Of a stretch of DNA of 64,000 bases, positions 1 through 64,000 are shown piece after piece. Below the pieces are notes generated by a model. The model had not been told where the DNA came from. It saw only the letters and a list, made by a program, of their open reading frames with translations, and made no database searches. The position numbers and the translations under genes were made by a program. Position 1 is the stretch's first letter, and each line of letters begins with the position of its first letter. Source of the DNA: Pseudopelagicola sp. (GTDB taxonomy: Bacteria > Pseudomonadota > Alphaproteobacteria > Rhodobacterales > Rhodobacteraceae); contig JAPHRE010000013.1 of the NCBI GenBank assembly GCA_026195905.1, positions 62,001-126,000 on the forward strand, read 5' to 3'.

Positions 1-39
1 GGCTGCGCCGTGCAGTTGGGCGAGATCGGCGGGGGTCAT
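1..39 (-). CDS. rimI: RimI-like N-acetyltransferase, N-terminal fragment (cut by window edge)
   Basis: Only the first 13 codons are present (MTPADLAQLHGAA), running off the left edge. The ATG overlaps the stop of tsaB in an ATGA arrangement, so the two are almost certainly translationally coupled. In many alphaproteobacteria the gene after tsaB encodes RimI, the GNAT acetyltransferase that modifies the N-terminus of ribosomal protein S18 and related targets. The fragment itself is too short to show the GNAT fold, so the name rests on gene order alone. Confidence 0.5.
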   Translation of the reverse strand, partial: MTPADLAQLHGAA

Positions 40-692
40 GCGAGGATGGTCGGGGCGGTATCGCGCGCGGGCGCGGCGTCTGCGGGCTTGAGGTAGAGCG
101 GAGCCGGGCGGGCGGGGGCGTCTTGCCAGCGCAGCGCGGCAATGCGCGCGATGGCCGGTGCAGAGGCATGGGCGGGCGGCATAACACGCGCTTTCAGGGT
201 TTCAGCGACGCTTTGCGCGGCAGAGCCGATGCATGTCAGCCCAGGCTCTGAGAGGGCGTCTGGCAGGTCTGAAAGCGCCATGAGCGTTGGGGCGAGCGCG
301 TGATGCGTGCGGTATCCGGCAAGATACGCGTGTTCGCGCGGTGCGGACAGGCAGGCGAGAACCGGGCCGGTCGCGTCGTGAGCCAGCGCATCGAGGCTTG
401 AGACCCCGACCGCAGGGATTGAGCGCGCAAGTGCGAGACCGCGGGCAGCAGAGACCGAAAGCCGGATGCCGGTAAAGTTTCCGGGACCAATGCCGACGCC
501 AATGGCGGCAAGATCGGGCCAGGAGGCGCCTGCATCGGCAAGAACCTCTTCTATAAGGGGGAAGAGGCGTTCGGCCTGTCCGCGCTTCATGTCTTCTTGG
601 GTGGCGGCGAGAACGCGATCACCACAAAGCAGAGCGGCGGCGCAATGCGCCGCCGATGTGTCAAACCCGAGGATCAGGGGGTCAGACGGCAA
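36..692 (-). CDS. tsaB: tRNA threonylcarbamoyladenosine biosynthesis protein TsaB
   Basis: TsaB is the non-catalytic partner of TsaD in the cytoplasmic complex that makes t6A37 on ANN-decoding tRNAs. The 218-aa product has the ASKHA-type N-terminus (LGFDTSAAHCAAAL, residues 8-21) and the family signature GIGPGNFTGIRL around residues 67-78; length is normal. The start is a TTG inside the last codons of nfuA (11-nt overlap), with GAGGTG about 7 nt upstream as ribosome-binding site. No ATG fits before the conserved DTS motif. It is followed by rimI with a 4-nt overlap, giving an nfuA-tsaB-rimI unit. Confidence 0.9.
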   Translation of the reverse strand: MPSDPLILGFDTSAAHCAAALLCGDRVLAATQEDMKRGQAERLFPLIEEVLADAGASWPDLAAIGVGIGPGNFTGIRLSVSAARGLALARSIPAVGVSSLDALAHDATGPVLACLSAPREHAYLAGYRTHHALAPTLMALSDLPDALSEPGLTCIGSAAQSVAETLKARVMPPAHASAPAIARIAALRWQDAPARPAPLYLKPADAAPARDTAPTILA

Positions 693-1245
693 CCGGGCGC
701 ACCTCGGTGACTTCTGGGATGTAGTGCCGCAAGAGGTTCTCGATCCCCATCTTGAGGGTCAGGGTCGACGATGGGCAGCCCGCACAAGCCCCTTGCATAT
801 GCAGGTAGACAACGCCGCGATCAAAGCCGTGGAACGTAATGTCGCCACCGTCTTGGGCCACGGCAGGGCGCACACGGGTGTCGAGAAGTTCCTTGATCTG
901 GCCGACGATCTCGGAATCCGGGCCATCGTGTTCGGCATGGCCGGACGACACAGAGGCGGCCCCTGCCATGACGGGTTGGCCGGATTGGAAATGCTCCATG
1001 ATGGCACCAAGGAGGGCGGGTTTGATATGATCCCACTCGACGGCGTCTTCTTTGGTTACGGTGACAAAGTCCGTGCCAAAAAACACCGCAGCGACGCCTT
1101 TGATGGCGAACAGACGGGTTGCCAAGGGCGAGGCGTCAGCGCCTTCCGGCGAAGGAAAATCCGCAGTGCCGGTTTCAAGCACGGTCTGCCCCGGCAGGAA
1201 TTTCAGCGTGGCGGGGTTTGGCGTGGATTCAGTTTGAATAAACAT
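682..1245 (-). CDS. nfuA: NfuA/NifU-family Fe-S cluster carrier protein
   Basis: This 187-aa protein has an N-terminal Nfu_N domain (starts MFIQTESTPNPATLKFLPG) and a C-terminal NifU-like domain. The latter carries the cluster-binding CxxC (GACAGCPSS, Cys154 and Cys157). It belongs to the Nfu carriers that bind a [4Fe-4S] cluster at a dimer interface and deliver it to apo-enzymes. It is the first gene of a leftward unit with tsaB and rimI. An Irr-box-like palindrome lies 62 nt upstream of the start, so iron-responsive expression is likely. Start choice is supported by the family's typical N-terminus. Confidence 0.92.
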   Translation of the reverse strand: MFIQTESTPNPATLKFLPGQTVLETGTADFPSPEGADASPLATRLFAIKGVAAVFFGTDFVTVTKEDAVEWDHIKPALLGAIMEHFQSGQPVMAGAASVSSGHAEHDGPDSEIVGQIKELLDTRVRPAVAQDGGDITFHGFDRGVVYLHMQGACAGCPSSTLTLKMGIENLLRHYIPEVTEVRPVAV

Positions 1246-1306
1246 GGCGGATGCACCTTTTCTCTATTGCCTTGAGATATGCGCTTCTGAGGCGTGATAG
1301 TCAAGG

Positions 1307-1323
1307 TTTAGAATGATTCTAAG
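1307..1323 (-). promoter_or_regulatory. Irr-type iron control element (ICE box) upstream of nfuA
   Basis: The 17-mer TTTAGAATGATTCTAAG is an almost perfect inverted repeat (TTTAGAAT and ATTCTAA arms). It matches the iron control element bound by Irr, the haem-responsive Fur-family regulator of alphaproteobacteria. It lies between the end of the usp gene and the start of nfuA, 62 nt upstream of the nfuA ATG. A closely similar site precedes mbfA at 31845-31861. Binding by Irr is inferred. Confidence 0.75.
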
Positions 1324-1338
1324 CAAGTGCTCTGGCGA

Positions 1339-1794
1339 TCAGGTGATCGATTCAAGCCGCTCTTTTGACATGTCGCCGGGCACGATGGTGATCGGAACGG
1401 GAAGGCTTCCCGAGGTCTTGGAGAGCTGTGATACGAGTGGGCCTGGACCTTTCTTGTCGATACCTGCCCCAAGGACGAGAACCCCGACTTTGGGATCGTC
1501 CTGTATCTGTCCAAGGATTTCCTTAACGGCTTCGCCCTCGCGGATGACGAGTTCGGGGTCAATGCCCTGCCTGTCGCGCATCCATTTGGCGAAGACTTCG
1601 AAATGGGCGATGATCCGTTCGCGGGTCTCTTCGCGCATGATGTCGCTTACGCCGATCCAGTGGTTAAATTCATCGGGTGGAATAATCGACAAGATCTGAA
1701 CGCCTGCGCCGGTATTTGCAGCGCGCATTGCGGCAAAGCGCATGGCGTTGAGGCATTCACGGCTATCATCAAGAACGACAAGGAACTTGCGCAT
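1339..1794 (-). CDS. Universal stress protein (UspA family)
   Basis: The 151-aa product starts MRKFLVVLDDSRECLNAM and ends with SGSLPVPITIVPG, the usual single-domain Usp layout with an alpha/beta nucleotide-binding fold. The family is linked to survival under starvation and other stress, but a specific role cannot be read from sequence. The start was placed at the ATG at 1794 because AAGGGAGAC precedes it at good spacing and the Usp fold begins there. The reading frame is open further upstream without homology. It lies 79 nt downstream of the aminotransferase gene on the same strand. Confidence 0.88.
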   Translation of the reverse strand: MRKFLVVLDDSRECLNAMRFAAMRAANTGAGVQILSIIPPDEFNHWIGVSDIMREETRERIIAHFEVFAKWMRDRQGIDPELVIREGEAVKEILGQIQDDPKVGVLVLGAGIDKKGPGPLVSQLSKTSGSLPVPITIVPGDMSKERLESIT

Positions 1795-1873
1795 TTGTTC
1801 GTCTCCCTTGCGGCAATCATGGCGCATGGCTGGGGAACAGGCAATGCATATACGCCCATCCCCCGGAGAGGTA

Positions 1874-2743
1874 TCAGGCTGTGGAGCGTGCCCAGTCCCA
1901 ATACATTTCGCGCACACGACGGGTTACGGGGCCGATCTGATATTGGCGGTCATCCAGAGCTGTGACCGGGGTCACTTTGGAGAAGTTGCCGGACAGAAAA
2001 ACCTCGTCTGCGTCATCGAAATCCGCGAAAGACAGGACGGTTTCGTGCACTTTCATCCCTTCGGCGCGCATATTGGACATGTGGCGCGCACGGGTGATTC
2101 CGGCGAGGAACGTGCCGTTTTCGATCGGGGTAAAGACTTCGCCATCCTTGACCATGAAGACATTGGCGGTGGCGCTTTCTGCGACATTGCCCATTGCGTC
2201 GGCCACGAGCGCGTTGCCAAAGCCCTTGGAGCGGGCCTCGACGAGCATCCGCGCGTTATTGGGGTAAAGGCAGCCCGCCTTGGCGTTGACCACCGCGCAT
2301 TCAAGCACGGGGCGCCGGAACCGTGTCCGGGTCAGGGTCGTCGATGCCTCGGGCGGGGCCATAGGAGTGGCCTCAAGACAGAGGGCAAAGCCGGTCGTAT
2401 CCTGTGTCGGGGCGATGGCCGATGTCGTCATGTCGCCGTCGATGCCCCAATACATGGGCCGGATATAGACTGCGTCTTCGGGGCCAAAGGCGGCAAGACC
2501 CTCGTGGACGATGTCGAGCATATCTTCGGTCGAGACGGTTGGGGTCAGCATTAGTGCCTTGGCCGAACGGTTTACGCGCGCCAGATGCGGTTCAAGATCG
2601 GGGGTCATGCCCTCGAAATAGCGCGCACCGTCAAACACCGTTGTGCCAAGCCACGCGCCGTGATCGGCGGCGCGCATGATGGGCACATCGCCTTCGTGCC
2701 ATGTGCCGTTAAAGTAGGTTCGGATTGTATCGCTGATAGCCAT
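1874..2743 (-). CDS. ilvE: Class IV PLP aminotransferase, probable branched-chain amino acid aminotransferase
   Basis: The 289-aa protein fits the fold-type IV branched-chain aminotransferase family. It probably interconverts Leu, Ile and Val with their 2-oxo acids, using 2-oxoglutarate. Visible features are DHGAWLGTTVFDGARYFEG near the N-terminus, the PLP-lysine region AVVNAKAGCLYPN, and ESATANVF in the cofactor-binding loop. The start at 2743 is supported by GGGAGATACGCAA just upstream; the frame stays open 99 nt further without homology. D-amino-acid transaminases and aminodeoxychorismate lyases share the fold, so the substrate is moderately certain. Confidence 0.82.
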   Translation of the reverse strand: MAISDTIRTYFNGTWHEGDVPIMRAADHGAWLGTTVFDGARYFEGMTPDLEPHLARVNRSAKALMLTPTVSTEDMLDIVHEGLAAFGPEDAVYIRPMYWGIDGDMTTSAIAPTQDTTGFALCLEATPMAPPEASTTLTRTRFRRPVLECAVVNAKAGCLYPNNARMLVEARSKGFGNALVADAMGNVAESATANVFMVKDGEVFTPIENGTFLAGITRARHMSNMRAEGMKVHETVLSFADFDDADEVFLSGNFSKVTPVTALDDRQYQIGPVTRRVREMYWDWARSTA

Positions 2744-2814
2744 TTGCGTATCTCCCTCGCTCGCTCCGGCGGATGCTAGACCCGGTCCCTGTGGAGGTCC
2801 AGAGGCAAAGAGAC

Positions 2815-2839
2815 CCCCCGGCCTGGGGAAGGCCGGGGG
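2815..2839 (-). terminator. Hairpin terminator downstream of trpS
   Basis: CCCCCGGCC and GGCCGGGGG form a perfect 9-bp GC-rich stem around a 7-nt loop. On the minus strand the stem is followed by TCTCTTT, a modest U-rich tail. It sits about 95 nt after the trpS stop and before the aminotransferase gene, so it probably ends the trpS transcript. The 190-bp gap otherwise shows no convincing gene. Confidence 0.6.
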
Positions 2840-2933
2840 CAAAAGATCAGATGCTTAAAAGGTATTCTTGAAAAGCCTCGCAGGGTGCGAATACCGTCAG
2901 AATAGCCTCTTTATGATTCACAAATGTGACGGA

Positions 2934-3968
2934 TCATGCTCCGACCATGCCGACGATTTCGTAGGTCTTTTTTAGAATCGGCGCGGCGATTTCGCGGGCG
3001 CGGTTCGCACCAGAGGCAAGAATGCGGTCGATCTCGTCTTTTTCCTGCATGAGGCGTGCCATCTCGGTCGAGATGGGGGCGAGTTTTTCGACGGCCAGTT
3101 CAGAGAGGATTGGTTTGAATTCCGAAAATTGCTTACCGCCCATCTCTGAAAGCACCGCATCAATGCTCTGGTCGGCCATTGCGGCGTAGATATTCACGAG
3201 GTTGCGCGCCTCGGGGCGATCTTCAAGCCCCTTGGCCTCGGAGGGCAGGGCGTCCGGGTCGGTCTTGGCCTTACGGATTTTCTTGGCGATGGTGTCGGCG
3301 TCGTCGGTCATATTGATCCGGCTGGCATCCGAGGGATCGGATTTCGACATTTTCTTGGAGCCATCGCGCAGCGACATGACACGGGTTGCGGCGCCTTCGA
3401 TCACGGGTTCGGTGATGGGGAAATGATCGACGCCGTAGTCGTGATTGAATTTGACCGCAATGTCGCGGGTCAGTTCAAGATGCTGCTTTTGATCTTCGCC
3501 CACCGGCACATGAGTCGCGTGGTAGATGAGGATATCAGCGGCCATGAGGGCCGGGTAGGCAAAGAGGCCAAGCGAGGCGTTCTGCTGGTTCTTGCCGGCC
3601 TTGTCCTTCCATTGTGTCATGCGCTGCATCCAGCCCATGCGGGCGACGCAATTGAACACCCAGGCAAGCTGTGCATGCTCGGCAACCTGGCTCTGGTTGA
3701 AGAGGATGGACTTGTTCGGGTCGAGCCCTGCGGCGATGAAACCGGCACAGAGTTCGCGCGTCGCACGTTGGAGGTCTTCGGGGTTTTGCCAGACGGTGAT
3801 CGCGTGCATGTCGACCATGCAGTAGAGCGTTTGCATGTCGTCGCTTTGCATGTCCACGAAACGCTTGAGCGCGCCGAGATAGTTGCCCAAGTGCAGGTTG
3901 CCCGAGGGTTGGATGCCCGAGAAGACCCGCGGGGTGAAGGTTGAGGACGTTTGGACCGCCTCGTTCAT
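2934..3968 (-). CDS. trpS: Tryptophanyl-tRNA synthetase
   Basis: This class I aminoacyl-tRNA synthetase of 344 aa charges tRNA-Trp. The HIGH-type signature is PSGNLHLGN (residues 21-29), and the KMSKS loop is intact at about residues 206-210 ([12 protein letters not shown]). The chosen ATG at 3968 gives the usual N-terminus shortly before the Rossmann fold; the 21 codons of open frame upstream show no homology. It stands alone on the minus strand, divergent from the rhomboid-like gene. Confidence 0.96.
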
Positions 3969-4042
3969 GGGGAATACTCCGTCTGGATTTATGGCTGTCG
4001 TTGCCTTACCGATGGGGCAAAAGCCCGTCAAGGAGAGCAGGC

Positions 4043-4732
4043 ATGTCCGAACCCGAGCATTCTCACCCGATCAATCCGCTTCCGCCGGTGGTTGTTGCGC
4101 TATTCCTTCTCATTGCGGGGATCGAGATGGTCTTTGCGCTTGGGGCGCAGGGGATCTTGGGCGGACCAGAGGCGATTGGTTGGCGTATTGCGGCCATTCA
4201 AAAATACGCCTTTGCCGACGAAATCTTTGGTTGGATGTTTGCCAACAATATCTGGCCCGTGGAGCATGTGATCCGCACCGTAACCTACCTATTCGTGCAT
4301 GGCAGTTTCACCCATGCGGCCTTTGCGGGCGTGATGCTTTTGGCGCTTGGCAAGATGGTTGGCGAGGTGTTTTCGGCGCTGGCCACATTGGCAATCTTTG
4401 TGCTGTCCGGCATTGTCGGGGCGCTGGGCTATGCGCTTTTCCTTGACGCATCACAGCCGTTATTCGGAGCGTTTCCTGGTATCTATGGTCTGATCGGTGC
4501 GTTTACGTTTCTGCTTTGGACGCGTCTCGGTCAGTTGGGCGCCAATCAGGCGCGGGCGTTTGTGATGATTGGCTTTCTGCTTGGGATCCAGCTTTTGTTC
4601 GGTCTTTTGTTTGGGGGCAATAAGGATTGGGTCGCGGATGTATGCGGATTCGCGACGGGGTTTCTTTTGTCTTTTGTGTTTGCGCCGGGAGGCTGGCAGC
4701 ATCTTGTCTCGAAGCTACGCAAGCGGGACTAG
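4043..4732 (+). CDS. Rhomboid-like membrane protein lacking catalytic residues (pseudoprotease)
   Basis: The 229-aa integral membrane protein has about six hydrophobic segments and rhomboid landmarks: a long L1 region, [10 protein letters not shown] before TM2, a GxxxG-like TM4 motif and GFATG in TM6. Where active rhomboids have GASG with the catalytic Ser, this protein has GAFPG. The TM6 histidine position reads DVCGF, an Asp. The oxyanion-side Asn after the TM2 His is also absent. It is therefore probably an inactive rhomboid homologue that binds membrane proteins rather than cleaving them. AAGGAGAG precedes the ATG at 4043. Its 3' end overlaps the convergent murJ gene by 4 nt. Confidence 0.75.
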
Positions 4733-6270
4733 GCGCGGCGTGCTGCACGGCGGAAATCTGAAAGTTTGAAGGCGCCGATGATGTGGCCCGAGGCGAAATA
4801 GACCGCCGCACCGCCAAAGATCAGCAGCGCCAGCGCGAGATAGCGCCAGCCATCCGTGCCAAGGGCCGGGCCGAGGGCAATGGTCAACGCCCAGAGCGTG
4901 CCCCCCATGATGGCAGAGGCCAAACAGATTCGCGGCAAACGACGACGCAGGCGCTCATCAAACTTTGCGACATAGCCCATAGGGCGCGTGCCCTTGTAGA
5001 GCAGAGCAACCATAACCCAAGCGGCCAGCGTTGTTGCGATGGCGGGGGCGACCCAGCCGATGAGGGGCGCAAGGCCGATGGCGACAACGGCGTTCACAAA
5101 CATCGCCCAAAGTGCATAGCGAAACGGGGTCTTGGTGTCTTCGCGGGCAAAGAAAAGCGGTTGCAGGATTTTTTGGACAACAAATGCGGGCAGGCCGAGG
5201 CCATAGATGGCCACAGCAACGGCGATGGCGGCGCTATCGTCCGCCGTTGTTGCGCCGCGCTCAAACAGCACCGAGACGAGTGGCATCGGGATCACCACAA
5301 GGGCGATGGCGCAGGGGATGGTCAACGCGAGCGAAATCTCGGCCGCACGGGATAGGGCGGTGCGCGATCCGGCCTCGTCATCGGCTTTGAGGCGGCGCGA
5401 GAGATCAGGCAGAAGCACGATACCAATCGCGATACCCACAACGCCGAGCGGAAGTTGGTAGAGGCGGTCAGCGGCAAAAAGCCAACCGACAGCGCGGTCA
5501 AAATATGAGGCGACTTGTTGGCCCACGAGCAGGTTCACCTGCACCACCCCTCCGGCCAGCGCGGCGGGAATGGCGATTGTGATGAGACGCTTCATCTCGG
5601 GGGACCAGCGCGGACGTTGCAGGGTCAGCGGGAAACCGGCACGGGCCGCAGCCACCCAGACAAGGACGAGTTGGGCAATGCCAGCGACCGGGATTGCCCA
5701 AATCAATGCGCGGGCCACATCCAAGCCAAGCCAATATGCCAGCGATATGGCCGAGACCAAAAGAATGTTGAGCAAGACCGGTGCGGCCGCAGCCGCAGCA
5801 AAGCGCCCGGTCGCATTGAGCACGCCAGAGAGGAGCGCGGCCAGTGAGATAAACAGGATATAGGGAAAGGCAATCCGCCCGAATTCTACCGAGAGTGCAA
5901 ATTGCTCCTGTCCCGCAAAACCCGAGGCCAAGCCCCAGATCAGCCAAGGCATGATCAATTGCGCCAAGAGCGTCAGCGCGATCAGCACCATTGTCAGACC
6001 GGCAAACGCCTCACGGGCAAAGCCCAGCGGGTCTTCTTTGCCTTCGAATTTCTTGGAGAACATTGGCACGAAGGCCATGTTGAACGCGCCCTCGGCAAAG
6101 AAGCGACGGAACATGTTCGGCAACCGGAAGGCGACGACATAGGCCTCGTAGAGGGGGCCCGTTCCAAGCAGTGCGAGGATAAGGATGTCGCGCACGAACC
6201 CAAGGATGCGGCTTGCCATCGTCCAGCCGCCCACAGTCAGGAAGCTACGCATCAGGCGGATTGGCTTCAC
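4729..6270 (-). CDS. murJ: Lipid II flippase MurJ
   Basis: The 513-aa protein of the MOP superfamily has about 14 membrane segments and the MurJ N-terminus (LMRSFLTVGGWTMASRILGF). It also has the family motif with RLPNMFRRFFAEGAFNMAFVP in the first third. MurJ moves the undecaprenyl-linked peptidoglycan precursor lipid II across the inner membrane. The start overlaps the stop of glnD by 4 nt, so the two are translationally coupled. Length and topology are normal. Confidence 0.95.
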   Translation of the reverse strand: MKPIRLMRSFLTVGGWTMASRILGFVRDILILALLGTGPLYEAYVVAFRLPNMFRRFFAEGAFNMAFVPMFSKKFEGKEDPLGFAREAFAGLTMVLIALTLLAQLIMPWLIWGLASGFAGQEQFALSVEFGRIAFPYILFISLAALLSGVLNATGRFAAAAAAPVLLNILLVSAISLAYWLGLDVARALIWAIPVAGIAQLVLVWVAAARAGFPLTLQRPRWSPEMKRLITIAIPAALAGGVVQVNLLVGQQVASYFDRAVGWLFAADRLYQLPLGVVGIAIGIVLLPDLSRRLKADDEAGSRTALSRAAEISLALTIPCAIALVVIPMPLVSVLFERGATTADDSAAIAVAVAIYGLGLPAFVVQKILQPLFFAREDTKTPFRYALWAMFVNAVVAIGLAPLIGWVAPAIATTLAAWVMVALLYKGTRPMGYVAKFDERLRRRLPRICLASAIMGGTLWALTIALGPALGTDGWRYLALALLIFGGAAVYFASGHIIGAFKLSDFRRAARRA

Positions 6271-9077
6271 GAAATGGCCCTTTCGACGCCGCGCTCAATG
6301 GCTTCGCGCAGTTTTTTCTCAAGCGTCTGTTGCTTGGCTTTGGAATGGAATTTCAGGCCAAACATATCTTTGACGTAGAAACTATCGACGACCTGTTCGC
6401 CGTAGGTCGCGATCACGGCCGAGGCGATGTAGACATTGTTATTTGCAAGCGTACGGGTCAGATCGTGCAAGAGGCCGGGGCGGTCGCGCGTATCAACTTC
6501 GATAATAGTATAAATTTCAGAGCCATCATTGTCGAAGATGATCGTCGTCGGCACCCTGAAGGCGCGTTCGCGCTTTTTGATGACATCGCGCGATTTCATG
6601 GCTTCGGTTGCGATGACTTCACCTTTGAGGGTTTTCTCGATCATCTGGCGCAGACGCTTGAGGCGCCCCGCCTCGTAGGGCGAGCCGTCGGCATCTTGAA
6701 TCCAGAATGCGGCGGTCGCGTAGCCATCCTTGGAGGTAAAGGTCCGTGCATCCACAATATTGGCCCCGACAAGGGCCAGCGCACCACACATGCGGCTAAA
6801 TATGCCGGGGTGGTCCGCCATAGCAAAGCAGGCGCGGGTGGCGTCGCGGTCTTCGTCCGGGTGCAGGTCGATGCGAATTTCATCATCGTCTATATCACGA
6901 AGCAGTTCTGCAAAGACCTTATGTGCCGTGATATGCAGCCCCTGCCAATAGGGATCGTAATGGCGTGTCGTTTCGCGCTTGAGGTCTTTCGCGGGCCAGT
7001 CGGCAAGCTCTGCGCGTAGTTTCTTTTTCGCCTCGGTGCCGCGGTTTTCGCGATTGATCGCTTCCATCCCGTCTTCGAGAGCAACGCGCGTCTGGCGATA
7101 GAGCGCCCGCAAAAGAGCGGCTTTCCAATTGTTCCAGACATCGGGACCAACGCCGCGAATGTCGCAGACCGTCAGCACCGTCAGCAGGTTGAGCCGGTCG
7201 ACAGAACGCACGGCCTTGGCGAAATCGCGCACGGTGCGCGGGTCGGCGATGTCGCGTTTTTGGGCGGTATCGGACATTAGAAGGTGATAGCGCACAAGCC
7301 ATTCAACGGTTTCGCATTCGCTTTTCTTGAGGCCAAGCGCGGGGGCCACCCGACGGGTGATCTGTGCGCCGAGGATGGAGTGATCGGTTTCGCGCCCCTT
7401 GCCAATATCGTGCAATAGCATGGCGACCATGAGCACCCGGCGGTTGATGCCAGTCTTGATGATCTCGGATGACAGCGGCAGCTCGACCTCAAGCTCTTCG
7501 CGTTCGATTTGAGCGTAGTTCGAGATGACCTGAATCGTGTGCTCGTCGACCGTATAGGAATGATACATGTTGAATTGCATCATCGCGACGACCGGGGCGA
7601 ATTCGGGGATGAAGGCGGCAAGAACGCCAAGTTCATTCATACGGCGCAAGGCGCGTTCGGGGTTGCCATGCTTGAGGAGCAACCCAAGAAAGATCTTCTG
7701 TGCCTCTTTGTTGGCGCGAAAGCTATCATCAATCAGGTGTAGGTTGGCGGTCACGAGGCGCATGGCATCGGGGTGGATCAAAAGCCCGGTGCGCAGACCC
7801 TCTTCGAACAGGCGCAAGAGGTTGAGCGGGTCTCTTAGGAAGTCGTCGTCGTCGATGATTGCAAGGCGGTTGTTGATGACTTTGTAGCCGGGCTTGATCC
7901 GGCGGCGGCGACGGAAAAGGCGTTCCATAAGTGGCGCTGCCTTGGCGTGGTCGGCCTCAAGTTTGGTCAACAAGATACGGGTGAGATCGCCAACGGATGT
8001 TGCATGGCGGAAATAGTCCTGCATGAAATGTTCGACCGCGCGCCGCCCTCCTTTGTCGAGATAGCCCATGCGCTCGGCCACCTGCACCTGCAAATCGAAA
8101 GTCAACTGTTCGACGGGACGGCCGGAAAGGATATGCATGTGACCCCGCACCGCCCAGAGGAAGTTCTCGGCCTGTGCAAAGCGGTCATATTCATCCTCGT
8201 GAAACAATCCCTTGTCGAGCAGGTCTCGGGCTTGTTGGACGTGGTAGACATATTTGGCAATCCAGAACAAGGATTGCAGATCGCGCAGGCCGCCTTTGCC
8301 CTCTTTCACGTTGGGCTCGACCATGTAGCGTTCGCCCTGTTTCTTATGGCGTTCGTCACGTTCGTTGAGTTTGGCCTCGATGAATTCGCGCTCAGTGCCT
8401 TCGAAAAGCTCTTTTTCCAGCCGAGTGTTCAATTCGTCGTCGAGGGGCGCGTGGCCGCGCAGGAAGCGGTTTTCAAGAAGCGCCGTTCGGATGGTGAAAT
8501 CCTCGGCTCCAAGGCGCAGGCAGTCTTTGACTGTGCGCGAGGCATGGCCAACCTTGAGTCGCAAGTCCCACAGGATGTAGAGCATCGTTTCGATGACGCT
8601 TTCGGCCCAGGGGGTGATTTTGTAAGGGGTCAGGAAAAGCAGGTCGACATCGGATTGAGGCGCCATTTCGCCCCGCCCGTAGCCACCCACGGCAAAGAGC
8701 GCGATACGCTCGGCCTCTGTCGGGGTTGCGAGCGGATGCAGGTAGGTTGTCGCGACATAATGCGCAGCACCGACAAGGCAGTCCGTGACCCAAGTATAGG
8801 CGCTTTTCATCGCCCGCGCATCGCGCGGTTTGGCCAGAAACCCGGCCTCAATCGCGGCATTGGCCGATTTACGCACGGCGAGCAGATGCTGGACAACCGC
8901 GTCGCGAAACGCCCGATCCTCCGCATGTTCTTGACGCGCGGCGCTTATAGCGTCGAGCAATGCCTTGCGGTCGAGAATGTCATCTGCCGGGCTCACGAGC
9001 GCGACGGTTGGGGCGGGTAGAGGGCCAGCGTCCGGTTCAGAAACCGAAGCCGCCGAAGCTTTTTGGCGCAGGGTCAA
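6267..9077 (-). CDS. glnD: Bifunctional PII uridylyltransferase/uridylyl-removing enzyme
   Basis: GlnD is the cytoplasmic glutamine sensor that uridylylates PII proteins when nitrogen is short and removes UMP when glutamine is high. In order, the 936-aa protein shows the nucleotidyltransferase motif GGYGRGEMAPQSDVD (about residues 130-145), a helical PII-uridylyltransferase domain, an HD domain with LLHDIGKGRETDHS, and two C-terminal ACT repeats (DHPGIFSRMCGAL and DRPGLLHDLTRTL). The TTG start at 9077 overlaps the upstream gene by 41 nt and lacks a clear ribosome site. A GTG at 8996 is the alternative. murJ follows with a 4-nt overlap. Confidence 0.93.
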   Translation of the reverse strand: MTLRQKASAASVSEPDAGPLPAPTVALVSPADDILDRKALLDAISAARQEHAEDRAFRDAVVQHLLAVRKSANAAIEAGFLAKPRDARAMKSAYTWVTDCLVGAAHYVATTYLHPLATPTEAERIALFAVGGYGRGEMAPQSDVDLLFLTPYKITPWAESVIETMLYILWDLRLKVGHASRTVKDCLRLGAEDFTIRTALLENRFLRGHAPLDDELNTRLEKELFEGTEREFIEAKLNERDERHKKQGERYMVEPNVKEGKGGLRDLQSLFWIAKYVYHVQQARDLLDKGLFHEDEYDRFAQAENFLWAVRGHMHILSGRPVEQLTFDLQVQVAERMGYLDKGGRRAVEHFMQDYFRHATSVGDLTRILLTKLEADHAKAAPLMERLFRRRRRIKPGYKVINNRLAIIDDDDFLRDPLNLLRLFEEGLRTGLLIHPDAMRLVTANLHLIDDSFRANKEAQKIFLGLLLKHGNPERALRRMNELGVLAAFIPEFAPVVAMMQFNMYHSYTVDEHTIQVISNYAQIEREELEVELPLSSEIIKTGINRRVLMVAMLLHDIGKGRETDHSILGAQITRRVAPALGLKKSECETVEWLVRYHLLMSDTAQKRDIADPRTVRDFAKAVRSVDRLNLLTVLTVCDIRGVGPDVWNNWKAALLRALYRQTRVALEDGMEAINRENRGTEAKKKLRAELADWPAKDLKRETTRHYDPYWQGLHITAHKVFAELLRDIDDDEIRIDLHPDEDRDATRACFAMADHPGIFSRMCGALALVGANIVDARTFTSKDGYATAAFWIQDADGSPYEAGRLKRLRQMIEKTLKGEVIATEAMKSRDVIKKRERAFRVPTTIIFDNDGSEIYTIIEVDTRDRPGLLHDLTRTLANNNVYIASAVIATYGEQVVDSFYVKDMFGLKFHSKAKQQTLEKKLREAIERGVERAIS

Positions 9078-10200
9078 GAGTCACCACTTGTTTGTTGCGG
9101 ATCGAGACAACTTCCAGCCCGCGTTCGTTCGTTCCATCGGATCGCAGGCGGAAAATACCGTTCACCCCCTGAAATCCAGCCCCTTGTGTCAGGGCGCTTG
9201 TGGTCAGTGCATTACTTTTACCGGCCTTGACCAGTGCGCCGATCGCCGCAATGCCATCATAGGCCAGCCCGCTTAGGTTATGCGGCAGCCCGCCATAGGC
9301 TTTGGCGTAGCGGTCGAGATAGGCCCGGCTTAGCGTCGCGTCGGGGCGGGCAAACCATGCGCCTTGCACGCCGGGAAGGGAGACGGTCTGAGACGGTAAA
9401 TCCCAACGTGTCAGGCCGATGTATTGGATCGTCTGTGGGTCAATTCCGGCTTCGGGAAGCATCTGTGAAAAGAGAGGGAGCGCACCAGAGGTCGAGGCGG
9501 TCAGGAAAATGGCATCGGGGGCGTTCTGTTCAACGGCGGCCTTAATCTCGGCGACGGCGGCGATAACGCCATCCTGCGAATATTTATAGGCGACTGTGCC
9601 GGCGCTTGAAGCGGTCGAGGCGTTGATCGCGTTGATGATCGCATTGCGCCCGACCTGACCGGGCACGGTATCGGCGTGCACGATGAGGATATTCCGCTTG
9701 CCTTGGCTCGTGGCATATTGAACCAGCCGCTTGGCGGTATTGTCAAAGGTTGCGCCGAGGACGAAGACATTGCCACCTGCGATTTCGGTGTTGTTGGAAA
9801 AGGTCAGAACGTTGACGCCATTGCCCGCAACCGCCTTGCCAGCAGCATTGGCCGCACCCCCGTATAGGGGGCCGACGATGATTTTGGCCCCTTCGGCAAC
9901 GGCTTTTTGCGCAGCAGAGGCCGCCGTCGCGGGTTTGCCCGCCGTGGAGTAGACGCGCAGGTCAATCTTAACGCCGTCGAGATCGGAAATTGCGAGGCGG
10001 GCGGCATTCTCAAGGCTTTGGGCGATCAGGGCATCGCCCGAATCCCCCGACCCGGAGGGCACAAGAAGCGCGACCGGCACAGGGCTCGATGTCGAGATCA
10101 CAGGGCCGGTGGATGGCACACAGGCGGTCAGGCCAAGCAGGGCCAGCGTTGCAGCAGCCCCTTTCAGAAACCGGCGGGCAGGGCTAGAACGGAAAAACAT
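9037..10200 (-). CDS. Periplasmic-binding-fold lipoprotein, penicillin-binding protein activator (LpoA-like)
   Basis: The 387-aa protein has a basic N-terminus, a hydrophobic stretch and the lipobox LTAC with Cys27, so it should be an exported lipoprotein. The remainder resembles type I periplasmic-binding folds (ALLVPSGSGDSGDALIAQSLENAARLA; later FLTASTSGALPLFSQML). The C-terminal half of LpoA, which activates PBP1A, belongs to this group. The TPR domain of enterobacterial LpoA is absent, as in the shorter alphaproteobacterial forms. A solute-binding role is an alternative. It precedes glnD on the same strand and diverges from rsmI. Confidence 0.78.
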   Translation of the reverse strand: MFFRSSPARRFLKGAAATLALLGLTACVPSTGPVISTSSPVPVALLVPSGSGDSGDALIAQSLENAARLAISDLDGVKIDLRVYSTAGKPATAASAAQKAVAEGAKIIVGPLYGGAANAAGKAVAGNGVNVLTFSNNTEIAGGNVFVLGATFDNTAKRLVQYATSQGKRNILIVHADTVPGQVGRNAIINAINASTASSAGTVAYKYSQDGVIAAVAEIKAAVEQNAPDAIFLTASTSGALPLFSQMLPEAGIDPQTIQYIGLTRWDLPSQTVSLPGVQGAWFARPDATLSRAYLDRYAKAYGGLPHNLSGLAYDGIAAIGALVKAGKSNALTTSALTQGAGFQGVNGIFRLRSDGTNERGLEVVSIRNKQVVTLDPAPKSFGGFGF

Positions 10201-10293
10201 GGAATGGTCACTCCCTTGGCGGGTCGGTTTACGACGTCAGGCGGGCGTTGCGCGTAGCTGCCCGGTTTGGTCAGATCATAGTCGACACAGAGG

Positions 10294-11166
10294 ATGGGTC
10301 CAGCTTTGAATCACGAAATCCGCAGATTGGAGCCGGGGCTCTACTTCGTTGCCACACCAATTGGCACCGCGCGTGACATTACCTTGCGTGCGCTTGATAT
10401 TCTTGCGTCGGCTGATGTTATCGCGGCAGAAGACACGCGGTCGATGCGCCGGTTGCTTGAAATACATGGCGTGCGCCTTGGGGATCGCCCACTGATTTCG
10501 TATCATGACCATTCCGGTCCGAAGGGGCGCGGTCGGCTTTTGTCGCTTCTTGGTGAGGGTAAATCCATCGCCTACGGGTCCGAGGCAGGCACGCCGCTTA
10601 TTGCCGATCCGGGCTATCATCTTGCGCGCGAAGCGATGGAGGCGGGGCATAGCGTTACGTCCGCGCCCGGCCCTTCGGCGATCATCACGGCCCTGACGCT
10701 GGCAGGCTTGCCGACGGATGCGTTTTTCTTTGCCGGGTTTCTGCCAAATGCCAAAGGCGCACGGCACACCGCTCTGGAGGCGGTCAAGACTGTGCCGGGA
10801 ACGCTTGTTTTCTACGAATCTCCCAAGCGTGTGGGTGCGATGTTACGCGATGCTGCAAAGGTGCTCGGAGGGGATCGGGCGGCCGTTGTCTGTCGCGAAT
10901 TGACCAAGAAATTTGAGGAGGTGCGGCGCGGCACCTTGCAGAGCCTTGCCGACGAGATCGGAAGCGACGCGTTGCGGGGCGAAATCGTGGTGCTCGTGGA
11001 CCGGCAGGGGGCTATGGACATGAGCGAAGACGATCTTGAAGACGCGGTGCGCCAGGCGCTTGAGAGCATGTCGGTGCGGGACGCGGCAGAGAGCGTTGCC
11101 AAGGCCTATAACGTGCATAAACGCAAAGTTTACCAATTGGCGCTCAAACTTTCGTCCGAAGTCTGA
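10294..11166 (+). CDS. rsmI: 16S rRNA (cytidine1402-2'-O)-methyltransferase
   Basis: The 290-aa TP-methylase family enzyme methylates the ribose of C1402 in the 16S rRNA decoding centre using SAM. Family motifs are YFVATPIGTARDITLRAL near the N-terminus, AAEDTRSMRRLL, YGSEAGTPLIADPG and APGPSAIITALTLAGLP. The ATG at 10294 is used; a TTG at 10306 (giving MNHEIRRLEPG) is a reasonable alternative because the ATG has no spaced ribosome site. yraN follows after 15 nt, so these form an operon with gshB probably downstream. Confidence 0.94.
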   Translation: MGPALNHEIRRLEPGLYFVATPIGTARDITLRALDILASADVIAAEDTRSMRRLLEIHGVRLGDRPLISYHDHSGPKGRGRLLSLLGEGKSIAYGSEAGTPLIADPGYHLAREAMEAGHSVTSAPGPSAIITALTLAGLPTDAFFFAGFLPNAKGARHTALEAVKTVPGTLVFYESPKRVGAMLRDAAKVLGGDRAAVVCRELTKKFEEVRRGTLQSLADEIGSDALRGEIVVLVDRQGAMDMSEDDLEDAVRQALESMSVRDAAESVAKAYNVHKRKVYQLALKLSSEV

Positions 11167-11181
11167 CGAAGGGAGAGCTGT

Positions 11182-11565
11182 TTGTCCAAAGCGGCGGAAG
11201 TAGCAGCGCAGAAGGCCGAACGAGGGCGGCGGGCTTGGTATGCGGGGGCGGCGGCGGAGGAGAGCGTTGAGCGTCTTTACCTGCAACGGGGGATGCGCGT
11301 GGCGGCGCGGCGGTGGCGCAAGGGCGGCGGCGAAATTGACCTTATCCTGCGCGATGGGCCGGAAATTGTCTTTGTCGAGGTCAAGAAGGCCCGTGATTTT
11401 GCACATGCGGCGGAACGGGTTTCGGCGCAACAGATTGCACGCATTCAGGCCAGCGCAGCGTTGTTTCTCGCTGGAGAGCCGCAAGGGGAGCTGACCCCGT
11501 GCCGGTTCGATGTGGCCTTGGTCAATCAGGTGGGTGAAACGCGGATTCTCGAGGGGGCTTTCTGA
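11182..11565 (+). CDS. YraN/UPF0102-family endonuclease-like protein
   Basis: The 127-aa protein has the restriction-endonuclease-like core of the UPF0102 family: an AxxxL...G region, then GGGEIDLILRDGPEIVFVEVKKAR. The latter contains the E-I-D...E-V-K pattern expected of a PD-(D/E)xK fold. The family's role is not settled. It almost always follows rsmI, as here. The start is a TTG at 11182 preceded by AAGGGAGAG. No ATG precedes the conserved region. Confidence 0.88.
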   Translation: MSKAAEVAAQKAERGRRAWYAGAAAEESVERLYLQRGMRVAARRWRKGGGEIDLILRDGPEIVFVEVKKARDFAHAAERVSAQQIARIQASAALFLAGEPQGELTPCRFDVALVNQVGETRILEGAF

Positions 11566-11628
11566 CAAGGCATTGCAAGGGCGCGGGGGTTGCGCCATTT
11601 AAGGAGCAAGTTGCGCAGAGGAATGCCC

Positions 11629-12564
11629 ATGAAAATCGCCTTTCAAATGGACCCGATCACGTCGGTTGATATCAACGCCGATAGTTCTTTTCGCCTTGCC
11701 GAAGAGGCGCAGGCGCGCGGTCACGAGTTGTTTTTCTATTCGCCGGACATGCTTGCCTATGAAGAGGGCAAGATCACCGCGCGAGGGCAAAGCATGGTTG
11801 TGCGCCGAGAGGTTGGAAACCATGTCGACCTTGGCCCCGAAACCCATGTTGATCTTGCGGATTTTGATGTGATCTGGCTCCGCCAGGATCCGCCATTTGA
11901 TATGCACTACATCACGTCGACGCATCTTCTTGACCGGCTCAAGGGGCAGGTTCTTGTGGTCAATGATCCGTTTTGGGTTCGCAATTACCCGGAAAAACTT
12001 CTTGTATTGGATTTCCCGGACCTCACACCGCCAACCACGATTGCACGCGATCTTGATACGATCAAAGCATTCAAGGCACGGCATGGCGATGTGATCCTCA
12101 AGCCGCTTTATGGCAACGGCGGCGCAGGGGTTTTCCGGCTTGATGTCAATGATCGCAACCTGACCTCGCTACATGAGCTTTTCACCGGGTTCAGCCGTGA
12201 GCCACTTATCGTGCAGAAATTCCTGCCCGATGTGAGCAATGGTGACAAACGTGTGATCCTTGTCGATGGAGAGCCGGTCGGCGCGATCAACCGTGTGCCT
12301 GCGGCGGGTGAAACCCGGTCGAACATGCACGTTGGCGGACGGCCTGAAAAAATCGGCTTGAGCGCGCGCGACCTTGAAATTTGCGCCGCCATTGGCCCGC
12401 TTTTGCGTGAGAAGGGGCAAGTGTTTGTCGGGATTGACGTGATTGGGGATTACCTGACGGAGATCAACGTGACGTCGCCGACAGGGATACAGGAACTCGA
12501 ACGGTTTGACGGGGGTAATATTGCTGCCAAAATATGGGAGGCAATTGAGGCGCGCGTCGGATGA
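11629..12564 (+). CDS. gshB: Glutathione synthetase
   Basis: The 311-aa ATP-grasp enzyme joins gamma-glutamylcysteine and glycine in the cytoplasm. It shows the GshB N-terminus ([21 protein letters not shown]), the substrate region [27 protein letters not shown] in the ATP-grasp glycine loop, and [15 protein letters not shown] near the C-terminus. The ATG at 11629 was chosen because the conserved N-terminus begins there and AGAGGAA lies upstream; the frame is open 39 nt further. The hydrolase gene overlaps its stop by 4 nt. Glutathione made here would serve the formaldehyde pathway genes elsewhere in the window. Confidence 0.96.
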
Positions 12565-13454
12565 GCTTTCGCTTGACGGTATTGAATGCGTTTCTGCGCT
12601 GGGTTGAAAAGCCGCGACTGGCGCGGGCGTCGGACCCTGTTGCACTGCGACGCGGGGCGGATTTCAAGGCGCGGTTGTGGCTTCATGCGCCGCGCGGCAC
12701 GGCGTGGACATGCCAATCAGACCGAGGGCTTGATCTGCATTGGGTCGTCGTGCCGCGCGCAACGGATGAGCGGGTGATCCTCTATCTTCATGGCGGGGCA
12801 TATGTCTTTGGATCGGTGCGCACACACCGCGCGGTTCTTGGCCATATGTCGCGCCATAGTGGGCATGTTGTTGTCATGCCAGACTATCGGCTTGCCCCGG
12901 AGCATCCGTTTCCAGCGGCCATTGAGGATGCAAGGCGGGCCTATGCCTTGCTGCTCGAGGCAGGGTATCAGTCAAAGCAGATCATTGTTGGCGGTGATAG
13001 CGCGGGCGGTGGGCTTGCACTGGCATTGCTGGGGCAGCTCATTGCTGAAGGCGCGGATTTGCCGGCTGGTGTTTTTGCGTTTTCCCCCCTCACCGATATG
13101 ACGTTTTCCGGGTCGAGCTTGGGCACCAATTCCGAAAAAGATGTTCTTTTGCCAGGGGATCGGGCCTCCTTGTGCGCAGAGTTTTATCTTGCTGGGCACG
13201 ACCCAAACGACCCGCGCGCGTCGCCGCTATATGCGGATATGGTTGGGGCTCCGCCCGTTTACCTTGCGGTGTCCGAACGTGAAATTCTGCGCGATGATAC
13301 GCTGCGCATGGTTGAGACGCTTGAGAAGGCCGATGTCCGCGTGACGCTTGAACGTCATGAGCGCGCGCCACATGCTTGGCCCGTGTTTCACGGGCTCATA
13401 CCGGAGGCGGGCGAAACCGGGCGTCGCGTGGCGGCATGGATTAGGTCTCTTTAG
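12561..13454 (+). CDS. Alpha/beta hydrolase, hormone-sensitive-lipase (HSL) family
   Basis: The 297-aa protein has the oxyanion-hole motif [11 protein letters not shown] (His77-Gly78-Gly79) and the nucleophile elbow GGDSAGGG (Ser147). A C-terminal Asp and His (RDDTLRM and [11 protein letters not shown]) complete the triad. Members hydrolyse short acyl or aryl esters; the natural substrate is unknown. The ATG overlaps the gshB stop (ATGA), implying coupled translation. Its last codons overlap the convergent comM gene by 14 nt. Confidence 0.85.
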
Positions 13455-14955
13455 CGGACAAAAGGCGAAAGCTGACGGCTTCGGCGATATGAGGGCGGCG
13501 TATTTGGGCCGCGCCGTCGAGGTCGGCGATGGTTCGCGCAACGCGCAGGATTCGATGGTATCCGCGCGCCGAAAGCGCCATTTTCTCGGCCACTTTGTTG
13601 AGAAAGACCCGCCCTTCGGCGTCGGGGGCGGCGATCTCTTCTAGAACGGCGCCCTGGATATCGGCGTTGGCGCGAATGCCGGACAGATTTGCATAACGCG
13701 CGGATTGTATGTCGCGCGCCGCACCAACGCGGGCGGCAATCGTGACCGAGCTTTCGCCGTTGGCTGGCAGGTCCAAATCTTGAAAGCTCACAGGCGGGAT
13801 TTCCAAACGAAGGTCAAAACGATCCATGAGCGGGCCGGAAATGCGGCCCAAATAGTCCTCGCCACAAATGGGCGCGCGTGAACAGGCCTTGTTTGGGTCG
13901 AACATTTCACCACAACGGCAGGGATTGGCTGCGGCAATAAGCATGAAGCGGCAGGGGTATGAGACATGCGCATTGGCGCGGGCGACCATGACTGTGCCGG
14001 TCTCGATTGGCTGGCGCAGGGTTTCGAGGACGGCGCGGCCATATTCGGGGAATTCGTCCATGAATAGAACGCCGTTATGGGCGAGGCTGATCTCGCCGGG
14101 GCTGGCGCGGCGACCACCGCCGACGATGGCGGCCATCGAGGCCGTATGATGCGGTTCGCGAAAGGGCCGCTGGCGTGAGATGCCGCCTGCGTCAAGTAGC
14201 CCGGCGACCGAGTGAATCATAGAAGTCTCAAGTGCCTCGGCCGGGGTCAGGGGCGGCAGGATCGTGGGTAAGCGTGCGGCGAGCATGGATTTCCCAGAAC
14301 CGGGGCTACCGACCATAAAGAAATGATGTCGACCAGCGGCCGCAATTTCAAGCGCACGTTTGGCGCGTTCCTGCCCTTTGACGTCGCGCAGGTCGATGGG
14401 CAGGGGCGCGGTTGTGACCTCTCCCGGCTCGGCAGGGGGGAGGGGGGCTTGGCCCGTATAATGCCGCACGACATCGGCGAGGGAGCGGGCGGCAATAACC
14501 TGTGCCGCGCCGACCCAAGCCGCTTCGGGGCCGGAGGGTTCGGGGCAAAGCAGACTGCGCCCGGTTTCGGCGGCCGACATGGCAGCTGGAAGGGCACCGG
14601 TCACAGGGACGAGCGAGCCATCAAGCGACAACTCGCCAAGGGCGACACAGCCCTCGGCGGCATCTTCGGGGATGATATGCAACGCGGCGAGGAGGGCGAC
14701 CGCGACGGGAAGGTCAAAGTGGCTCCCTTCCTTGGGCAGGTCGGCGGGGGAGAGGTTGATGGTGATCCGCTTGGAGGGCAGCGCGATGGCCATCGCGTTG
14801 AGCGCGGCGCGCACACGGTCACGCGCCTCGGACACCGCTTTGTCGGGGAGGCCGACAATTGAGAAAGCAGGCAAGCCATTGGAGACAGCGCACTGCACCT
14901 CGACAGGGTGTGCGTCGACCCCTTCGAAGGCCACCGTATAGGCGCGAGCCACCAT
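13441..14955 (-). CDS. comM: ComM/YifB-family Mg-chelatase-like AAA+ ATPase
   Basis: The 504-aa protein begins MVARAYTVAFEGVDAHPVEVQ and has an N-terminal Lon-like/ChlI domain. A central AAA+ module carries Walker A GSPGSGKSMLAARLP and Walker B HNGVLFMDEFPEY, followed by a cysteine-containing insert and a C-terminal lid domain. ComM homologues are hexameric DNA helicases that promote branch migration during natural transformation. Length and motifs are complete. Confidence 0.92.
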   Translation of the reverse strand: MVARAYTVAFEGVDAHPVEVQCAVSNGLPAFSIVGLPDKAVSEARDRVRAALNAMAIALPSKRITINLSPADLPKEGSHFDLPVAVALLAALHIIPEDAAEGCVALGELSLDGSLVPVTGALPAAMSAAETGRSLLCPEPSGPEAAWVGAAQVIAARSLADVVRHYTGQAPLPPAEPGEVTTAPLPIDLRDVKGQERAKRALEIAAAGRHHFFMVGSPGSGKSMLAARLPTILPPLTPAEALETSMIHSVAGLLDAGGISRQRPFREPHHTASMAAIVGGGRRASPGEISLAHNGVLFMDEFPEYGRAVLETLRQPIETGTVMVARANAHVSYPCRFMLIAAANPCRCGEMFDPNKACSRAPICGEDYLGRISGPLMDRFDLRLEIPPVSFQDLDLPANGESSVTIAARVGAARDIQSARYANLSGIRANADIQGAVLEEIAAPDAEGRVFLNKVAEKMALSARGYHRILRVARTIADLDGAAQIRRPHIAEAVSFRLLSAKET

Positions 14956-15023
14956 ATTTCACTCCCCGTTAACACTCTGTGAAAAGTGTTAACGGGTCAT
15001 AGTTAGCGAATGGTAAATTTGGC

Positions 15024-17186
<2,163 letters not shown>

Positions 17187-17217
17187 CTATGAAAACGCAT
17201 TTTGACAGGAGTGATCT

Positions 17218-17979
17218 ATGGCCGAGTATGGTGTGTTTTCCCTTGCGGGGCGTAAGGCGCTTGTGACCGGGTCCAATAGTGGGTTGGGATATGCGGCGGC
17301 GCGCCTGTTGGCCGAGGCGGGGGCGGCGGTATGGATCAATGGGCGCGATGCGGGCACGACCGAACATGCGGCGGCAGAGATCGTCGCGCATGGCGGGCGT
17401 GCGCGGGCATTGCCTTTTGACGTTGCAAAAGAGGCAGAGGTCGAGGCCGCCTTTGCCGAGATCGCCGAGGCGGGGGGCATTGATATCCTCGTGAACAACG
17501 TCGGGATGCGTGATCGCAGACCCTTGTCCGCGTTTGGCCGGGCAGACGTTACGCATCTTCTGGATGTCGATCTCGTGTCGCCTTTCATGCTCTGTCAGAG
17601 GGCGGCGACGATGATGGGCCACGGCGGGCGGATCGTGAATATATCATCCATTGCAGGCATTGTCGCGCAGGCGGGAGACGCGGCCTATACAACCGCCAAG
17701 GCAGGTATCAACGGCATGACTCGCGCGCTCGCGGCGGAATTGGGGCCGAAGGGGATTTGCGTCAACGCCATTGCGCCGGGTTTTTTCCGCACTGAGCCTA
17801 ATCGCGACGCCGCCCAAGACCCGGCGATCCAAGCGCGGCTTGAGGCGGCGACATCCCTAGGGCGTTGGGGGGAGCCGGAAGAGCTTGCCCCGGCGATCCT
17901 ATTTTTTGCTTCACCAGCGGCGAGTTATGTCACCGGGCAGGTGTTGGCTGTCGATGGCGGCTATACGGCGCATTATTGA
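17218..17979 (+). CDS. Short-chain dehydrogenase/reductase (SDR)
   Basis: The 253-aa classical SDR has the cofactor motif TGSNSGLG (residues 17-24), NNVG, the catalytic Ser in NISSIAG, and YTTAK (Tyr157, Lys161). The overall pattern resembles gluconate 5-dehydrogenase or 3-oxoacyl-ACP reductase relatives, but the substrate cannot be assigned. GACAGGAGTGATCT precedes the ATG. It is divergent from the FadH-like gene and its end overlaps the convergent hypothetical gene by 7 nt. Confidence 0.85.
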   Translation: MAEYGVFSLAGRKALVTGSNSGLGYAAARLLAEAGAAVWINGRDAGTTEHAAAEIVAHGGRARALPFDVAKEAEVEAAFAEIAEAGGIDILVNNVGMRDRRPLSAFGRADVTHLLDVDLVSPFMLCQRAATMMGHGGRIVNISSIAGIVAQAGDAAYTTAKAGINGMTRALAAELGPKGICVNAIAPGFFRTEPNRDAAQDPAIQARLEAATSLGRWGEPEELAPAILFFASPAASYVTGQVLAVDGGYTAHY

Positions 17980-18371
17980 ACCTGCGACGTGTCTTGCATC
18001 GTCTCAACGCAATGACGCCGAAAGGCGCGTTTGAGCATGTCGAGCTCGGCGCGCAATAGGTCTACTTCGGCGCGAATATCATCGGCCAGAGCTTCGCCCG
18101 CGATGATGGTGATCTTTTCCAGAACACGGCCCGAGGCCGCCTCAATCACAAGCAAGGTTTGCACACCATCCGCAATTGCGTCTGCGGGGATGGGCACGCG
18201 CAAACCCCATTGGCGATGAGTCGTATCTTTCTTGACCTCTACACCAGCGATAGGGTCGTCAAGATAGGTCACGCGGATATCCGGTTCCGCATCGTCCCTG
18301 TTTTTGCAGGTCAGCACCCCTTCCCAGGCACCTTGGGACAGGCGGGTTTTGGTCAGCGTCCAGTCGCTCAT
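17973..18371 (-). CDS. Conserved hypothetical protein (132 aa)
   Basis: I do not recognise a named domain. The first 85 residues look like a beta-rich domain (alternating hydrophobic strands with TYLDDPIAGVEVKKD). They are followed by a charged helix (ALADDIRAEVDLLRAELDMLKRAF) that could form a coiled coil. There is no signal peptide or membrane segment. It sits 22 nt after the DUF6478-type gene on the same strand, so the two are probably co-transcribed. Confidence 0.7.
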   Translation of the reverse strand: MSDWTLTKTRLSQGAWEGVLTCKNRDDAEPDIRVTYLDDPIAGVEVKKDTTHRQWGLRVPIPADAIADGVQTLLVIEAASGRVLEKITIIAGEALADDIRAEVDLLRAELDMLKRAFRRHCVETMQDTSQVQ

Positions 18372-18393
18372 GTTTGGTTCTCCTGAAACGGGA

Positions 18394-19167
18394 TCAGAGT
18401 TCGGCGCGGGGCCGGCGGGAGAAAGTCAGATCGTGCAGGATCACCTCATTCATCTCCGGTCCTTCGAAGATCAGATCAAGCCACGCACGTTCGACACGTT
18501 TCTCGTTCAGTTTGGAATACGCCAGATCAAATTCGACCATGATCTCCTCGGCATCGAGCGGCAGTTCCCGCACGATTTGTTCGGTATTGGGGCCGTGCTT
18601 GATGTTGAGGCGGGCGAAAATCTCAAGGGGCTTCTCCATCTCTACGATGGTATCCACGCGGATCAGGTGATGTCGGGTTAGCCCGTTGACCGCAGCCGGC
18701 GGTAGATCAATGGCAAGGGATAGAAAAGATCCGTCAAACCGGAAAACATCCATCCGCAACCCAAAGGGGGCCAAGTCTGCTTCGCGGCGATTGCGGAGCT
18801 GACGCAATGTGAGTTCGGAAAACCGACAATCGTGAAAAAGCGTGACTTCATCGCCAAGCATCTCACGATTGCCAACCGTCGAGCGCCCTTTGATGGCAAG
18901 CGGTTCGCGCCAAAGCCGGGGGCGCCATGACCAATCTGTGCCGTGCGGGCGCGGAAAGGCGTTTGAGCCAATCAACGGCAAGGCAAGGCGGCTTTCGGAA
19001 ACGGCGATCAGCGTATCAAGTTTGTGCCGTAGGGTCCGGGCGCGGCTTCGTTGTTTACGTAGAGTTTCAAGATCGGTTTCGCCCGCCAAGCGTGCGCTCC
19101 GGGACCAGTAGCGCGACACAGCGCGTTGATAAATCTTTTGCAGCGCCCCAATACCGTTTTTACTCAT
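18394..19167 (-). CDS. Conserved Rhodobacterales protein, DUF6478-type
   Basis: The 257-aa product has no recognisable catalytic motif. It matches my memory of a roseobacter-conserved family (DUF6478), with stretches such as LTLRQLRNRREADLAPFGLR and IFARLNIKHGPN. The family name is from memory and unverified. Composition is soluble with many basic residues. The start is uncertain between ATGs at 19173 (MHMSKNG) and 19167 (MSKNG), which share AAAGGAG and GGAG sequences upstream. The frame is also open to 19263 without homology. Confidence 0.68.
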   Translation of the reverse strand: MSKNGIGALQKIYQRAVSRYWSRSARLAGETDLETLRKQRSRARTLRHKLDTLIAVSESRLALPLIGSNAFPRPHGTDWSWRPRLWREPLAIKGRSTVGNREMLGDEVTLFHDCRFSELTLRQLRNRREADLAPFGLRMDVFRFDGSFLSLAIDLPPAAVNGLTRHHLIRVDTIVEMEKPLEIFARLNIKHGPNTEQIVRELPLDAEEIMVEFDLAYSKLNEKRVERAWLDLIFEGPEMNEVILHDLTFSRRPRAEL

Positions 19168-19370
19168 ATGCATACCACTCCAACCGCTCCTTTTGTTTCG
19201 CCGCAGGAAACAATGCCATTCCGGTTCTTGGTATTTTGTATCGGAATGATTGACGTGAAACAAACCGACAATGCCTCTTACCAGCGGATTTATATTAAAA
19301 TATCGACGGCAGCCCTGAACCGCGCAGCTTAGCCTTGCCTGCGAGAGAGAAAACGGGCAATGGCGATAGT

Positions 19371-20252
19371 ATGGTTGCTTACCGTTTACATGAAGTCCTT
19401 GTGTCTAGCGCCCGCCCGACGGCTGAACTCTGGCGTCTTGCCGTGTCTATCGTGCTTATTGTGGCCGGGTTTCTTGTCCTGAATGTTGCTTATTTTCAGA
19501 CCCTTGCAAGCCTTCCGGTTTGGAGCGAATTGAGAGTAGAAATGCACGATGGGACAAGCGCGCGGGCAATCTGGGCGACGCTTGGAAATTTCATACCGCT
19601 TTTGAGCGTTGTGTTGATGGTGGCCTATTTTCTCAACGGGCGTGGTTTGCGGCAATTGACCGGGCCGATGCGCCTTGTTGTTTTAGACTTTGGGCGTGTC
19701 GCTCGGTTGGCGCTTATATTGTTCCTTGTCATCTTCCTTGTCCCGTCGCCCGGTGGGGATGCGCCGATTGCGAACCTGAAATTTGGGATATGGCTTGGCC
19801 TGTTGCCGGTGTCTTTTGTGCTCATATTCGTGCAGATCACGACCGAGGAAATCCTGTTCCGCGGCTATCTTCAGAGCCAGATTGCGGCGCGTTTCTCGTC
19901 GCCGGTTGCGTGGATGGTGATTCCCGCCGCGTTATTTGGGGCGTTGCATTATGAGCCTTCTACCTACGGCGAGAATGCGATTTGGCTCGCGGCGTGGTCG
20001 GGCCTTTTTGGATTGGCCGCAGCGGACCTTACGGCGCGCGCCGGGAATCTGGGGCCAGCCCTCGCTCTGCATTTTCTCAACAACGTGAGCGCCATGACGC
20101 TTTCGGCGATGCAAGATCATTGGGACGGGCTGGCGCTTTACGTCTATCCTTTTGGGCCAGAGGATACCGAGGCGCTTCGGGCGCTCTTGCCCATTGAGGG
20201 GCTTGTGATCTTGTGTGGATGGCTTGTGGCGCGGATCGCGATACGGCGCTGA
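19371..20252 (+). CDS. CPBP-family intramembrane metalloprotease
   Basis: The 293-aa membrane protein has several hydrophobic helices. The CPBP (Abi/CAAX-processing-like) motifs are TTEEILFRGYLQ (Glu-Glu...Arg), FGALHYEP (His) and a later HFLNN, which together form the metal site in this family. Bacterial members cleave membrane-associated substrates or act in peptide self-immunity; no partner peptide gene is visible nearby. The ATG at 19371 (MVAYRLHEV) is preferred over the upstream one at 19335 because the first membrane segment follows at a normal distance. Confidence 0.82.
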   Translation: MVAYRLHEVLVSSARPTAELWRLAVSIVLIVAGFLVLNVAYFQTLASLPVWSELRVEMHDGTSARAIWATLGNFIPLLSVVLMVAYFLNGRGLRQLTGPMRLVVLDFGRVARLALILFLVIFLVPSPGGDAPIANLKFGIWLGLLPVSFVLIFVQITTEEILFRGYLQSQIAARFSSPVAWMVIPAALFGALHYEPSTYGENAIWLAAWSGLFGLAAADLTARAGNLGPALALHFLNNVSAMTLSAMQDHWDGLALYVYPFGPEDTEALRALLPIEGLVILCGWLVARIAIRR

Positions 20253-20316
20253 TTGCATTTCCTGACGTAGGGTCTTATCTGACAGGGACCACTCTAGGGT
20301 ATGAAGGATTGCGCGT

Positions 20317-21246
20317 ATGAACTGGATCACAAACTACGTTCGGCCCCGGATCAACTCGATCTTTTCGCGTCGCGAAACGCCGGATAACCTCTGGTCCAAA
20401 TGTGATGAGTGCGGCACGATGTTGTTTCATCGTGAATTGTCGGCCAATCTCAACGTCTGCACCCATTGTGGGCACCACATGGCGATTACAGCACGGGATC
20501 GGCTCAGCGCGCTTTTTGATGGCGGTATCTTTGTCGAGGTGGATGTGCCTGCGCCATTGGCGGACCCTCTGCATTTTCGGGATCAGAAAAAATATCCTGA
20601 CCGCATGAAGGCGGCACAGAAAAATACGGGCGAGAAAGAGGCCATGCTTGTCGCTGAGGGCGAGATTGGCCACACGCCAATCGTCGCGGCATGTCAGGAT
20701 TTCTCGTTCATGGGCGGCTCGATGGGGATGTATGTGGGCAATGCCATCATTGCCGCAGCCGAGCGCGCGGTAGAGCTTCAGCGGCCTTTGATCCTATTCT
20801 CCGCCGCTGGCGGGGCGCGGATGCAGGAGGGGATTCTCTCGCTCATGCAGATGCCGCGCACGACCGTTGCGATACAGATGCTCAAGGAAGCGGGGCTTCC
20901 TTATATCGTCGTTCTGACCCACCCGACCACGGGCGGGGTTACGGCCTCTTTTGCGATGCTGGGCGATGTGCAGATCGCAGAGCCGAACGCCCTTATTTGT
21001 TTTGCCGGACCGCGCGTCATCGAGCAAACCATTCGCGAAAAGCTCCCAGAGGGGTTCCAGCGGGCGGAATATCTTCTCGATCATGGGATGCTTGACCGGG
21101 TGACGCCGCGCGGTGAGATGCGCGACGAGTTGATCGCGATTACGCGGATGCTGCTCGGTTTGCCGCAAGTTGTCAAAGGCGAACTTCCGGCGCCCCAGCA
21201 GGAAGAGGCGACGCCCCACGACGACGTTTCTTCAGAAAAAGGCTAG
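20317..21246 (+). CDS. accD: Acetyl-CoA carboxylase carboxyltransferase subunit beta
   Basis: The 309-aa protein has the N-terminal zinc ribbon (Cys29, Cys32, Cys48, Cys51, within KCDECG and CTHCGHHM) and the carboxyltransferase core with SAAGGARMQEG and HPTTGGVTASFAMLGD. With AccA it transfers carboxyl from biotin to acetyl-CoA, the committed step of fatty acid synthesis. folC lies 95 nt downstream, the common accD-folC arrangement. ATG at 20317 gives the standard N-terminus MNWITNYVRP. Confidence 0.96.
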   Translation: MNWITNYVRPRINSIFSRRETPDNLWSKCDECGTMLFHRELSANLNVCTHCGHHMAITARDRLSALFDGGIFVEVDVPAPLADPLHFRDQKKYPDRMKAAQKNTGEKEAMLVAEGEIGHTPIVAACQDFSFMGGSMGMYVGNAIIAAAERAVELQRPLILFSAAGGARMQEGILSLMQMPRTTVAIQMLKEAGLPYIVVLTHPTTGGVTASFAMLGDVQIAEPNALICFAGPRVIEQTIREKLPEGFQRAEYLLDHGMLDRVTPRGEMRDELIAITRMLLGLPQVVKGELPAPQQEEATPHDDVSSEKG

Positions 21247-21341
21247 GGCTGGCGTTTTTGTCGGATCAAAGGGGGCTTGCGGTATTTGACCGTGAGCGCC
21301 TTTGCTTTAAGAGCGGCGCGATAGCAATTGCGGACCGTTTT

Positions 21342-22622
21342 ATGACTGAGCCTAAACACTCTTCAGACGCCATCCTTGCGCGGATGATGGCGCTACACCC
21401 GAAAATCATCGACCTGACACTGGACCGGGTGTGGCGATTGCTTGCGGCGCTGGATCACCCCGAAAACCATCTGCCGCCGGTGGTTCACATCGCCGGGACC
21501 AATGGCAAAGGGTCGACACAGGCTCTTATTCGCGCGGGCTTGGAGGGGATGGGCAAGTCCGTTCATGCCTATACCTCGCCGCATCTGGCACGGTTTCACG
21601 AGCGCATCCGCCTTGCTGGCGCCCTGATCGACGAGGCGCACCTGACCGAGGTGCTTGACGAATGCTATGCCAAGAACGGCGGTGAGAGCATCACCTATTT
21701 CGAGATCACAACCGTTGCGGCGCTTCTGGCGTTTTCAAGGGTCGCGGCGGATTATACGCTGTTAGAAGTCGGGCTTGGCGGTCGGCTTGATGCGACAAAT
21801 GTCATTGCGCGCCCTGAACTGACGATCATCACTCCGATCTCAATCGACCATGAGCAGTTTCTTGGGGATACCCTGAGCAAGATTGCGGGCGAAAAAGCGG
21901 GAATTATAAAGCGCGGTGTGCCTTGTGTGGTTGGGCCACAGCCGGATGAGGCGATGGATGTGATTGAGACGACCGCAGCGCGGCTTGGGGCGCCTTTGAT
22001 CGCCTACGGACAGCACTGGCATGTCTGGGAGGAACGCGGTTGCCTTGTATATCAGGATGAAACGGGCCTTCTCGATCTACCCTTGCCGGGCCTTCTTGGG
22101 GCGCATCAGGTGCAAAACGCCGGGGCGGCGATTGCGGCGTTGCGCTACCTTGGCGCGGATGAGGCCGCTTGTGAGGCGGCCATGACGGGGGTCGAGTGGC
22201 CTGCGCGGATGCAGCGCCTGCGTAAAGGGCCGTTGGTTGAGGCCGCGCCGCAGGTCGAGCTCTGGCTTGACGGAGGGCATAACGCGGCGGCGGGCGAAGC
22301 ACTGGGACGGGTGCTCGCGGGGCTGCCGGACCGCGAGACGCATCTCATTTGCGGGATGCTCAATACCAAGGATATCAAAGGCTACCTTGCGCCGCTGGCG
22401 ACACATGCCAAGAGCCTTACCGCCGTGTCCATTCCGGGCGAAATGAACACGCTTCCGGCAGAGGAGACCGCCGCCGCCGCAGAGGCCGTGGGCCTGTTGG
22501 CGGGGGAGGCAGAGAGCGTTCAGGCCGCGCTTTGGGCGATTGCAGAAAAGGCGCCTCAGGCGCGGGTTTTGATCTGTGGATCGCTTTATTTGGCGGGGCG
22601 GGTTCTACAGGAAAACAGCTAA
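21342..22622 (+). CDS. folC: Bifunctional folylpolyglutamate synthase/dihydrofolate synthase
   Basis: The 426-aa Mur-ligase-family enzyme has the P-loop HIAGTNGKGSTQ and the family motifs YTSPHLARFHERIRL and EVGLGGRLDATNVI. It adds glutamate to dihydropteroate and extends folate polyglutamates. The ATG at 21342 (MTEPKHSSDAILARM) fits the family N-terminus; the frame is open upstream to a TTG at 21258 without homology. It follows accD, and the GAATCA array begins right at its stop codon. Confidence 0.95.
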   Translation: MTEPKHSSDAILARMMALHPKIIDLTLDRVWRLLAALDHPENHLPPVVHIAGTNGKGSTQALIRAGLEGMGKSVHAYTSPHLARFHERIRLAGALIDEAHLTEVLDECYAKNGGESITYFEITTVAALLAFSRVAADYTLLEVGLGGRLDATNVIARPELTIITPISIDHEQFLGDTLSKIAGEKAGIIKRGVPCVVGPQPDEAMDVIETTAARLGAPLIAYGQHWHVWEERGCLVYQDETGLLDLPLPGLLGAHQVQNAGAAIAALRYLGADEAACEAAMTGVEWPARMQRLRKGPLVEAAPQVELWLDGGHNAAAGEALGRVLAGLPDRETHLICGMLNTKDIKGYLAPLATHAKSLTAVSIPGEMNTLPAEETAAAAEAVGLLAGEAESVQAALWAIAEKAPQARVLICGSLYLAGRVLQENS

Positions 22623-22624
22623 CT

Positions 22625-22710
22625 GATTCGGTTTTTGCGAATCACCCGGTTGACGGGTGCGAATCACCGCGCCTATAGTCGAATCAGTTTTCGGCGATCC
22701 TTGCGAATCA
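22625..22710. repeat. Phased array of GAATCA motifs with five GANTC sites
   Basis: GAATCA occurs at 22639, 22661, 22681 and 22705, that is at spacings of 22, 20 and 24 nt. One inverted copy (TGATTC) lies at 22625. Three copies extend to TGCGAATCAC. All five copies contain GANTC, the CcrM methylation target of alphaproteobacteria. The array lies directly after the folC stop, between two convergent genes and before a hairpin. No known element explains it; function is unknown. Confidence 0.7.
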
Positions 22711-22763
22711 CTAAGCACCAAAACAGGACGCCATAGCGGGCTTATGGGACAGGCAGGCAAGTA

Positions 22764-22789
22764 TAAGGGGATGCTTCGGCATCCCCTTA
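22764..22789. terminator. UUCG-loop hairpin between convergent folC and zapE
   Basis: TAAGGGGATGC and GCATCCCCTTA form a perfect 11-bp stem closed by a TTCG tetraloop, an unusually stable loop. The sequence following on both strands is only mildly T-rich (AATACGTTT on plus, TATACTTG on minus). It is most likely a bidirectional terminator for folC and zapE. Confidence 0.75.
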
Positions 22790-22853
22790 ATACGTTTGGG
22801 CCGTGATTTTGATAAATTACACGCGGTTGGTCAACAAAGGGTAAATCGCCCGC

Positions 22854-23933
22854 TCAGCTTTCGATCTGGCCTTCTTCGCGCCCCCAGGTTTCGTCCTGCA
22901 TTTCGCGCAGACGGCTTGCGGTGCGTTCGAATTCAAACGTGCCTTCGCCCTCAAGATAGAGCATTTCAGGCTCTGCCGCAGCCGAACAAATCAACCGCAC
23001 CTTGGCCTCGTATAGGGCATCAATCAGAGTCACAAAGCGTTTCGCCTCGTTGAAGTTGGAGCGCGACAGGGTTGGGATATCTTCGAGGATAAGAACCTTT
23101 AGGGCGTCGGCAATCGCAAGATAATCGCCGGGGCCGAGCATCGCGCCGCAAAGATCGTAGAACCGGGCGCGGCCAATGCCGCTTCGATAGGCAGGGATCG
23201 TGACCGAGCGGCCCTTGACGGTCAGAACAAGAGGATCGGCATTGCCGCCTGTGAGGTCTTTCCAGATCGCTTCGATATCGGCGCGCGCCTCGTGGTTGGC
23301 CTGCACGAAATAGACCTGATTGCCTTGCAGGCGGTTTTGCCGGTAATCGCGCGGCGAAGCCATTTCCCAGACCGTCAGCCGCTCTTTGATGAGGTCGATA
23401 AAGGGCAGGAAAAGTTGGCGGTTGAGGCCATTTTTATAAAGGTCGTCGGGGATGCGGTTCGAGGTCGTGACCACGACGACACCGGCCTCAAAGAGGAATT
23501 CAAAAAGCCGCCCGACGATCATGGCATCTGTGATGTCGGTGATCTGCATTTCGTCAAAGGCAAGGACGCGGACGCTTTTGGCAACGGCGTCGGCAACGGG
23601 GGCAAGGGCATCTTCGACGCCCCTTTGGCGGGCCTCGTGCATGCCGTTGTGGATTTCCTGCATGAAGGCATGAAAATGAACCCGACGGACAGGCACAGAG
23701 AGGCTCTCGACGAAGAGGTCCATCATCATAGACTTGCCGCGCCCGACACCGCCCCAGAGGTAAAGCCCCTTGACCGGGTCCGGTTTGGCCTTGCGGAACC
23801 AGCCCTTTTTTACAGGTGCTTCAACGGCGTCGCGGATGCGGTCGAATTCGGGCAGAACGGCTTCCTGCGCGTCGTCGGCGTGGAGATCGCCGCGGGCCAC
23901 TCGTGTGGCGTAGATGTCGGTCAGGGACGTCAT
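22854..23933 (-). CDS. zapE: AFG1/ZapE-family ATPase
   Basis: The 359-aa AAA-type protein has Walker A LYLWGGVGRGKSMMMDLF and Walker B VRVLAFDEMQITDITDAMI, the conserved AFG1/LACE1 layout. In Escherichia coli ZapE associates with the Z ring during late division or low oxygen; mitochondrial AFG1 acts in protein quality control. Length and motifs are complete. It is a single leftward gene between the GAATCA region and the MFS gene. Confidence 0.9.
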   Translation of the reverse strand: MTSLTDIYATRVARGDLHADDAQEAVLPEFDRIRDAVEAPVKKGWFRKAKPDPVKGLYLWGGVGRGKSMMMDLFVESLSVPVRRVHFHAFMQEIHNGMHEARQRGVEDALAPVADAVAKSVRVLAFDEMQITDITDAMIVGRLFEFLFEAGVVVVTTSNRIPDDLYKNGLNRQLFLPFIDLIKERLTVWEMASPRDYRQNRLQGNQVYFVQANHEARADIEAIWKDLTGGNADPLVLTVKGRSVTIPAYRSGIGRARFYDLCGAMLGPGDYLAIADALKVLILEDIPTLSRSNFNEAKRFVTLIDALYEAKVRLICSAAAEPEMLYLEGEGTFEFERTASRLREMQDETWGREEGQIES

Positions 23934-24071
23934 GCTCTTCCCTTAGCGAAAGCGTGGGCGGGAGAAAAGGTGCGGCGATGTATTCGGTTTTGCAATGGGG
24001 GTCTGCACATTTGCTGAATTGACCGGGCGCTTTGGGCGACTATGGTCTTTCGGCGCAACAGGAGTGCCCCA

Positions 24072-25307
24072 ATGGAGCAGAAAACGCCGCTTATGACGCC
24101 GGTGCTGATCGTCGGCTGTGTCATTATCCTTGTCTCATTCGCCATCCGGGCGAGTTTTGGGGTGTTCCAGATTCCAATCGCCGATGAGTTCGGATGGGCG
24201 CGCTCTGAGTTCTCTCTGGCTATCGCGATTCAGAACCTCGCATGGGGGATTGGCCAGCCCATTTTCGGCGCGATTGCCGAGAAGATCGGGGACCGAAAGG
24301 CGATCATTATGGGGGCGCTGACCTATGCGGCGGGGCTTGTTTTGTCGTCCTTTGCGGTCACGCCGGGCGCGCACCAAGTCTATGAAATCCTTGTCGGTTT
24401 TGGCATCGCCGGGACGGGATTTGGCGTCATCCTCGCCGTCGTGGGGCGGGCCAGTTCGGATGAGAACCGCTCTATGTCGCTTGCCATCGCCACAGCCGCG
24501 GGATCGGCGGGGCAGGTGTTTGGGGCGCCGGTGGCGGAGTGGATGTTGGGGGTAATGACCTGGCAGAGCACTTTTGTGGTGTTTGCGGCGGCGATTTTGG
24601 GGGTGTTGTTCCTGTTGCCGATGATGCGCGCGCCGGTGGTGAGCAAGGCCGAGCTTGAGGAGAGCATGGGCGCGATCCTTGGCAAGGCGTTTCGCGATCC
24701 GTCCTACACGCTGATCTTTCTCGGCTTCTTTTCCTGTGGCTATCAACTGGCCTTTATCACGGCGCATTTTCCGGCGATGATTACCGAGATGTGCGGTGCG
24801 ATTGATCCGTCGGGGACGCTGGCGGCGGTCGGGGTTTCGACGACCTCGGCGCTGGGCGCGGTGGCGATTTCGCTCATCGGTCTGGCCAATATCGGCGGCA
24901 CGCTTTTCGCCGGATACCTTGGCAAGAGATATTCAAAAAAGTATTTGCTTGCAGGGATTTACACGGCACGCACGATTGTGGCGGCGGTGTTTATCATGCT
25001 GCCGATCACGCCAACCTCGGTCATTCTATTCTCGATTGCGATGGGGTCTTTGTGGTTGGCGACGGTGCCTCTGACGAGCGGGCTTGTGGCGCATATTTAT
25101 GGGCTGCGCTACATGGGCACGCTCTATGGGATCGTGTTCTTCAGCCACCAGCTTGGCAGCTTCCTTGGGGTCTGGCTTGGGGGGCGGATGTATGATGCGT
25201 TTGGCGACTATACGATGGTGTGGTGGATCGGTGTCGGGGTCGGCGCGTTCAGTGCGATCGTGCATCTTCCGGTCAAGGAACGCCCCCTCAAAGCTGCCAC
25301 GGCCTGA
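24072..25307 (+). CDS. MFS transporter
   Basis: The 411-aa major facilitator has about 12 membrane segments, beginning with MTPVLIVGCVIILVSFAIRASF. A loop 2-3 motif (IAEKIGDRKAIIMG) corresponds to the family signature GxxxDRxGRR. It resembles the oxalate/formate- and monocarboxylate-type MFS groups, but the substrate is not evident. The ATG at 24072 is preceded by AACAGGAGTGCCCCA. Convergent with ornithine cyclodeaminase, no obvious partner gene. Confidence 0.82.
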   Translation: MEQKTPLMTPVLIVGCVIILVSFAIRASFGVFQIPIADEFGWARSEFSLAIAIQNLAWGIGQPIFGAIAEKIGDRKAIIMGALTYAAGLVLSSFAVTPGAHQVYEILVGFGIAGTGFGVILAVVGRASSDENRSMSLAIATAAGSAGQVFGAPVAEWMLGVMTWQSTFVVFAAAILGVLFLLPMMRAPVVSKAELEESMGAILGKAFRDPSYTLIFLGFFSCGYQLAFITAHFPAMITEMCGAIDPSGTLAAVGVSTTSALGAVAISLIGLANIGGTLFAGYLGKRYSKKYLLAGIYTARTIVAAVFIMLPITPTSVILFSIAMGSLWLATVPLTSGLVAHIYGLRYMGTLYGIVFFSHQLGSFLGVWLGGRMYDAFGDYTMVWWIGVGVGAFSAIVHLPVKERPLKAATA

Positions 25308-25341
25308 GCAAAGGTTAACGCGAAAACGCGGGTCTGCATCA

Positions 25342-25370
25342 CGTCGGTATAACGTCGGTATTGCGTCGGT
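25342..25370 (+). repeat. 11-nt tandem repeat CGTCGGTATNN, locus 1
   Basis: Two full units (CGTCGGTATAA and CGTCGGTATTG) plus a partial CGTCGGT are arranged head to tail with an 11-nt period. They lie 34 nt after the stop of the MFS gene. The same repeat with the same period occurs at 53893-53925, also just after a plus-strand stop codon. Confidence 0.75.
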
Positions 25371-25420
25371 GGAGTGATTGGAACGCGGCCAAAGATTAAG
25401 GCGCAGCAGAGAGGGCCGGA

Positions 25421-25467
25421 CCCAAGCGATTTTGAAATCGCTTGGGTAAGGGTTTTCGAAAATCCTT
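25421..25467. terminator. Two adjacent perfect hairpins, bidirectional terminator candidate
   Basis: CCCAAGCGATTT and AAATCGCTTGGG form a 12-bp stem with a 2-nt loop (25421-25446). It is followed at once by a second palindrome, AAGGGTTTTCGAAAATCCTT (25448-25467, one G-T pair). They lie between the convergent MFS and ornithine cyclodeaminase genes, ending 5 nt before the latter's stop. Termination from both sides is the simplest role. Confidence 0.65.
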
Positions 25468-25471
25468 GTGT

Positions 25472-26383
25472 CTAGCCGGCTTGGAACTGGTCAAGGATGT
25501 AGCGGCTTGTCATCAGGTCGAGATGCGCGCCGCCGCCGTTTTTGAACAGGGTGATTTCGTCGTCGCTCTGACGGGTGAAATCGGTGAGGCTATAGTAATC
25601 GGCCACGATGTCTTCGCGGGCGATCACGCCGTTGGCGAGGGGGATTTTCATCTCGCCGATATGGTCGAGCGTTGTGGCATAGCTATCGACGAAAATCCGG
25701 GCGCGAGTCAGGGCGGCATCGTCAATCTCGCGCATGTCGGGGCGGTAGGCTCCGATCAGGTCCACGTGCTGGCCGGGTTGAAGCCAATCACCGCGCAGGG
25801 TCGGTTCGGTCGACATGGTGGCGGAGGTGACGATGTCGGCCTCGCCCACTGCGGTTTCAAGGTCGGTGGCCACAGATAGCCCGTCGATTTTGGCGGCCAT
25901 CTTGTCGGCATTGGCCGGGGTCCGGTTCCAGACCGTAAAGGCGGCGTCGGGGAAGGCGGCGGTATAGGCGGCGTGCAGGCTGCGGCCCACGGTGCCCGCG
26001 CCGACGATGAGGATTTTTCGGCTATCGGGGCGGGCAAGGCGGCGCGCGGCAAGAAGGCTATCGCCCGCAGTTTTCCATTTGGTCACGAGGTGAAAGTCGA
26101 TCAGCGCCTCAAGGATGCCGTGAGCATCGTCATAGAGCGTCATGCCGCCGTGAATCATCGGCACGCCTTGGGTCGGATTGCCGGGAAAGACGGTGGCGGA
26201 TTTGACGCCGATGCCGAGGCCGTCGATCCAAGCCTGACGTTGCAGGAGCGTGTCCTTGCCCCGGTAGAGGAAGCTATCGGAGATTTCGGCCTTGGGCAGG
26301 TCATGTCCGGCGGCCAGCGCGTCGGTCAGTTTGAGCCAGTCGAGATTGGCCTCGCCTTCGGCAAAGGGGATGATCGTGGTCAT
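25472..26383 (-). CDS. Ornithine cyclodeaminase/mu-crystallin family protein
   Basis: The 303-aa protein has the family layout: an N-terminal substrate domain (GIGVKSATVFPGNPTQGVPMIHG, with the Lys and Pro-Gly region) and a Rossmann domain with ILIVGAGTVGRSLHAAY. Members include ornithine cyclodeaminase, alanine dehydrogenase and ketimine reductases; the true substrate is not clear. Its start overlaps the HAD gene stop by 4 nt, making it the last gene of the fghA-sthA-yaiI-HAD operon. Confidence 0.84.
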   Translation of the reverse strand: MTTIIPFAEGEANLDWLKLTDALAAGHDLPKAEISDSFLYRGKDTLLQRQAWIDGLGIGVKSATVFPGNPTQGVPMIHGGMTLYDDAHGILEALIDFHLVTKWKTAGDSLLAARRLARPDSRKILIVGAGTVGRSLHAAYTAAFPDAAFTVWNRTPANADKMAAKIDGLSVATDLETAVGEADIVTSATMSTEPTLRGDWLQPGQHVDLIGAYRPDMREIDDAALTRARIFVDSYATTLDHIGEMKIPLANGVIAREDIVADYYSLTDFTRQSDDEITLFKNGGGAHLDLMTSRYILDQFQAG

Positions 26384-27000
26384 GTGGCCTCCTTTGAGGA
26401 TAGAAGCCCCTCGGCAACGAGCCTGCCGGCAAAGCCTTGGGGGTGGTCGAAAAGATGGGTCTGCCAGCCGCGCGCGGCGGCGGCGGCGATATTGTCGGCG
26501 CGATCATCGGTAAAGAGAAGGCGCTCGGGCGGGATGCCGCAATCGGCCTCGACATGGGCGTAGATTGCGGCGTCGGGTTTGACCATTTTCAAACGCCCCG
26601 AGACATATTCGCGATCAAAGAGGTTGAGAAACGGATAGGCCGCTTGCGAACGGGGGAAATTGTCATGGCCGAAATTGGTCAGGGCAAAGACCGGCGTGCC
26701 TTGGGATTTGAGCGCGGTGAGCAGGCGGACGGAGTGGGAGATGTCCGGCGCGGCGAGCGCGTCCCAGTCATCATGCCACATACGGATTTCATCGCCCCAA
26801 TGCGGGTAACGGTCGGCCAGCGCATACATGACGGCGCGCAGGGAACCGCCTTCGTCGACCTTGTGGTGTTCCTCGTGCAGCGGCACCTCGGCAAAGAAGG
26901 CGCGGCGGCGCTCGGGGCCGATCACGGCATCGTAATGGGCCTCGGGGTTCCAGCGGATGAGGACATTGCCGATGTCGAAGATGACGGCGTCGATGGGCAT
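26380..27000 (-). CDS. HAD-superfamily hydrolase (class IA)
   Basis: The 206-aa protein has motif I VIFDIGNVLIRWNPE, motif II (VFALTNFGHD) and motif III/IV with LFTDDRADNIAAAAARGW. This is the YihX/epoxide-hydrolase-N-like HAD group, mostly small-molecule phosphatases. The usual second Asp of motif I (DxD) is replaced by Gly (DIG), a variant known in this subgroup. It lies 26 nt after yaiI and overlaps the next gene by 4 nt. Confidence 0.84.
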   Translation of the reverse strand: MPIDAVIFDIGNVLIRWNPEAHYDAVIGPERRRAFFAEVPLHEEHHKVDEGGSLRAVMYALADRYPHWGDEIRMWHDDWDALAAPDISHSVRLLTALKSQGTPVFALTNFGHDNFPRSQAAYPFLNLFDREYVSGRLKMVKPDAAIYAHVEADCGIPPERLLFTDDRADNIAAAAARGWQTHLFDHPQGFAGRLVAEGLLSSKEAT

Positions 27001-27026
27001 AGATCGGCCTTTGGTTTGGTCAGGGG

Positions 27027-27482
27027 TCAGGGGGTGGCGCGTGCGGCGGCGCGCAGTTCGCGTTCAAGAGCTTCGAGAAACCGCGAGCGGTCGGCCTTGG
27101 TAAAGCCTTTGCCGCCGCCTTGGCGAAAGGGATCGGCAGAGCGCAGGTCGGCCATGAGATCGCGGGTCGCGAGTACGTTACCGATATTGGCGGCGGTGAG
27201 GGCTTCGCCATTGTGTTTGAGGACACGGGCCCCGGCTTCGACGCATTTGGCGGCAAGGGGGATGTCGCCGGTGATGACCACATCGCCGGGGCCGGCGCGG
27301 TCCGCGATCCACATATCGGCCACGTCCGGGCCTTGCGCGACGATCACGTTTTCCACCAGCGGGTTCTGCGAGGGGCGAAGACCACCGTTGGAGACGATGA
27401 AGATGCGGGTCTTGTGGCGGGTGGCCACGCGCTCGGCCTCGGATTTGACCGGGCAGGCGTCGGCGTCGACATAGATGCTCAT
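27027..27482 (-). CDS. YaiI/YqxD-family (UPF0178) protein
   Basis: The 151-aa protein shows the UPF0178 pattern: [17 protein letters not shown] at the N-terminus, [30 protein letters not shown] in the middle, and [19 protein letters not shown] at the end. The conserved acidic residues suggest a PIN-like nuclease fold, but the family's activity is not established. Its start overlaps the sthA stop by 4 nt. Confidence 0.88.
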
Positions 27483-28924
27483 GGGGCGTCTTTGCCTTTT
27501 TTCTTCGATTTGGCCGGGGTGACTTTATATTCCTCGGGGATCGGCATGCGGTTGAAGGCGTCGAGGCCGGCGATGCGGTAGGCTTCGGCCAGCGTCGGGT
27601 AGTTGAAGGTATTCTCGACGAAGTAATCCACGGTGCCTTTGAGGTTGAGGACGGCTTGGGCGATGTGGATGAGTTCGGTCGCGCCTTCGCCGACGATCTG
27701 CACGCCAAGGAGGCGGCGGGTCTTGAGACTGACCAGCATTTTCAGCATGCCGTGGTGCAGGCCCATGATATGCCCGCGCGAGGTTTCGCGGAAGCGGGCG
27801 ATGCCGACCTCATAGGGGATGGCGCGTTCCTTGACCTCTTCTTCGGACATGCCGCAGGTCGAAATCTCGGGCACGGAGTAGATCCCGTAGGGGAACCAGG
27901 GGCTTTCGGGCAGGGTCGGCGTTTCGAGCGCGTGACAGGCGGCGACGCGGCCCTGTTGCAGGGAGGTCGAGGCGAGCGAGGGGTGGCCGATCACGTCGCC
28001 GGCGGCATAGATATGGGGCACGGCGGTTTGGTAGCTTTTGCGATCCACTTCGATGCGGCCACGATGATCGGTTTCAAGCCCGACCTTTTCGAGGCCAAGC
28101 CCGGCGGTCGCCCCCATGCGCCCGGCGGCGAAGAGCAGCATTTCGGCGCGCACGTGGCGACCGTTTTCAAGGCTGACCTCGACGTGGTTCTCGGCGTCTT
28201 CGACATGGGTGATGGCCGAGCCGAGGCGCAGGCTCATGCCGTTTTCGCGCACCTGATGGGTGAATTCGGCGACTGTGTAGCTGTCGATGAAGTCGAGGAA
28301 GGTTTCGCGCGGTTCGATCAGCGTCACGGTGACGTCGAGGGCGGCGAACATTGAGGCGTATTCGACGCCGATCACGCCTGCGCCGACAACGATCAGGCTG
28401 CGGGGGATTTGGCCCATTTCGAGGAACTCGTCGCTATCGACGATGGTTGAGCCGTTGAAGGGGATGGTGTCGGGGCGGTAGGTTACGGTGCCGGTTGCAA
28501 TCAGGACCTTGTCGGCGGTGAGCGACACGACCTTGCCCGCGTCGCTTGTCACCTTGAGGGCGTTGGGGCCGGTAAACACGGCGCGGCCCATCAGGGTTTC
28601 GACGTGGTTGCGGTTGAATTGATGTTCGAGGGCATCGACCTCGTGGTCGAGGGTCATATGCAGGCGGGCCTTGAGGTCTTCGGCGCTGATTTCTTCTTTG
28701 GCGCGGTAGCTGCGGCCATAAAACGACCGTTCGCGCCAGCCCGACAGGTTCAGCACGGTTTCGCGCAGGGTTTTTGACGGAATGGTGCCGGTATGGACAG
28801 AGACGCCGCCGAGGCGGTCGTTGGCATCGACAACGAGGACGCGGCGTTTGAGTTTGCCCGCTTGAATGGCGGCGGCGCGGCCTGCGGGACCGGAACCGAT
28901 GATGATGAGATCGTAATGGGACAA
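27479..28924 (-). CDS. sthA: Soluble (Si-specific) NAD(P)+ transhydrogenase
   Basis: The 481-aa flavoprotein is of the pyridine nucleotide-disulfide reductase family. It has the N-terminal FAD motif [16 protein letters not shown] and [20 protein letters not shown] where disulfide reductases have CxxxxC. Both redox cysteines are absent, which points to SthA rather than lipoamide or mercuric reductase. A second Rossmann motif is [14 protein letters not shown]. SthA mainly reoxidises excess NADPH by reducing NAD+. It follows fghA by 20 nt and overlaps yaiI by 4 nt, tying redox balance to formaldehyde oxidation. Confidence 0.9.
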
Positions 28925-28944
28925 GGGAGGCTCCGGTGTGTGGC

Positions 28945-29778
28945 TCAGTCCGCGTAGAGGGCTTCGGCGTGAAAGGCGATATGGTCTTCCATGAAGGAGG
29001 AGACGAAGAAATAGCTATGGTCATAGCCTTTCTGCATCCGGTGGGTGATTTCCTGGCGGCGCGCGGCAGCGGCAGAGGCCAGCGTTTCGGGGCGCAAGAG
29101 GTCGAGGAACTGATCCTCGGTACCTTGGTCGATGAGGATCGGGCCATCAAAGCCGTTTTCCGTCATCAGGAGTGAGGCGTCATGTGCGGCCCATGTGGCT
29201 TCATCGTCGCCGAGGTAGGCGGAAAGTTGTTTGCGTCCCCAGTCCGAGCCGGAGGGGTTGCAGATCGGCGCAAAGGCCGAGACCGAACGGAAGCGGTCCG
29301 GCAGGGACATGGCCATCGTGAGCGCGCCGTGCCCCCCCATCGAATGGCCGGTGATCGCCTGACGTGTCATGTCGAGGGCGAAATTTTCCTGAAGCATCGA
29401 GGGGAGGTCTTCGGTGATGTAGTCCCACATCTGGAAATGCTTGGCCCAAGGGTCTTGCGTCGCGTTGACGTAAAAGCCCGCGCCCTGACCGAGGTCATAG
29501 GCGGGATCGTCGGCCACGCCGTCGCCGCGCGGCGAGGTGTCGGGAAAGACAAGCGCGATGCCCTGTTCGGCGGCCCAACCTTGGGCGGCGGCTTTGGTCA
29601 TGGCGTTTTCATGGGTGCAGGTCAGGCCGGAAAGATACCACAGGACCGGGACCGGGCCATCGCGCGCCTCGTCGGGAAGGAATAGCCCGAAGGTCATATC
29701 GCAGCGGCAGGAATGAGAGTTATGGGTATAGACGCCTTGAGTTCCGCCGAACGCCTTGTTCTCGGAGAGGATTTCCAT
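28945..29778 (-). CDS. fghA: S-formylglutathione hydrolase
   Basis: The 277-aa esterase-D-type alpha/beta hydrolase has LSGLTCTHENAMTKA, the nucleophile motif GHSMGGHGALTMAM and the C-terminal Asp/His region (QGTEDQFLD and KGYDHSYFFVSSFMEDHI). It hydrolyses S-formylglutathione to formate and glutathione, the step after the class III alcohol dehydrogenase encoded at 32784-33920. It is first in the operon with sthA. Confidence 0.94.
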   Translation of the reverse strand: MEILSENKAFGGTQGVYTHNSHSCRCDMTFGLFLPDEARDGPVPVLWYLSGLTCTHENAMTKAAAQGWAAEQGIALVFPDTSPRGDGVADDPAYDLGQGAGFYVNATQDPWAKHFQMWDYITEDLPSMLQENFALDMTRQAITGHSMGGHGALTMAMSLPDRFRSVSAFAPICNPSGSDWGRKQLSAYLGDDEATWAAHDASLLMTENGFDGPILIDQGTEDQFLDLLRPETLASAAAARRQEITHRMQKGYDHSYFFVSSFMEDHIAFHAEALYAD

Positions 29779-29862
29779 AGGTATTCCTTTCGATGACCTT
29801 TGCCCCTCAAGGGCTATCGCAGGGGCGCGCGTAAGCGCAAGAAAAACCGCCGAAAACGAGAC

Positions 29863-30792
29863 CTATAGGGTCGTTAGCCAGCCTATGATGAGGGAAATGC
29901 TTGCGATGCTGAGAAGTGTAGAGAAGAGGATCGCCGCCGAGGCGCGGTGTGGGGCGACGTTATAGTGTTGGGCCAGCATGTAGACATTGCCCGCGACAGG
30001 CAGGGCGGCGGCGGAGATGATGACCCCGGCGGAGTAGGTATCGACCGGAAACAGCATGAGCGCGCCGATGGCGACAAAGGCCGGATGCAGCACCAGTTTG
30101 CAAAACGACAGCCAGAGCGCGACCTCGGCCCGTTCGGCGGATTTCGTCGCCAAGGACGCGCCGATGGCAAACAGCGCGCCTGGGGTTGCGGCACCGCCAA
30201 GGATGGCAAGAAATTCGTTGAGGGGTCCGGGGATCGGGATTTCAAGCGCCGACCATACAAGGCCCGCCGTGATGGCGACGATCATCGGATTTTTCAAAAG
30301 GCCCATGCCGACGGTCTTGAGGATCGACAGGCGCAGGTGGCCTTCGCGTGAGCCGGTGATGAGGATCACGATCAGCGAGGAAAAGACGATCAGGTCGACG
30401 GCAAGGACGAGCATGACCGGGCCGATGGCGGCTTCGCCTAGGAGGAGGGCAAGCATTGGCACGCCAAGAAAGCCGACGTTGCCGATCACGGCGCATTGGG
30501 CCTCGATTGCGGTTGTGGCCACGTCGAGGCGGCGCAGGAAGGCCACGGCGGAGGCGATGCCATAGACCACGGCCGTGCCCCAGAGGTAGGCGCCGACAAG
30601 GTGCCAGTCGAGCACCTCGGCCAGCGAGATGTTGGCGGCAAAGCGAAACAGCATGGCCGAGAGGGCAAAGTAGAAGACGAATTTCGTCAGGTAGCCCGTC
30701 GCCTCTTCGGAGAAGAAGCGGGTGCGTCCGGCCCAATAGCCCACGCCAATCACGGCAAAGAAGGGCAGGGTTTTGAGGAAGATCGCCAGCAT
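29863..30792 (-). CDS. AEC-family transporter (auxin efflux carrier-like)
   Basis: The 309-aa protein has about ten membrane segments in two five-helix halves, beginning MLAIFLKTLPFFAVIGVGYWAGR. It ends with a C-terminal half containing SAAALPVAGNVYMLAQHYNV, typical of the AEC/PIN-like family. Bacterial members carry malate or other organic acids, or are uncharacterised; the substrate is unknown. It is a single gene between fghA and mbfA on the same strand. Confidence 0.84.
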   Translation of the reverse strand: MLAIFLKTLPFFAVIGVGYWAGRTRFFSEEATGYLTKFVFYFALSAMLFRFAANISLAEVLDWHLVGAYLWGTAVVYGIASAVAFLRRLDVATTAIEAQCAVIGNVGFLGVPMLALLLGEAAIGPVMLVLAVDLIVFSSLIVILITGSREGHLRLSILKTVGMGLLKNPMIVAITAGLVWSALEIPIPGPLNEFLAILGGAATPGALFAIGASLATKSAERAEVALWLSFCKLVLHPAFVAIGALMLFPVDTYSAGVIISAAALPVAGNVYMLAQHYNVAPHRASAAILFSTLLSIASISLIIGWLTTL

Positions 30793-30849
30793 GAATACTG
30801 TCGTAGCATTACCCGCAGGGAGGTCAATTGTTTGTGTGCGAGAGTGGCT

Positions 30850-31824
30850 CTATCCGCTGCCGATCAGGACGCCTGCCGCAAAGACCAACGCGCCGCCGAG
30901 AACGACCTGAAAGGCGGCGCGGAAGAACGGGGTTTCCATAAAGCGGTTCTGAATCCATGCAATGGCCCAGAGTTCGATGAAAACCACGATAATGGCAACG
31001 GTTGTCGCGGTCCAGAAATCCGGGATCAGGTAGGGCAGGGCATGGCCAAGCCCGCCCACGGTCGTCATGATCCCCGAGGCAAAGCCGCGTTTGATCGGCG
31101 AACCGCGGCCCGAAAGTTCGCCATCGTCCGAGGCGGCCTCGGTAAAGCCCATTGAGATGCCCGCACCAACAGAGGCGGCGAGGCCAACAAGGAAGGTTGT
31201 CCAGGGATCGTGGGTTGCAAAGGCGGTGGCAAAGATCGGCGCAAGGGTTGAGACCGAGCCATCCATGAGGCCGGCAAGGCCCGGTTGCACCCATGTCAGG
31301 ACGAATTGGCGTTTGGCCATGTCATCCTCGGAGGCGCGGCTATCGTCGTCGAGATGTTCGCGTTCAAGGTCTTGGGCGGTGTTCTGATGCCCGGCCTCGG
31401 CGGCGGCGAGGTCGCCAAGAAGGGCGCGGGTCGCGGCGTCGGTGCTGCGCTGGGCAGCGGCAAGGTAGAACCGTTCGGCGTCGCGCTCCATTGCGGCGGC
31501 CTCGGTGCGGATGCGTTCGATCCCGAGGTTTTCGACAAGCCAGATGGGGCGGCGGGCGTAAAACCCGGCCACATGTTCGCGCCGGATCAGGGGGATCACC
31601 TCACCAAAGCGGGAGGTGTGCAGGTCGATCAGGCGCTTGCGGTGTTCGTCTTCCTCGGCGGCCATGCCGTCAAAAATCTTGGCCGTGGCCGGGAAATCGG
31701 CGCGCAGCATTTCAGCGTAAGAGCGGTAGATGCGGGCGTCGTCTTCCTCTGAGGAAATGGCGAGAGCGATGACCTCTTGTTCGGAGAGATCATTGAAGTG
31801 ACGACGTTGAGAGAAAAACCGCAT
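30850..31824 (-). CDS. mbfA: Membrane-bound ferritin MbfA (ferritin-like domain fused to VIT1/CCC1 domain)
   Basis: The 324-aa fusion has an N-terminal ferritin-like four-helix domain (residues about 1-150, metal-ligand-like SSEEDDARIY, AAEEDEHRKRL and AAEAGHQNTA). A C-terminal VIT1/CCC1-type membrane domain follows (from about 175: GLAGLMDGSVSTLAPIFATAF and GFTEAASDDGELSGRGSP). MbfA homologues in Bradyrhizobium and Agrobacterium export iron and protect against iron and peroxide stress under Irr control. A near-perfect Irr box lies 20 nt upstream of the ATG, so the same control is very likely. Confidence 0.9.
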   Translation of the reverse strand: MRFFSQRRHFNDLSEQEVIALAISSEEDDARIYRSYAEMLRADFPATAKIFDGMAAEEDEHRKRLIDLHTSRFGEVIPLIRREHVAGFYARRPIWLVENLGIERIRTEAAAMERDAERFYLAAAQRSTDAATRALLGDLAAAEAGHQNTAQDLEREHLDDDSRASEDDMAKRQFVLTWVQPGLAGLMDGSVSTLAPIFATAFATHDPWTTFLVGLAASVGAGISMGFTEAASDDGELSGRGSPIKRGFASGIMTTVGGLGHALPYLIPDFWTATTVAIIVVFIELWAIAWIQNRFMETPFFRAAFQVVLGGALVFAAGVLIGSG

Positions 31825-31844
31825 GGGAGGCTTACCTATTCCAC

Positions 31845-31861
31845 TTTAGAATTATTCTAAA
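31845..31861 (-). promoter_or_regulatory. Irr-type iron control element upstream of mbfA
   Basis: TTTAGAATTATTCTAAA is a perfect inverted repeat apart from its central base and matches the Irr ICE consensus. It ends 20 nt before the mbfA start, where a bound repressor would block transcription. mbfA is a known Irr-repressed gene in rhizobia, which supports the call. Confidence 0.88.
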
Positions 31862-31995
31862 ATATACGTGCAGGGCTTGAATGCAAGCGCCTTCATTTTT
31901 TCAGCCTAAGTAGATGGAATATGCCGCGCGTGGGCAAGGCGGCATAATGCCCTATTTTTTGGCCTCAGTAAAAGGGTGCCCTGCCCGTCGGGCGC

Positions 31996-32709
31996 TTAGT
32001 CCACGCGCCGCACCATGAGTTGATTTCCGGTCTTGCGGGTCTCGAAGCGTTTGAGGCTTTTGACGAGATCGGACAGCTTTTTCTGTCCATAAGAGCGGGT
32101 ATCAAAGTCGGAATGCTCGGCGGTGATATGTTGGCCGAGGGGGCCGAGCGCATACCATTCGTCGTCCTGATCCATTTTTTCCATTGCCGACAGAATGAGG
32201 GGAATGGCTTCGGTCACGGGACGTTTGCCGGAGGTGGAGGTTGTGCCGGGTTTGGTCGGGGCGGGTTCGTCGACGACGTTTTCAACAAAGACGAAACGGT
32301 TGCACACATTGCGCAGCGATTCCGGGGTTTTGCGTTCGCCGATCCCGATCACGTCGAGCCCTTGTTCGCGGATGCGGTTGGCCAGGGCGGTAAAGTCGCT
32401 ATCGGACGAGACAAGCACGAACCCGTCGAAACGGCCCGTGTGCAGGATGTCCATAGCGTCGATGACGAGGCCGATATCGGAGGCGTTCTTGCCCTTGGTA
32501 TTGGCGGTTTCCTGATGCGCGACAAGGCCGTGGCTTCGGACGGTTTCGGCCCAGCCTTTGAGTTGGCCGGAGGACCAGTCACCATAGACCCGGCGCAGAG
32601 CCGGTTCCCCGAAGGAGGTAATTTCCTTGAGGATGGGACCGGCGTATTTGGCCGGGATGTTGTCGGCGTCGATCAAAACGGCATAGAGCGGGCGGTCACG
32701 GTTGGGCAT
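31996..32709 (-). CDS. NYN-domain protein with C-terminal OST-HTH/LOTUS-like domain
   Basis: The 237-aa protein has an N-terminal NYN (PIN-like) domain with the acidic residues expected of a metal-dependent RNase: LIDADNIPAKYA, NASDIGLVIDAMDIL and VLVSSDSDFTALANRIREQG. The C-terminal part (EAIPLILSAMEKMDQDDEWYALGPLGQHI, then SYGQKKLSDLVKSLKRFE) resembles the OST-HTH/LOTUS RNA-binding domain often joined to NYN. A role in RNA turnover is likely but its target is unknown. It stands alone between mbfA and the alcohol dehydrogenase. Confidence 0.86.
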   Translation of the reverse strand: MPNRDRPLYAVLIDADNIPAKYAGPILKEITSFGEPALRRVYGDWSSGQLKGWAETVRSHGLVAHQETANTKGKNASDIGLVIDAMDILHTGRFDGFVLVSSDSDFTALANRIREQGLDVIGIGERKTPESLRNVCNRFVFVENVVDEPAPTKPGTTSTSGKRPVTEAIPLILSAMEKMDQDDEWYALGPLGQHITAEHSDFDTRSYGQKKLSDLVKSLKRFETRKTGNQLMVRRVD

Positions 32710-32783
32710 GGATATCCTTGGGCAAAGAGAGGGCGCGCCAAAACCTGCGCGCCCTGTTGTGGTTTATCATAAATGGCGCGGTG

Positions 32784-34295
<1,512 letters not shown>

Positions 34296-34637
34296 ATGAA
34301 CGCTCAACCCCCTTCGCCCATTGGCGCGACGCCGCAGATGCAGGTTGCTTTTCACCGCACCGAGCTTAATCAAATCCTGTCGCTCTATGGGCGCATGGTT
34401 GCCGCCGGGGAGTGGCGCGACTACGGGATTTCGAATCTGCGGGATATGGCGGTCTTTTCGGTGTTTCGGCGCACGGCGGAACATCCGCTTTACCGGATTG
34501 AAAAACGCCCCAAGCTACGCGCCAAACAGGGGATGTATGCGGTTGTCGGGATGGATGGGCAAATCCTGAAACGGGGCCACGATCTTAAGACGGTGCTGCG
34601 CGTTCTTGAACGTAAGTTGATCCGCGCGGTCGATTGA
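34296..34637 (+). CDS. DUF2794 family protein
   Basis: The 113-aa protein is almost entirely the DUF2794 domain, recognisable by QVAFHRTELNQILSLYGRMVAAGEWRDYGI and FRRTAEHPLYRIEKRPKLR. This family is conserved in alphaproteobacteria and has no known function. The protein is basic and soluble. The ATG at 34296, after CTGGAGAGT, gives the family N-terminus; the frame is open 300 nt upstream across the hairpin region without homology, so that extension is dismissed. Confidence 0.85.
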   Translation: MNAQPPSPIGATPQMQVAFHRTELNQILSLYGRMVAAGEWRDYGISNLRDMAVFSVFRRTAEHPLYRIEKRPKLRAKQGMYAVVGMDGQILKRGHDLKTVLRVLERKLIRAVD

Positions 34638-34653
34638 TCCCGCCTCGCAGGTT

Positions 34654-35499
34654 TTAGGATTCTGCGGGAAAAAGGCGTTTATGAGAGGTGACGGGGCCGT
34701 CGCCCTGGGCCTTGATGCGCGAGATAGCCGCAGAGATGTTGTCACGCGCGACCGCCATATGATGCACGTTCGCATGGATCATCGTTTCTTCATCCAGCAC
34801 GAGCGCCACATGCCCTTTCCAGAACAAAAGATCGTTGCGCGCGGGGGCGGTCGCGGGCGCAAGCGGGGTGCCAAGCTCGGCTTCCTGCATGTCGGTATCG
34901 CCGGGACAGGATTGGCCCGTCGCCGTCAGAACGGCCTGCACAAGGCCAGAGCAATCTATGCCAAACACGCTATTGCCGCCCCAGAGATAAGGCGCGCCGA
35001 GAAAGCGCGTCGCAATTTCGGCGGGGTCGTGAAGCGGATCGCCCAAGGGGCGGGCATGAACGGCGGGCAGGAACCCATCCGGGGTTTCAAAGAAGCGCCC
35101 TGTGGTGCCGGTTACGGTTAGCCGACTTCCAAAGGAGAGCGTGGCGCGGTCGGGGGATTTGAAGTCGGGGGCGTCGTAAAGGTGGCTTGCCGGGGCAGAG
35201 AGCCAATGTGTTGGCGGCGCTATTGGGGGGCTGGTGAGGGCGGTTTCGCGCAGGTAGCCGACATAGCCATCTTTGGCGGCTTTCACAAAGCACCAGCCGT
35301 CGCGTGTTTCGATCACGGTCACGGCCTCGCCATAGAGGCATTGGCGATCACGCGCACCTTGGGGGGTGGCGCAGAGATCGGCCACGGGCACCCGGATTTG
35401 GGCCGGGGTGCCATCGGTGAAGGCGACACCCTCAAGCGTGCCGCGCAGGCCGGAAAGCGCGACGCGCGTATTGGCAGGGGTGCGGCGGCGGTCGGTCAC
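34654..35499 (-). CDS. NlpC/P60 family peptidase with SH3-like domain
   Basis: The 281-aa protein has an SH3-type region in the first half (GARDRQCLYGEAVTVIETRDGWCFV). The C-terminal NlpC/P60 domain carries the catalytic Cys in FGIDCSGLVQAVL and His in WKGHVALVLDEETMIHA. Such enzymes cut gamma-D-glutamyl-diaminopimelate links in wall peptides. No signal peptide is evident, so it may act on recycled cytoplasmic muropeptides. The GTG start overlaps the stop of the M17 peptidase gene by 4 nt, suggesting a joint role in breaking down peptides. Confidence 0.87.
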   Translation of the reverse strand: MTDRRRTPANTRVALSGLRGTLEGVAFTDGTPAQIRVPVADLCATPQGARDRQCLYGEAVTVIETRDGWCFVKAAKDGYVGYLRETALTSPPIAPPTHWLSAPASHLYDAPDFKSPDRATLSFGSRLTVTGTTGRFFETPDGFLPAVHARPLGDPLHDPAEIATRFLGAPYLWGGNSVFGIDCSGLVQAVLTATGQSCPGDTDMQEAELGTPLAPATAPARNDLLFWKGHVALVLDEETMIHANVHHMAVARDNISAAISRIKAQGDGPVTSHKRLFPAES

Positions 35500-36878
35500 A
35501 GGTCGAGCAGCTTTGGCAAGGCGGCGAGAAGGGCGCGGGCGCCCATGCCGGTGCCGCCTTTGCTGCGTGCGGGGGCCGGTTTTGGGTTCCAGCCGTAGAT
35601 GTCGAAATGGGTATAGCGCGGGGTCTCGGTAAAGCGGCGCAAGAAGAGCGCGGCGGTGATTGATCCCGCAAAGCCGCCGGAGGGGGCATTGTCGAGGTCG
35701 GCGATGCCGGGTTCGATCATGGGTTCGTATGGTTCCCAGAAGGGCATTCGCCAGACTGGATCGCTGACCTGTGCCGCAGCGGTCGACAGGGTGGCGGCCA
35801 AGGCGTCGTCGTCGGTATAGAACGGCGACAGATCGGGGCCGACAGCCACGCGGGCCGCGCCGGTCAGGGTTGCCATAGAAAGCAGGAGGTCGGGGGTATC
35901 TTCGTCGGCCAAGGTCAGGGCATCGGCGAGAACAAGGCGGCCTTCGGCGTCGGTATTGTTGATCTCAACGGTAAGGCCTTTGCGCGAGGTGAGGATATCG
36001 CCGGGGCGAAAGGCATTGCCGGACACTGCGTTTTCGACCGCAGGGATCAGCACCCGCAGCCGTAGCGGCAGGCCGAGCGCCATAATCATGCGGGCAAGGC
36101 CCAGCACGGTGGCCGCGCCGCCCATGTCCTTTTTCATCAGGCCCATCGAACTGCCGGGTTTGAGGTTGAGGCCGCCGGTATCAAAGCAGACGCCCTTGCC
36201 GACCAGCGTCAATCGCGGGCCGGTCTTGCCCCAACGCATATCAATCAGGCGCGGCGCTTGGGCGGCGGCACGGCCTACGGCATGGATCATCGGCAGGTTC
36301 GCGGCGAGCAGGGCGTCGCCGGTTGTAACGCTAATTGCGGCATCGTAGGTCTTGGCGAGGTTACGACAGGCCGCTTCGAGCGCGTCCGGTCCCATGTCGG
36401 CGGCGGGGGTATTGATAAGGTCGCGGGTCAGGGCTTCGGCATTGGCGATCGCTTCGACGCGGGTTGCATCCACACCTTGCGGGCAGACCAGCGCGGCGGC
36501 CTCTGGCGCTTGTTTGGCATAGCGGTCAAACCGATAGCCCGCGAGAAGCCAGCCGAGGGTTTCGGTTTCAAGATCGCCCGCAGGCAGGGGCGTTGCGAGG
36601 CGGTAGGTGCCTTGGGGCAAGGTTGCGGCAGCGGCGGCGAGGGGGAAGCGGCCACGGGCGCGCGCCGCCGCGTTGCCAAACCCCGCCACGGCAAGGACCG
36701 GCCTGCCATCGGCACCGGGGAGGAGCGCGGTTTTGCCCAATCCGGGCTTGAACCCGGTCGTATCAAGCCAGGCTTGATGTGCGGGGGTTTGTGCCGAGCA
36801 CCAGCCGTCAAAGTTGGTCTTATCAACAAGATGCAGGGGCAGGGCGTCTTGGCTCTCGGGGGCAAAACTAAGGGGCAT
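35496..36878 (-). CDS. M17 leucyl aminopeptidase family protein
   Basis: The 460-aa protein has the M17 dimetal core: VGKGVCFDTGGLNLKPGSSMGLMKKDMGG (Lys and Asp ligands) and the signature NTDAEGRLVLADAL, with ILTSRKGLTVEINN just before it. The N-terminal domain is shorter and divergent from PepA. It should remove N-terminal residues from peptides in the cytoplasm and is coupled to the NlpC/P60 gene downstream. Confidence 0.9.
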   Translation of the reverse strand: MPLSFAPESQDALPLHLVDKTNFDGWCSAQTPAHQAWLDTTGFKPGLGKTALLPGADGRPVLAVAGFGNAAARARGRFPLAAAAATLPQGTYRLATPLPAGDLETETLGWLLAGYRFDRYAKQAPEAAALVCPQGVDATRVEAIANAEALTRDLINTPAADMGPDALEAACRNLAKTYDAAISVTTGDALLAANLPMIHAVGRAAAQAPRLIDMRWGKTGPRLTLVGKGVCFDTGGLNLKPGSSMGLMKKDMGGAATVLGLARMIMALGLPLRLRVLIPAVENAVSGNAFRPGDILTSRKGLTVEINNTDAEGRLVLADALTLADEDTPDLLLSMATLTGAARVAVGPDLSPFYTDDDALAATLSTAAAQVSDPVWRMPFWEPYEPMIEPGIADLDNAPSGGFAGSITAALFLRRFTETPRYTHFDIYGWNPKPAPARSKGGTGMGARALLAALPKLLDL

Positions 36879-36957
36879 GGCGGGCCTTTCGCGTCATGGC
36901 TATTTTCCGGGTAGCCTAGCGCGCCGGTTCTGACCTGCAAGCGGGAAGGCGCAGGCG

Positions 36958-37335
36958 CTACCGGGAAAACCCTTCCAGATCGCATATTTCGCGCAGCGAC
37001 CGTTCCCCGATGCGCAAGAGGCGCGCCGTGGTGGCCGCCGTTGCGACAGCATCGTCCGTTTCGAGGCAGGCAAGAACATCATCGGCCACCATAGTCAGCG
37101 TATCGAGGCCGATCTGGTCGCTTATGCCGATGAGGGATCGTGTGCAGCGGATCATCTCGTCAAAGGCGGCGCTCGCATGGGTGCGGCCGATATGTTCCAG
37201 ACGCACCGCCGCCTCTTCGATGGCGCGGGAGAGAATCGAGCGCGCCGTATCCTCCCCCAGTTGGCGATTTAATTGATGGACCCGATCATGATTGACATAG
37301 ACCGGTTCGCGCATTGTTAATACGGATACTTGCAT
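36958..37335 (-). CDS. Hypothetical helical protein (125 aa)
   Basis: I do not recognise a family with confidence. The sequence is nearly all helical, and the part RCTRSLIGISDQIGLDTLTMVADDVLACLE looks like a histidine phosphotransfer (Hpt) helix pair. The position normally held by the phospho-accepting His in an AHxLKG-type motif is Thr or Arg. No membrane segment or signal peptide is visible. The start at 37335 has GAGG nearby; an internal ATG at 37314 is possible. Confidence 0.6.
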   Translation of the reverse strand: MQVSVLTMREPVYVNHDRVHQLNRQLGEDTARSILSRAIEEAAVRLEHIGRTHASAAFDEMIRCTRSLIGISDQIGLDTLTMVADDVLACLETDDAVATAATTARLLRIGERSLREICDLEGFSR

Positions 37336-37484
37336 TATACCTCACCCACACTTTAGCCCCCACGGCGCTGAGAGGATGCAGCCCAAACCCTTCCCAAAAG
37401 GTTTCACGCGATTGATTATTTCTCTCGAAATCCTTGTAAATTGTGCTTATCAGCGGGAAGCTTTGATCAATGACAGGAGACAAT

Positions 37485-38135
37485 ATGCAACATGCCAAGC
37501 CTTTGCCGTCCTACCTCGTGCAACGTTATCAGGGTTGGAAGGCGACGACATATTCCGACAATAAGTCATGGTATCGTCATCTTGGAATCCTTGGGCAGCA
37601 CCCGCGCGCGATGATTATCTCCTGTTGTGACAGCCGTGTGCATGTCACGTCGATTTTTGGCGCGGATCAGGGCGAGTTCTTTATTCACCGCAATATCGCC
37701 AACCTCGTGCCGCCCTATGAGCCGGATGGGCATCGCCACGGTACGTCTGCGGCCATTGAATATGCTGTGACGGCGCTCAAGGTGGCGCATCTTATCGTGC
37801 TTGGACATTCCAAGTGTGGTGGTGTGCAGGGCTGTATTGACATGTGCGAGGGCAATGCCCCGGCGCTTGAGGCAAAGGAGAGCTTTGTCGGGCGTTGGAT
37901 GGACCTTTTGCGCCCAAGCTATGAGAAGGTTTCCGGGGTCGATGACGCGGATGAGAAGGCGCGGCGCTTTGAAAAAGAGGCCGTGCTTGTGTCGCTTGAG
38001 AACCTGATGACCTTCCCGTTTGTGCGCGAACAGGTCGAGAGCGGGGATCTGACGCTACACGGGCTATGGCACAATATCGCGGAGGGCGGTCTTGAAGCCT
38101 TCAACCCGGACGAAGGCAAGTTCGTCGATGTATAG
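37485..38135 (+). CDS. Beta-class carbonic anhydrase
   Basis: The 216-aa zinc enzyme interconverts CO2 and bicarbonate. Zinc ligands and the catalytic dyad are visible: ISCCDSRV (Cys47, Asp49, Arg51) and LGHSKCGGVQG (His108, Cys111). The ATG at 37485 is chosen over one 15 nt upstream because AGGAGA lies at proper distance. The gene is followed by a strong terminator. Bicarbonate would feed acetyl-CoA carboxylase and other carboxylases. Confidence 0.95.
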   Translation: MQHAKPLPSYLVQRYQGWKATTYSDNKSWYRHLGILGQHPRAMIISCCDSRVHVTSIFGADQGEFFIHRNIANLVPPYEPDGHRHGTSAAIEYAVTALKVAHLIVLGHSKCGGVQGCIDMCEGNAPALEAKESFVGRWMDLLRPSYEKVSGVDDADEKARRFEKEAVLVSLENLMTFPFVREQVESGDLTLHGLWHNIAEGGLEAFNPDEGKFVDV

Positions 38136-38176
38136 GCAATCGTGGCTGGATCGACCGTAAAGATTCACTTTGAACG

Positions 38177-38207
38177 AAAGCGGGCGCCAAGAGGCGCCCG
38201 CTTTTTT
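38177..38207. terminator. Strong rho-independent terminator after carbonic anhydrase gene
   Basis: AAAGCGGGCGCC and GGCGCCCGCTTT form a 12-bp stem around the loop AAGA, followed by a run of T on the plus strand. On the minus strand the stem also starts with a run of A/T, so it probably ends the convergent asd transcript as well. Confidence 0.92.
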
Positions 38208-38224
38208 GTCGGATATAGGCCCGA

Positions 38225-39247
38225 TCAGCCCTTTTTGAGGACTTCGCGGCCAAGCGTTTCGGCGATCTGCACCGCGTTCAGGGCCGCGCCTTTGCGCAGG
38301 TTGTCGGAGACGCACCACAGGTTGAGACCGTTGTCGATGGTCGAATCCTGACGAATGCGCGAGATGAAGGTGGCGAAATCGCCGACGCATTCCTTGGGCG
38401 TGACGTAGCCCCCGTCTTCGCGCTTGTCGATGACCATGATGCCCGGTGCTTCGCGCAGGATATCGCGGGCTTCGTCTTCATCGAGGAACTCTTCAAATTC
38501 GATATTGATCGCCTCGGAGTGCCCCACAAAGACCGGGACGCGCACACAGGTTGCCGTGACCTTGATCGCCGGATCAATGATCTTTTTGGTTTCGGAGACC
38601 ATTTTCCATTCTTCCTTGGTCGAGCCGTCTTCCATGAAGACGTCGATATGGGGAATGACGTTGAAGGCGATATCCTTGGGATAGACCTTGCGCTGGTAAT
38701 CGTCGGTGGGGTTGTAGGCGGCTTTGGTCTGATCCCAAAGCTCGTCGATGGCGTCTTTGCCAGAGCCGGAGACCGACTGATAGGTCGACACCACAACACG
38801 TTTGATCTTGGCGCGGTCATGCAGCGGCTTGAGGGCGACAACCATCTGCGCGGTCGAGCAGTTGGGGTTGGCGATGATGTTTTTCTTGGCATAGCCGTGG
38901 ATCGCGTCGGCGTTACATTCCGGCACAATGAGCGGCACGTCGGGGTCATAGCGGTAGAGCGACGAATTGTCGATCACCACACAGCCCGCAGCCGCAGCAA
39001 TCGGCGCGTATTTCTTGGTCGCGTCAGAGCCGATGGCAAAGAGCGCCATGTCCCAACCCGAGAAGTCGAACTGTTCAATGTCCTGAGTCTTGAGGGTTTT
39101 GTCGGCGAACGTGACCTCTGTGCCGAGAGACCGGCGGCTTGCAAGGACGGCGATTTCATCCACCGGGAACTGGCGCTCGGCCAGAATGTTCAGCATTTCG
39201 CGGCCCACATTGCCCGTGGCGCCTGCGACTACGATGCGATAACCCAT
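38225..39247 (-). CDS. asd: Aspartate-semialdehyde dehydrogenase
   Basis: The 340-aa enzyme makes aspartate-4-semialdehyde from aspartyl phosphate with NADPH, the branch point to lysine/diaminopimelate, threonine and methionine. The nucleotide motif GATGNVGREML, the active-site Cys130 in IIANPNCSTAQ, and STYQSVSGSGKDAI are all present. The ATG at 39247 gives the classic start MGYRIVVAGATG; the frame remains open 198 nt upstream without homology. It is a single gene sharing the terminator at 38177-38207. Confidence 0.96.
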   Translation of the reverse strand: MGYRIVVAGATGNVGREMLNILAERQFPVDEIAVLASRRSLGTEVTFADKTLKTQDIEQFDFSGWDMALFAIGSDATKKYAPIAAAAGCVVIDNSSLYRYDPDVPLIVPECNADAIHGYAKKNIIANPNCSTAQMVVALKPLHDRAKIKRVVVSTYQSVSGSGKDAIDELWDQTKAAYNPTDDYQRKVYPKDIAFNVIPHIDVFMEDGSTKEEWKMVSETKKIIDPAIKVTATCVRVPVFVGHSEAINIEFEEFLDEDEARDILREAPGIMVIDKREDGGYVTPKECVGDFATFISRIRQDSTIDNGLNLWCVSDNLRKGAALNAVQIAETLGREVLKKG

Positions 39248-39374
39248 TATGTTTCTCCAAAGTTTCGGACGCGCTCTCATACCGTTGTTTCCCCAAAGAA
39301 AAAAGGGCAAAGCGGCGGTTTTTCGTGATCGGGCGTATTTCAGGGCGCGATGGGTTCCGGGCCGGCGGCGCGGG

Positions 39375-40547
39375 TCAGTCGGTGCGGTCGGTCGAGAAGA
39401 GATAGACCGCGAGGCCCGCCAGCAGCAATGCGCCGAACACGGCAAACAGGGTTTGATAGGCTAGGCCGGGGTCGGTTGCCGCCAGCGACGTATGCAACCG
39501 GCCAGAGGCGAATTGCATGATCCCGACACCACCAATGCCAAAGAGGTTCATCAGTGTGACGCCCCGCCCGGTCAGGTGCGGGGGGAAAAAACTTCGGGCG
39601 TGGGCGATGATGACGGGGAAGGAAGCGCCGAAAAAGCCGATGGCAGCCATGAGGAGGATCGACAGCCACGCCGAGGTCGAAAACGCAGCGGCGAGCGAAA
39701 AGAGCGCGATTGCAGCGAGAAGGTTGCCGCCGAGGACAACCCATTTGCGGGTTTTGAAGAGGCGGTCGGCGGGGCCGTAGGTCAAGGTGCCTGCGATCAT
39801 CGCCAGCCCCATGACGAGCGAGGCGGTGCCGATCTGGCCGGTCGACATTGTGAAGATGTCAGAGAGGTAAGGGCCGATCCAGAGCCCGCGGATGCCGGCC
39901 GCCGCCATGTAGTTGACGAACATTACCGGGAAGATGAACCACAGCGCGCGGATTTTCAGCAGATCTAGAAGCGAGCCTTTCTGGGCTGCGGCGTCGCGCT
40001 CTGGATCGCGGATCAGGATGTAGAGTCCGACTGCGGTCAGGGCAGAGAGGGCGGCGAGGCCCACCAGCGCCATGCGCCAGCCGATCCACTCGGTGGCCAG
40101 TGCCATTGGGTAGGAGGCAACAAGGTTGCCCACGGTGCCAACGCCGAGCATCAGCGCGGCCAGCGTGGCGAACCGTGCCGGGGGATAGGAGGTTGCGAAA
40201 ATGTAATACGAGGCCATGAGGACCGGGGAACAGCCAACACCGATCAGGCCCATAGCGAGGGTCACATGCGCCGGGCTCGTGGCCACGGAAAACAAAAGCG
40301 CGCCACCGCCCCCGCCGACCAAAAGCAGGGAGGCGGCGGTGCGGCGCGGGCCGATCTTGTCGAGTGCGGCCCCAACGGGAATCTGCATGGCCGCGAAGAC
40401 GAGGAACCAGACGCCGGAGGCAAAGGCGAGATCTTCGGGGGTCGTTCCGATATCGGCTTCAAGGGCGTTGGTGAGAACGGCGAGAAAGGCACGGAAAAAC
40501 TGGCTTAGCACATAGGCGAAGCACAAAAGGATCAGGTCTGGGCGCAT
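39375..40547 (-). CDS. MFS transporter
   Basis: The 390-aa major facilitator has 12 predicted membrane segments, starting MRPDLILLCFAYVLSQFFRAFLAV. It has a loop 2-3 motif (ALDKIGPRRTAASLLLVG) resembling the family signature. The substrate is unknown. ACAGGAGGACCCCCA precedes the ATG at 40547, a strong ribosome site. It lies on the same strand as, and downstream of, the Liv operon but is separated from it by two hairpins. Confidence 0.84.
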   Translation of the reverse strand: MRPDLILLCFAYVLSQFFRAFLAVLTNALEADIGTTPEDLAFASGVWFLVFAAMQIPVGAALDKIGPRRTAASLLLVGGGGGALLFSVATSPAHVTLAMGLIGVGCSPVLMASYYIFATSYPPARFATLAALMLGVGTVGNLVASYPMALATEWIGWRMALVGLAALSALTAVGLYILIRDPERDAAAQKGSLLDLLKIRALWFIFPVMFVNYMAAAGIRGLWIGPYLSDIFTMSTGQIGTASLVMGLAMIAGTLTYGPADRLFKTRKWVVLGGNLLAAIALFSLAAAFSTSAWLSILLMAAIGFFGASFPVIIAHARSFFPPHLTGRGVTLMNLFGIGGVGIMQFASGRLHTSLAATDPGLAYQTLFAVFGALLLAGLAVYLFSTDRTD

Positions 40548-40606
40548 TGGGGGTCCTCCTGTGTGCGACATGATCCCAAGGCGCGAGGAAAGGCAAGGGG
40601 AAGGGG

Positions 40607-40643
40607 GAGGGGGCTGTGCCCCCTCTTGGGCCGTTGGCCCAAG
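40607..40643. terminator. Two back-to-back GC-rich hairpins after livM
   Basis: GAGGGGGC and GCCCCCTC form an 8-bp stem with a 3-nt loop (40607-40625). It shares its last base with CTTGGGCC and GGCCCAAG, a second 8-bp stem (40625-40643). Just to the right is CACCCCCAAGGTATTG. They probably end the Liv operon transcript about 40 nt after the livM stop, although no T-run follows. The arrangement also looks like a dispersed intergenic repeat. Confidence 0.55.
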
Positions 40644-40683
40644 TCACCCCCAAGGTATTGTCACCAAGAAGAAGGCATCTGCG

Positions 40684-41742
40684 CTATTTCCCGCCGCGCA
40701 GGCGTCCGACGATGCCGGTCGGGAAGAAATAGACCGAGAGGATAAACAACACGCCGAGCCAGAGGAGCCAGCGGTCTGCGTTCAACAGGTCCGGCAAGAT
40801 CGGCCAGCCTTCGAATGCGCTTGCGGCGCTTCCCATGAGATTTTGCAGGTAGTTCTGGGCGAGGATGAAAATCGTCGCACCGACCACCGCGCCATACATG
40901 GTCCCCATGCCGCCGATCACCACCATCAGGAGGATGTCGATCATGACCTCCATCGACAAGGACGTATCGGGGCCGACATAGCGTAGCCAGATGGCGTAGA
41001 TAGACCCGGCGAGCGCGGCGATGGCTGCGGAGATACAGGTCGCGGCCACGCGGTAATGCACCACGCGGTAGCCGATCGCTTCGGCGCGGAAATCGTTTTC
41101 ACGAATGGCGAGGAGGACGCGGCCAAATGGCGAGTGCACAATGCGCAGCATCAACAGGAACAGAACCAGAGAGACCCCAAAGACAAGGTAATATTTGAGC
41201 AGCTTGCCGTTCATCTTGACCCCGAAAATCTCACCGTCGGCGAATTTGAAGGCCGGGCCAAGCTCGCGCGGGATCTTGTAGGAAAGGCCGTCTTCGCCGC
41301 CGGTCAGGCCGGACAGTTGGGATACGAGGACGGCGACGGCAGAGGCCACGGCGAGCGTAATCATCGCAAAGAAGATGGCGCGCACCCGTAGCGAGAACAG
41401 GCCGATGATAAAGGCGAGAGCGGCCGCCAGAAGCGCGCCGGACACTGCGCCGACAAGCAGCGCGTCAAAGCCGCGGCCCATATGGGTTGAGGCCAGCGCG
41501 ACGCCGTAAGCGCCGAGGCCGAAGAACATCGTATGGGCAAAGCTCACGATGCCGCCATAGCCGAGCATCAGGTCATAGGATGCGACGAGCACGATAAAGA
41601 CACAGATGCGCGCGGCGGTATCGACAGAGCGCACGCCCGGAAACAGGAAGGGCGCAAAGGCAAGGCCGATCAGGATCGCGACGAGGACGACCGTAAGGAC
41701 GGGGCTTCGGGGCATGTCGCCGGAGAGGAGTTTGGTTAGCAT
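40684..41742 (-). CDS. livM: Branched-chain-type ABC transporter permease LivM
   Basis: The 352-aa integral membrane permease has the LivM layout: a hydrophobic N-terminus with FAPFLFPGVRSVDTAARICVF, then LMLGYGGIVSFAHTMFFGLGAYG and the EAA-like cytoplasmic loop with LLAIRENDFRAEAIGYRV. It pairs with LivH to form the inner-membrane channel. It is the last gene of the SBP-livG-livF-livH-livM operon, 10 nt after livH. Confidence 0.92.
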   Translation of the reverse strand: MLTKLLSGDMPRSPVLTVVLVAILIGLAFAPFLFPGVRSVDTAARICVFIVLVASYDLMLGYGGIVSFAHTMFFGLGAYGVALASTHMGRGFDALLVGAVSGALLAAALAFIIGLFSLRVRAIFFAMITLAVASAVAVLVSQLSGLTGGEDGLSYKIPRELGPAFKFADGEIFGVKMNGKLLKYYLVFGVSLVLFLLMLRIVHSPFGRVLLAIRENDFRAEAIGYRVVHYRVAATCISAAIAALAGSIYAIWLRYVGPDTSLSMEVMIDILLMVVIGGMGTMYGAVVGATIFILAQNYLQNLMGSAASAFEGWPILPDLLNADRWLLWLGVLFILSVYFFPTGIVGRLRGGK

Positions 41743-41752
41743 ATGTCTATCC

Positions 41753-42784
41753 TCACTTCGCTTTGACCACGGGGATCATCCCCATAGGACGCCACATCAG
41801 AATGGCCACCATCAGGCCGATATTGGAAATCAGGGCGAGTTTCGGTTCGAGGAAGGCGACGTAGTTTTGCAAGAGGCCGACGAGGAGCGCGCCGATAAAA
41901 CAGCCCTCGACCGACCCGAGGCCGCCGATAATCACCACGATGAAAATCAGGATCATCGACTGGTTGCCCATGTGGGCGGTGATGACTTCCTGATAAAGCC
42001 CCCAGAGCACACCGCCGAGACCCGCCAGCGCAGACCCGGCAAGGAAGACGCCGACAAAGACGAGGCGGAGGCGGTAGCCGAGTGCCTGCACCATTTCGCC
42101 ATTCTCGACACCGGCGCGCACGATCAGGCCGATCTTGGTGCTGCGCAGAACCCAGCGCATGGCGAGAAAGACGACTGCGCCGATGCCAACGGCGACGAGG
42201 CGGTATTTTTCAATCGCCGCGCCAAAGAAGGTCACAGCACCTTTGAGCGCCTCGGGCCGGGTAATATAGATTTCCTCGGGCCCCCAAAGGACGATGATGA
42301 GCTGTTCAACAACAATCAGCCCGCCCATTGTCACGAGGATTTGCTTGAGGTGGTGGCCGTAGACGGGTTTGACGATGACCTTTTCAAAGGCCCAACCCAT
42401 GAGGGCGGTCGCGGCCATAGCGCCGAGGATGGCGACAAACATCGCCGTCAGGTTCAGCGCCAGAGAGGGTGCACCGGTCATGTTTTCCAAGAGCAAAAGA
42501 AAAGAGACGCCGACAAACGCGCCAACAGACACAAACGCGCCGTGGCCGAAATTGATCACGTCCATGAGGCCGAACACGAGGGTCAGGCCCGAGGCCATGA
42601 TGAAGATCATCATCCCCATAGCGAGACCGGATACCGTGAGCGTCAGCCAGCTTGAGGTTGAGGGGATGGCCATGAGGCCGAGGGCCATGAGGCCGATGAC
42701 AAGCAATACGGGAGCGTATGGCGCGAGGCGCTGGGACAGGCTCGCTTGGGCTATGGTCGGGGTATGATCGGGGGCGGCGCTCAT
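41753..42784 (-). CDS. livH: Branched-chain-type ABC transporter permease LivH
   Basis: The 343-aa membrane permease has LTLVFGLMDVINFGHGAFVSVGAFVG, the conserved LivH segment for the second helix pair, and ENGEMVQALGYRLRLVFVGVF in the loop that contacts the ATPases. The N-terminus is about 40 residues longer than E. coli LivH and adds a membrane helix. It is followed by livM after 10 nt. Confidence 0.92.
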   Translation of the reverse strand: MSAAPDHTPTIAQASLSQRLAPYAPVLLVIGLMALGLMAIPSTSSWLTLTVSGLAMGMMIFIMASGLTLVFGLMDVINFGHGAFVSVGAFVGVSFLLLLENMTGAPSLALNLTAMFVAILGAMAATALMGWAFEKVIVKPVYGHHLKQILVTMGGLIVVEQLIIVLWGPEEIYITRPEALKGAVTFFGAAIEKYRLVAVGIGAVVFLAMRWVLRSTKIGLIVRAGVENGEMVQALGYRLRLVFVGVFLAGSALAGLGGVLWGLYQEVITAHMGNQSMILIFIVVIIGGLGSVEGCFIGALLVGLLQNYVAFLEPKLALISNIGLMVAILMWRPMGMIPVVKAK

Positions 42785-42830
42785 GGGCGGGGCTCCTGTC
42801 GGTCGGGGGCGGTGTAAAAGGGCGCGCGGG

Positions 42831-43556
42831 TCATTGATGGGTCTCCAGGCTCAGGCCCATGAGGCGTTCTTGCAACTCGGCGTTGGTCGCCAGTTCCTTC
42901 ATGTCGCCGGACCATGTCATGCGGCCATCGTCCATGACATTGGCGCTATCGCCCAAGGCGCGGGCGACGGAGAAATTCTGTTCCACGAGGAGGATCGACG
43001 CGCCTTGATCCTTCAATTCGCGCAAGGCGCGCGCCATAGTTGCGATGATCGCGGGGGCAAGCCCCTTGGTCGGCTCGTCGATGAGGTAGAGGCGGCGTTC
43101 CTCGATCATGGCGCGGGCGATGGTGAGCATTTGTTTCTGGCCGCCCGAGAGCGTACCTGCGTCTTTTTTCCAGAAGGTTTTGAGCGCCGGGAAGACGGTA
43201 AAGAGCCAGTCGAGCCGGGCGCTATTGATCGGGCCGGAGACGGCGGCGAGGATCATGTTTTCCTCAACCGTGAGGTCGGCGAAAATCCCCATGTCCTCGG
43301 GGACAAAGCCGATGCCGAGCCGCGCGATGGCCGGGGTCGGCAGGCGCGAGATATCTTCGCCGTCAAACAGGATCGTGCCTTGATGGGCGCGCCAGTGGCC
43401 GATGATGGTACGCAGGGTTGTTGTCTTGCCGACGCCGTTGCGCCCGAGCAGCATCGTCACTTGGCCGCGCGGCACAGAGAGGTCGACGCCTTGCAGGATG
43501 TGATATTGCGCGATGTTGGTTTTGACGCCCGAGAGCGCGAGGATGGGGTCAGACAT
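42831..43556 (-). CDS. livF: Branched-chain-type ABC transporter ATPase LivF
   Basis: The 241-aa ATPase has Walker A LLGRNGVGKTTTL, signature LSGGQKQMLTIARAM and Walker B LYLIDEPTKGLAP. Its start overlaps the livG stop by 8 nt. It energises uptake through LivH and LivM. Confidence 0.93.
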   Translation of the reverse strand: MSDPILALSGVKTNIAQYHILQGVDLSVPRGQVTMLLGRNGVGKTTTLRTIIGHWRAHQGTILFDGEDISRLPTPAIARLGIGFVPEDMGIFADLTVEENMILAAVSGPINSARLDWLFTVFPALKTFWKKDAGTLSGGQKQMLTIARAMIEERRLYLIDEPTKGLAPAIIATMARALRELKDQGASILLVEQNFSVARALGDSANVMDDGRMTWSGDMKELATNAELQERLMGLSLETHQ

Positions 43557-44313
43557 CGGTCAACTCCTTGCCCATATAGGCCTCTTGCACCACATCGGAG
43601 GCGATGACTTCGGCCGGATCGCCATCGGCAGCCAGCGCGCCATTGTGCAAAACGATGATGCGGTCGGCGAGAGTTCGGATCACGTCCATCTTGTGTTCCA
43701 CGAGGAGAATGGAGCGATCTTTGCGCTGTTTCAGGTCGGCGATGAGGTCAAGCACCACGGGGGCTTCGTCGACGCTCATCCCGGCGGTGGGTTCGTCGAA
43801 CATATAGACAAGCGGATCCAGCGCGATCAGCAGCGCGACCTCAAGTTTGCGTTGGTCGCCATGCGACAGTTCGGACACGATCTGATCGGCCTGATCGCTC
43901 AGGCGGACGCGCTTGACGATTTCGAGGGCGGGGGCCGTGAGGTCATCATGGTCCGAGGCCATAGAGAACATATTGAATCCCCGACCGGCCTTGGATTGGA
44001 TCACCAAGCGGACGTTTTCCAGCACGTTGAGGTTCGGAAACAGGTTGGTGAGCTGAAAGGCGCGACCAATGCCGTTATGGGTGCGCTGGGCGACGGACAT
44101 GCGCGAGATGTCATGGCCATTGAGCAGCACCGAGCCTTCGGAGGCTGGAATCTGCCCCGAAATGAGGTTGAAATAGGTGGTCTTGCCTGCACCGTTGGGG
44201 CCGACGATCGCCGTCAATTCGCCCGCACGGAAGCTACAGGAGATATGATCCACCGCCACATGGCCGCCAAAGCGCACGGTCAGGTCGCGGGTTTCGAGAA
44301 TGGGATGGGACAT
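43549..44313 (-). CDS. livG: Branched-chain-type ABC transporter ATPase LivG
   Basis: The 254-aa ATPase has Walker A IVGPNGAGKTTYFNL, the LivG-type signature LSHGDQRKLEVALLIA and Walker B VYMFDEPTAGMSVDE. The ATG at 44313 (MSHPILETRDLTVRFGG) gives the usual N-terminus; the open frame runs 72 nt further without homology. It lies 75 nt after the binding-protein gene. Confidence 0.93.
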   Translation of the reverse strand: MSHPILETRDLTVRFGGHVAVDHISCSFRAGELTAIVGPNGAGKTTYFNLISGQIPASEGSVLLNGHDISRMSVAQRTHNGIGRAFQLTNLFPNLNVLENVRLVIQSKAGRGFNMFSMASDHDDLTAPALEIVKRVRLSDQADQIVSELSHGDQRKLEVALLIALDPLVYMFDEPTAGMSVDEAPVVLDLIADLKQRKDRSILLVEHKMDVIRTLADRIIVLHNGALAADGDPAEVIASDVVQEAYMGKELTDV

Positions 44314-44388
44314 GGGTCTTGGTTTCCGCGTGCGGGAAAAGAACGGCCCGACGGCGAGAGATGCCGCCGGGCCATGATTGCGCAAGGA

Positions 44389-45564
44389 TTACTTGTTGCG
44401 GACCGGGATCGGCAGATCGTCGATGCCCAGTTCACGGACAAGTTCCGGGATCGCCCATTCGACATCATCATCGACGCGGATCTTGAAGTGATACATGGAT
44501 TGCATCGCCTGGTGATCTTCGGCGCGGAATTTCATGGTGCCTTTGGGGGTCTCCCATTCCATGCCTTCCATGACCGAAATGAGGTCTTCGGTATCGGTGC
44601 CACCGGCCTTTTTTATGGCTTCGACGGCTGCGAGACCGGCGGCCATGCCCCCGGCGGTAAAGAAGTCCGGCGGAGAGTCAAAACGTTCGAAATGCGTTTT
44701 CACCAGCCAGTCGTTGACCGGGTTCTGCGGGATTTCATAGTAGTAATAGGTCGCGCCTTCCATGCCGGGGAAGTCCTTGTAGGCCTTCATCGCGGCGAGG
44801 ATGTTGCCGCCGGTCGCGATCTCGATGCCGAAACGGGACGGGTCCATAGCGTTGATCTTGCCCAAGGGGTTGCCGCCGCCAGCCCAGATAATGAAGAGCT
44901 TCTTCTCTCCATCGAGGTCTTTCATGGCGTTGAAGATACGTTCGGCTGCTGCGGTGAAGTCGGTCGTATCAGTCGGCACGTATTCTTCATGGGCCACCGA
45001 CGAGCCGACGCTTTCGAGCGCGTCCTTAAAGGCGGCGATACCGTCACGGCCAAAAGCGTAATCCTGTGCCAAGGTTGCGATATGCACGCCCTCACCAGCC
45101 AGGGCGATGGCGTTGGACACGGCGTCTTGTGACGAGTTGCGCCCGGTGCGGAAGATGTAACGGTTCCAGTTCGCGCCGGTGATCGAGTCGGCCACGGCGG
45201 GTTCCACGATCAGGATTTTCTCGTATTCCTCGGCCACGGGCAGCATGGCGAGCGCCACGCCCGAACTGACAGGACCAATCGCAAGATCGACCTCGTCATC
45301 GCCATAGGCCTCTTCGAGTAGGGCTTTGCCGTTTTCGGGCTTCAACTGGGTGTCTTTTTCGATCACGACGATCTTTTCGCCGTTGATTTCCATAGTGCCG
45401 TCGGTCGCGTATTCGAGACCAAGCATGAGACCGTCATGGCTTTGTTTGGCGTAGGCCTCTAAGGGGCCGGTTTTGCCATAGACATGAGCGATCGTGATAT
45501 CGGCGAAGGCCGCGCTGGTCATGGCAAGCGCCGAGACCATGCCGCCGAGCAGCATTCTTTTCAT
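44389..45564 (-). CDS. Liv-type periplasmic substrate-binding protein
   Basis: The 391-aa protein has a Sec signal peptide (MKRMLLGGMVSALAMTSAAFA, cut before DITIAHVYG). A type I periplasmic-binding fold follows (TGPLEAYAKQSHDGLMLGLEYATDG; later AQDYAFGRDGIAAFKDALES). It captures the ligand for LivHMGF. Although the transporter class is named for branched-chain amino acids, many such proteins bind aromatic acids. The neighbouring aromatic-amino-acid decarboxylase and paa genes suggest an aromatic ligand. An inverted repeat lies just upstream. Confidence 0.9.
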   Translation of the reverse strand: MKRMLLGGMVSALAMTSAAFADITIAHVYGKTGPLEAYAKQSHDGLMLGLEYATDGTMEINGEKIVVIEKDTQLKPENGKALLEEAYGDDEVDLAIGPVSSGVALAMLPVAEEYEKILIVEPAVADSITGANWNRYIFRTGRNSSQDAVSNAIALAGEGVHIATLAQDYAFGRDGIAAFKDALESVGSSVAHEEYVPTDTTDFTAAAERIFNAMKDLDGEKKLFIIWAGGGNPLGKINAMDPSRFGIEIATGGNILAAMKAYKDFPGMEGATYYYYEIPQNPVNDWLVKTHFERFDSPPDFFTAGGMAAGLAAVEAIKKAGGTDTEDLISVMEGMEWETPKGTMKFRAEDHQAMQSMYHFKIRVDDDVEWAIPELVRELGIDDLPIPVRNK

Positions 45565-45591
45565 CTGTTTCCTCCCTTATGCCGGGGCCGG

Positions 45592-45617
45592 TTTTGACCC
45601 TTTATGCATTGTCAAAA
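45592..45617 (-). promoter_or_regulatory. Candidate operator upstream of the Liv binding-protein gene
   Basis: TTTTGAC and GTCAAAA form a perfect 7-bp inverted repeat separated by 12 nt, 28 nt upstream of the binding-protein ATG. The right arm includes TTGAC, so it may overlap a -35 region. Spacing of about two helical turns between arms suits a dimeric regulator; which one is unknown. Confidence 0.4.
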
Positions 45618-45693
45618 CAGTAGAAGGCGGGGGGGCTTTCGGTCAATTGAGTGAAAATACCTATATCCGAACGGCCTATTTTTCAGGCGGTTT

Positions 45694-47106
45694 TCAGGGC
45701 AGGGCATCCGCGATCTCGCAGATCACGTCAAAGGCAAGCTGCACGTCTTCGCGGGTGGCATCGACCTGTCCGGCTTGAAAGCGGATCACAAGCGCATCAT
45801 CGACGCGCGTTTGGGTCAGGTAAATCCGCCCGTCGTCATTGATCGCATCCAAGAGACGTTGGTTTAGCGCATCAAGATCGGCCACATGCGCAGGGGCGTA
45901 GCGGAAGGTAAAGAGCGACAGAACCGGCGCGGTCACGATTTCAAAATCAGGTTCGGCGGCGAGGCGGGTATGAAGCTCTTCGGCCCAGGTCACATGGTTG
46001 CGGATCATATTCTGCAACCCTTCGACGCCGTATGTTCGCAGAACGAACCATATTTTCAGTGCGCGGAAGCGGCGGCCAAGGGGCACGGACCATTCCGAAT
46101 AGTTGATGATCCCGTCATGTCCGTGGGTCTTGAGGTATTCCGGCTTGATCGCCAGCGTGCGCACGAGGTCTTGGGGATTGCGAACGAAATGGGCAGAGCA
46201 GTCGAATTGCATGCCGAGCCATTTATGCGGGTTGAAGACGACCGAGTCGGCCTTGTCGATACCGTCCCAGAGGGGGCGGAACTCGGGGCAGATCATGGCG
46301 GCCCCGGCCCAGGCCGCATCCACATGGGTGTAGAGGTCATATTTTGCGGCCACGTCACAGGTTGCCGAGATATCGTCGCAGGCGCCTGTGCCCGTGCCAC
46401 CGACACAGGCGATGACCCCGGCGGGTTTGAGGCCGGCGGCGATGTCCTCGGCAATGGCGGCATCGAGCGCGGCCACGTCCATAGCGCGGGTTGCGCCGGT
46501 GGTCGGGATGCGGCGCAGGTTGGCCTGACCGATGCCGGATATCCAGATGGCCCGGTCGATGGAGGTATGCACCTCGCCCGAACAATAGACGCGCAGCGTA
46601 TCAAGCCCGGCAAGCCCGTGTTCATTGCCCTGCCAGCCGAGCGCACGTTCGCGCATGGTTAACACGGCGGCGAGGGTCGCGGTTGAGGCGCTATCCTGAA
46701 TGACTCCGGTGAAGTGCGGCGCGAGGCCTACACCGTCGCGCAACCATTCGAGCATGCGGGTTTCCATCTCGGTGGCCGCTGGTGAGGTCTGCCAGAGCAT
46801 ACATTGCGGCGCAATCACCGTTGCAAGGTAATCTGCAAGCATAGAGGGCGGCGTTGCGTTGGCGGGGAAATATGCGAAAAAGCGGGGGTGCTGCCAATGG
46901 GTCAGACCGGGAAGGACAATGCGTTCGAAATCGGCAAAGGTCTTTTCCATTGCGCCGCCTTTTTGCGGCGGGGCCGTGGGCAGTTGGGCCAGGATGTCAC
47001 CGGGGGCAACCTGTGCGCGGACAGGGCGGTCGCGCAGCGTTTCGTGATACTCCCGCGCCCAGTTTGATATCCGGGTGCCCCACGTGGCGAATTCGCTCCA
47101 TTTCAT
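45694..47106 (-). CDS. PLP-dependent aromatic-L-amino-acid decarboxylase family protein
   Basis: The 470-aa group II decarboxylase has the PLP-lysine motif FNPHKWLGM (Lys295), the PLP-contacting DAAWAGAA (Asp263), GEVHTSIDRA (His180) and HPRFFAYFPANATPPSMLAD near the substrate site. Family members decarboxylate phenylalanine, tyrosine, tryptophan or DOPA. Here phenylethylamine or a similar arylamine is a sensible product, because phenylacetate genes follow nearby. The ATG at 47106 has AAAGGAAAG upstream; the frame is open 294 nt further without homology. It is divergent from a MarR gene. Confidence 0.88.
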   Translation of the reverse strand: MKWSEFATWGTRISNWAREYHETLRDRPVRAQVAPGDILAQLPTAPPQKGGAMEKTFADFERIVLPGLTHWQHPRFFAYFPANATPPSMLADYLATVIAPQCMLWQTSPAATEMETRMLEWLRDGVGLAPHFTGVIQDSASTATLAAVLTMRERALGWQGNEHGLAGLDTLRVYCSGEVHTSIDRAIWISGIGQANLRRIPTTGATRAMDVAALDAAIAEDIAAGLKPAGVIACVGGTGTGACDDISATCDVAAKYDLYTHVDAAWAGAAMICPEFRPLWDGIDKADSVVFNPHKWLGMQFDCSAHFVRNPQDLVRTLAIKPEYLKTHGHDGIINYSEWSVPLGRRFRALKIWFVLRTYGVEGLQNMIRNHVTWAEELHTRLAAEPDFEIVTAPVLSLFTFRYAPAHVADLDALNQRLLDAINDDGRIYLTQTRVDDALVIRFQAGQVDATREDVQLAFDVICEIADALP

Positions 47107-47227
47107 CTGGCTTTCCTTTGTCTGCTCGGTGCGCGGCCCTCTGAGAGGGTGCGGCGGTTGATCGCGTCTGTTGTGGATGGGGCTAAATCTTATTGCCCTT
47201 CGGGTGCGCTCGGTGCATGAATATTGC

Positions 47228-47695
47228 ATGAAAACACCTCGATCCAAGCCCCTAACCAACCGCTCTTTGCCGATTGCTCTTTTGCGGGCGCGAGAGCGTG
47301 TCATGCTGCCAATCCGCGGAATGTTGGCAGATGCGGGCGTTACCGAGCAACAATGGCGCGTTATTCGGGTTCTTGACGAAGAGGGGCCGCTTGATCCCAC
47401 GACAATCGCGCGTCGCGCGGTTCTCCTGCTGCCGAGTTTGACACGTATCCTGCAAAAACTTGAGGAGAAGGGTCTTGTGACCCGCCGCCCGGACGATCAC
47501 GACCGGCGCCGGCAGGTGATTGAGGTCACGGATGCGGGGCGCAATATTATCGACGCCAATATGAGCACGAGCCATCGCATCCTTTCGGATTTGCGCGAAC
47601 GGCTGGGCGAAGAGCGCCACGAGACCCTGATCGACCTCCTTGGCGAGTTGACCGAGCTTGAGCCGCAAAAGGACAAAGGCCCAGTGACGCGTTAA
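47228..47695 (+). CDS. MarR-family regulator, HpaR-like
   Basis: The 155-aa winged-helix protein has the MarR core EQQWRVIRVLDEEGPLDPTTIARRA and the wing motif VTRRPDDHDRRRQVIEVT. The pattern LPIALLRARERVMLPIRGML is like HpaR, regulator of homoprotocatechuate catabolism, so an aromatic effector is likely. It is divergent from the decarboxylase gene and probably controls it. Two TGCATGAA copies 11 nt apart (47214 and 47225) overlap its own start and could be the operator. It converges with paaX (4-nt overlap). Confidence 0.85.
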   Translation: MKTPRSKPLTNRSLPIALLRARERVMLPIRGMLADAGVTEQQWRVIRVLDEEGPLDPTTIARRAVLLLPSLTRILQKLEEKGLVTRRPDDHDRRRQVIEVTDAGRNIIDANMSTSHRILSDLRERLGEERHETLIDLLGELTELEPQKDKGPVTR

Positions 47696-48516
47696 CGCGC
47701 GCGGGCAGCGTCTTCGAGATCCGTAATAGAGGGGCGGGGCAGAGCGTCGAGCGCGGCGATGACCTTGTCACGGCAGGCAAATCCGCGCCAACCGCCCGGA
47801 AAGAATGATCTCGGAAGGTCGGGATGGGCCAGCAAGGCCCGCCGCCAGTTATGGACGATCACCGCCCGCAAAATCGCCGCTTCAAGCGCAGAGATATGCG
47901 CCGCCGCGTGGATTTTCGGCAGGGCATGGTCAAGCGCGGCTTCCAGAGCCTTGTAGGCCGCGTCGAGGTCTGGCGTGCCGATCTTGGCGCAAAGCCACGC
48001 GGGGACATGCGCGGGCGTGCCGCTCATCACAAGGAAAGGTGCGTGGTCTTTTGGCGCTGCGCCGCGCCCGAGGTAGGTTCCGGGGGCCGCCACCACATAT
48101 CCTTTTGCACGCCAGATTTTATCCATTTCGCTCCGCTGTGCGGCGGGGGCGGGCTCTGCGAGGAGCAAATGCCAAGACGTGTCGATATTCGGCGCGGAAT
48201 CTGCGTAGATACGCGGACTTACAGCATCGCTTTCGGTCAGGCCATGCGGGGTCAGGCTATAGCGGCTGGTGCGGCCCTGACGCTGTGAGTGAAGCCAGCC
48301 GTCATTGCGCAAACGATGCAAGGCGACGCGCATCGCTTCGGGTTTGATGCCCATCGGATCGGTCAGGCGTGACAGGAGTGCGCCGCTGATCTGATCCCCC
48401 GGACGCCGCGCGAGGTCGCCAAAGATCGTCACCAGAATGGACCAGACCCTCTGATTGCGGTTGTAGGTCAGGATTTCGAGGCTCTCGTCGAACCATGTTT
48501 GGGGATTGTCGCGCAT
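47692..48516 (-). CDS. paaX: PaaX-family transcriptional repressor
   Basis: The 274-aa protein has the PaaX N-terminal winged helix (SILVTIFGDLARRPGDQISGALLSRL, then GIKPEAMRVALHRLRNDGWL) and the family's C-terminal domain. In E. coli PaaX represses paa operons until phenylacetyl-CoA binds. It lies 72 nt after paaZ on the same strand and is probably co-transcribed. A TetR regulator also occurs in the cluster, so control may be shared. Confidence 0.9.
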   Translation of the reverse strand: MRDNPQTWFDESLEILTYNRNQRVWSILVTIFGDLARRPGDQISGALLSRLTDPMGIKPEAMRVALHRLRNDGWLHSQRQGRTSRYSLTPHGLTESDAVSPRIYADSAPNIDTSWHLLLAEPAPAAQRSEMDKIWRAKGYVVAAPGTYLGRGAAPKDHAPFLVMSGTPAHVPAWLCAKIGTPDLDAAYKALEAALDHALPKIHAAAHISALEAAILRAVIVHNWRRALLAHPDLPRSFFPGGWRGFACRDKVIAALDALPRPSITDLEDAARAR

Positions 48517-48588
48517 AGCCGGTAGTATAGTGGGCCTTGTGGGCTTTGGCCATGCGGCGCCCCGGAGAGACGGGACGCCGCCGGAACT

Positions 48589-50619
48589 CTAGTAGGCGTT
48601 CATGGTCAGGAGTTCATACTCGGCGACTTTTTCGTCGTCCTGATTGGTCAGGGTCACATGCCAGCGCACTTCGCCGTATTCATCGTTGCGGCGGGTTTTC
48701 TTGCGCACGGTGAGCCGGACCTTGATCGCATCGCCTGCCGAAACGGGCTTCATGAAACGCAGGGAATCGAGGCCCGTGTTGGCCAGCACCGGGCCTTCGT
48801 TCGGTTCGACAAAGAGACCGGCCGCGAAGGACAGGAGCAGGTAGCCATGCGCCACCCGTCCGGGGAAGAACGGGTTCCGTTGCGCCGCCGCGTCGTCCAT
48901 GTGGGCATAGAAGGTATCGCCGGTAAATTCGGCGAAATGCTCGATGTCCTCCAAGGTGACGGTGCGCGGATCGGTGTGGATCGTTTCGCCAATGGCAAGG
49001 TCGTGAAAGCGGCGGGTGAAAGGGTGCGCGGGGGCTTTGATCTCTTGTGCCTCGGGCACCCAGACTTCGCTAATGGCCGAGAGGATATCGGGGCTGCCCT
49101 GGATGGCGGTGCGCTGCATATAGTGCATGACGCCGCGCACGCCGCCCATTTCCTCGCCGCCGCCCGCGCGACCGGGGCCGCCATGAACCATGTGTGGCAG
49201 GGGCGAGCCGTGGCCGGTCGATTCTTTCATCGAGTCGCGGTTGTTGAAATAGAGGCGCCCGTGGAACGCACCCGCCCCAAGAGCGACTTCGCGGGCAACG
49301 GTCGGATCGCGGGTAATGACCGAGGCGACAAGCGAGCCTTCGCCGCGATTGGCCAGAGCAATGGCATGATCGAGATCGCGGTAACCCATGATCGTCGAGA
49401 CTGGGCCAAAGGCTTCTGTGTCGTGGACGTGGGTGGCGCGGTCGGGATCGGCGCAGTGGTAGAGCATCGGCGGCAGGAAGGCACCGGTCTCGGCATCCGC
49501 GCCTTCGACGGTAAAGTTGTCGGGGTCGCCAAAGACGCGTTCGGCCTCTTGCCCGATGAGGGCGGCCTTGGCGAGCACGTCACGTTTCTGATCGAGCGAC
49601 ACCAGCGCGCCCATGCGGGTTGTTTCCAGACGCGGATCGCCGATGGTGGTTTTGGCAAGGCGCGCGGAAAGGGCGTCGATCACCGCCTGAACGGTATTCT
49701 CCGGCGCGATAATGCGCCGGATGGCGGTGCATTTCTGCCCGGCTTTGGCGGTCATCTCGCGCTGGACTTCCTTGACGAAGAGATCAAATTCCGGCGTGCC
49801 GGGCGCGGCGTCAGGGCCGAGGATCGAGGCGTTGAGGCTATCTTGTTCAGCCACGAAGCGAACCGAGTTCTCAAGGATATGCGGGTTTTGGCGCAGTTTG
49901 AGCGCGGTGTCGGCAGAGCCGGTAAAGCTCACCACATCCTGACAAGTCAGGCGGTCGAGCATGTCGCCCAGCCCACCCGAAACCAGTTGCAACGCACCGT
50001 CGGGCAGGATGCCCGAGTCGAGCATGAGTTTCACCGCAAGCTCGGTCACATAGCAGGAGTTGGTCGCCGGTTTGACGATGGCGGGCACCCCGGCCAGAAG
50101 CGTCGGGGCGAGTTTCTCAAGCATCCCCCAAACCGGAAAGTTGAAGGCGTTGATATGCACCGCGACGCCATGCAGCGGTGTACAGATATGCTGACCCTGG
50201 AAGGTGCCGTGGCGCGACAGTTGTTCGATTTCGCCGTCAACATAGATCTTGCCGTCTGGCAATTCGCGCCGCCCCTTAGAGGCAAAAACGAACAGCGTTC
50301 CAATGCCGCCGTCGATATCAATCAGGTGGTCGCTCTGGGTTGCGCCGGTGTTGAACGACAGGTCATAGAGCGCCTGTTTGTGTGCACCGAGGTGCGCTGC
50401 GAGTGCCTTGAGCATGCGGGCGCGGTCGTGAAACCCAAGCGCGCGCAGGGCCGGGCCGCCGACGTTGCGGGCATGGTCAAGCATCGCCTGCACGTCGAGC
50501 GCGTCATTGCCCGCAGAGGCAATCGGGGCGCCTGTGATCGCGCTGTGGATGGTGCGAGCGCCAGCGCCGGGGGCAACCCATTGCCCGGCGGCAAAGCTCG
50601 AAATCTGCTCAAGGGTCAT
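48589..50619 (-). CDS. paaZ: Bifunctional oxepin-CoA hydrolase/3-oxo-5,6-dehydrosuberyl-CoA semialdehyde dehydrogenase
   Basis: The 676-aa fusion has an N-terminal aldehyde dehydrogenase (catalytic Cys in AKAGQKCTAIRR) and a C-terminal MaoC-like hydratase (FAEFTGDTFYAHMDDAAA, then FPGRVAHGYLLLSFAAGLF). PaaZ opens the oxepin-CoA ring and oxidises the aldehyde so formed. The ATG at 50619 is preceded by CTGGAGGAGAACGACG. It is divergent from paaG across a region with a palindromic operator candidate, and is followed by paaX. Confidence 0.96.
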   Translation of the reverse strand: MTLEQISSFAAGQWVAPGAGARTIHSAITGAPIASAGNDALDVQAMLDHARNVGGPALRALGFHDRARMLKALAAHLGAHKQALYDLSFNTGATQSDHLIDIDGGIGTLFVFASKGRRELPDGKIYVDGEIEQLSRHGTFQGQHICTPLHGVAVHINAFNFPVWGMLEKLAPTLLAGVPAIVKPATNSCYVTELAVKLMLDSGILPDGALQLVSGGLGDMLDRLTCQDVVSFTGSADTALKLRQNPHILENSVRFVAEQDSLNASILGPDAAPGTPEFDLFVKEVQREMTAKAGQKCTAIRRIIAPENTVQAVIDALSARLAKTTIGDPRLETTRMGALVSLDQKRDVLAKAALIGQEAERVFGDPDNFTVEGADAETGAFLPPMLYHCADPDRATHVHDTEAFGPVSTIMGYRDLDHAIALANRGEGSLVASVITRDPTVAREVALGAGAFHGRLYFNNRDSMKESTGHGSPLPHMVHGGPGRAGGGEEMGGVRGVMHYMQRTAIQGSPDILSAISEVWVPEAQEIKAPAHPFTRRFHDLAIGETIHTDPRTVTLEDIEHFAEFTGDTFYAHMDDAAAQRNPFFPGRVAHGYLLLSFAAGLFVEPNEGPVLANTGLDSLRFMKPVSAGDAIKVRLTVRKKTRRNDEYGEVRWHVTLTNQDDEKVAEYELLTMNAY

Positions 50620-50696
50620 CGTCGTTCTCCTCCAGAAAGGCCAGTTTGAATACCGGCCTGAGTGCCGGTGTGATTGGTTGAGGCTATTTATTGACC

Positions 50697-50708
50697 AACC
50701 GTTCGGTT
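50697..50708. promoter_or_regulatory. TetR-type palindromic operator candidate between paaZ and paaG
   Basis: AACCGTTCGGTT has arms AACCG and CGGTT around TT. It lies 78 nt upstream of paaZ and 42 nt upstream of paaG, so one bound dimer could control both directions. AACCG...CGGTT-type sites are typical of TetR regulators, and a TetR gene ends the paaG operon. Binding is inferred. Confidence 0.6.
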
Positions 50709-50749
50709 TATGCAAGATGAGTCGCAGATCATTGCTGTGGGAGGACGGG

Positions 50750-51529
50750 GTGAGCGAGACAATAGCCATAAAAGAGCATGGGGTTTGGGTTGAGATTACA
50801 CTCAACCGCCCGGACCGGCTCAATTCATTTAATGATGCGATGCATGGTGCGCTGCGCGCCGCGATCGAGGCCGCGCGGGACAATGGCGCGCGAGCGATTT
50901 TGCTGACCGGGGCGGGGCGTGGTTTCTGTGCCGGGCAAGATCTTGGGGATCGTGATCCTTCAAAGGGCGCGCCGGATCTTGGCCATACGGTGCGGACATT
51001 CTATGCGCCTTTGGTGCGGCTGATCCGGTCGTTGGAGTTTCCCGTCATCTGTGCGGTGAATGGCGTGGCGGCGGGGGCCGGGGCAAATATTGCGTTGGCC
51101 TGTGATATGGTTTTGGCGGCCGAAAGCGCGAAGTTTATCCAATCTTTCTCGAAGGTTGGTCTCATTCCCGATACTGGCGGAAGCTGGCATTTGCCGCGCC
51201 TTTTGGGCGAGGCGCGGGCCAAGGGTCTTGCCTTTACCGCCGAACCGATCACGGCGCAGAAGGCCGAGGATTGGGGGTTGATCTGGAAAGCCCTGCCGGA
51301 TGAGGCTCTGATGGACGAGGCGCGCGCCCTCACCGCGCGGCTTGCGTCGGGGCCGACGCTTGGCCTTGGCCTGAGCAAGATGTGCATTCAGGCGGCGGCA
51401 GTCGACACGCTTGAGGATCACCTCGAGATGGAAGCCGACGCGATGAAAACCTGCGGCGAGAGCGCGGATTATGCCGAGGGCGTCGCGGCGTTCCTTGAAA
51501 AACGCGCGCCGGCGTTCAAGGGAGAATGA
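50750..51529 (+). CDS. paaG: Ring 1,2-epoxyphenylacetyl-CoA isomerase (oxepin-CoA forming)
   Basis: The 259-aa crotonase-fold enzyme has the oxyanion-hole segments GRGFCAGQDLGDRDP and NGVAAGAGANIALACD, and FSKVGLIPDTGGSWHLPRL. The DLGDRDP stretch is typical of PaaG. It isomerises the ring epoxide to oxepin-CoA. The GTG at 50750 (after GGGAGGACGGG) gives the family length; the longer open frame through the paaZ promoter has no homology. paaI follows after 2 nt. Confidence 0.93.
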   Translation: MSETIAIKEHGVWVEITLNRPDRLNSFNDAMHGALRAAIEAARDNGARAILLTGAGRGFCAGQDLGDRDPSKGAPDLGHTVRTFYAPLVRLIRSLEFPVICAVNGVAAGAGANIALACDMVLAAESAKFIQSFSKVGLIPDTGGSWHLPRLLGEARAKGLAFTAEPITAQKAEDWGLIWKALPDEALMDEARALTARLASGPTLGLGLSKMCIQAAAVDTLEDHLEMEADAMKTCGESADYAEGVAAFLEKRAPAFKGE

Positions 51530-51531
51530 TC

Positions 51532-51957
51532 ATGACACCGAAACAACGCGCCGAGAAATCTGCGGCCGCCATGTGGTCGGGTGACGAAACCAGCAAATGG
51601 TTCGGGATGCAGATTGACGAGGTTGACGAAGGGCGCGCCATCTTGTCGATGACGGTCAAGCCGGAACATTGCAACGGTCACGGCACCTGTCATGGCGGGG
51701 TCAGCTTTTCTCTGGCGGATAGCGCTTTTGGTTTTGCCTGTAACAGTCGCAACAAGAATACCGTCGGACAGCACACGTTCATGAGCTATCTGGCCCCCGG
51801 CTATGTCGGGGACCGTCTGACTGCCACCGCGACAGAGGTTTCCCTAACCGGGCGTAGTGGCATTTACGATGTCAAAGTCAGCAGACAGGATGGGACGGTG
51901 ATCGCGGAATTCCGCGGTGTGTCGCGCATCATCAATGGACAGCATTTTGAAGAATAA
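51532..51957 (+). CDS. paaI: Hotdog-fold phenylacetyl-CoA-type thioesterase PaaI
   Basis: The 141-aa single hotdog domain has the PaaI motif NGHGTCHGGVSFSLADSAFGFACNSR. It releases CoA from stalled intermediates such as hydroxyphenylacetyl-CoA. Of two ATGs (51526, overlapping the paaG stop, and 51532) the second is chosen because GGAG lies 8 nt upstream; the first is too close. Confidence 0.92.
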   Translation: MTPKQRAEKSAAAMWSGDETSKWFGMQIDEVDEGRAILSMTVKPEHCNGHGTCHGGVSFSLADSAFGFACNSRNKNTVGQHTFMSYLAPGYVGDRLTATATEVSLTGRSGIYDVKVSRQDGTVIAEFRGVSRIINGQHFEE

Positions 51958-51975
51958 CGCGTCGAGGAGGACGAT

Positions 51976-53286
51976 ATGAAAGACCTGAGTCCGAAGCCGG
52001 GAGATCTAGATCCGATCGAAACCGCGTCGATCGACGAAATTCGCACTCTGCAGCTTGAGCGCCTCAAGTGGTCGGTGCGTCATGCGTATGAAAACGTGCC
52101 GATGTATCGGCAGCGGTTCGATGAGGCAGGTGTGCATCCTGATGACCTCAAGGATTTGAAAGACCTCGCAAAATTCCCGTTCACCTATAAGAACGATCTG
52201 CGCGAGAATTATCCGTTTGGCCTATTTGCGGTGCCGCGTGAACAGATCATGCGGGTGCATGCCTCGTCGGGCACGACGGGCAAGCCGACGGTTGTAGGCT
52301 ATACCGCCAATGACATTTCGATGTGGGCCGATGTTTTGGCGCGCAGCCTGCGGGCGTCGGGCCTGCGGGCGGGCAATGCCGTGCATAACGCCTATGGCTA
52401 TGGTCTCTTTACCGGGGGTCTTGGCGCGCATTACGGGATTGAGCGGCTTGGGGCGACCGTGGTGCCGATGGGCGGCGGGCAGACCGAGAAACAGGTCGGG
52501 CTTATTCAGGATTTCAAGCCCGACGGGATCATGGTGACGCCATCCTACATGCTGAATATCCTTGAAGGGTTTCACAAGGCGGGGCTTGATCCGCGCAAGT
52601 CCTCGCTTTCGGTTGGGGTCTTTGGGGCGGAGCCTTGGACCAATGCGATGCGGGCAGAGGTCGAAGCGGCCTTTGACATGCACGCCGTTGATATTTATGG
52701 CCTTTCCGAGATTATCGGCCCAGGCGTTGCGAATGAATGCGTCGAGACCAAAGACGGGCTGCATGTCTGGGAGGATCATTTCTACCCTGAGATCATCAAC
52801 CCGGTGACCGGCGAGGTTGTGGAAGACGGGGAAGAGGGCGAACTGGTGTTTACCACGCTGACCAAGGAAGGCATGCCGATGATCCGCTATCGCACGCGCG
52901 ATCTGACGCGGCTTATGCCCGGCACGGCGCGGACGATGCGGCGGATGGAAAAGATCACCGGGCGCAGCGATGACATGATTATCCTGCGTGGGGTGAATGT
53001 CTTCCCGACCCAGATCGAAGAACAGGTCGTGGCCACGGGCGGGCTTGCGCCGCATTTCCAGATCGAGCTTTACAAGTCCGGTCGGATGGATGCGATGCGG
53101 GTCTATGTCGAGGCCAATGCGGATGCGGCGGATAGCTTGTCCAAGACGGCGGCGGCGCGGATGTTGACCAAACATATAAAGGACATGGTCGGGGTTTCGA
53201 CCGAAGTTATTGTTGGCGACCCCGGTGATGTGGCGCGCTCGCAGGGCAAAGCGGTGCGTGTTCTCGACAACCGGGACAAGGAGTAA
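51976..53286 (+). CDS. paaK: Phenylacetate-CoA ligase
   Basis: The 436-aa adenylate-forming enzyme has the AMP-binding motif HASSGTTGKPTVVGYT, YGLSEIIGPGVANEC and GRSDDMIILRGVNVFPTQIE (hinge region of the family). It activates phenylacetate to phenylacetyl-CoA with ATP, the first pathway step. AGGAGGACGAT precedes the ATG. It lies 18 nt after paaI and 3 nt before the TetR gene. Confidence 0.96.
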   Translation: MKDLSPKPGDLDPIETASIDEIRTLQLERLKWSVRHAYENVPMYRQRFDEAGVHPDDLKDLKDLAKFPFTYKNDLRENYPFGLFAVPREQIMRVHASSGTTGKPTVVGYTANDISMWADVLARSLRASGLRAGNAVHNAYGYGLFTGGLGAHYGIERLGATVVPMGGGQTEKQVGLIQDFKPDGIMVTPSYMLNILEGFHKAGLDPRKSSLSVGVFGAEPWTNAMRAEVEAAFDMHAVDIYGLSEIIGPGVANECVETKDGLHVWEDHFYPEIINPVTGEVVEDGEEGELVFTTLTKEGMPMIRYRTRDLTRLMPGTARTMRRMEKITGRSDDMIILRGVNVFPTQIEEQVVATGGLAPHFQIELYKSGRMDAMRVYVEANADAADSLSKTAAARMLTKHIKDMVGVSTEVIVGDPGDVARSQGKAVRVLDNRDKE

Positions 53287-53289
53287 GAT

Positions 53290-53886
53290 TTGGCCCGCTC
53301 GATCGCAAAAGACCACGACCAAAAGCGTGATCAGATTTTGAAGAGCGCGGCAAAAGTTTTTGCCACGCAAGGGTTTGATCGCGCCTCAATGGCGGTGTTG
53401 GCGCGAGAGTGCGGCATCTCCAAGGCCAATATCTATCACTATTACGACAGCAAAGACGCCCTTCTTTTTGACCTGCTTGAGACCTATCTGCGGGAATTGC
53501 GGGATCGGATATGTTGTATAGAGATCAATGACTTATCCGCAGAGGCGCGCTTGCGCCGGGTGGTGGCAGAAGTGCTTATGGCCTATCAGGGTGCCGACTA
53601 TGAACATCAGGTTCAGGTCGGCGCCATGTCGGCGCTCCCGGAGGATCAGCAGCAGCTTTTGCGCGGCTATCAACGTGATCTTGTGAAGTTCGTTGAAGAG
53701 ATCATTCGCGCGGTGGAGCCGGAGGTCTTTGTGGGGCGGAGCGAGACGCTTCGGGCGACCACGATGTCGGTCTTCGGGATGCTCAACTGGTACTATATGT
53801 GGAACAGTGGCGCGGGGAGCGAGGCTCGGGAATCCTACGCGGCGTTGGTTGCGGACCTGACGCTTGGGGGGCTCAAGGCGCTCTGA
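53290..53886 (+). CDS. TetR-family regulator of the paa cluster
   Basis: The 198-aa protein has the TetR helix-turn-helix (ILKSAAKVFATQGFDRASMAVLARECGISKANIYHYYDSKDALL). A C-terminal ligand domain of the TetR/AcrR kind found beside paa genes follows. The start is TTG, 3 nt after the paaK stop, with AAGGAG upstream, so it is the last gene of paaG-paaI-paaK-tetR. By analogy to PaaR it probably senses phenylacetyl-CoA and binds the palindrome at 50697-50708. Confidence 0.86.
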   Translation: MARSIAKDHDQKRDQILKSAAKVFATQGFDRASMAVLARECGISKANIYHYYDSKDALLFDLLETYLRELRDRICCIEINDLSAEARLRRVVAEVLMAYQGADYEHQVQVGAMSALPEDQQQLLRGYQRDLVKFVEEIIRAVEPEVFVGRSETLRATTMSVFGMLNWYYMWNSGAGSEARESYAALVADLTLGGLKAL

Positions 53887-53892
53887 AACGCA

Positions 53893-53925
53893 CGTCGGTA
53901 TCGCGTCGGTATTGCGTCTGTATCG
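53893..53925 (+). repeat. 11-nt tandem repeat CGTCGGTATNN, locus 2
   Basis: Three head-to-tail 11-nt units, CGTCGGTATCG, CGTCGGTATTG and CGTCTGTATCG, begin 7 nt after the TetR stop codon. Sequence and period match locus 1 at 25342-25370. The gap to the convergent cbiZ gene is otherwise featureless. Confidence 0.75.
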
Positions 53926-53968
53926 CGGTGGTGCGGATTTTGGCAGGCGGCGGCGGGGCAAAGCGAGG

Positions 53969-54637
53969 CTACCCGGCACGGGCCCGCCGTTTGGTATCGT
54001 CGATCTGCCATTGCTGCGCGCCTTTTAGGATCGCGGTATAGGTTGCTTGGCCGATGGCCTCGCCGAGGGCGGTATGTTTTCCCGCATAGGGCAGATCGCC
54101 CGCAGGCGCGGCGATGGCGATGCAGTCGGTGCCGGTTCCGGTTGCGATGCCGGTTGCGACGCGGTGGCCGAGGTCGATCACGGCGGCGGTGCGGGCCTCG
54201 GTGGCCAGGCTCATGGCTTCGAGCAGGCCAATATCCGACAGGGGCGTGTCAACGCGCAGGGCGATGTTGATCGTGCCCCAGTCCTTGCCCCAATCCCGCC
54301 CGGAATAATCCTCGCGCGATCCGATCCGTTCCGCGTTGGACAGGCCGATGGTTATCACCGCTTGGGCGGTCACGTCTTCGACGCGGGCGGTGTGGGTGTG
54401 ATGTCGGACAAGTGTGCGGGAGGTCAGGAACGCGACGGCGTCGGCGGCCCCGCGCGCGGCAAGTTCCGAGGCAAGCCAGGTTTCCGCGTCGATATCCTGG
54501 GGCAGGTCGTCCTCATGCACTTCGCGCCAGACAATGCGCGAGGCGGTGACGAAGCCGGGGCGATGCACGGCCCAGCTTAGGACGCGCATCGGCGCGCCCA
54601 GATCATAGAACAGCCACGGGCACTCATGGGTTAGCAT
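53969..54637 (-). CDS. cbiZ: Adenosylcobinamide amidohydrolase CbiZ
   Basis: The 222-aa protein has the CbiZ pattern VTIGLSNAERIG-like (here ITIGLSNAERIG), GTINIALRVDTPLSD and TGTGTDCIAIAAP. CbiZ cuts the aminopropanol side chain of adenosylcobinamide (and in some bacteria pseudocobalamin) to adenosylcobyric acid, so imported corrinoids can be rebuilt. The ATG at 54637 overlaps the btuD stop by one base (TGATG); upstream frame lacks homology. Its place at the end of the btu operon fits corrinoid salvage. Confidence 0.93.
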   Translation of the reverse strand: MLTHECPWLFYDLGAPMRVLSWAVHRPGFVTASRIVWREVHEDDLPQDIDAETWLASELAARGAADAVAFLTSRTLVRHHTHTARVEDVTAQAVITIGLSNAERIGSREDYSGRDWGKDWGTINIALRVDTPLSDIGLLEAMSLATEARTAAVIDLGHRVATGIATGTGTDCIAIAAPAGDLPYAGKHTALGEAIGQATYTAILKGAQQWQIDDTKRRARAG

Positions 54638-55395
54638 CAGAGCACCTCGAGCGGTTGAAAGACCGGGCCAGAGGGGGTGTGTTGATGCCATGCGGTAACG
54701 CCGAAGGCGCGGGCGAGGAGGGCGTCGGTCAGCACGTCCTGGGGCGGGCCGTCGGCAAGGATACCGCCTTCGGCCAGAAGGATCAGGCGGGTGCAATGTC
54801 GCGCGGCAAGGCCAAGGTCATGCAGCGAGACCAGCGTTGAGCGGCCAGTGGCGGCGAGGTCGGCAAAGACCTGCATGGTGGCGATCTGGTGTGCGGGGTC
54901 AAGGCCCGCGATCGGTTCGTCGGCCATAAGGAGCGGCGTGTCCTGCGCGATGGCGCGGGCGATGAGGGCGCGGGCCTGTTCCCCGCCCGAGAGGCGCGAG
55001 GCGGCGCGGGTGCGAAAAGCCTCGAGGCCGAGATGCGCAATCGCAGCGTCGATCTTTGCGCGGTCCTCGGCGGGGATTTTGCCGGACAGGGGCAGGTAAG
55101 GCAGGCGGCCAAGGGCAACGAGGCGTTCGACCGGGATTGGCCAAGCGATTTCGCGCGCTTGTGGCATCCATGCGACGGCGCGGGCGCGTTCAGCGGTGGA
55201 TAGGGCCGCGAGCGAGCTTTGGCCCGATTGGCGCGGCAGGAGGCCGAGGGCGGCCCGCATCAAGGTTGTTTTGCCTGCGCCGTTGGGACCGATGAGGCCG
55301 ACCAGTTCCCCCTCATCAATCGTCAGGGAGACATTGGAAAAGACCGGACGGTTGCGTAGGGTTGCGGCGAGATCGCGGAGGGTTAGCAGGCTCAT
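54637..55395 (-). CDS. btuD: Corrinoid ABC transporter ATPase
   Basis: The 252-aa FecE/BtuD-type ATPase has Walker A LIGPNGAGKTTLMRA, signature RLSGGEQARALIARAIA, Walker B PLLMADEPIAGLDP and the switch His in VSLHDLGLAARHC. It powers BtuC. Overlaps of 4 nt with btuC and 1 nt with cbiZ show one tight operon under the riboswitch. Confidence 0.92.
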   Translation of the reverse strand: MSLLTLRDLAATLRNRPVFSNVSLTIDEGELVGLIGPNGAGKTTLMRAALGLLPRQSGQSSLAALSTAERARAVAWMPQAREIAWPIPVERLVALGRLPYLPLSGKIPAEDRAKIDAAIAHLGLEAFRTRAASRLSGGEQARALIARAIAQDTPLLMADEPIAGLDPAHQIATMQVFADLAATGRSTLVSLHDLGLAARHCTRLILLAEGGILADGPPQDVLTDALLARAFGVTAWHQHTPSGPVFQPLEVL

Positions 55396-56372
55396 GGCAG
55401 TTCCCTGCGTGTCTTGAAGATCAGGTGCAGGAACAGCGGTGCCCCGATGAGGGCGGTGACGACGCCGAGTTTGAGGTCGCGGTCGGGCAGGATCACGCGC
55501 ACGGAGATATCCGCGATCAACAGCAAAGCCGCGCCCCCAAGCGCCGAAGCCCAGAGCAGGCGCGAGGGTTGGGCGCCTACAAAGGGGCGCAGGATATGCG
55601 GCACAACGAGGCCAACAAAGCCGATCGCCCCGGCAACGGCGGTTGCGCCGCCGACGATCGCGGCGGTGCCAAGGACCACAAGAAGGCGCAGGCGGGTGAG
55701 GCTTAGCCCGAGGGTTTCGGCGGCATCTTCGCCGAGGGTCAGCGCGTCGAGGCCGCGGGCGGTGCTTGCAAGGAGGATGCCGCCGACGGCGACAAAAGGC
55801 AGCGCGAGCCAGAAATGGGTCATGGAGCGGTCGGCGAGCGATCCCATCATCCAGAACACGATGTCGTTTGCGGCAAACGGGTTTGGCGACAGGTTCAGCA
55901 CCAGAGAGGTCAGCGCTGAGGCGAGGGCCGAGATGGCAATCCCCGCAAGGATCAGCGTCAAAGACCCGCCGCGCGCCCCGGCCAGCCCGATGACGAGAAA
56001 AACGCCGATCACCGCGCCCAAGAGGGCTGCCAAGGGCAGGCCGAGCGAGGCGGTTGCGGTAAGCCCGGCCTGAAGCGCGAGGACCGCGCCAAGGGCCGCG
56101 GAGCCAGAGACGCCAATGAGGCCCGGCTCGGCGAGCGGATTGCGTAGGTAGCCCTGAAGCGCGGCCCCGGCCATGCCAAGCCCGCCACCGACGAGCGCCG
56201 CGAGAAGGGCGCGCGGCAGGCGAATTTCGCGCATCACCATCGGTAGGGGGCCATCGCCTCCGACAAAGAGCGCCGCGAGGCTATCAAGGGGGCCGGTTCG
56301 GGCAGGGCCGATGGTCAGAGAGAGGGCAAAGAGGGCGGCGACCAGCGCGAAAAGGATCAAAAACAGGCGCAT
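55392..56372 (-). CDS. btuC: Corrinoid ABC transporter permease (FecCD family)
   Basis: The 326-aa membrane protein has about 9-10 helices and FecCD motifs such as GGGLGMAGAALQGYLRNPLAEPGLIGVSGSAALGA and GLVVPHILRPFVG. It forms the inner-membrane pore for corrinoid uptake. It shares one base with the btuF stop and overlaps btuD by 4 nt. Iron-siderophore permeases share the family; riboswitch and cbiZ decide for corrinoids. Confidence 0.92.
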   Translation of the reverse strand: MRLFLILFALVAALFALSLTIGPARTGPLDSLAALFVGGDGPLPMVMREIRLPRALLAALVGGGLGMAGAALQGYLRNPLAEPGLIGVSGSAALGAVLALQAGLTATASLGLPLAALLGAVIGVFLVIGLAGARGGSLTLILAGIAISALASALTSLVLNLSPNPFAANDIVFWMMGSLADRSMTHFWLALPFVAVGGILLASTARGLDALTLGEDAAETLGLSLTRLRLLVVLGTAAIVGGATAVAGAIGFVGLVVPHILRPFVGAQPSRLLWASALGGAALLLIADISVRVILPDRDLKLGVVTALIGAPLFLHLIFKTRRELP

Positions 56373-57211
56373 CAGTCGGCCTTTGCAAGCAGGGCGCGGC
56401 GTGCCTTGGCGAGGCGGCGCACGGCGTCAAGAACATGGGGCGTGCCGCAAATCCATGTATTGTCGGCAACGCTTTCGCCTGTCGCCGTGCCAGTGAGGGC
56501 GCGCAGGGCGGGGTGGTCGAGAATGTCCTCGGCGCGCGAGTGGCCGTCATAGGCGGGGGCGGAAACGATGAGGTCGGGCTGTGCCATAATCAACAATTCT
56601 AGCGGCATTTCCCCGCCATAGGCAAAGCCTGCCTGGGTTGCGACATTGGTAAAGCCGGCGGTTTTGAGGATTTGGCCGGGGAGCGAGTTCTCGCCCGGCG
56701 TCCAGCCATTGGCGTTGTAGATCGCGGCGCGGGGGCGGGGGCCGTCGATCTTGCGCAGCTCTGCAAGGTCAGATTCGAATTGCGCCCGTATCTTGGCGGC
56801 GGTGGCGTCGCGGCCAAGGACGCGGCCAATCTCGGAGATACGTTCGGGGATGGCGTCCAGGGTCAGGGCAGGGGCCATGATGTGCACCGGAATGCCAAGG
56901 CGGCGCAGCATGTTCACGGTAGCGCGGGAGCTATAGGTTCCCGCAAGCACGAGGTCGGGATTGAGGAGGTAGATTTCCTCGGCCCCGCCGTGGTTGATCG
57001 GGAAATGTGCGGCCTCGGCGGTCATCGCGGAGGCGCGTTTATCGCGGGAGATGTAGGACACAGATTTGAGCTGTCCCGGCGCGGCCAGCAGCATGGCAAG
57101 CTGATCCGTGCACAGGTTGAGCGAGACGACGCGCCGTGGCGCGTCGGCCCATGCTGCCGCGCTGGAAAGCACCAGCGCGGCGAGCAGGCTTATGAGTTTA
57201 GAAGGACGCAC
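56372..57211 (-). CDS. btuF: Periplasmic corrinoid-binding protein
   Basis: The 279-aa protein has a signal peptide (LISLLAALVLSSAAAWA) and a type III binding fold (RRVVSLNLCTDQLAMLLAAP and YLLNPDLVLAGTYSS). It carries corrinoids from BtuB to BtuC. The GTG at 57211 gives a standard signal peptide and overlaps btuB by 14 nt; an ATG at 57253 would lengthen the n-region. No clear ribosome site is visible, consistent with coupling to btuB. Confidence 0.88.
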   Translation of the reverse strand: MRPSKLISLLAALVLSSAAAWADAPRRVVSLNLCTDQLAMLLAAPGQLKSVSYISRDKRASAMTAEAAHFPINHGGAEEIYLLNPDLVLAGTYSSRATVNMLRRLGIPVHIMAPALTLDAIPERISEIGRVLGRDATAAKIRAQFESDLAELRKIDGPRPRAAIYNANGWTPGENSLPGQILKTAGFTNVATQAGFAYGGEMPLELLIMAQPDLIVSAPAYDGHSRAEDILDHPALRALTGTATGESVADNTWICGTPHVLDAVRRLAKARRALLAKAD

Positions 57212-59030
57212 GGATACCGAAATACAGGCTGCGGCCCGGCGTGCCATAGCCACCAGCGGTTTCGTAGTCCTTGTCCAATAGGTTCTCGATGCGCAGGTAG
57301 ACGGCGGCGGAGGCGCTCAGGTCGTAGGACAGGCCCGCATTGACCAGCGCGTAGTTCGGCAAGGCGACGGTCGCGTCGTCGAGGTCCACACGGTCGGCGA
57401 GGTAGTTGACGCTTGCAAAGGCATTGATGCCGTTGGCAAAGGCCGCATCGACGCCGATGTTCAGGTCATGCTTGGGCACACGACCTGCGCGGCCGGTGCT
57501 ACGCACGGCGTCGGTGTAGGTATAGGCGCCGGTGATCGTCCAGATATCGTTCAGAGCGTATTCGCCCGAAAGCTCGACGCCTTTGGTCTTGAGGTCGGTC
57601 TGACCATAGCAGCCCCATGCGCTTGCGCAGGTGCCGATATAGGCACCGCTATAGACGATGTTGTTCTTGATATCGTTGTAGAAGGCGGTGGCGCGGGCAA
57701 AGCCACGATCGCCAAAGCGTTTCTCAAGACCGACTTCAAAGGTCGTGCTTTCCTCGGGGAGGAGGTCGGGGCGACCATACACCGAGGTAAGTTGATAGAG
57801 CGTGGGCGGCTTGTAGCCGGTCGCGGCCTGCGCGCGCAGGGTCATGTCGCCGCCAAGCTGATAGGCGAGGGCGAGGCGACCCGTGACCTTGTTGTCAAAG
57901 TTGCTCAGATCGTCGTAGCGCAGTGTCGCGGTGATATCGAGTGCCTCGGTCGGGGCATAGGCCAGTTCCACGAAGGCGGAATCGGTCGTGGCGGTAAAGC
58001 CGTTGGCCGTTTCCTTGGTATGCGTCAGGCCGACGGTCCAGTCGGTGGTTACGCCGGTGTTGAAGGCGGCGGTGTATTCGGCGGTCTGGCGACGGCCATT
58101 GAACGGGGTGGTGAAGCCGTTGGAATAGCTGATGCGATCAGTGTCGAACACGGCATAGCTCAGGCTATGGGCGATTGCGCCGGTCGTGAAGTCGGCAAAG
58201 ATGCGGCCACCGACCGATTCGCGGGTGTTTACCTCGTCATAGGGTAGGGCACCGTCGCCGGTAAATTCGTCGAATTCGCCTTCGGCGTCGATGGCCAGAA
58301 GGTTAAAGCCGACGCGTGCAGTATCGGTCAGGTCATAGGCAAAGAACAGGCTGCCGCGGGTTTCGGTGTAGCCGTCCGCCTCGGTGCCTGCGCTTCGGGC
58401 CGAGAAGCCGTCAGTGTCAAAGCGGCTCAGTGAGAAGCCGATCTCGGTGCGCTCGTCCAGATAGCCGAAGCTGAGGTTGGCGCGCTTGGAGTTGTAGGTG
58501 CCGTATTCGGTACCCGCGATGCCGGAGAAGCCGTCTTTGGTCGGGCGGAACGACTCGAGGTTTACGACGCCGCCCACGGCGGTTGCGCCGTAGCGAGCCG
58601 ATTGTGAACCCTTGAGGATTTCAACACGGCTTAGGCCGGTGCCGGTCATGCCGCCCCAGTCAAAGCCGTTGCCCGAGCTTGCCGGGTCGGAGACGTCGAT
58701 GCCGTCGAAATAGACCGGCACATAGCCCGCGCCGAGGCCACGGATGCGTAGGGTCGTGCTCGTGCCGGGGCCGCCATTGGCGGTGACGGACACGCCGGGC
58801 AGGCGCGCGAAGGTATCAGCGAGCTTGGTTTCGGGGGCCTTCTCGATTTCGGCCTCGACGAGGACTTCGGTGGTTGTGCCCGAACGTTTGAGTTCGGTGG
58901 CGGTCTCGTTCGAATAGAGGGTAATCGCGTCGAGGTCGTAGGTCTCTTCGGCCAGGGCGGGGGCGGGGGCCGTGGTAAATCCGGTGGTGAGGGCGGTCAT
59001 TGCGGCGGATGCCAGGAGTGTCCGTTTCAT
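57198..59030 (-). CDS. btuB: TonB-dependent corrinoid receptor
   Basis: The 610-aa outer-membrane protein has a signal peptide, a TonB-box region (LDAITLYS), a plug domain (TFARLPGVSVTANG, LRIRGLGAGYVPVYFDGID and ILKGSQSARYGATAVGGVVN), and a beta-barrel ending in aromatic Phe (LYFGIRASF). Size matches BtuB. A cobalamin riboswitch lies upstream, so expression should fall when adenosylcobalamin is plentiful. It is the first gene of btuB-btuF-btuC-btuD-cbiZ. Confidence 0.93.
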   Translation of the reverse strand: MKRTLLASAAMTALTTGFTTAPAPALAEETYDLDAITLYSNETATELKRSGTTTEVLVEAEIEKAPETKLADTFARLPGVSVTANGGPGTSTTLRIRGLGAGYVPVYFDGIDVSDPASSGNGFDWGGMTGTGLSRVEILKGSQSARYGATAVGGVVNLESFRPTKDGFSGIAGTEYGTYNSKRANLSFGYLDERTEIGFSLSRFDTDGFSARSAGTEADGYTETRGSLFFAYDLTDTARVGFNLLAIDAEGEFDEFTGDGALPYDEVNTRESVGGRIFADFTTGAIAHSLSYAVFDTDRISYSNGFTTPFNGRRQTAEYTAAFNTGVTTDWTVGLTHTKETANGFTATTDSAFVELAYAPTEALDITATLRYDDLSNFDNKVTGRLALAYQLGGDMTLRAQAATGYKPPTLYQLTSVYGRPDLLPEESTTFEVGLEKRFGDRGFARATAFYNDIKNNIVYSGAYIGTCASAWGCYGQTDLKTKGVELSGEYALNDIWTITGAYTYTDAVRSTGRAGRVPKHDLNIGVDAAFANGINAFASVNYLADRVDLDDATVALPNYALVNAGLSYDLSASAAVYLRIENLLDKDYETAGGYGTPGRSLYFGIRASF

Positions 59031-59179
59031 GGGTCTATCCTTCCTTCGGGCCGAGGCCCGTGCGTTTGTATGGTGTCATAAGGAAGGACGCAGTCCTCCC
59101 GTGACGGTGAGTGACTGTCACCACAACGGAAGGTCCGTCGTCTGAACGCGCCCCGCGTCCCGACTGGGTGAACATCCTG

Positions 59180-59335
59180 GCAGGTCTCCTGACTTGCGGG
59201 TCAACGCTCCCTCGGGCCTTCCCATCCCCCCATGAGGGAGAACAGTGGCATATGCCGAGGTCGCTCGCCGCTTACAGTTGCGGGGGCAGTCGAGGGTTTG
59301 CCGCGATGGGCGGCGCACCTCGTTCCCTTTTCACG
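59180..59335 (-). promoter_or_regulatory. Cobalamin riboswitch upstream of btuB
   Basis: On the minus strand, in order, are AAAAGGGAACGAGGTGCG, CCCCCGCAACTGTAAGCGG, GCCACTG, GATGGGAAGG and the B12 box GACCCGCAAGTCAGGAGACC. This is the full ordered set of conserved cobalamin-riboswitch blocks. Ends are approximate. Between it and btuB, GGAGGACTGCGTCCTTCC (59082-59099) could form a hairpin that helps switch expression. Confidence 0.95.
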
Positions 59336-59440
59336 GACCGCTAAGCAGTCCGACCAGAACGGGGGGAAATGGCCAGACCGGAGGCGCAAAGTCAATGCGC
59401 AATCCGGTCTGGTTCAGTGTTTCAAGATCGCGGGCGTTGC

Positions 59441-59471
59441 AAAAAAGCAAGGGCGGGGCCGTGGCCCCACC
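59441..59471 (-). terminator. Rho-independent terminator of the paaABCDE operon
   Basis: On the minus strand GGTGGGGCC and GGCCCCGCC form a 9-bp stem with one mismatch and a 2-nt loop, 3 nt after the stop of the PaaA-like gene. It is followed by TTGCTTTTTTGC. This T-run marks a standard terminator. The stretch from here to the riboswitch shows no gene and should hold the btuB promoter. Confidence 0.85.
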
Positions 59472-59474
59472 GTA

Positions 59475-60233
59475 TCAGGGCGCGCGCAGACCGAGCTTTT
59501 CAAGGCGCGCGGTGGTATCGGCCGTCCAGCGGGATTTCAGCGCGGCATTGTTTTCACGGCGCAGGCCGATGGCGTTGAGAGCCTCGAATTTGGCCGATTC
59601 GGCAGCCCCGAAAGAAGCGGCGACGCGCGGGAACCAGTAGTCGACAGAGGCTTGCAGGGTCGCGCCCGTCTCGGTTTCCATGAGCTTTGCGACGCCCTCT
59701 TCGGCAAGTTCGGCATGGCGTTGCTCGACCGGTTGGATGGCGCGGAAGGCCTCGGCCAGCGGTTGATAGGAGACGCGGGCGAGGTCCGAGAGTTGCACGG
59801 TGACGGCGCGGCCCATGAGGAGGTTCATCACCACCGCATCGGACCAGCCTGCAAGCGGATAGTTAAACACGGCAAGGCGCATGTCCTGTTCGGTGCGCGT
59901 TGTGCCGATATCGGCGTCGCGCTCAAGCCGTGCGGTCCAGGGATGGTGCGTTGCGTAGCGGGCGGTATCCGCGCCGAAATCGCCCATGATCGACAGAACC
60001 TTGTCGGCGTTGTCGGTCTTTTCAAGCACGATGCGCGCGGCGGCGATACGTTCCTTGATGCCGGGCCCGTTGTTGATGATGTCGGCAAACCCGGCCGCCC
60101 CGGCGAGCGAGGAATCGACAAAGCTTGCCATCAGTTTCATCAGCTCGGCGCGGTAGCGCGGCGGCACGTTGGAGGGGTTGGTGAGAACCCCGCCTTGGGC
60201 GAGGTAGTCTTCGATCGGCATATCGTCGGCCAT
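59475..60233 (-). CDS. Extra PaaA/PaaC-family ferritin-like protein with degenerate diiron site
   Basis: The 252-aa protein follows paaE by 13 nt with AAGGAGAA before its ATG. Aligned by eye with PaaA of this window, FNYPLAGWSDAVVMNLLMG matches [20 protein letters not shown] and PVEQRHAEL matches the second ExxH (EESFH). The first ExxH (DEAGH in PaaA) reads LEKTD, His replaced by Asp. The preceding Glu region (HSEVVG) reads DSSLAG. It keeps about half the diiron ligands and is probably a structural or regulatory subunit. PaaC, already present, also lacks a full site. Confidence 0.78.
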   Translation of the reverse strand: MADDMPIEDYLAQGGVLTNPSNVPPRYRAELMKLMASFVDSSLAGAAGFADIINNGPGIKERIAAARIVLEKTDNADKVLSIMGDFGADTARYATHHPWTARLERDADIGTTRTEQDMRLAVFNYPLAGWSDAVVMNLLMGRAVTVQLSDLARVSYQPLAEAFRAIQPVEQRHAELAEEGVAKLMETETGATLQASVDYWFPRVAASFGAAESAKFEALNAIGLRRENNAALKSRWTADTTARLEKLGLRAP

Positions 60234-60246
60234 AGCGCGGTTCTCC

Positions 60247-61323
60247 TTACTGGTCGTAATCGACGGTGACGGCATCGGTCACCGGGTAGGCCTGGCAGGA
60301 GAGGACATAGCCCTTTTCCACCTCATAATCCTCAAGCGCGTGGTTGGAGACCATTTCGACCTCGCCTTCGAGCACGCGGCAGCGACAGGTCGAGCAGACC
60401 CCGGCCTTGCAGGCGTAGGGCGCGTCCATCTTGTTTTCGAGCGCGGCATCGAGGATCGACATATCCTTGGGCATGTCGATGGTTTGGGTCGCGCCATCGA
60501 GGGTAATCGCGGTGCGGGCCTGATTGGCCCCGGCGGCGGCGTCTTTGGAGACCGCTTTGCGCTTGGCGCGGCCCGGTTGCGACGAGGCGAACAGTTCAAA
60601 CTTGATCTGCGCATCGTCGAGACCTGCGCCGCGCAGGGCTGAAGCAATGCCAAGCATCATGGGTTCGGGACCACAGATGAAGGCGGTGTCGACGTGGTCG
60701 ATGTCGATCCAGCCGGTTTTGAACAGCTCGGCGCATTTTTCCTCGGTCACGAGGCCGGTAAAGAGGTCGATGTCCTGGGCGTCGGATTCAAGCACATGGA
60801 TGACGTTGAAGCGGCCCATGTAGATGTTCTTGAGGTCTTCGATCTCTTCGCGGAACATGATCGTGGTCACGGCCTTGTTGGCGTAGACGAGGGTAAATGT
60901 CGAATTGGGTTCAAGCGCCAGCGTGGTTTTGATCAGCGACAGGACCGGGGTAATGCCGGAGCCGCCCGCAAAGCCAAGATATTGCTTTTCCTGCGTGGCA
61001 TCGAGGGGGGTAAAGAAGCCGCCCATCGGGGGCATGGCCTCAAGGCGGTCGCCGACCTTGAGATCTTCGTTGGCCCATGTCGAGAAGGTGCCGCCATCGA
61101 CACGTTTGATGCCGACCTGAAGCCGGCCTTCGTCCTTGCCCGCACAGATCGAATAAGAGCGGCGCAGTTCTTCGCCGTCAAAGTCGCGCCGGAAGGTCAG
61201 GTATTGGCCTTGGGTAAAGTCGAATTCCGTCGCCGCGCCATTGACCGGCTTCAGGGTTACGACAACGGCGTCGCGGATCGTCTTGTGGATGTCTGTGACT
61301 TCCAGTTCATGGAAACGTGCCAT
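60247..61323 (-). CDS. paaE: Phenylacetyl-CoA epoxidase reductase subunit PaaE
   Basis: The 358-aa protein has a ferredoxin-NADP reductase module (LRRSYSICAG for FAD, GGSGITPVLSLIKTTL for NAD(P)). Its C-terminal plant-type 2Fe-2S domain carries the cysteines in CKAGVCSTCRCRV and SCQAYPV. It passes electrons from NADPH to the diiron subunit PaaA. It follows paaD by 12 nt. Confidence 0.95.
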   Translation of the reverse strand: MARFHELEVTDIHKTIRDAVVVTLKPVNGAATEFDFTQGQYLTFRRDFDGEELRRSYSICAGKDEGRLQVGIKRVDGGTFSTWANEDLKVGDRLEAMPPMGGFFTPLDATQEKQYLGFAGGSGITPVLSLIKTTLALEPNSTFTLVYANKAVTTIMFREEIEDLKNIYMGRFNVIHVLESDAQDIDLFTGLVTEEKCAELFKTGWIDIDHVDTAFICGPEPMMLGIASALRGAGLDDAQIKFELFASSQPGRAKRKAVSKDAAAGANQARTAITLDGATQTIDMPKDMSILDAALENKMDAPYACKAGVCSTCRCRVLEGEVEMVSNHALEDYEVEKGYVLSCQAYPVTDAVTVDYDQ

Positions 61324-61335
61324 CGGGTCTCCTCC

Positions 61336-61809
61336 CTAAATGCACTTGAAATATTCAAACGGTTCGAGGCAGTCCTTGCAGCGCCATTGCGCCTTGCAGG
61401 GGGTCGAACCGAACTGGCTCAACTTTTCGAGGTGGGTGCCGCCGCAATGCGGGCAGCGGGTTGGCCCGCCCGCCGGTTGCGGCGGGGCAATGCCGTATTC
61501 CTCGAGCGCGGCGCGTGCCTTGTCGGACATCCAATCGGTTGTCCAGGCGGGGCTAAGTTGTTGTTTAAGCTCGATATTGTCTAGTCCATGATCGCGCAGG
61601 CAGGTCTCGATATCCATGTTGATCATCGAGGTTGCCGGACAGCCCGAATAGGTCGGCGTGACCGAGACAACACAGGTTTCGCCATGAAAGGCGACATCGC
61701 GGATGATGCCGAGGTCCACCAGCGTGATGACCGGGATTTCGGGGTCGGGAATGGTTTCCAGCCATTCCCAGACCTGATCGGTGCTGGGCCGGGTCATGGG
61801 CGTTGTCAT
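61336..61809 (-). CDS. paaD: Phenylacetyl-CoA epoxidase assembly protein PaaD
   Basis: The 157-aa protein joins a MIP18/DUF59-type domain (IPDPEIPVITLVDLGIIRDV and YSGCPATSMINMDIE) to a C-terminal zinc-ribbon-like module (CPHCGGTHL and CKAQWRCKDC). It is thought to mature the Fe-S or diiron centres of the complex. The ATG at 61809 is chosen at the family start; an open frame upstream overlaps paaC. Confidence 0.94.
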   Translation of the reverse strand: MTTPMTRPSTDQVWEWLETIPDPEIPVITLVDLGIIRDVAFHGETCVVSVTPTYSGCPATSMINMDIETCLRDHGLDNIELKQQLSPAWTTDWMSDKARAALEEYGIAPPQPAGGPTRCPHCGGTHLEKLSQFGSTPCKAQWRCKDCLEPFEYFKCI

Positions 61810-61822
61810 GAGTGTGCCTCGC

Positions 61823-62587
61823 TTACCACTCGCAGCCGGGATAGGCGCGTTGCAGCCATTGCATCGTCGCCAGAAGGTGCCCGAGATGTTCGGTATGCAT
61901 CCGCCCGGTGCGCCCGCCCTTGTGGGCATAGCGGCTTTCGGGGAGAGTCAGGGTTGCTTCGGCAAGGACGCGGGTCACAAGCGCATCGTATTCGGCGCGC
62001 AGGGTCGACGGATCGGGCGCAATGCCAGCAGCGGCCATCGCGGCGTCGGTCTCGTCGCTTTCAAACATCTCGCCCACATAGGGCCAGAGATATTCAAGCG
62101 CGGCTTGCATCCGGTTGTGGCTTTCTTCGGTGCCGTCACCAAGCCCGACTACGGTATCAGCGGAGCGCTCGACATGGTAGGCGACCTCTTTGGAGGCCTT
62201 GGCGGCGATGGCGGCGACGGTCTCATCGGTTGAACCCATCAGGCGCCCCATGAGGACCGATTGAAAGGCGTCAAAGAGGAATTGGCGCATCAGGGTCTGG
62301 CCGAAATCGCCATTGGGCAGCTCGGTCAGAAGCACGTTGCGGAAATCCCATGCGTCGCGCAGGAAAGCGAGATCATCAGCGGTCTTGCCCTCGCCCTGCA
62401 CTTCGGCGGCATAGCCGAGCCACATCTGGGTCTGGCCGATGAGATCAAGCGCCGTATTGGCAAGCGCAATATCCTCTTCGAGGACCGGCGAATGACCGCA
62501 CCATTCCGAGACACGGTGGCCGAGGATCAGGGTATTGTCGCCCTGACGCAGCAGGAATTGCAGCAGGAGATTTTTATCGACTGTCAT
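61823..62587 (-). CDS. paaC: Phenylacetyl-CoA epoxidase structural subunit PaaC
   Basis: The 254-aa ferritin-like protein begins NLLLQFLLRQGDNTLILGHRVSEW and has IALANTALDLIGQTQMWL and KASKEVAYHVERSADTV, typical of PaaC. It partners PaaA in the alpha/beta complex but has an incomplete metal site. Its ATG shares a base with the paaB stop (TAATG). Confidence 0.95.
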   Translation of the reverse strand: MTVDKNLLLQFLLRQGDNTLILGHRVSEWCGHSPVLEEDIALANTALDLIGQTQMWLGYAAEVQGEGKTADDLAFLRDAWDFRNVLLTELPNGDFGQTLMRQFLFDAFQSVLMGRLMGSTDETVAAIAAKASKEVAYHVERSADTVVGLGDGTEESHNRMQAALEYLWPYVGEMFESDETDAAMAAAGIAPDPSTLRAEYDALVTRVLAEATLTLPESRYAHKGGRTGRMHTEHLGHLLATMQWLQRAYPGCEW

Positions 62588-62871
62588 TACATGTGCCCCA
62601 CTTCATCGGGAATGTCGAAGAAGGTCGGGTGACGGTAGACCTTGCTTTCGGACGGTTCGAAAAGCGGACCCTTGTCGCCCGGCGCGGTGGCGGCGATGTG
62701 GCGGGCCTCGACGACCCAGATCGACACGCCTTCGTTGCGGCGGGTGTAGACGTCACGGGCGTTTTTGATGGCCATATCGGCGTCAGGGGCGTGCAGCGAT
62801 CCAACGTGACGGTGGCTCATGCCATGTTGGCCACGGATGAAGACTTCCCAGAGGGGCCATTCGTTTTTCAT
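62587..62871 (-). CDS. paaB: Phenylacetyl-CoA epoxidase subunit PaaB
   Basis: The 94-aa protein matches PaaB throughout: EWPLWEVFIRGQHGMSHRHVGSLHAPD and SIWVVEARHI. It bridges PaaAC units in the epoxidase. It lies 21 nt after paaA. Confidence 0.95.
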   Translation of the reverse strand: MKNEWPLWEVFIRGQHGMSHRHVGSLHAPDADMAIKNARDVYTRRNEGVSIWVVEARHIAATAPGDKGPLFEPSESKVYRHPTFFDIPDEVGHM

Positions 62872-62892
62872 GTCTCTTTCCTCCTCGGAATG

Positions 62893-63885
62893 TTATTCGG
62901 CGGCAACTTTGCGCGCGGCTTTCTTTTCGGCGTGGGCGAGAAGCCCGTCCCGGACCCATGCGCCGTCTTCCCAAGCGGCGACGCGGTTTTGCAAACGATC
63001 GACGTTGCAGGGGCCGTTGCCCTTGATGACGTCGAAGAATTCCGACCAGTCGGGATCGGAGAAATCATAGTGACCGCGTTCCTCGTTCCACTTGATGCCC
63101 GGATCGGGAAGGTCGAGGCCGAGATATTCGATCTGCGGCACGGTCTGGTCGACGAATTGCTGACGCAGCTCATCGTTGGATTTGACTTTGATCTTCCAGG
63201 CCATCGACTGTTCCGAGTGGGTCGAATCCGCATCAGACGGGCCGAACATCATTATGGCTGGGAACCAGAGGCGGTTGACCGCGTCCTGGGCCTGTTTCTT
63301 TTGTTCGGGTGTCCCAAAGGCCATTTTCATGATTGCATGATAGCCTTGGCGGGCGTGGAAGCTCTCTTCCTTGCAGATGCGGATCATGGCGCGGGAATAG
63401 GGGCCATAGGAGGTGCGCTGAAGCGCGACCTGGTTGACGATGGCGGCCCCATCCACAAGCCAGCCCACCGCGCCGATATCTGCCCAGTTGAGGGTCGGGT
63501 AGTTGAAGATCGAGGAATATTTCATCCGGCCTTCATGCAGCAGGCGCACCAGTTCGTCGCGCGTTTCGCCCAGAGTTTCGGCAGCGGAGTAGAGGTAGAG
63601 CCCGTGACCGGCCTCGTCCTGCACTTTGGCGAGAAGGATCGCCTTGCGCTCCAGGGTTGGGGCGCGGGTGATCCAGTTGCCCTCGGGGAGTTGGCCGACG
63701 ACCTCGGAGTGGGCGTGCTGGCCGATCTGGCGGATCAGGGTGGCGCGGTAGTCATCAGGCATCCAGTCGCGCGGCTCGATCTTGATATCGGCGTCGATCT
63801 TGTCCTGAAAGGCACGTTCCTCGGGGGACATGTCTTCGCGTTTATGGACGCCCTTGTGGGCAGTCTTAATCATCTGAGCATACAT
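62893..63885 (-). CDS. paaA: Phenylacetyl-CoA epoxidase catalytic subunit PaaA
   Basis: The 330-aa diiron oxygenase has both ExxH motifs ([13 protein letters not shown] and [12 protein letters not shown]) and [12 protein letters not shown] for an early Glu ligand. It epoxidises the ring of phenylacetyl-CoA with O2. The ATG at 63885 ([13 protein letters not shown]) follows AGTGGGAGGAGACCCC; the frame is open to 63957 without homology. It begins paaABCDE plus the extra PaaA-like gene. Confidence 0.97.
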
Positions 63886-63913
63886 TTGGGGTCTCCTCCC
63901 ACTATTGAATGAC

Positions 63914-63957
63914 GTGCGGTTTGGTCCGAAAACCGGTGCCCAGTTTTCGGGCCGCAC
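63914..63957. repeat. Two-tier hairpin between thiolase and paaA
   Basis: GTGCGG (63914-63919) pairs with CCGCAC (63952-63957), enclosing a perfect 8-bp stem CCGAAAAC (63926-63933) with GTTTTCGG (63943-63950). It begins one base beyond the thiolase stop codon. There is no T-run, so termination is doubtful; an mRNA-stabilising or attenuating element, or a dispersed repeat, fits better. Confidence 0.55.
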
Positions 63958-64000
63958 TCACACGCGTTCAAGGATCAGGGCAGCACCCTGTCCGACTCCG
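63958..64000 (-). CDS. paaJ: Thiolase, C-terminal end (cut by window edge)
   Basis: Only the last 13 codons are present, reading GVGQGAALILERV then stop. This is the conserved C-terminus of acetyl-CoA acetyltransferase-family thiolases (GxGQG...ERV). Upstream of paaA the likely identity is the 3-oxoadipyl-CoA/3-oxo-5,6-dehydrosuberyl-CoA thiolase PaaJ. The family is secure, the exact substrate is inferred from position. Confidence 0.7.
   Translation of the reverse strand, partial: GVGQGAALILERV

Follow-up and report, generated by a model that had tools for sequence, protein, structure and literature searches.

The window, a stretch of 64,000 nucleotides, carries on its minus strand a phenylacetyl-CoA epoxidase operon in the order paaA, paaB, paaC, paaD, paaE, followed by one further gene whose 252-aa product is referred to here by the working name X (Table 1). 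The gene is an intact frame that begins 13 bp past the paaE stop codon, with a GGAG in between, in agreement with an earlier note on this DNA that had placed a protein of this length directly after paaE. The open frame of paaA has a GTG start, and its likely start is an ATG near position 63885. A cobalamin riboswitch (Rfam RF00174, 128 bits) lies downstream of X, ahead of a gene for a TonB-dependent receptor, and X thus appears to close the operon. Beyond the receptor lie genes that read as BtuF-, BtuC- and ABC-ATPase-like from their open reading frames. Judged by sequence, X is a sixth gene of the epoxidase operon, beyond the canonical paaABCDE set.

Table 1. Features of the epoxidase operon in the window and of related loci (L numbers denote loci outside the window).
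Feature	Location	Strand	Basis or remark
X, PaaA paralogue with a metal site predicted to be dead, 252 aa	59475..60233	-	Intact ORF; PF05138 78 bits; AlphaFold2 pLDDT 93.3; Foldseek PaaA 3pvr/3pw8, TMq 0.83
Codons E170 to H173 of X (PaaA E155xxH158), two kept ligands	59715..59726	-	79/79 distinct X
Codon K72 of X, at PaaA bridging ligand E72	60018..60020	-	Lys in 79/79 distinct X
paaE, reductase subunit	60247..61323	-	TIGR02160 418 bits, slightly below cutoff 420.8
paaD, start uncertain (open frame extends to 61929)	61336..61800	-	TIGR02159 177 bits, whole frame 61336-61929
paaC, structural subunit	61823..62587	-	TIGR02158 297 bits
paaB, bridging subunit	62587..62871	-	TIGR02157 143 bits
paaA, catalytic subunit	62893..63957	-	TIGR02156 505 bits; six of six iron ligands present
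TonB-dependent receptor	57198-59030
Cobalamin riboswitch	59162-59373	-	Rfam RF00174
Y	L147 10867-11697	-	PF05138 clade, 5/6 PaaA ligands
Y	L148 16922-17722	-	PF05138 clade, 5/6 PaaA ligands
Y	L149 10096-10902	-	PF05138 clade, 5/6 PaaA ligands
Y	L150 6928-7749	+	PF05138 clade, 5/6 PaaA ligands
Y	L152 9679-10479	+	PF05138 clade, 5/6 PaaA ligands
Y	L159 7300-8112	+	PF05138 clade, 5/6 PaaA ligands
Small Y-linked protein	L147 10436-10861	-	Relatives in L148, L149, L150, L152, L159
W	L158 10231-10953	-	PF05138 clade with six ligands
W	L157 about 8446-10140	+	PF05138 clade with six ligands
X-like gene, Bartonella plasmid	L204 8977-9783	+	First of tandem pair
X-like gene, Bartonella plasmid	L204 10187-10993	+	Second of tandem pair

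A profile search with PF05138 (PaaA_PaaC), a check that the earlier note had proposed, identified X as a member of this superfamily (78.3 bits, E = 7e-22; gathering cutoff, 28.5). Its scores against the equivalog models for PaaA (TIGR02156, 46.1 bits; cutoff, 280) and PaaC (TIGR02158, 28.8 bits; cutoff, 133.35) lay far below threshold. AlphaFold2 modeling from 28 X rows (mean pLDDT 93.3, pTM 0.90) predicted the ferritin-like fold of PaaA for X alone: the top Protein Data Bank matches in Foldseek were E. coli PaaA chains (3pvr/3pw8; TMq up to 0.83, rmsd 2.0), and SSO1313, PaaC and BoxB ranked below them. X and PaaA share the FNYP and SYxP regions, the second ExxH and the operon, and of the alignment over the FNYP and ExxH regions that had been drawn by eye, the FNYP and second ExxH parts are seen. 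X differs from PaaA in having a longer loop around residues 87 to 119 and in stopping earlier, so that the C-terminal segment of PaaA has no counterpart in the alignments. SSO1313 of Sulfolobus (4mud), a PaaA-like protein compared with X by fold and identity rather than by ligands, has a similarly short PF05138-type fold (TMq 0.76 to 0.77) but is only 19% identical.

An excerpt of PMC4498308 gives the iron ligands of PaaA as E42, E72, H75, D126, E155 and H158. In an alignment that is gap-free on both sides, these positions correspond to S42, K72, N75, G141, E170 and H173 of the window's X, which thus keeps two of the six ligands named in that excerpt (E170 and H173) and has Lys in place of the bridging Glu. 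We extended the comparison to 79 distinct X sequences, obtained from 85 extracted proteins by dropping two short ones and removing duplicates. Position 72 was Lys in all 79, position 75 was Asn in 62, His in 16 and Ser in 1, and position 141, the counterpart of D126, was Gly in 62 and Ser in 17; E71, E170 and H173 were each invariant, as were 52 residues in total. Position 42 was more variable (Glu in 60, Ala in 14, Ser in 4 and Asn in 1), and E42 and a His at position 75 occurred together in 13 sequences.

An alternative register, in which the first ExxH of PaaA becomes ExxD (E71-K-T-D74) as the earlier note had read it, is one residue off. A gap-free count from the shared proline (P57 of X) puts PaaA E72 and H75 at K72 and N75, and we rejected the ExxD register because the H75 position lies 18 residues from that proline in each of PaaA, PaaC, X and Y, and because 16 of the 79 sequences do have His at position 75. 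The same note's early Glu is indeed lost in the window, where it is S42, but the loss is not general, since most X proteins retain E42. Its "half a diiron site" was right in that the site is broken; measured against the excerpted ligand list, a third of the ligands is left rather than half, and the loss of the Asp ligand had been missed. It had also named a non-ferritin fold or the presence of six correct ligands as grounds for abandoning its proposal; the predicted fold is PaaA-like and the six ligands are absent. The bridging Glu has become Lys, and therefore a PaaA-type diiron center should not form in X; from its residues, X is presumably metal-free. Among the other family members, compared over the 54-row tree set described below plus the window PaaA, Y proteins keep all ligands but D126, which is Thr (6/6), W proteins keep all six (10/10), and PaaC keeps H158 in 11 of 11 sequences and D126 in 6 of 11.

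Maximum likelihood analysis of 54 PF05138 proteins resolved one clade for each of X, PaaA, PaaC, Y and W, with support of 99/97 for X and 100/100 for PaaC, and X fell outside the PaaC clade. Two sets make up the X clade, one partnered with Y (84/84, 4 rows) and the other with paaABCDE (96/84, 12 rows). The order among the clades is unsure because of long branches. On the basis of this tree we rejected an origin of X as a recent PaaA duplicate, although some of its deep branches are long.

We then asked how widely X accompanies the epoxidase genes. A search confined to close relatives yielded 71 loci, mainly from Rhodobacteraceae, and X stood straight after paaE in nearly all of them. Over the 91 loci with X, three show no paaE (L071, at a contig edge, L098 and L103), leaving 88, at least four of which repeat a genome already represented; the paaE-X gap was at most 50 bp in 86 of these 88 (median, 12), the exceptions being L017 (180 bp) and L049 (81 bp). 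Among 198 Rhodobacteraceae genomes, one per genus, X was present in 38 (as fragments only in G516 and G527) and PaaA/PaaC-grade matches in 90, after removal of 6 weak cases from 96 listed. All 38 X-bearing genomes fell within these 90 (hypergeometric probability 4e-16, ignoring kinship), and the remaining 52 of the 90 are without X. Within the window's own genus, 8 of 24 relatives carry it. The survey that the earlier note had called for revealed a strong association of X with paa operons, and its view that X lies outside the canonical paaABCDE set yet is tied to these operons in many genomes was upheld.

The association extends to plasmid records. Mesorhizobium and Paracoccus denitrificans records have the order paaABCDE-X-paaZ, and a Ruegeria record has paaABCD-X, in which an unnamed gene for a 2Fe-2S reductase occupies the paaE position; in all three, X is annotated "Phenylacetic acid catabolic protein." By sequence match, as distinct from gene context, X-grade proteins (61 to 65% identity) were also found on Rhizobium, Shinella, Phyllobacterium and Sinorhizobium sojae records, and the matches listed for S. 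meliloti were at the PaaA level only. One genome titled uncultured Sulfitobacter (G060; L082 4918-6759 and L206) has a split operon, with paaABCD-paaZ on one contig and paaE-X on another and no paaE beside paaABCD-paaZ in the 17 kb read. This arrangement fits a link between paaE and X, but one break separating paaD from paaE would give the same picture.

To follow gain and loss we used a quick tree of PaaE with SH-aLRT support only, comprising 91 rows (79 with X, 12 without) from 98 loci after L071, L087, L098 and L103 were dropped, identical rows were merged and the window was added. The presence or absence of X requires four changes on this tree. The X-less genome G020, an X-less clade of seven and L171, on a long branch, nest inside the X-bearing part. 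G020 is the nearest relative of the window on the tree; its paaE DNA is 89% identical and is followed by the same riboswitch-TonB flank, and X is absent between the two. We read these cases as three losses, with the reservation that change counts alone cannot separate gain from loss. X is missing from 52 of the 90 Rhodobacteraceae genomes with an epoxidase and appears to have been lost three times, and it is therefore dispensable.

Dispensability notwithstanding, X is by dN/dS estimates under purifying selection. The ratio for the window's X against seven relatives was 0.11 to 0.27, compared with 0.04 to 0.18 for PaaA, PaaC and PaaE; these values are rough, many pairs having a dS close to or exceeding 1 and some of those for PaaA including uncertain 5' ends. 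X also diverges faster, with a mean distance over 62 loci of 0.30 against 0.19 for PaaA and 0.22 for PaaC. Over the same loci, distances of X correlated with those of PaaA (r = 0.36) and PaaC (r = 0.74), but we did not use these correlations as evidence because shared descent alone could produce them.

Scans across the class disclosed a second genomic context. X scored above 300 bits in at least 9 of 385 alphaproteobacterial genomes, the next match being 88 bits; at most seven candidates per genome were scored for X and at most six for Y, so that all counts are lower bounds. Four of the nine (G000, G368, G185 and G364) have paaA, paaB, paaC and paaE, with paaD observed only in G000 and G364. 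The remaining five (G116, G124, G159, G221 and G407) carry Y, and a sixth Y-type genome is a metagenome-assembled genome (MAG) labeled Gammaproteobacteria (G061). PaaB was found in none of the six Y-type genomes, nor was any PF05138 protein above 98 bits, so they are without canonical paaA and paaC. Y occurs in at least 5 of the 385 genomes, exactly those five that also bear X, a co-occurrence with a probability of about 2e-9 (calculated by hand over four families, ignoring kinship).

In these genomes a divergent flavodoxin gene adjoins X at all six loci (Pfam Flavodoxin in the four tested). Relatives of paaG, paaI and paaK lie 3' of X in all five long loci, with paaJ in two, and the short X locus of G061 has paaG relatives; L103 and L146 are the same G221 locus and were counted once. 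Y and a small protein are encoded side by side in 6/6, with a PaaX relative near Y in four. The small protein is 126 to 146 aa long in the four aligned, and the one tested had no Pfam match. X and Y are about 4.5 to 16.4 kb apart in four of the genomes and on separate contigs in two, a looser arrangement than one would expect for partners in a single complex. The AlphaFold2 model of Y was weak (pLDDT 70.5, 6 rows) and was not put to fold search. With five of the six PaaA ligands, Y is a candidate alternative phenylacetyl-CoA epoxidase, and the Y-type genomes suggest a second epoxidase architecture without PaaA, PaaB or PaaC. PaaA stands beside X in paaABCDE loci and Y is present in the Y-type genomes; X is thus found together with a PaaA-type catalyst in either context, in 38 of 38 Rhodobacteraceae and 9 of 9 class-sample genomes.

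An accessory subunit, whether regulatory or protective, as the earlier note had offered, or serving in docking, remains the best reading of X. With moderate confidence, and on the strength of sequence comparisons, we propose that X serves phenylacetyl-CoA epoxidation as an accessory subunit that is not itself an oxygenase; a protein that is selected, has fixed substitutions and travels with PaaA-type catalysts is quite plausibly explained most economically in this way. X would then be a PaaA-fold pseudo-oxygenase, its bridging Glu turned to Lys, working beside a PaaA-type catalytic subunit, which would be PaaA in the window and Y in the second lineage. Perhaps it sits at the electron-donor side of the complex, where it could tune or gate electron delivery or coupling. 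We place it there because its gene adjoins that of an electron donor, paaE or flavodoxin, in every well-flanked locus bar one Bartonella plasmid; this adjacency may be accidental. Both the physical association and the role are what we infer from gene context.

Another explanation for these data could be that X is a PaaC-like scaffold, with no part in electron flow, which pairs with PaaA or, in genomes lacking PaaB and PaaC, with Y to form a heterodimer or an alternative isoform. We consider this unlikely. PaaC (1otk) is itself a ligand-poor PF05138 relative in the same operon, PaaA is described as insoluble without PaaC in an excerpt of PMC4498308, and the six Y-type genomes are without PaaB and canonical PaaC. 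Against this, PaaC is also present wherever X sits in a paaABCDE operon, X and PaaC form separate clades and keep different ligand positions (E155 and H158 in X), and the predicted fold of X is nearer PaaA than PaaC (TMq 0.83 versus 0.70 to 0.73). The fixed Lys and the retained Glu/His pair suggest more than scaffolding.

Binding of a CoA thioester, either phenylacetyl-CoA or the reactive epoxide, would make X a chaperone or buffer that protects the cell or the enzyme. The invariance of R102, R105, D117 and R119 across the 79 distinct X sequences and a Phe in 70 of them at the position matched to PaaA F108 are consistent with such binding, but X has no equivalent of the PaaA C-terminal segment, which bears the L286 door according to an excerpt of PMC4498308, and we regard the idea as improbable.

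Still less probable, and proposed by analogy, is a metal-free redox protein resembling the class Ie ribonucleotide reductase R2, in which a Lys ammonium would occupy a metal position and flavodoxin or PaaE would supply oxidant or electrons. Every distinct X has Lys at the bridging ligand, and flavodoxin is the neighbor of X in all six Y-type loci; NrdI is flavodoxin-like. As excerpted, PMC11846895 describes replacement of Glu ligands by V/P/K or Q/S/K in class Ie R2, and in R2e-QSK a Lys that replaces a metal ligand, with its ammonium at the Mn1 position and NrdI as a required partner. The ferritin-like site with Glu changed to Lys is common to both, but judging from residue numbers in that excerpt the R2e Lys lies in the second ExxH motif, whereas that of X lies in the first and its E170xxH173 is intact. 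The R2e Tyr that becomes DOPA had no counterpart identified in X, and a search of paaE-X loci turned up no flavodoxin. The resemblance is a likeness only, and we do not assign X to class Ie R2. A broader conjecture, and a long shot, is that X founded a group of lysine-substituted, metal-free ferritin-like redox subunits. These would serve both PaaABCE and a minimal epoxidase of Y, X and the small partner fed by flavodoxin, the latter standing in for PaaABCDE in certain alphaproteobacteria and in at least one MAG labeled Gammaproteobacteria, and X with its flavin partner would parallel R2e with NrdI.

The suggestion in the earlier note that X is an oxygenase for another arylacetyl-CoA draws on the predicted PaaA fold and on the 13 sequences with both E42 and H75, but it is hard to sustain when all 79 have Lys for the bridging Glu and Gly or Ser for the Asp ligand, and we hold it highly improbable. 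That X is a decaying relic of PaaA, as its apparent losses within the X-bearing clade and its faster evolution might suggest, is scarcely credible given its dN/dS, its invariant residues and its separate clade.

Among multicomponent diiron epoxidases PaaABCE serves as a model, and an excerpt of PMC7497051 describes how its reductase PaaE binds the remaining subunits as still unresolved. A PaaA-fold gene with a putatively dead metal site, anchored next to the reductase gene across many alphaproteobacteria, would be a testable missing piece of this complex. X is annotated in most of the records inspected as "Phenylacetic acid catabolic protein," and selection appears to maintain it across numerous marine and soil bacteria. 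Its invariant Glu-to-Lys exchange may offer another place to seek metal-free chemistry in the ferritin fold. No description of the gene appeared among the literature entries listed, and it may still have been reported.

Two further kinds of PF05138 locus were observed. The clusters encoding W include a PaaE-like reductase along with apparent ring-cleavage and CoA-ligase genes, the last two guessed from their frames. In addition, a tandem pair of X-like genes follows a PaaX-type regulator on a Bartonella plasmid whose record shows no further PF05138 gene; K72, E170 and H173 are kept in both X-like proteins.
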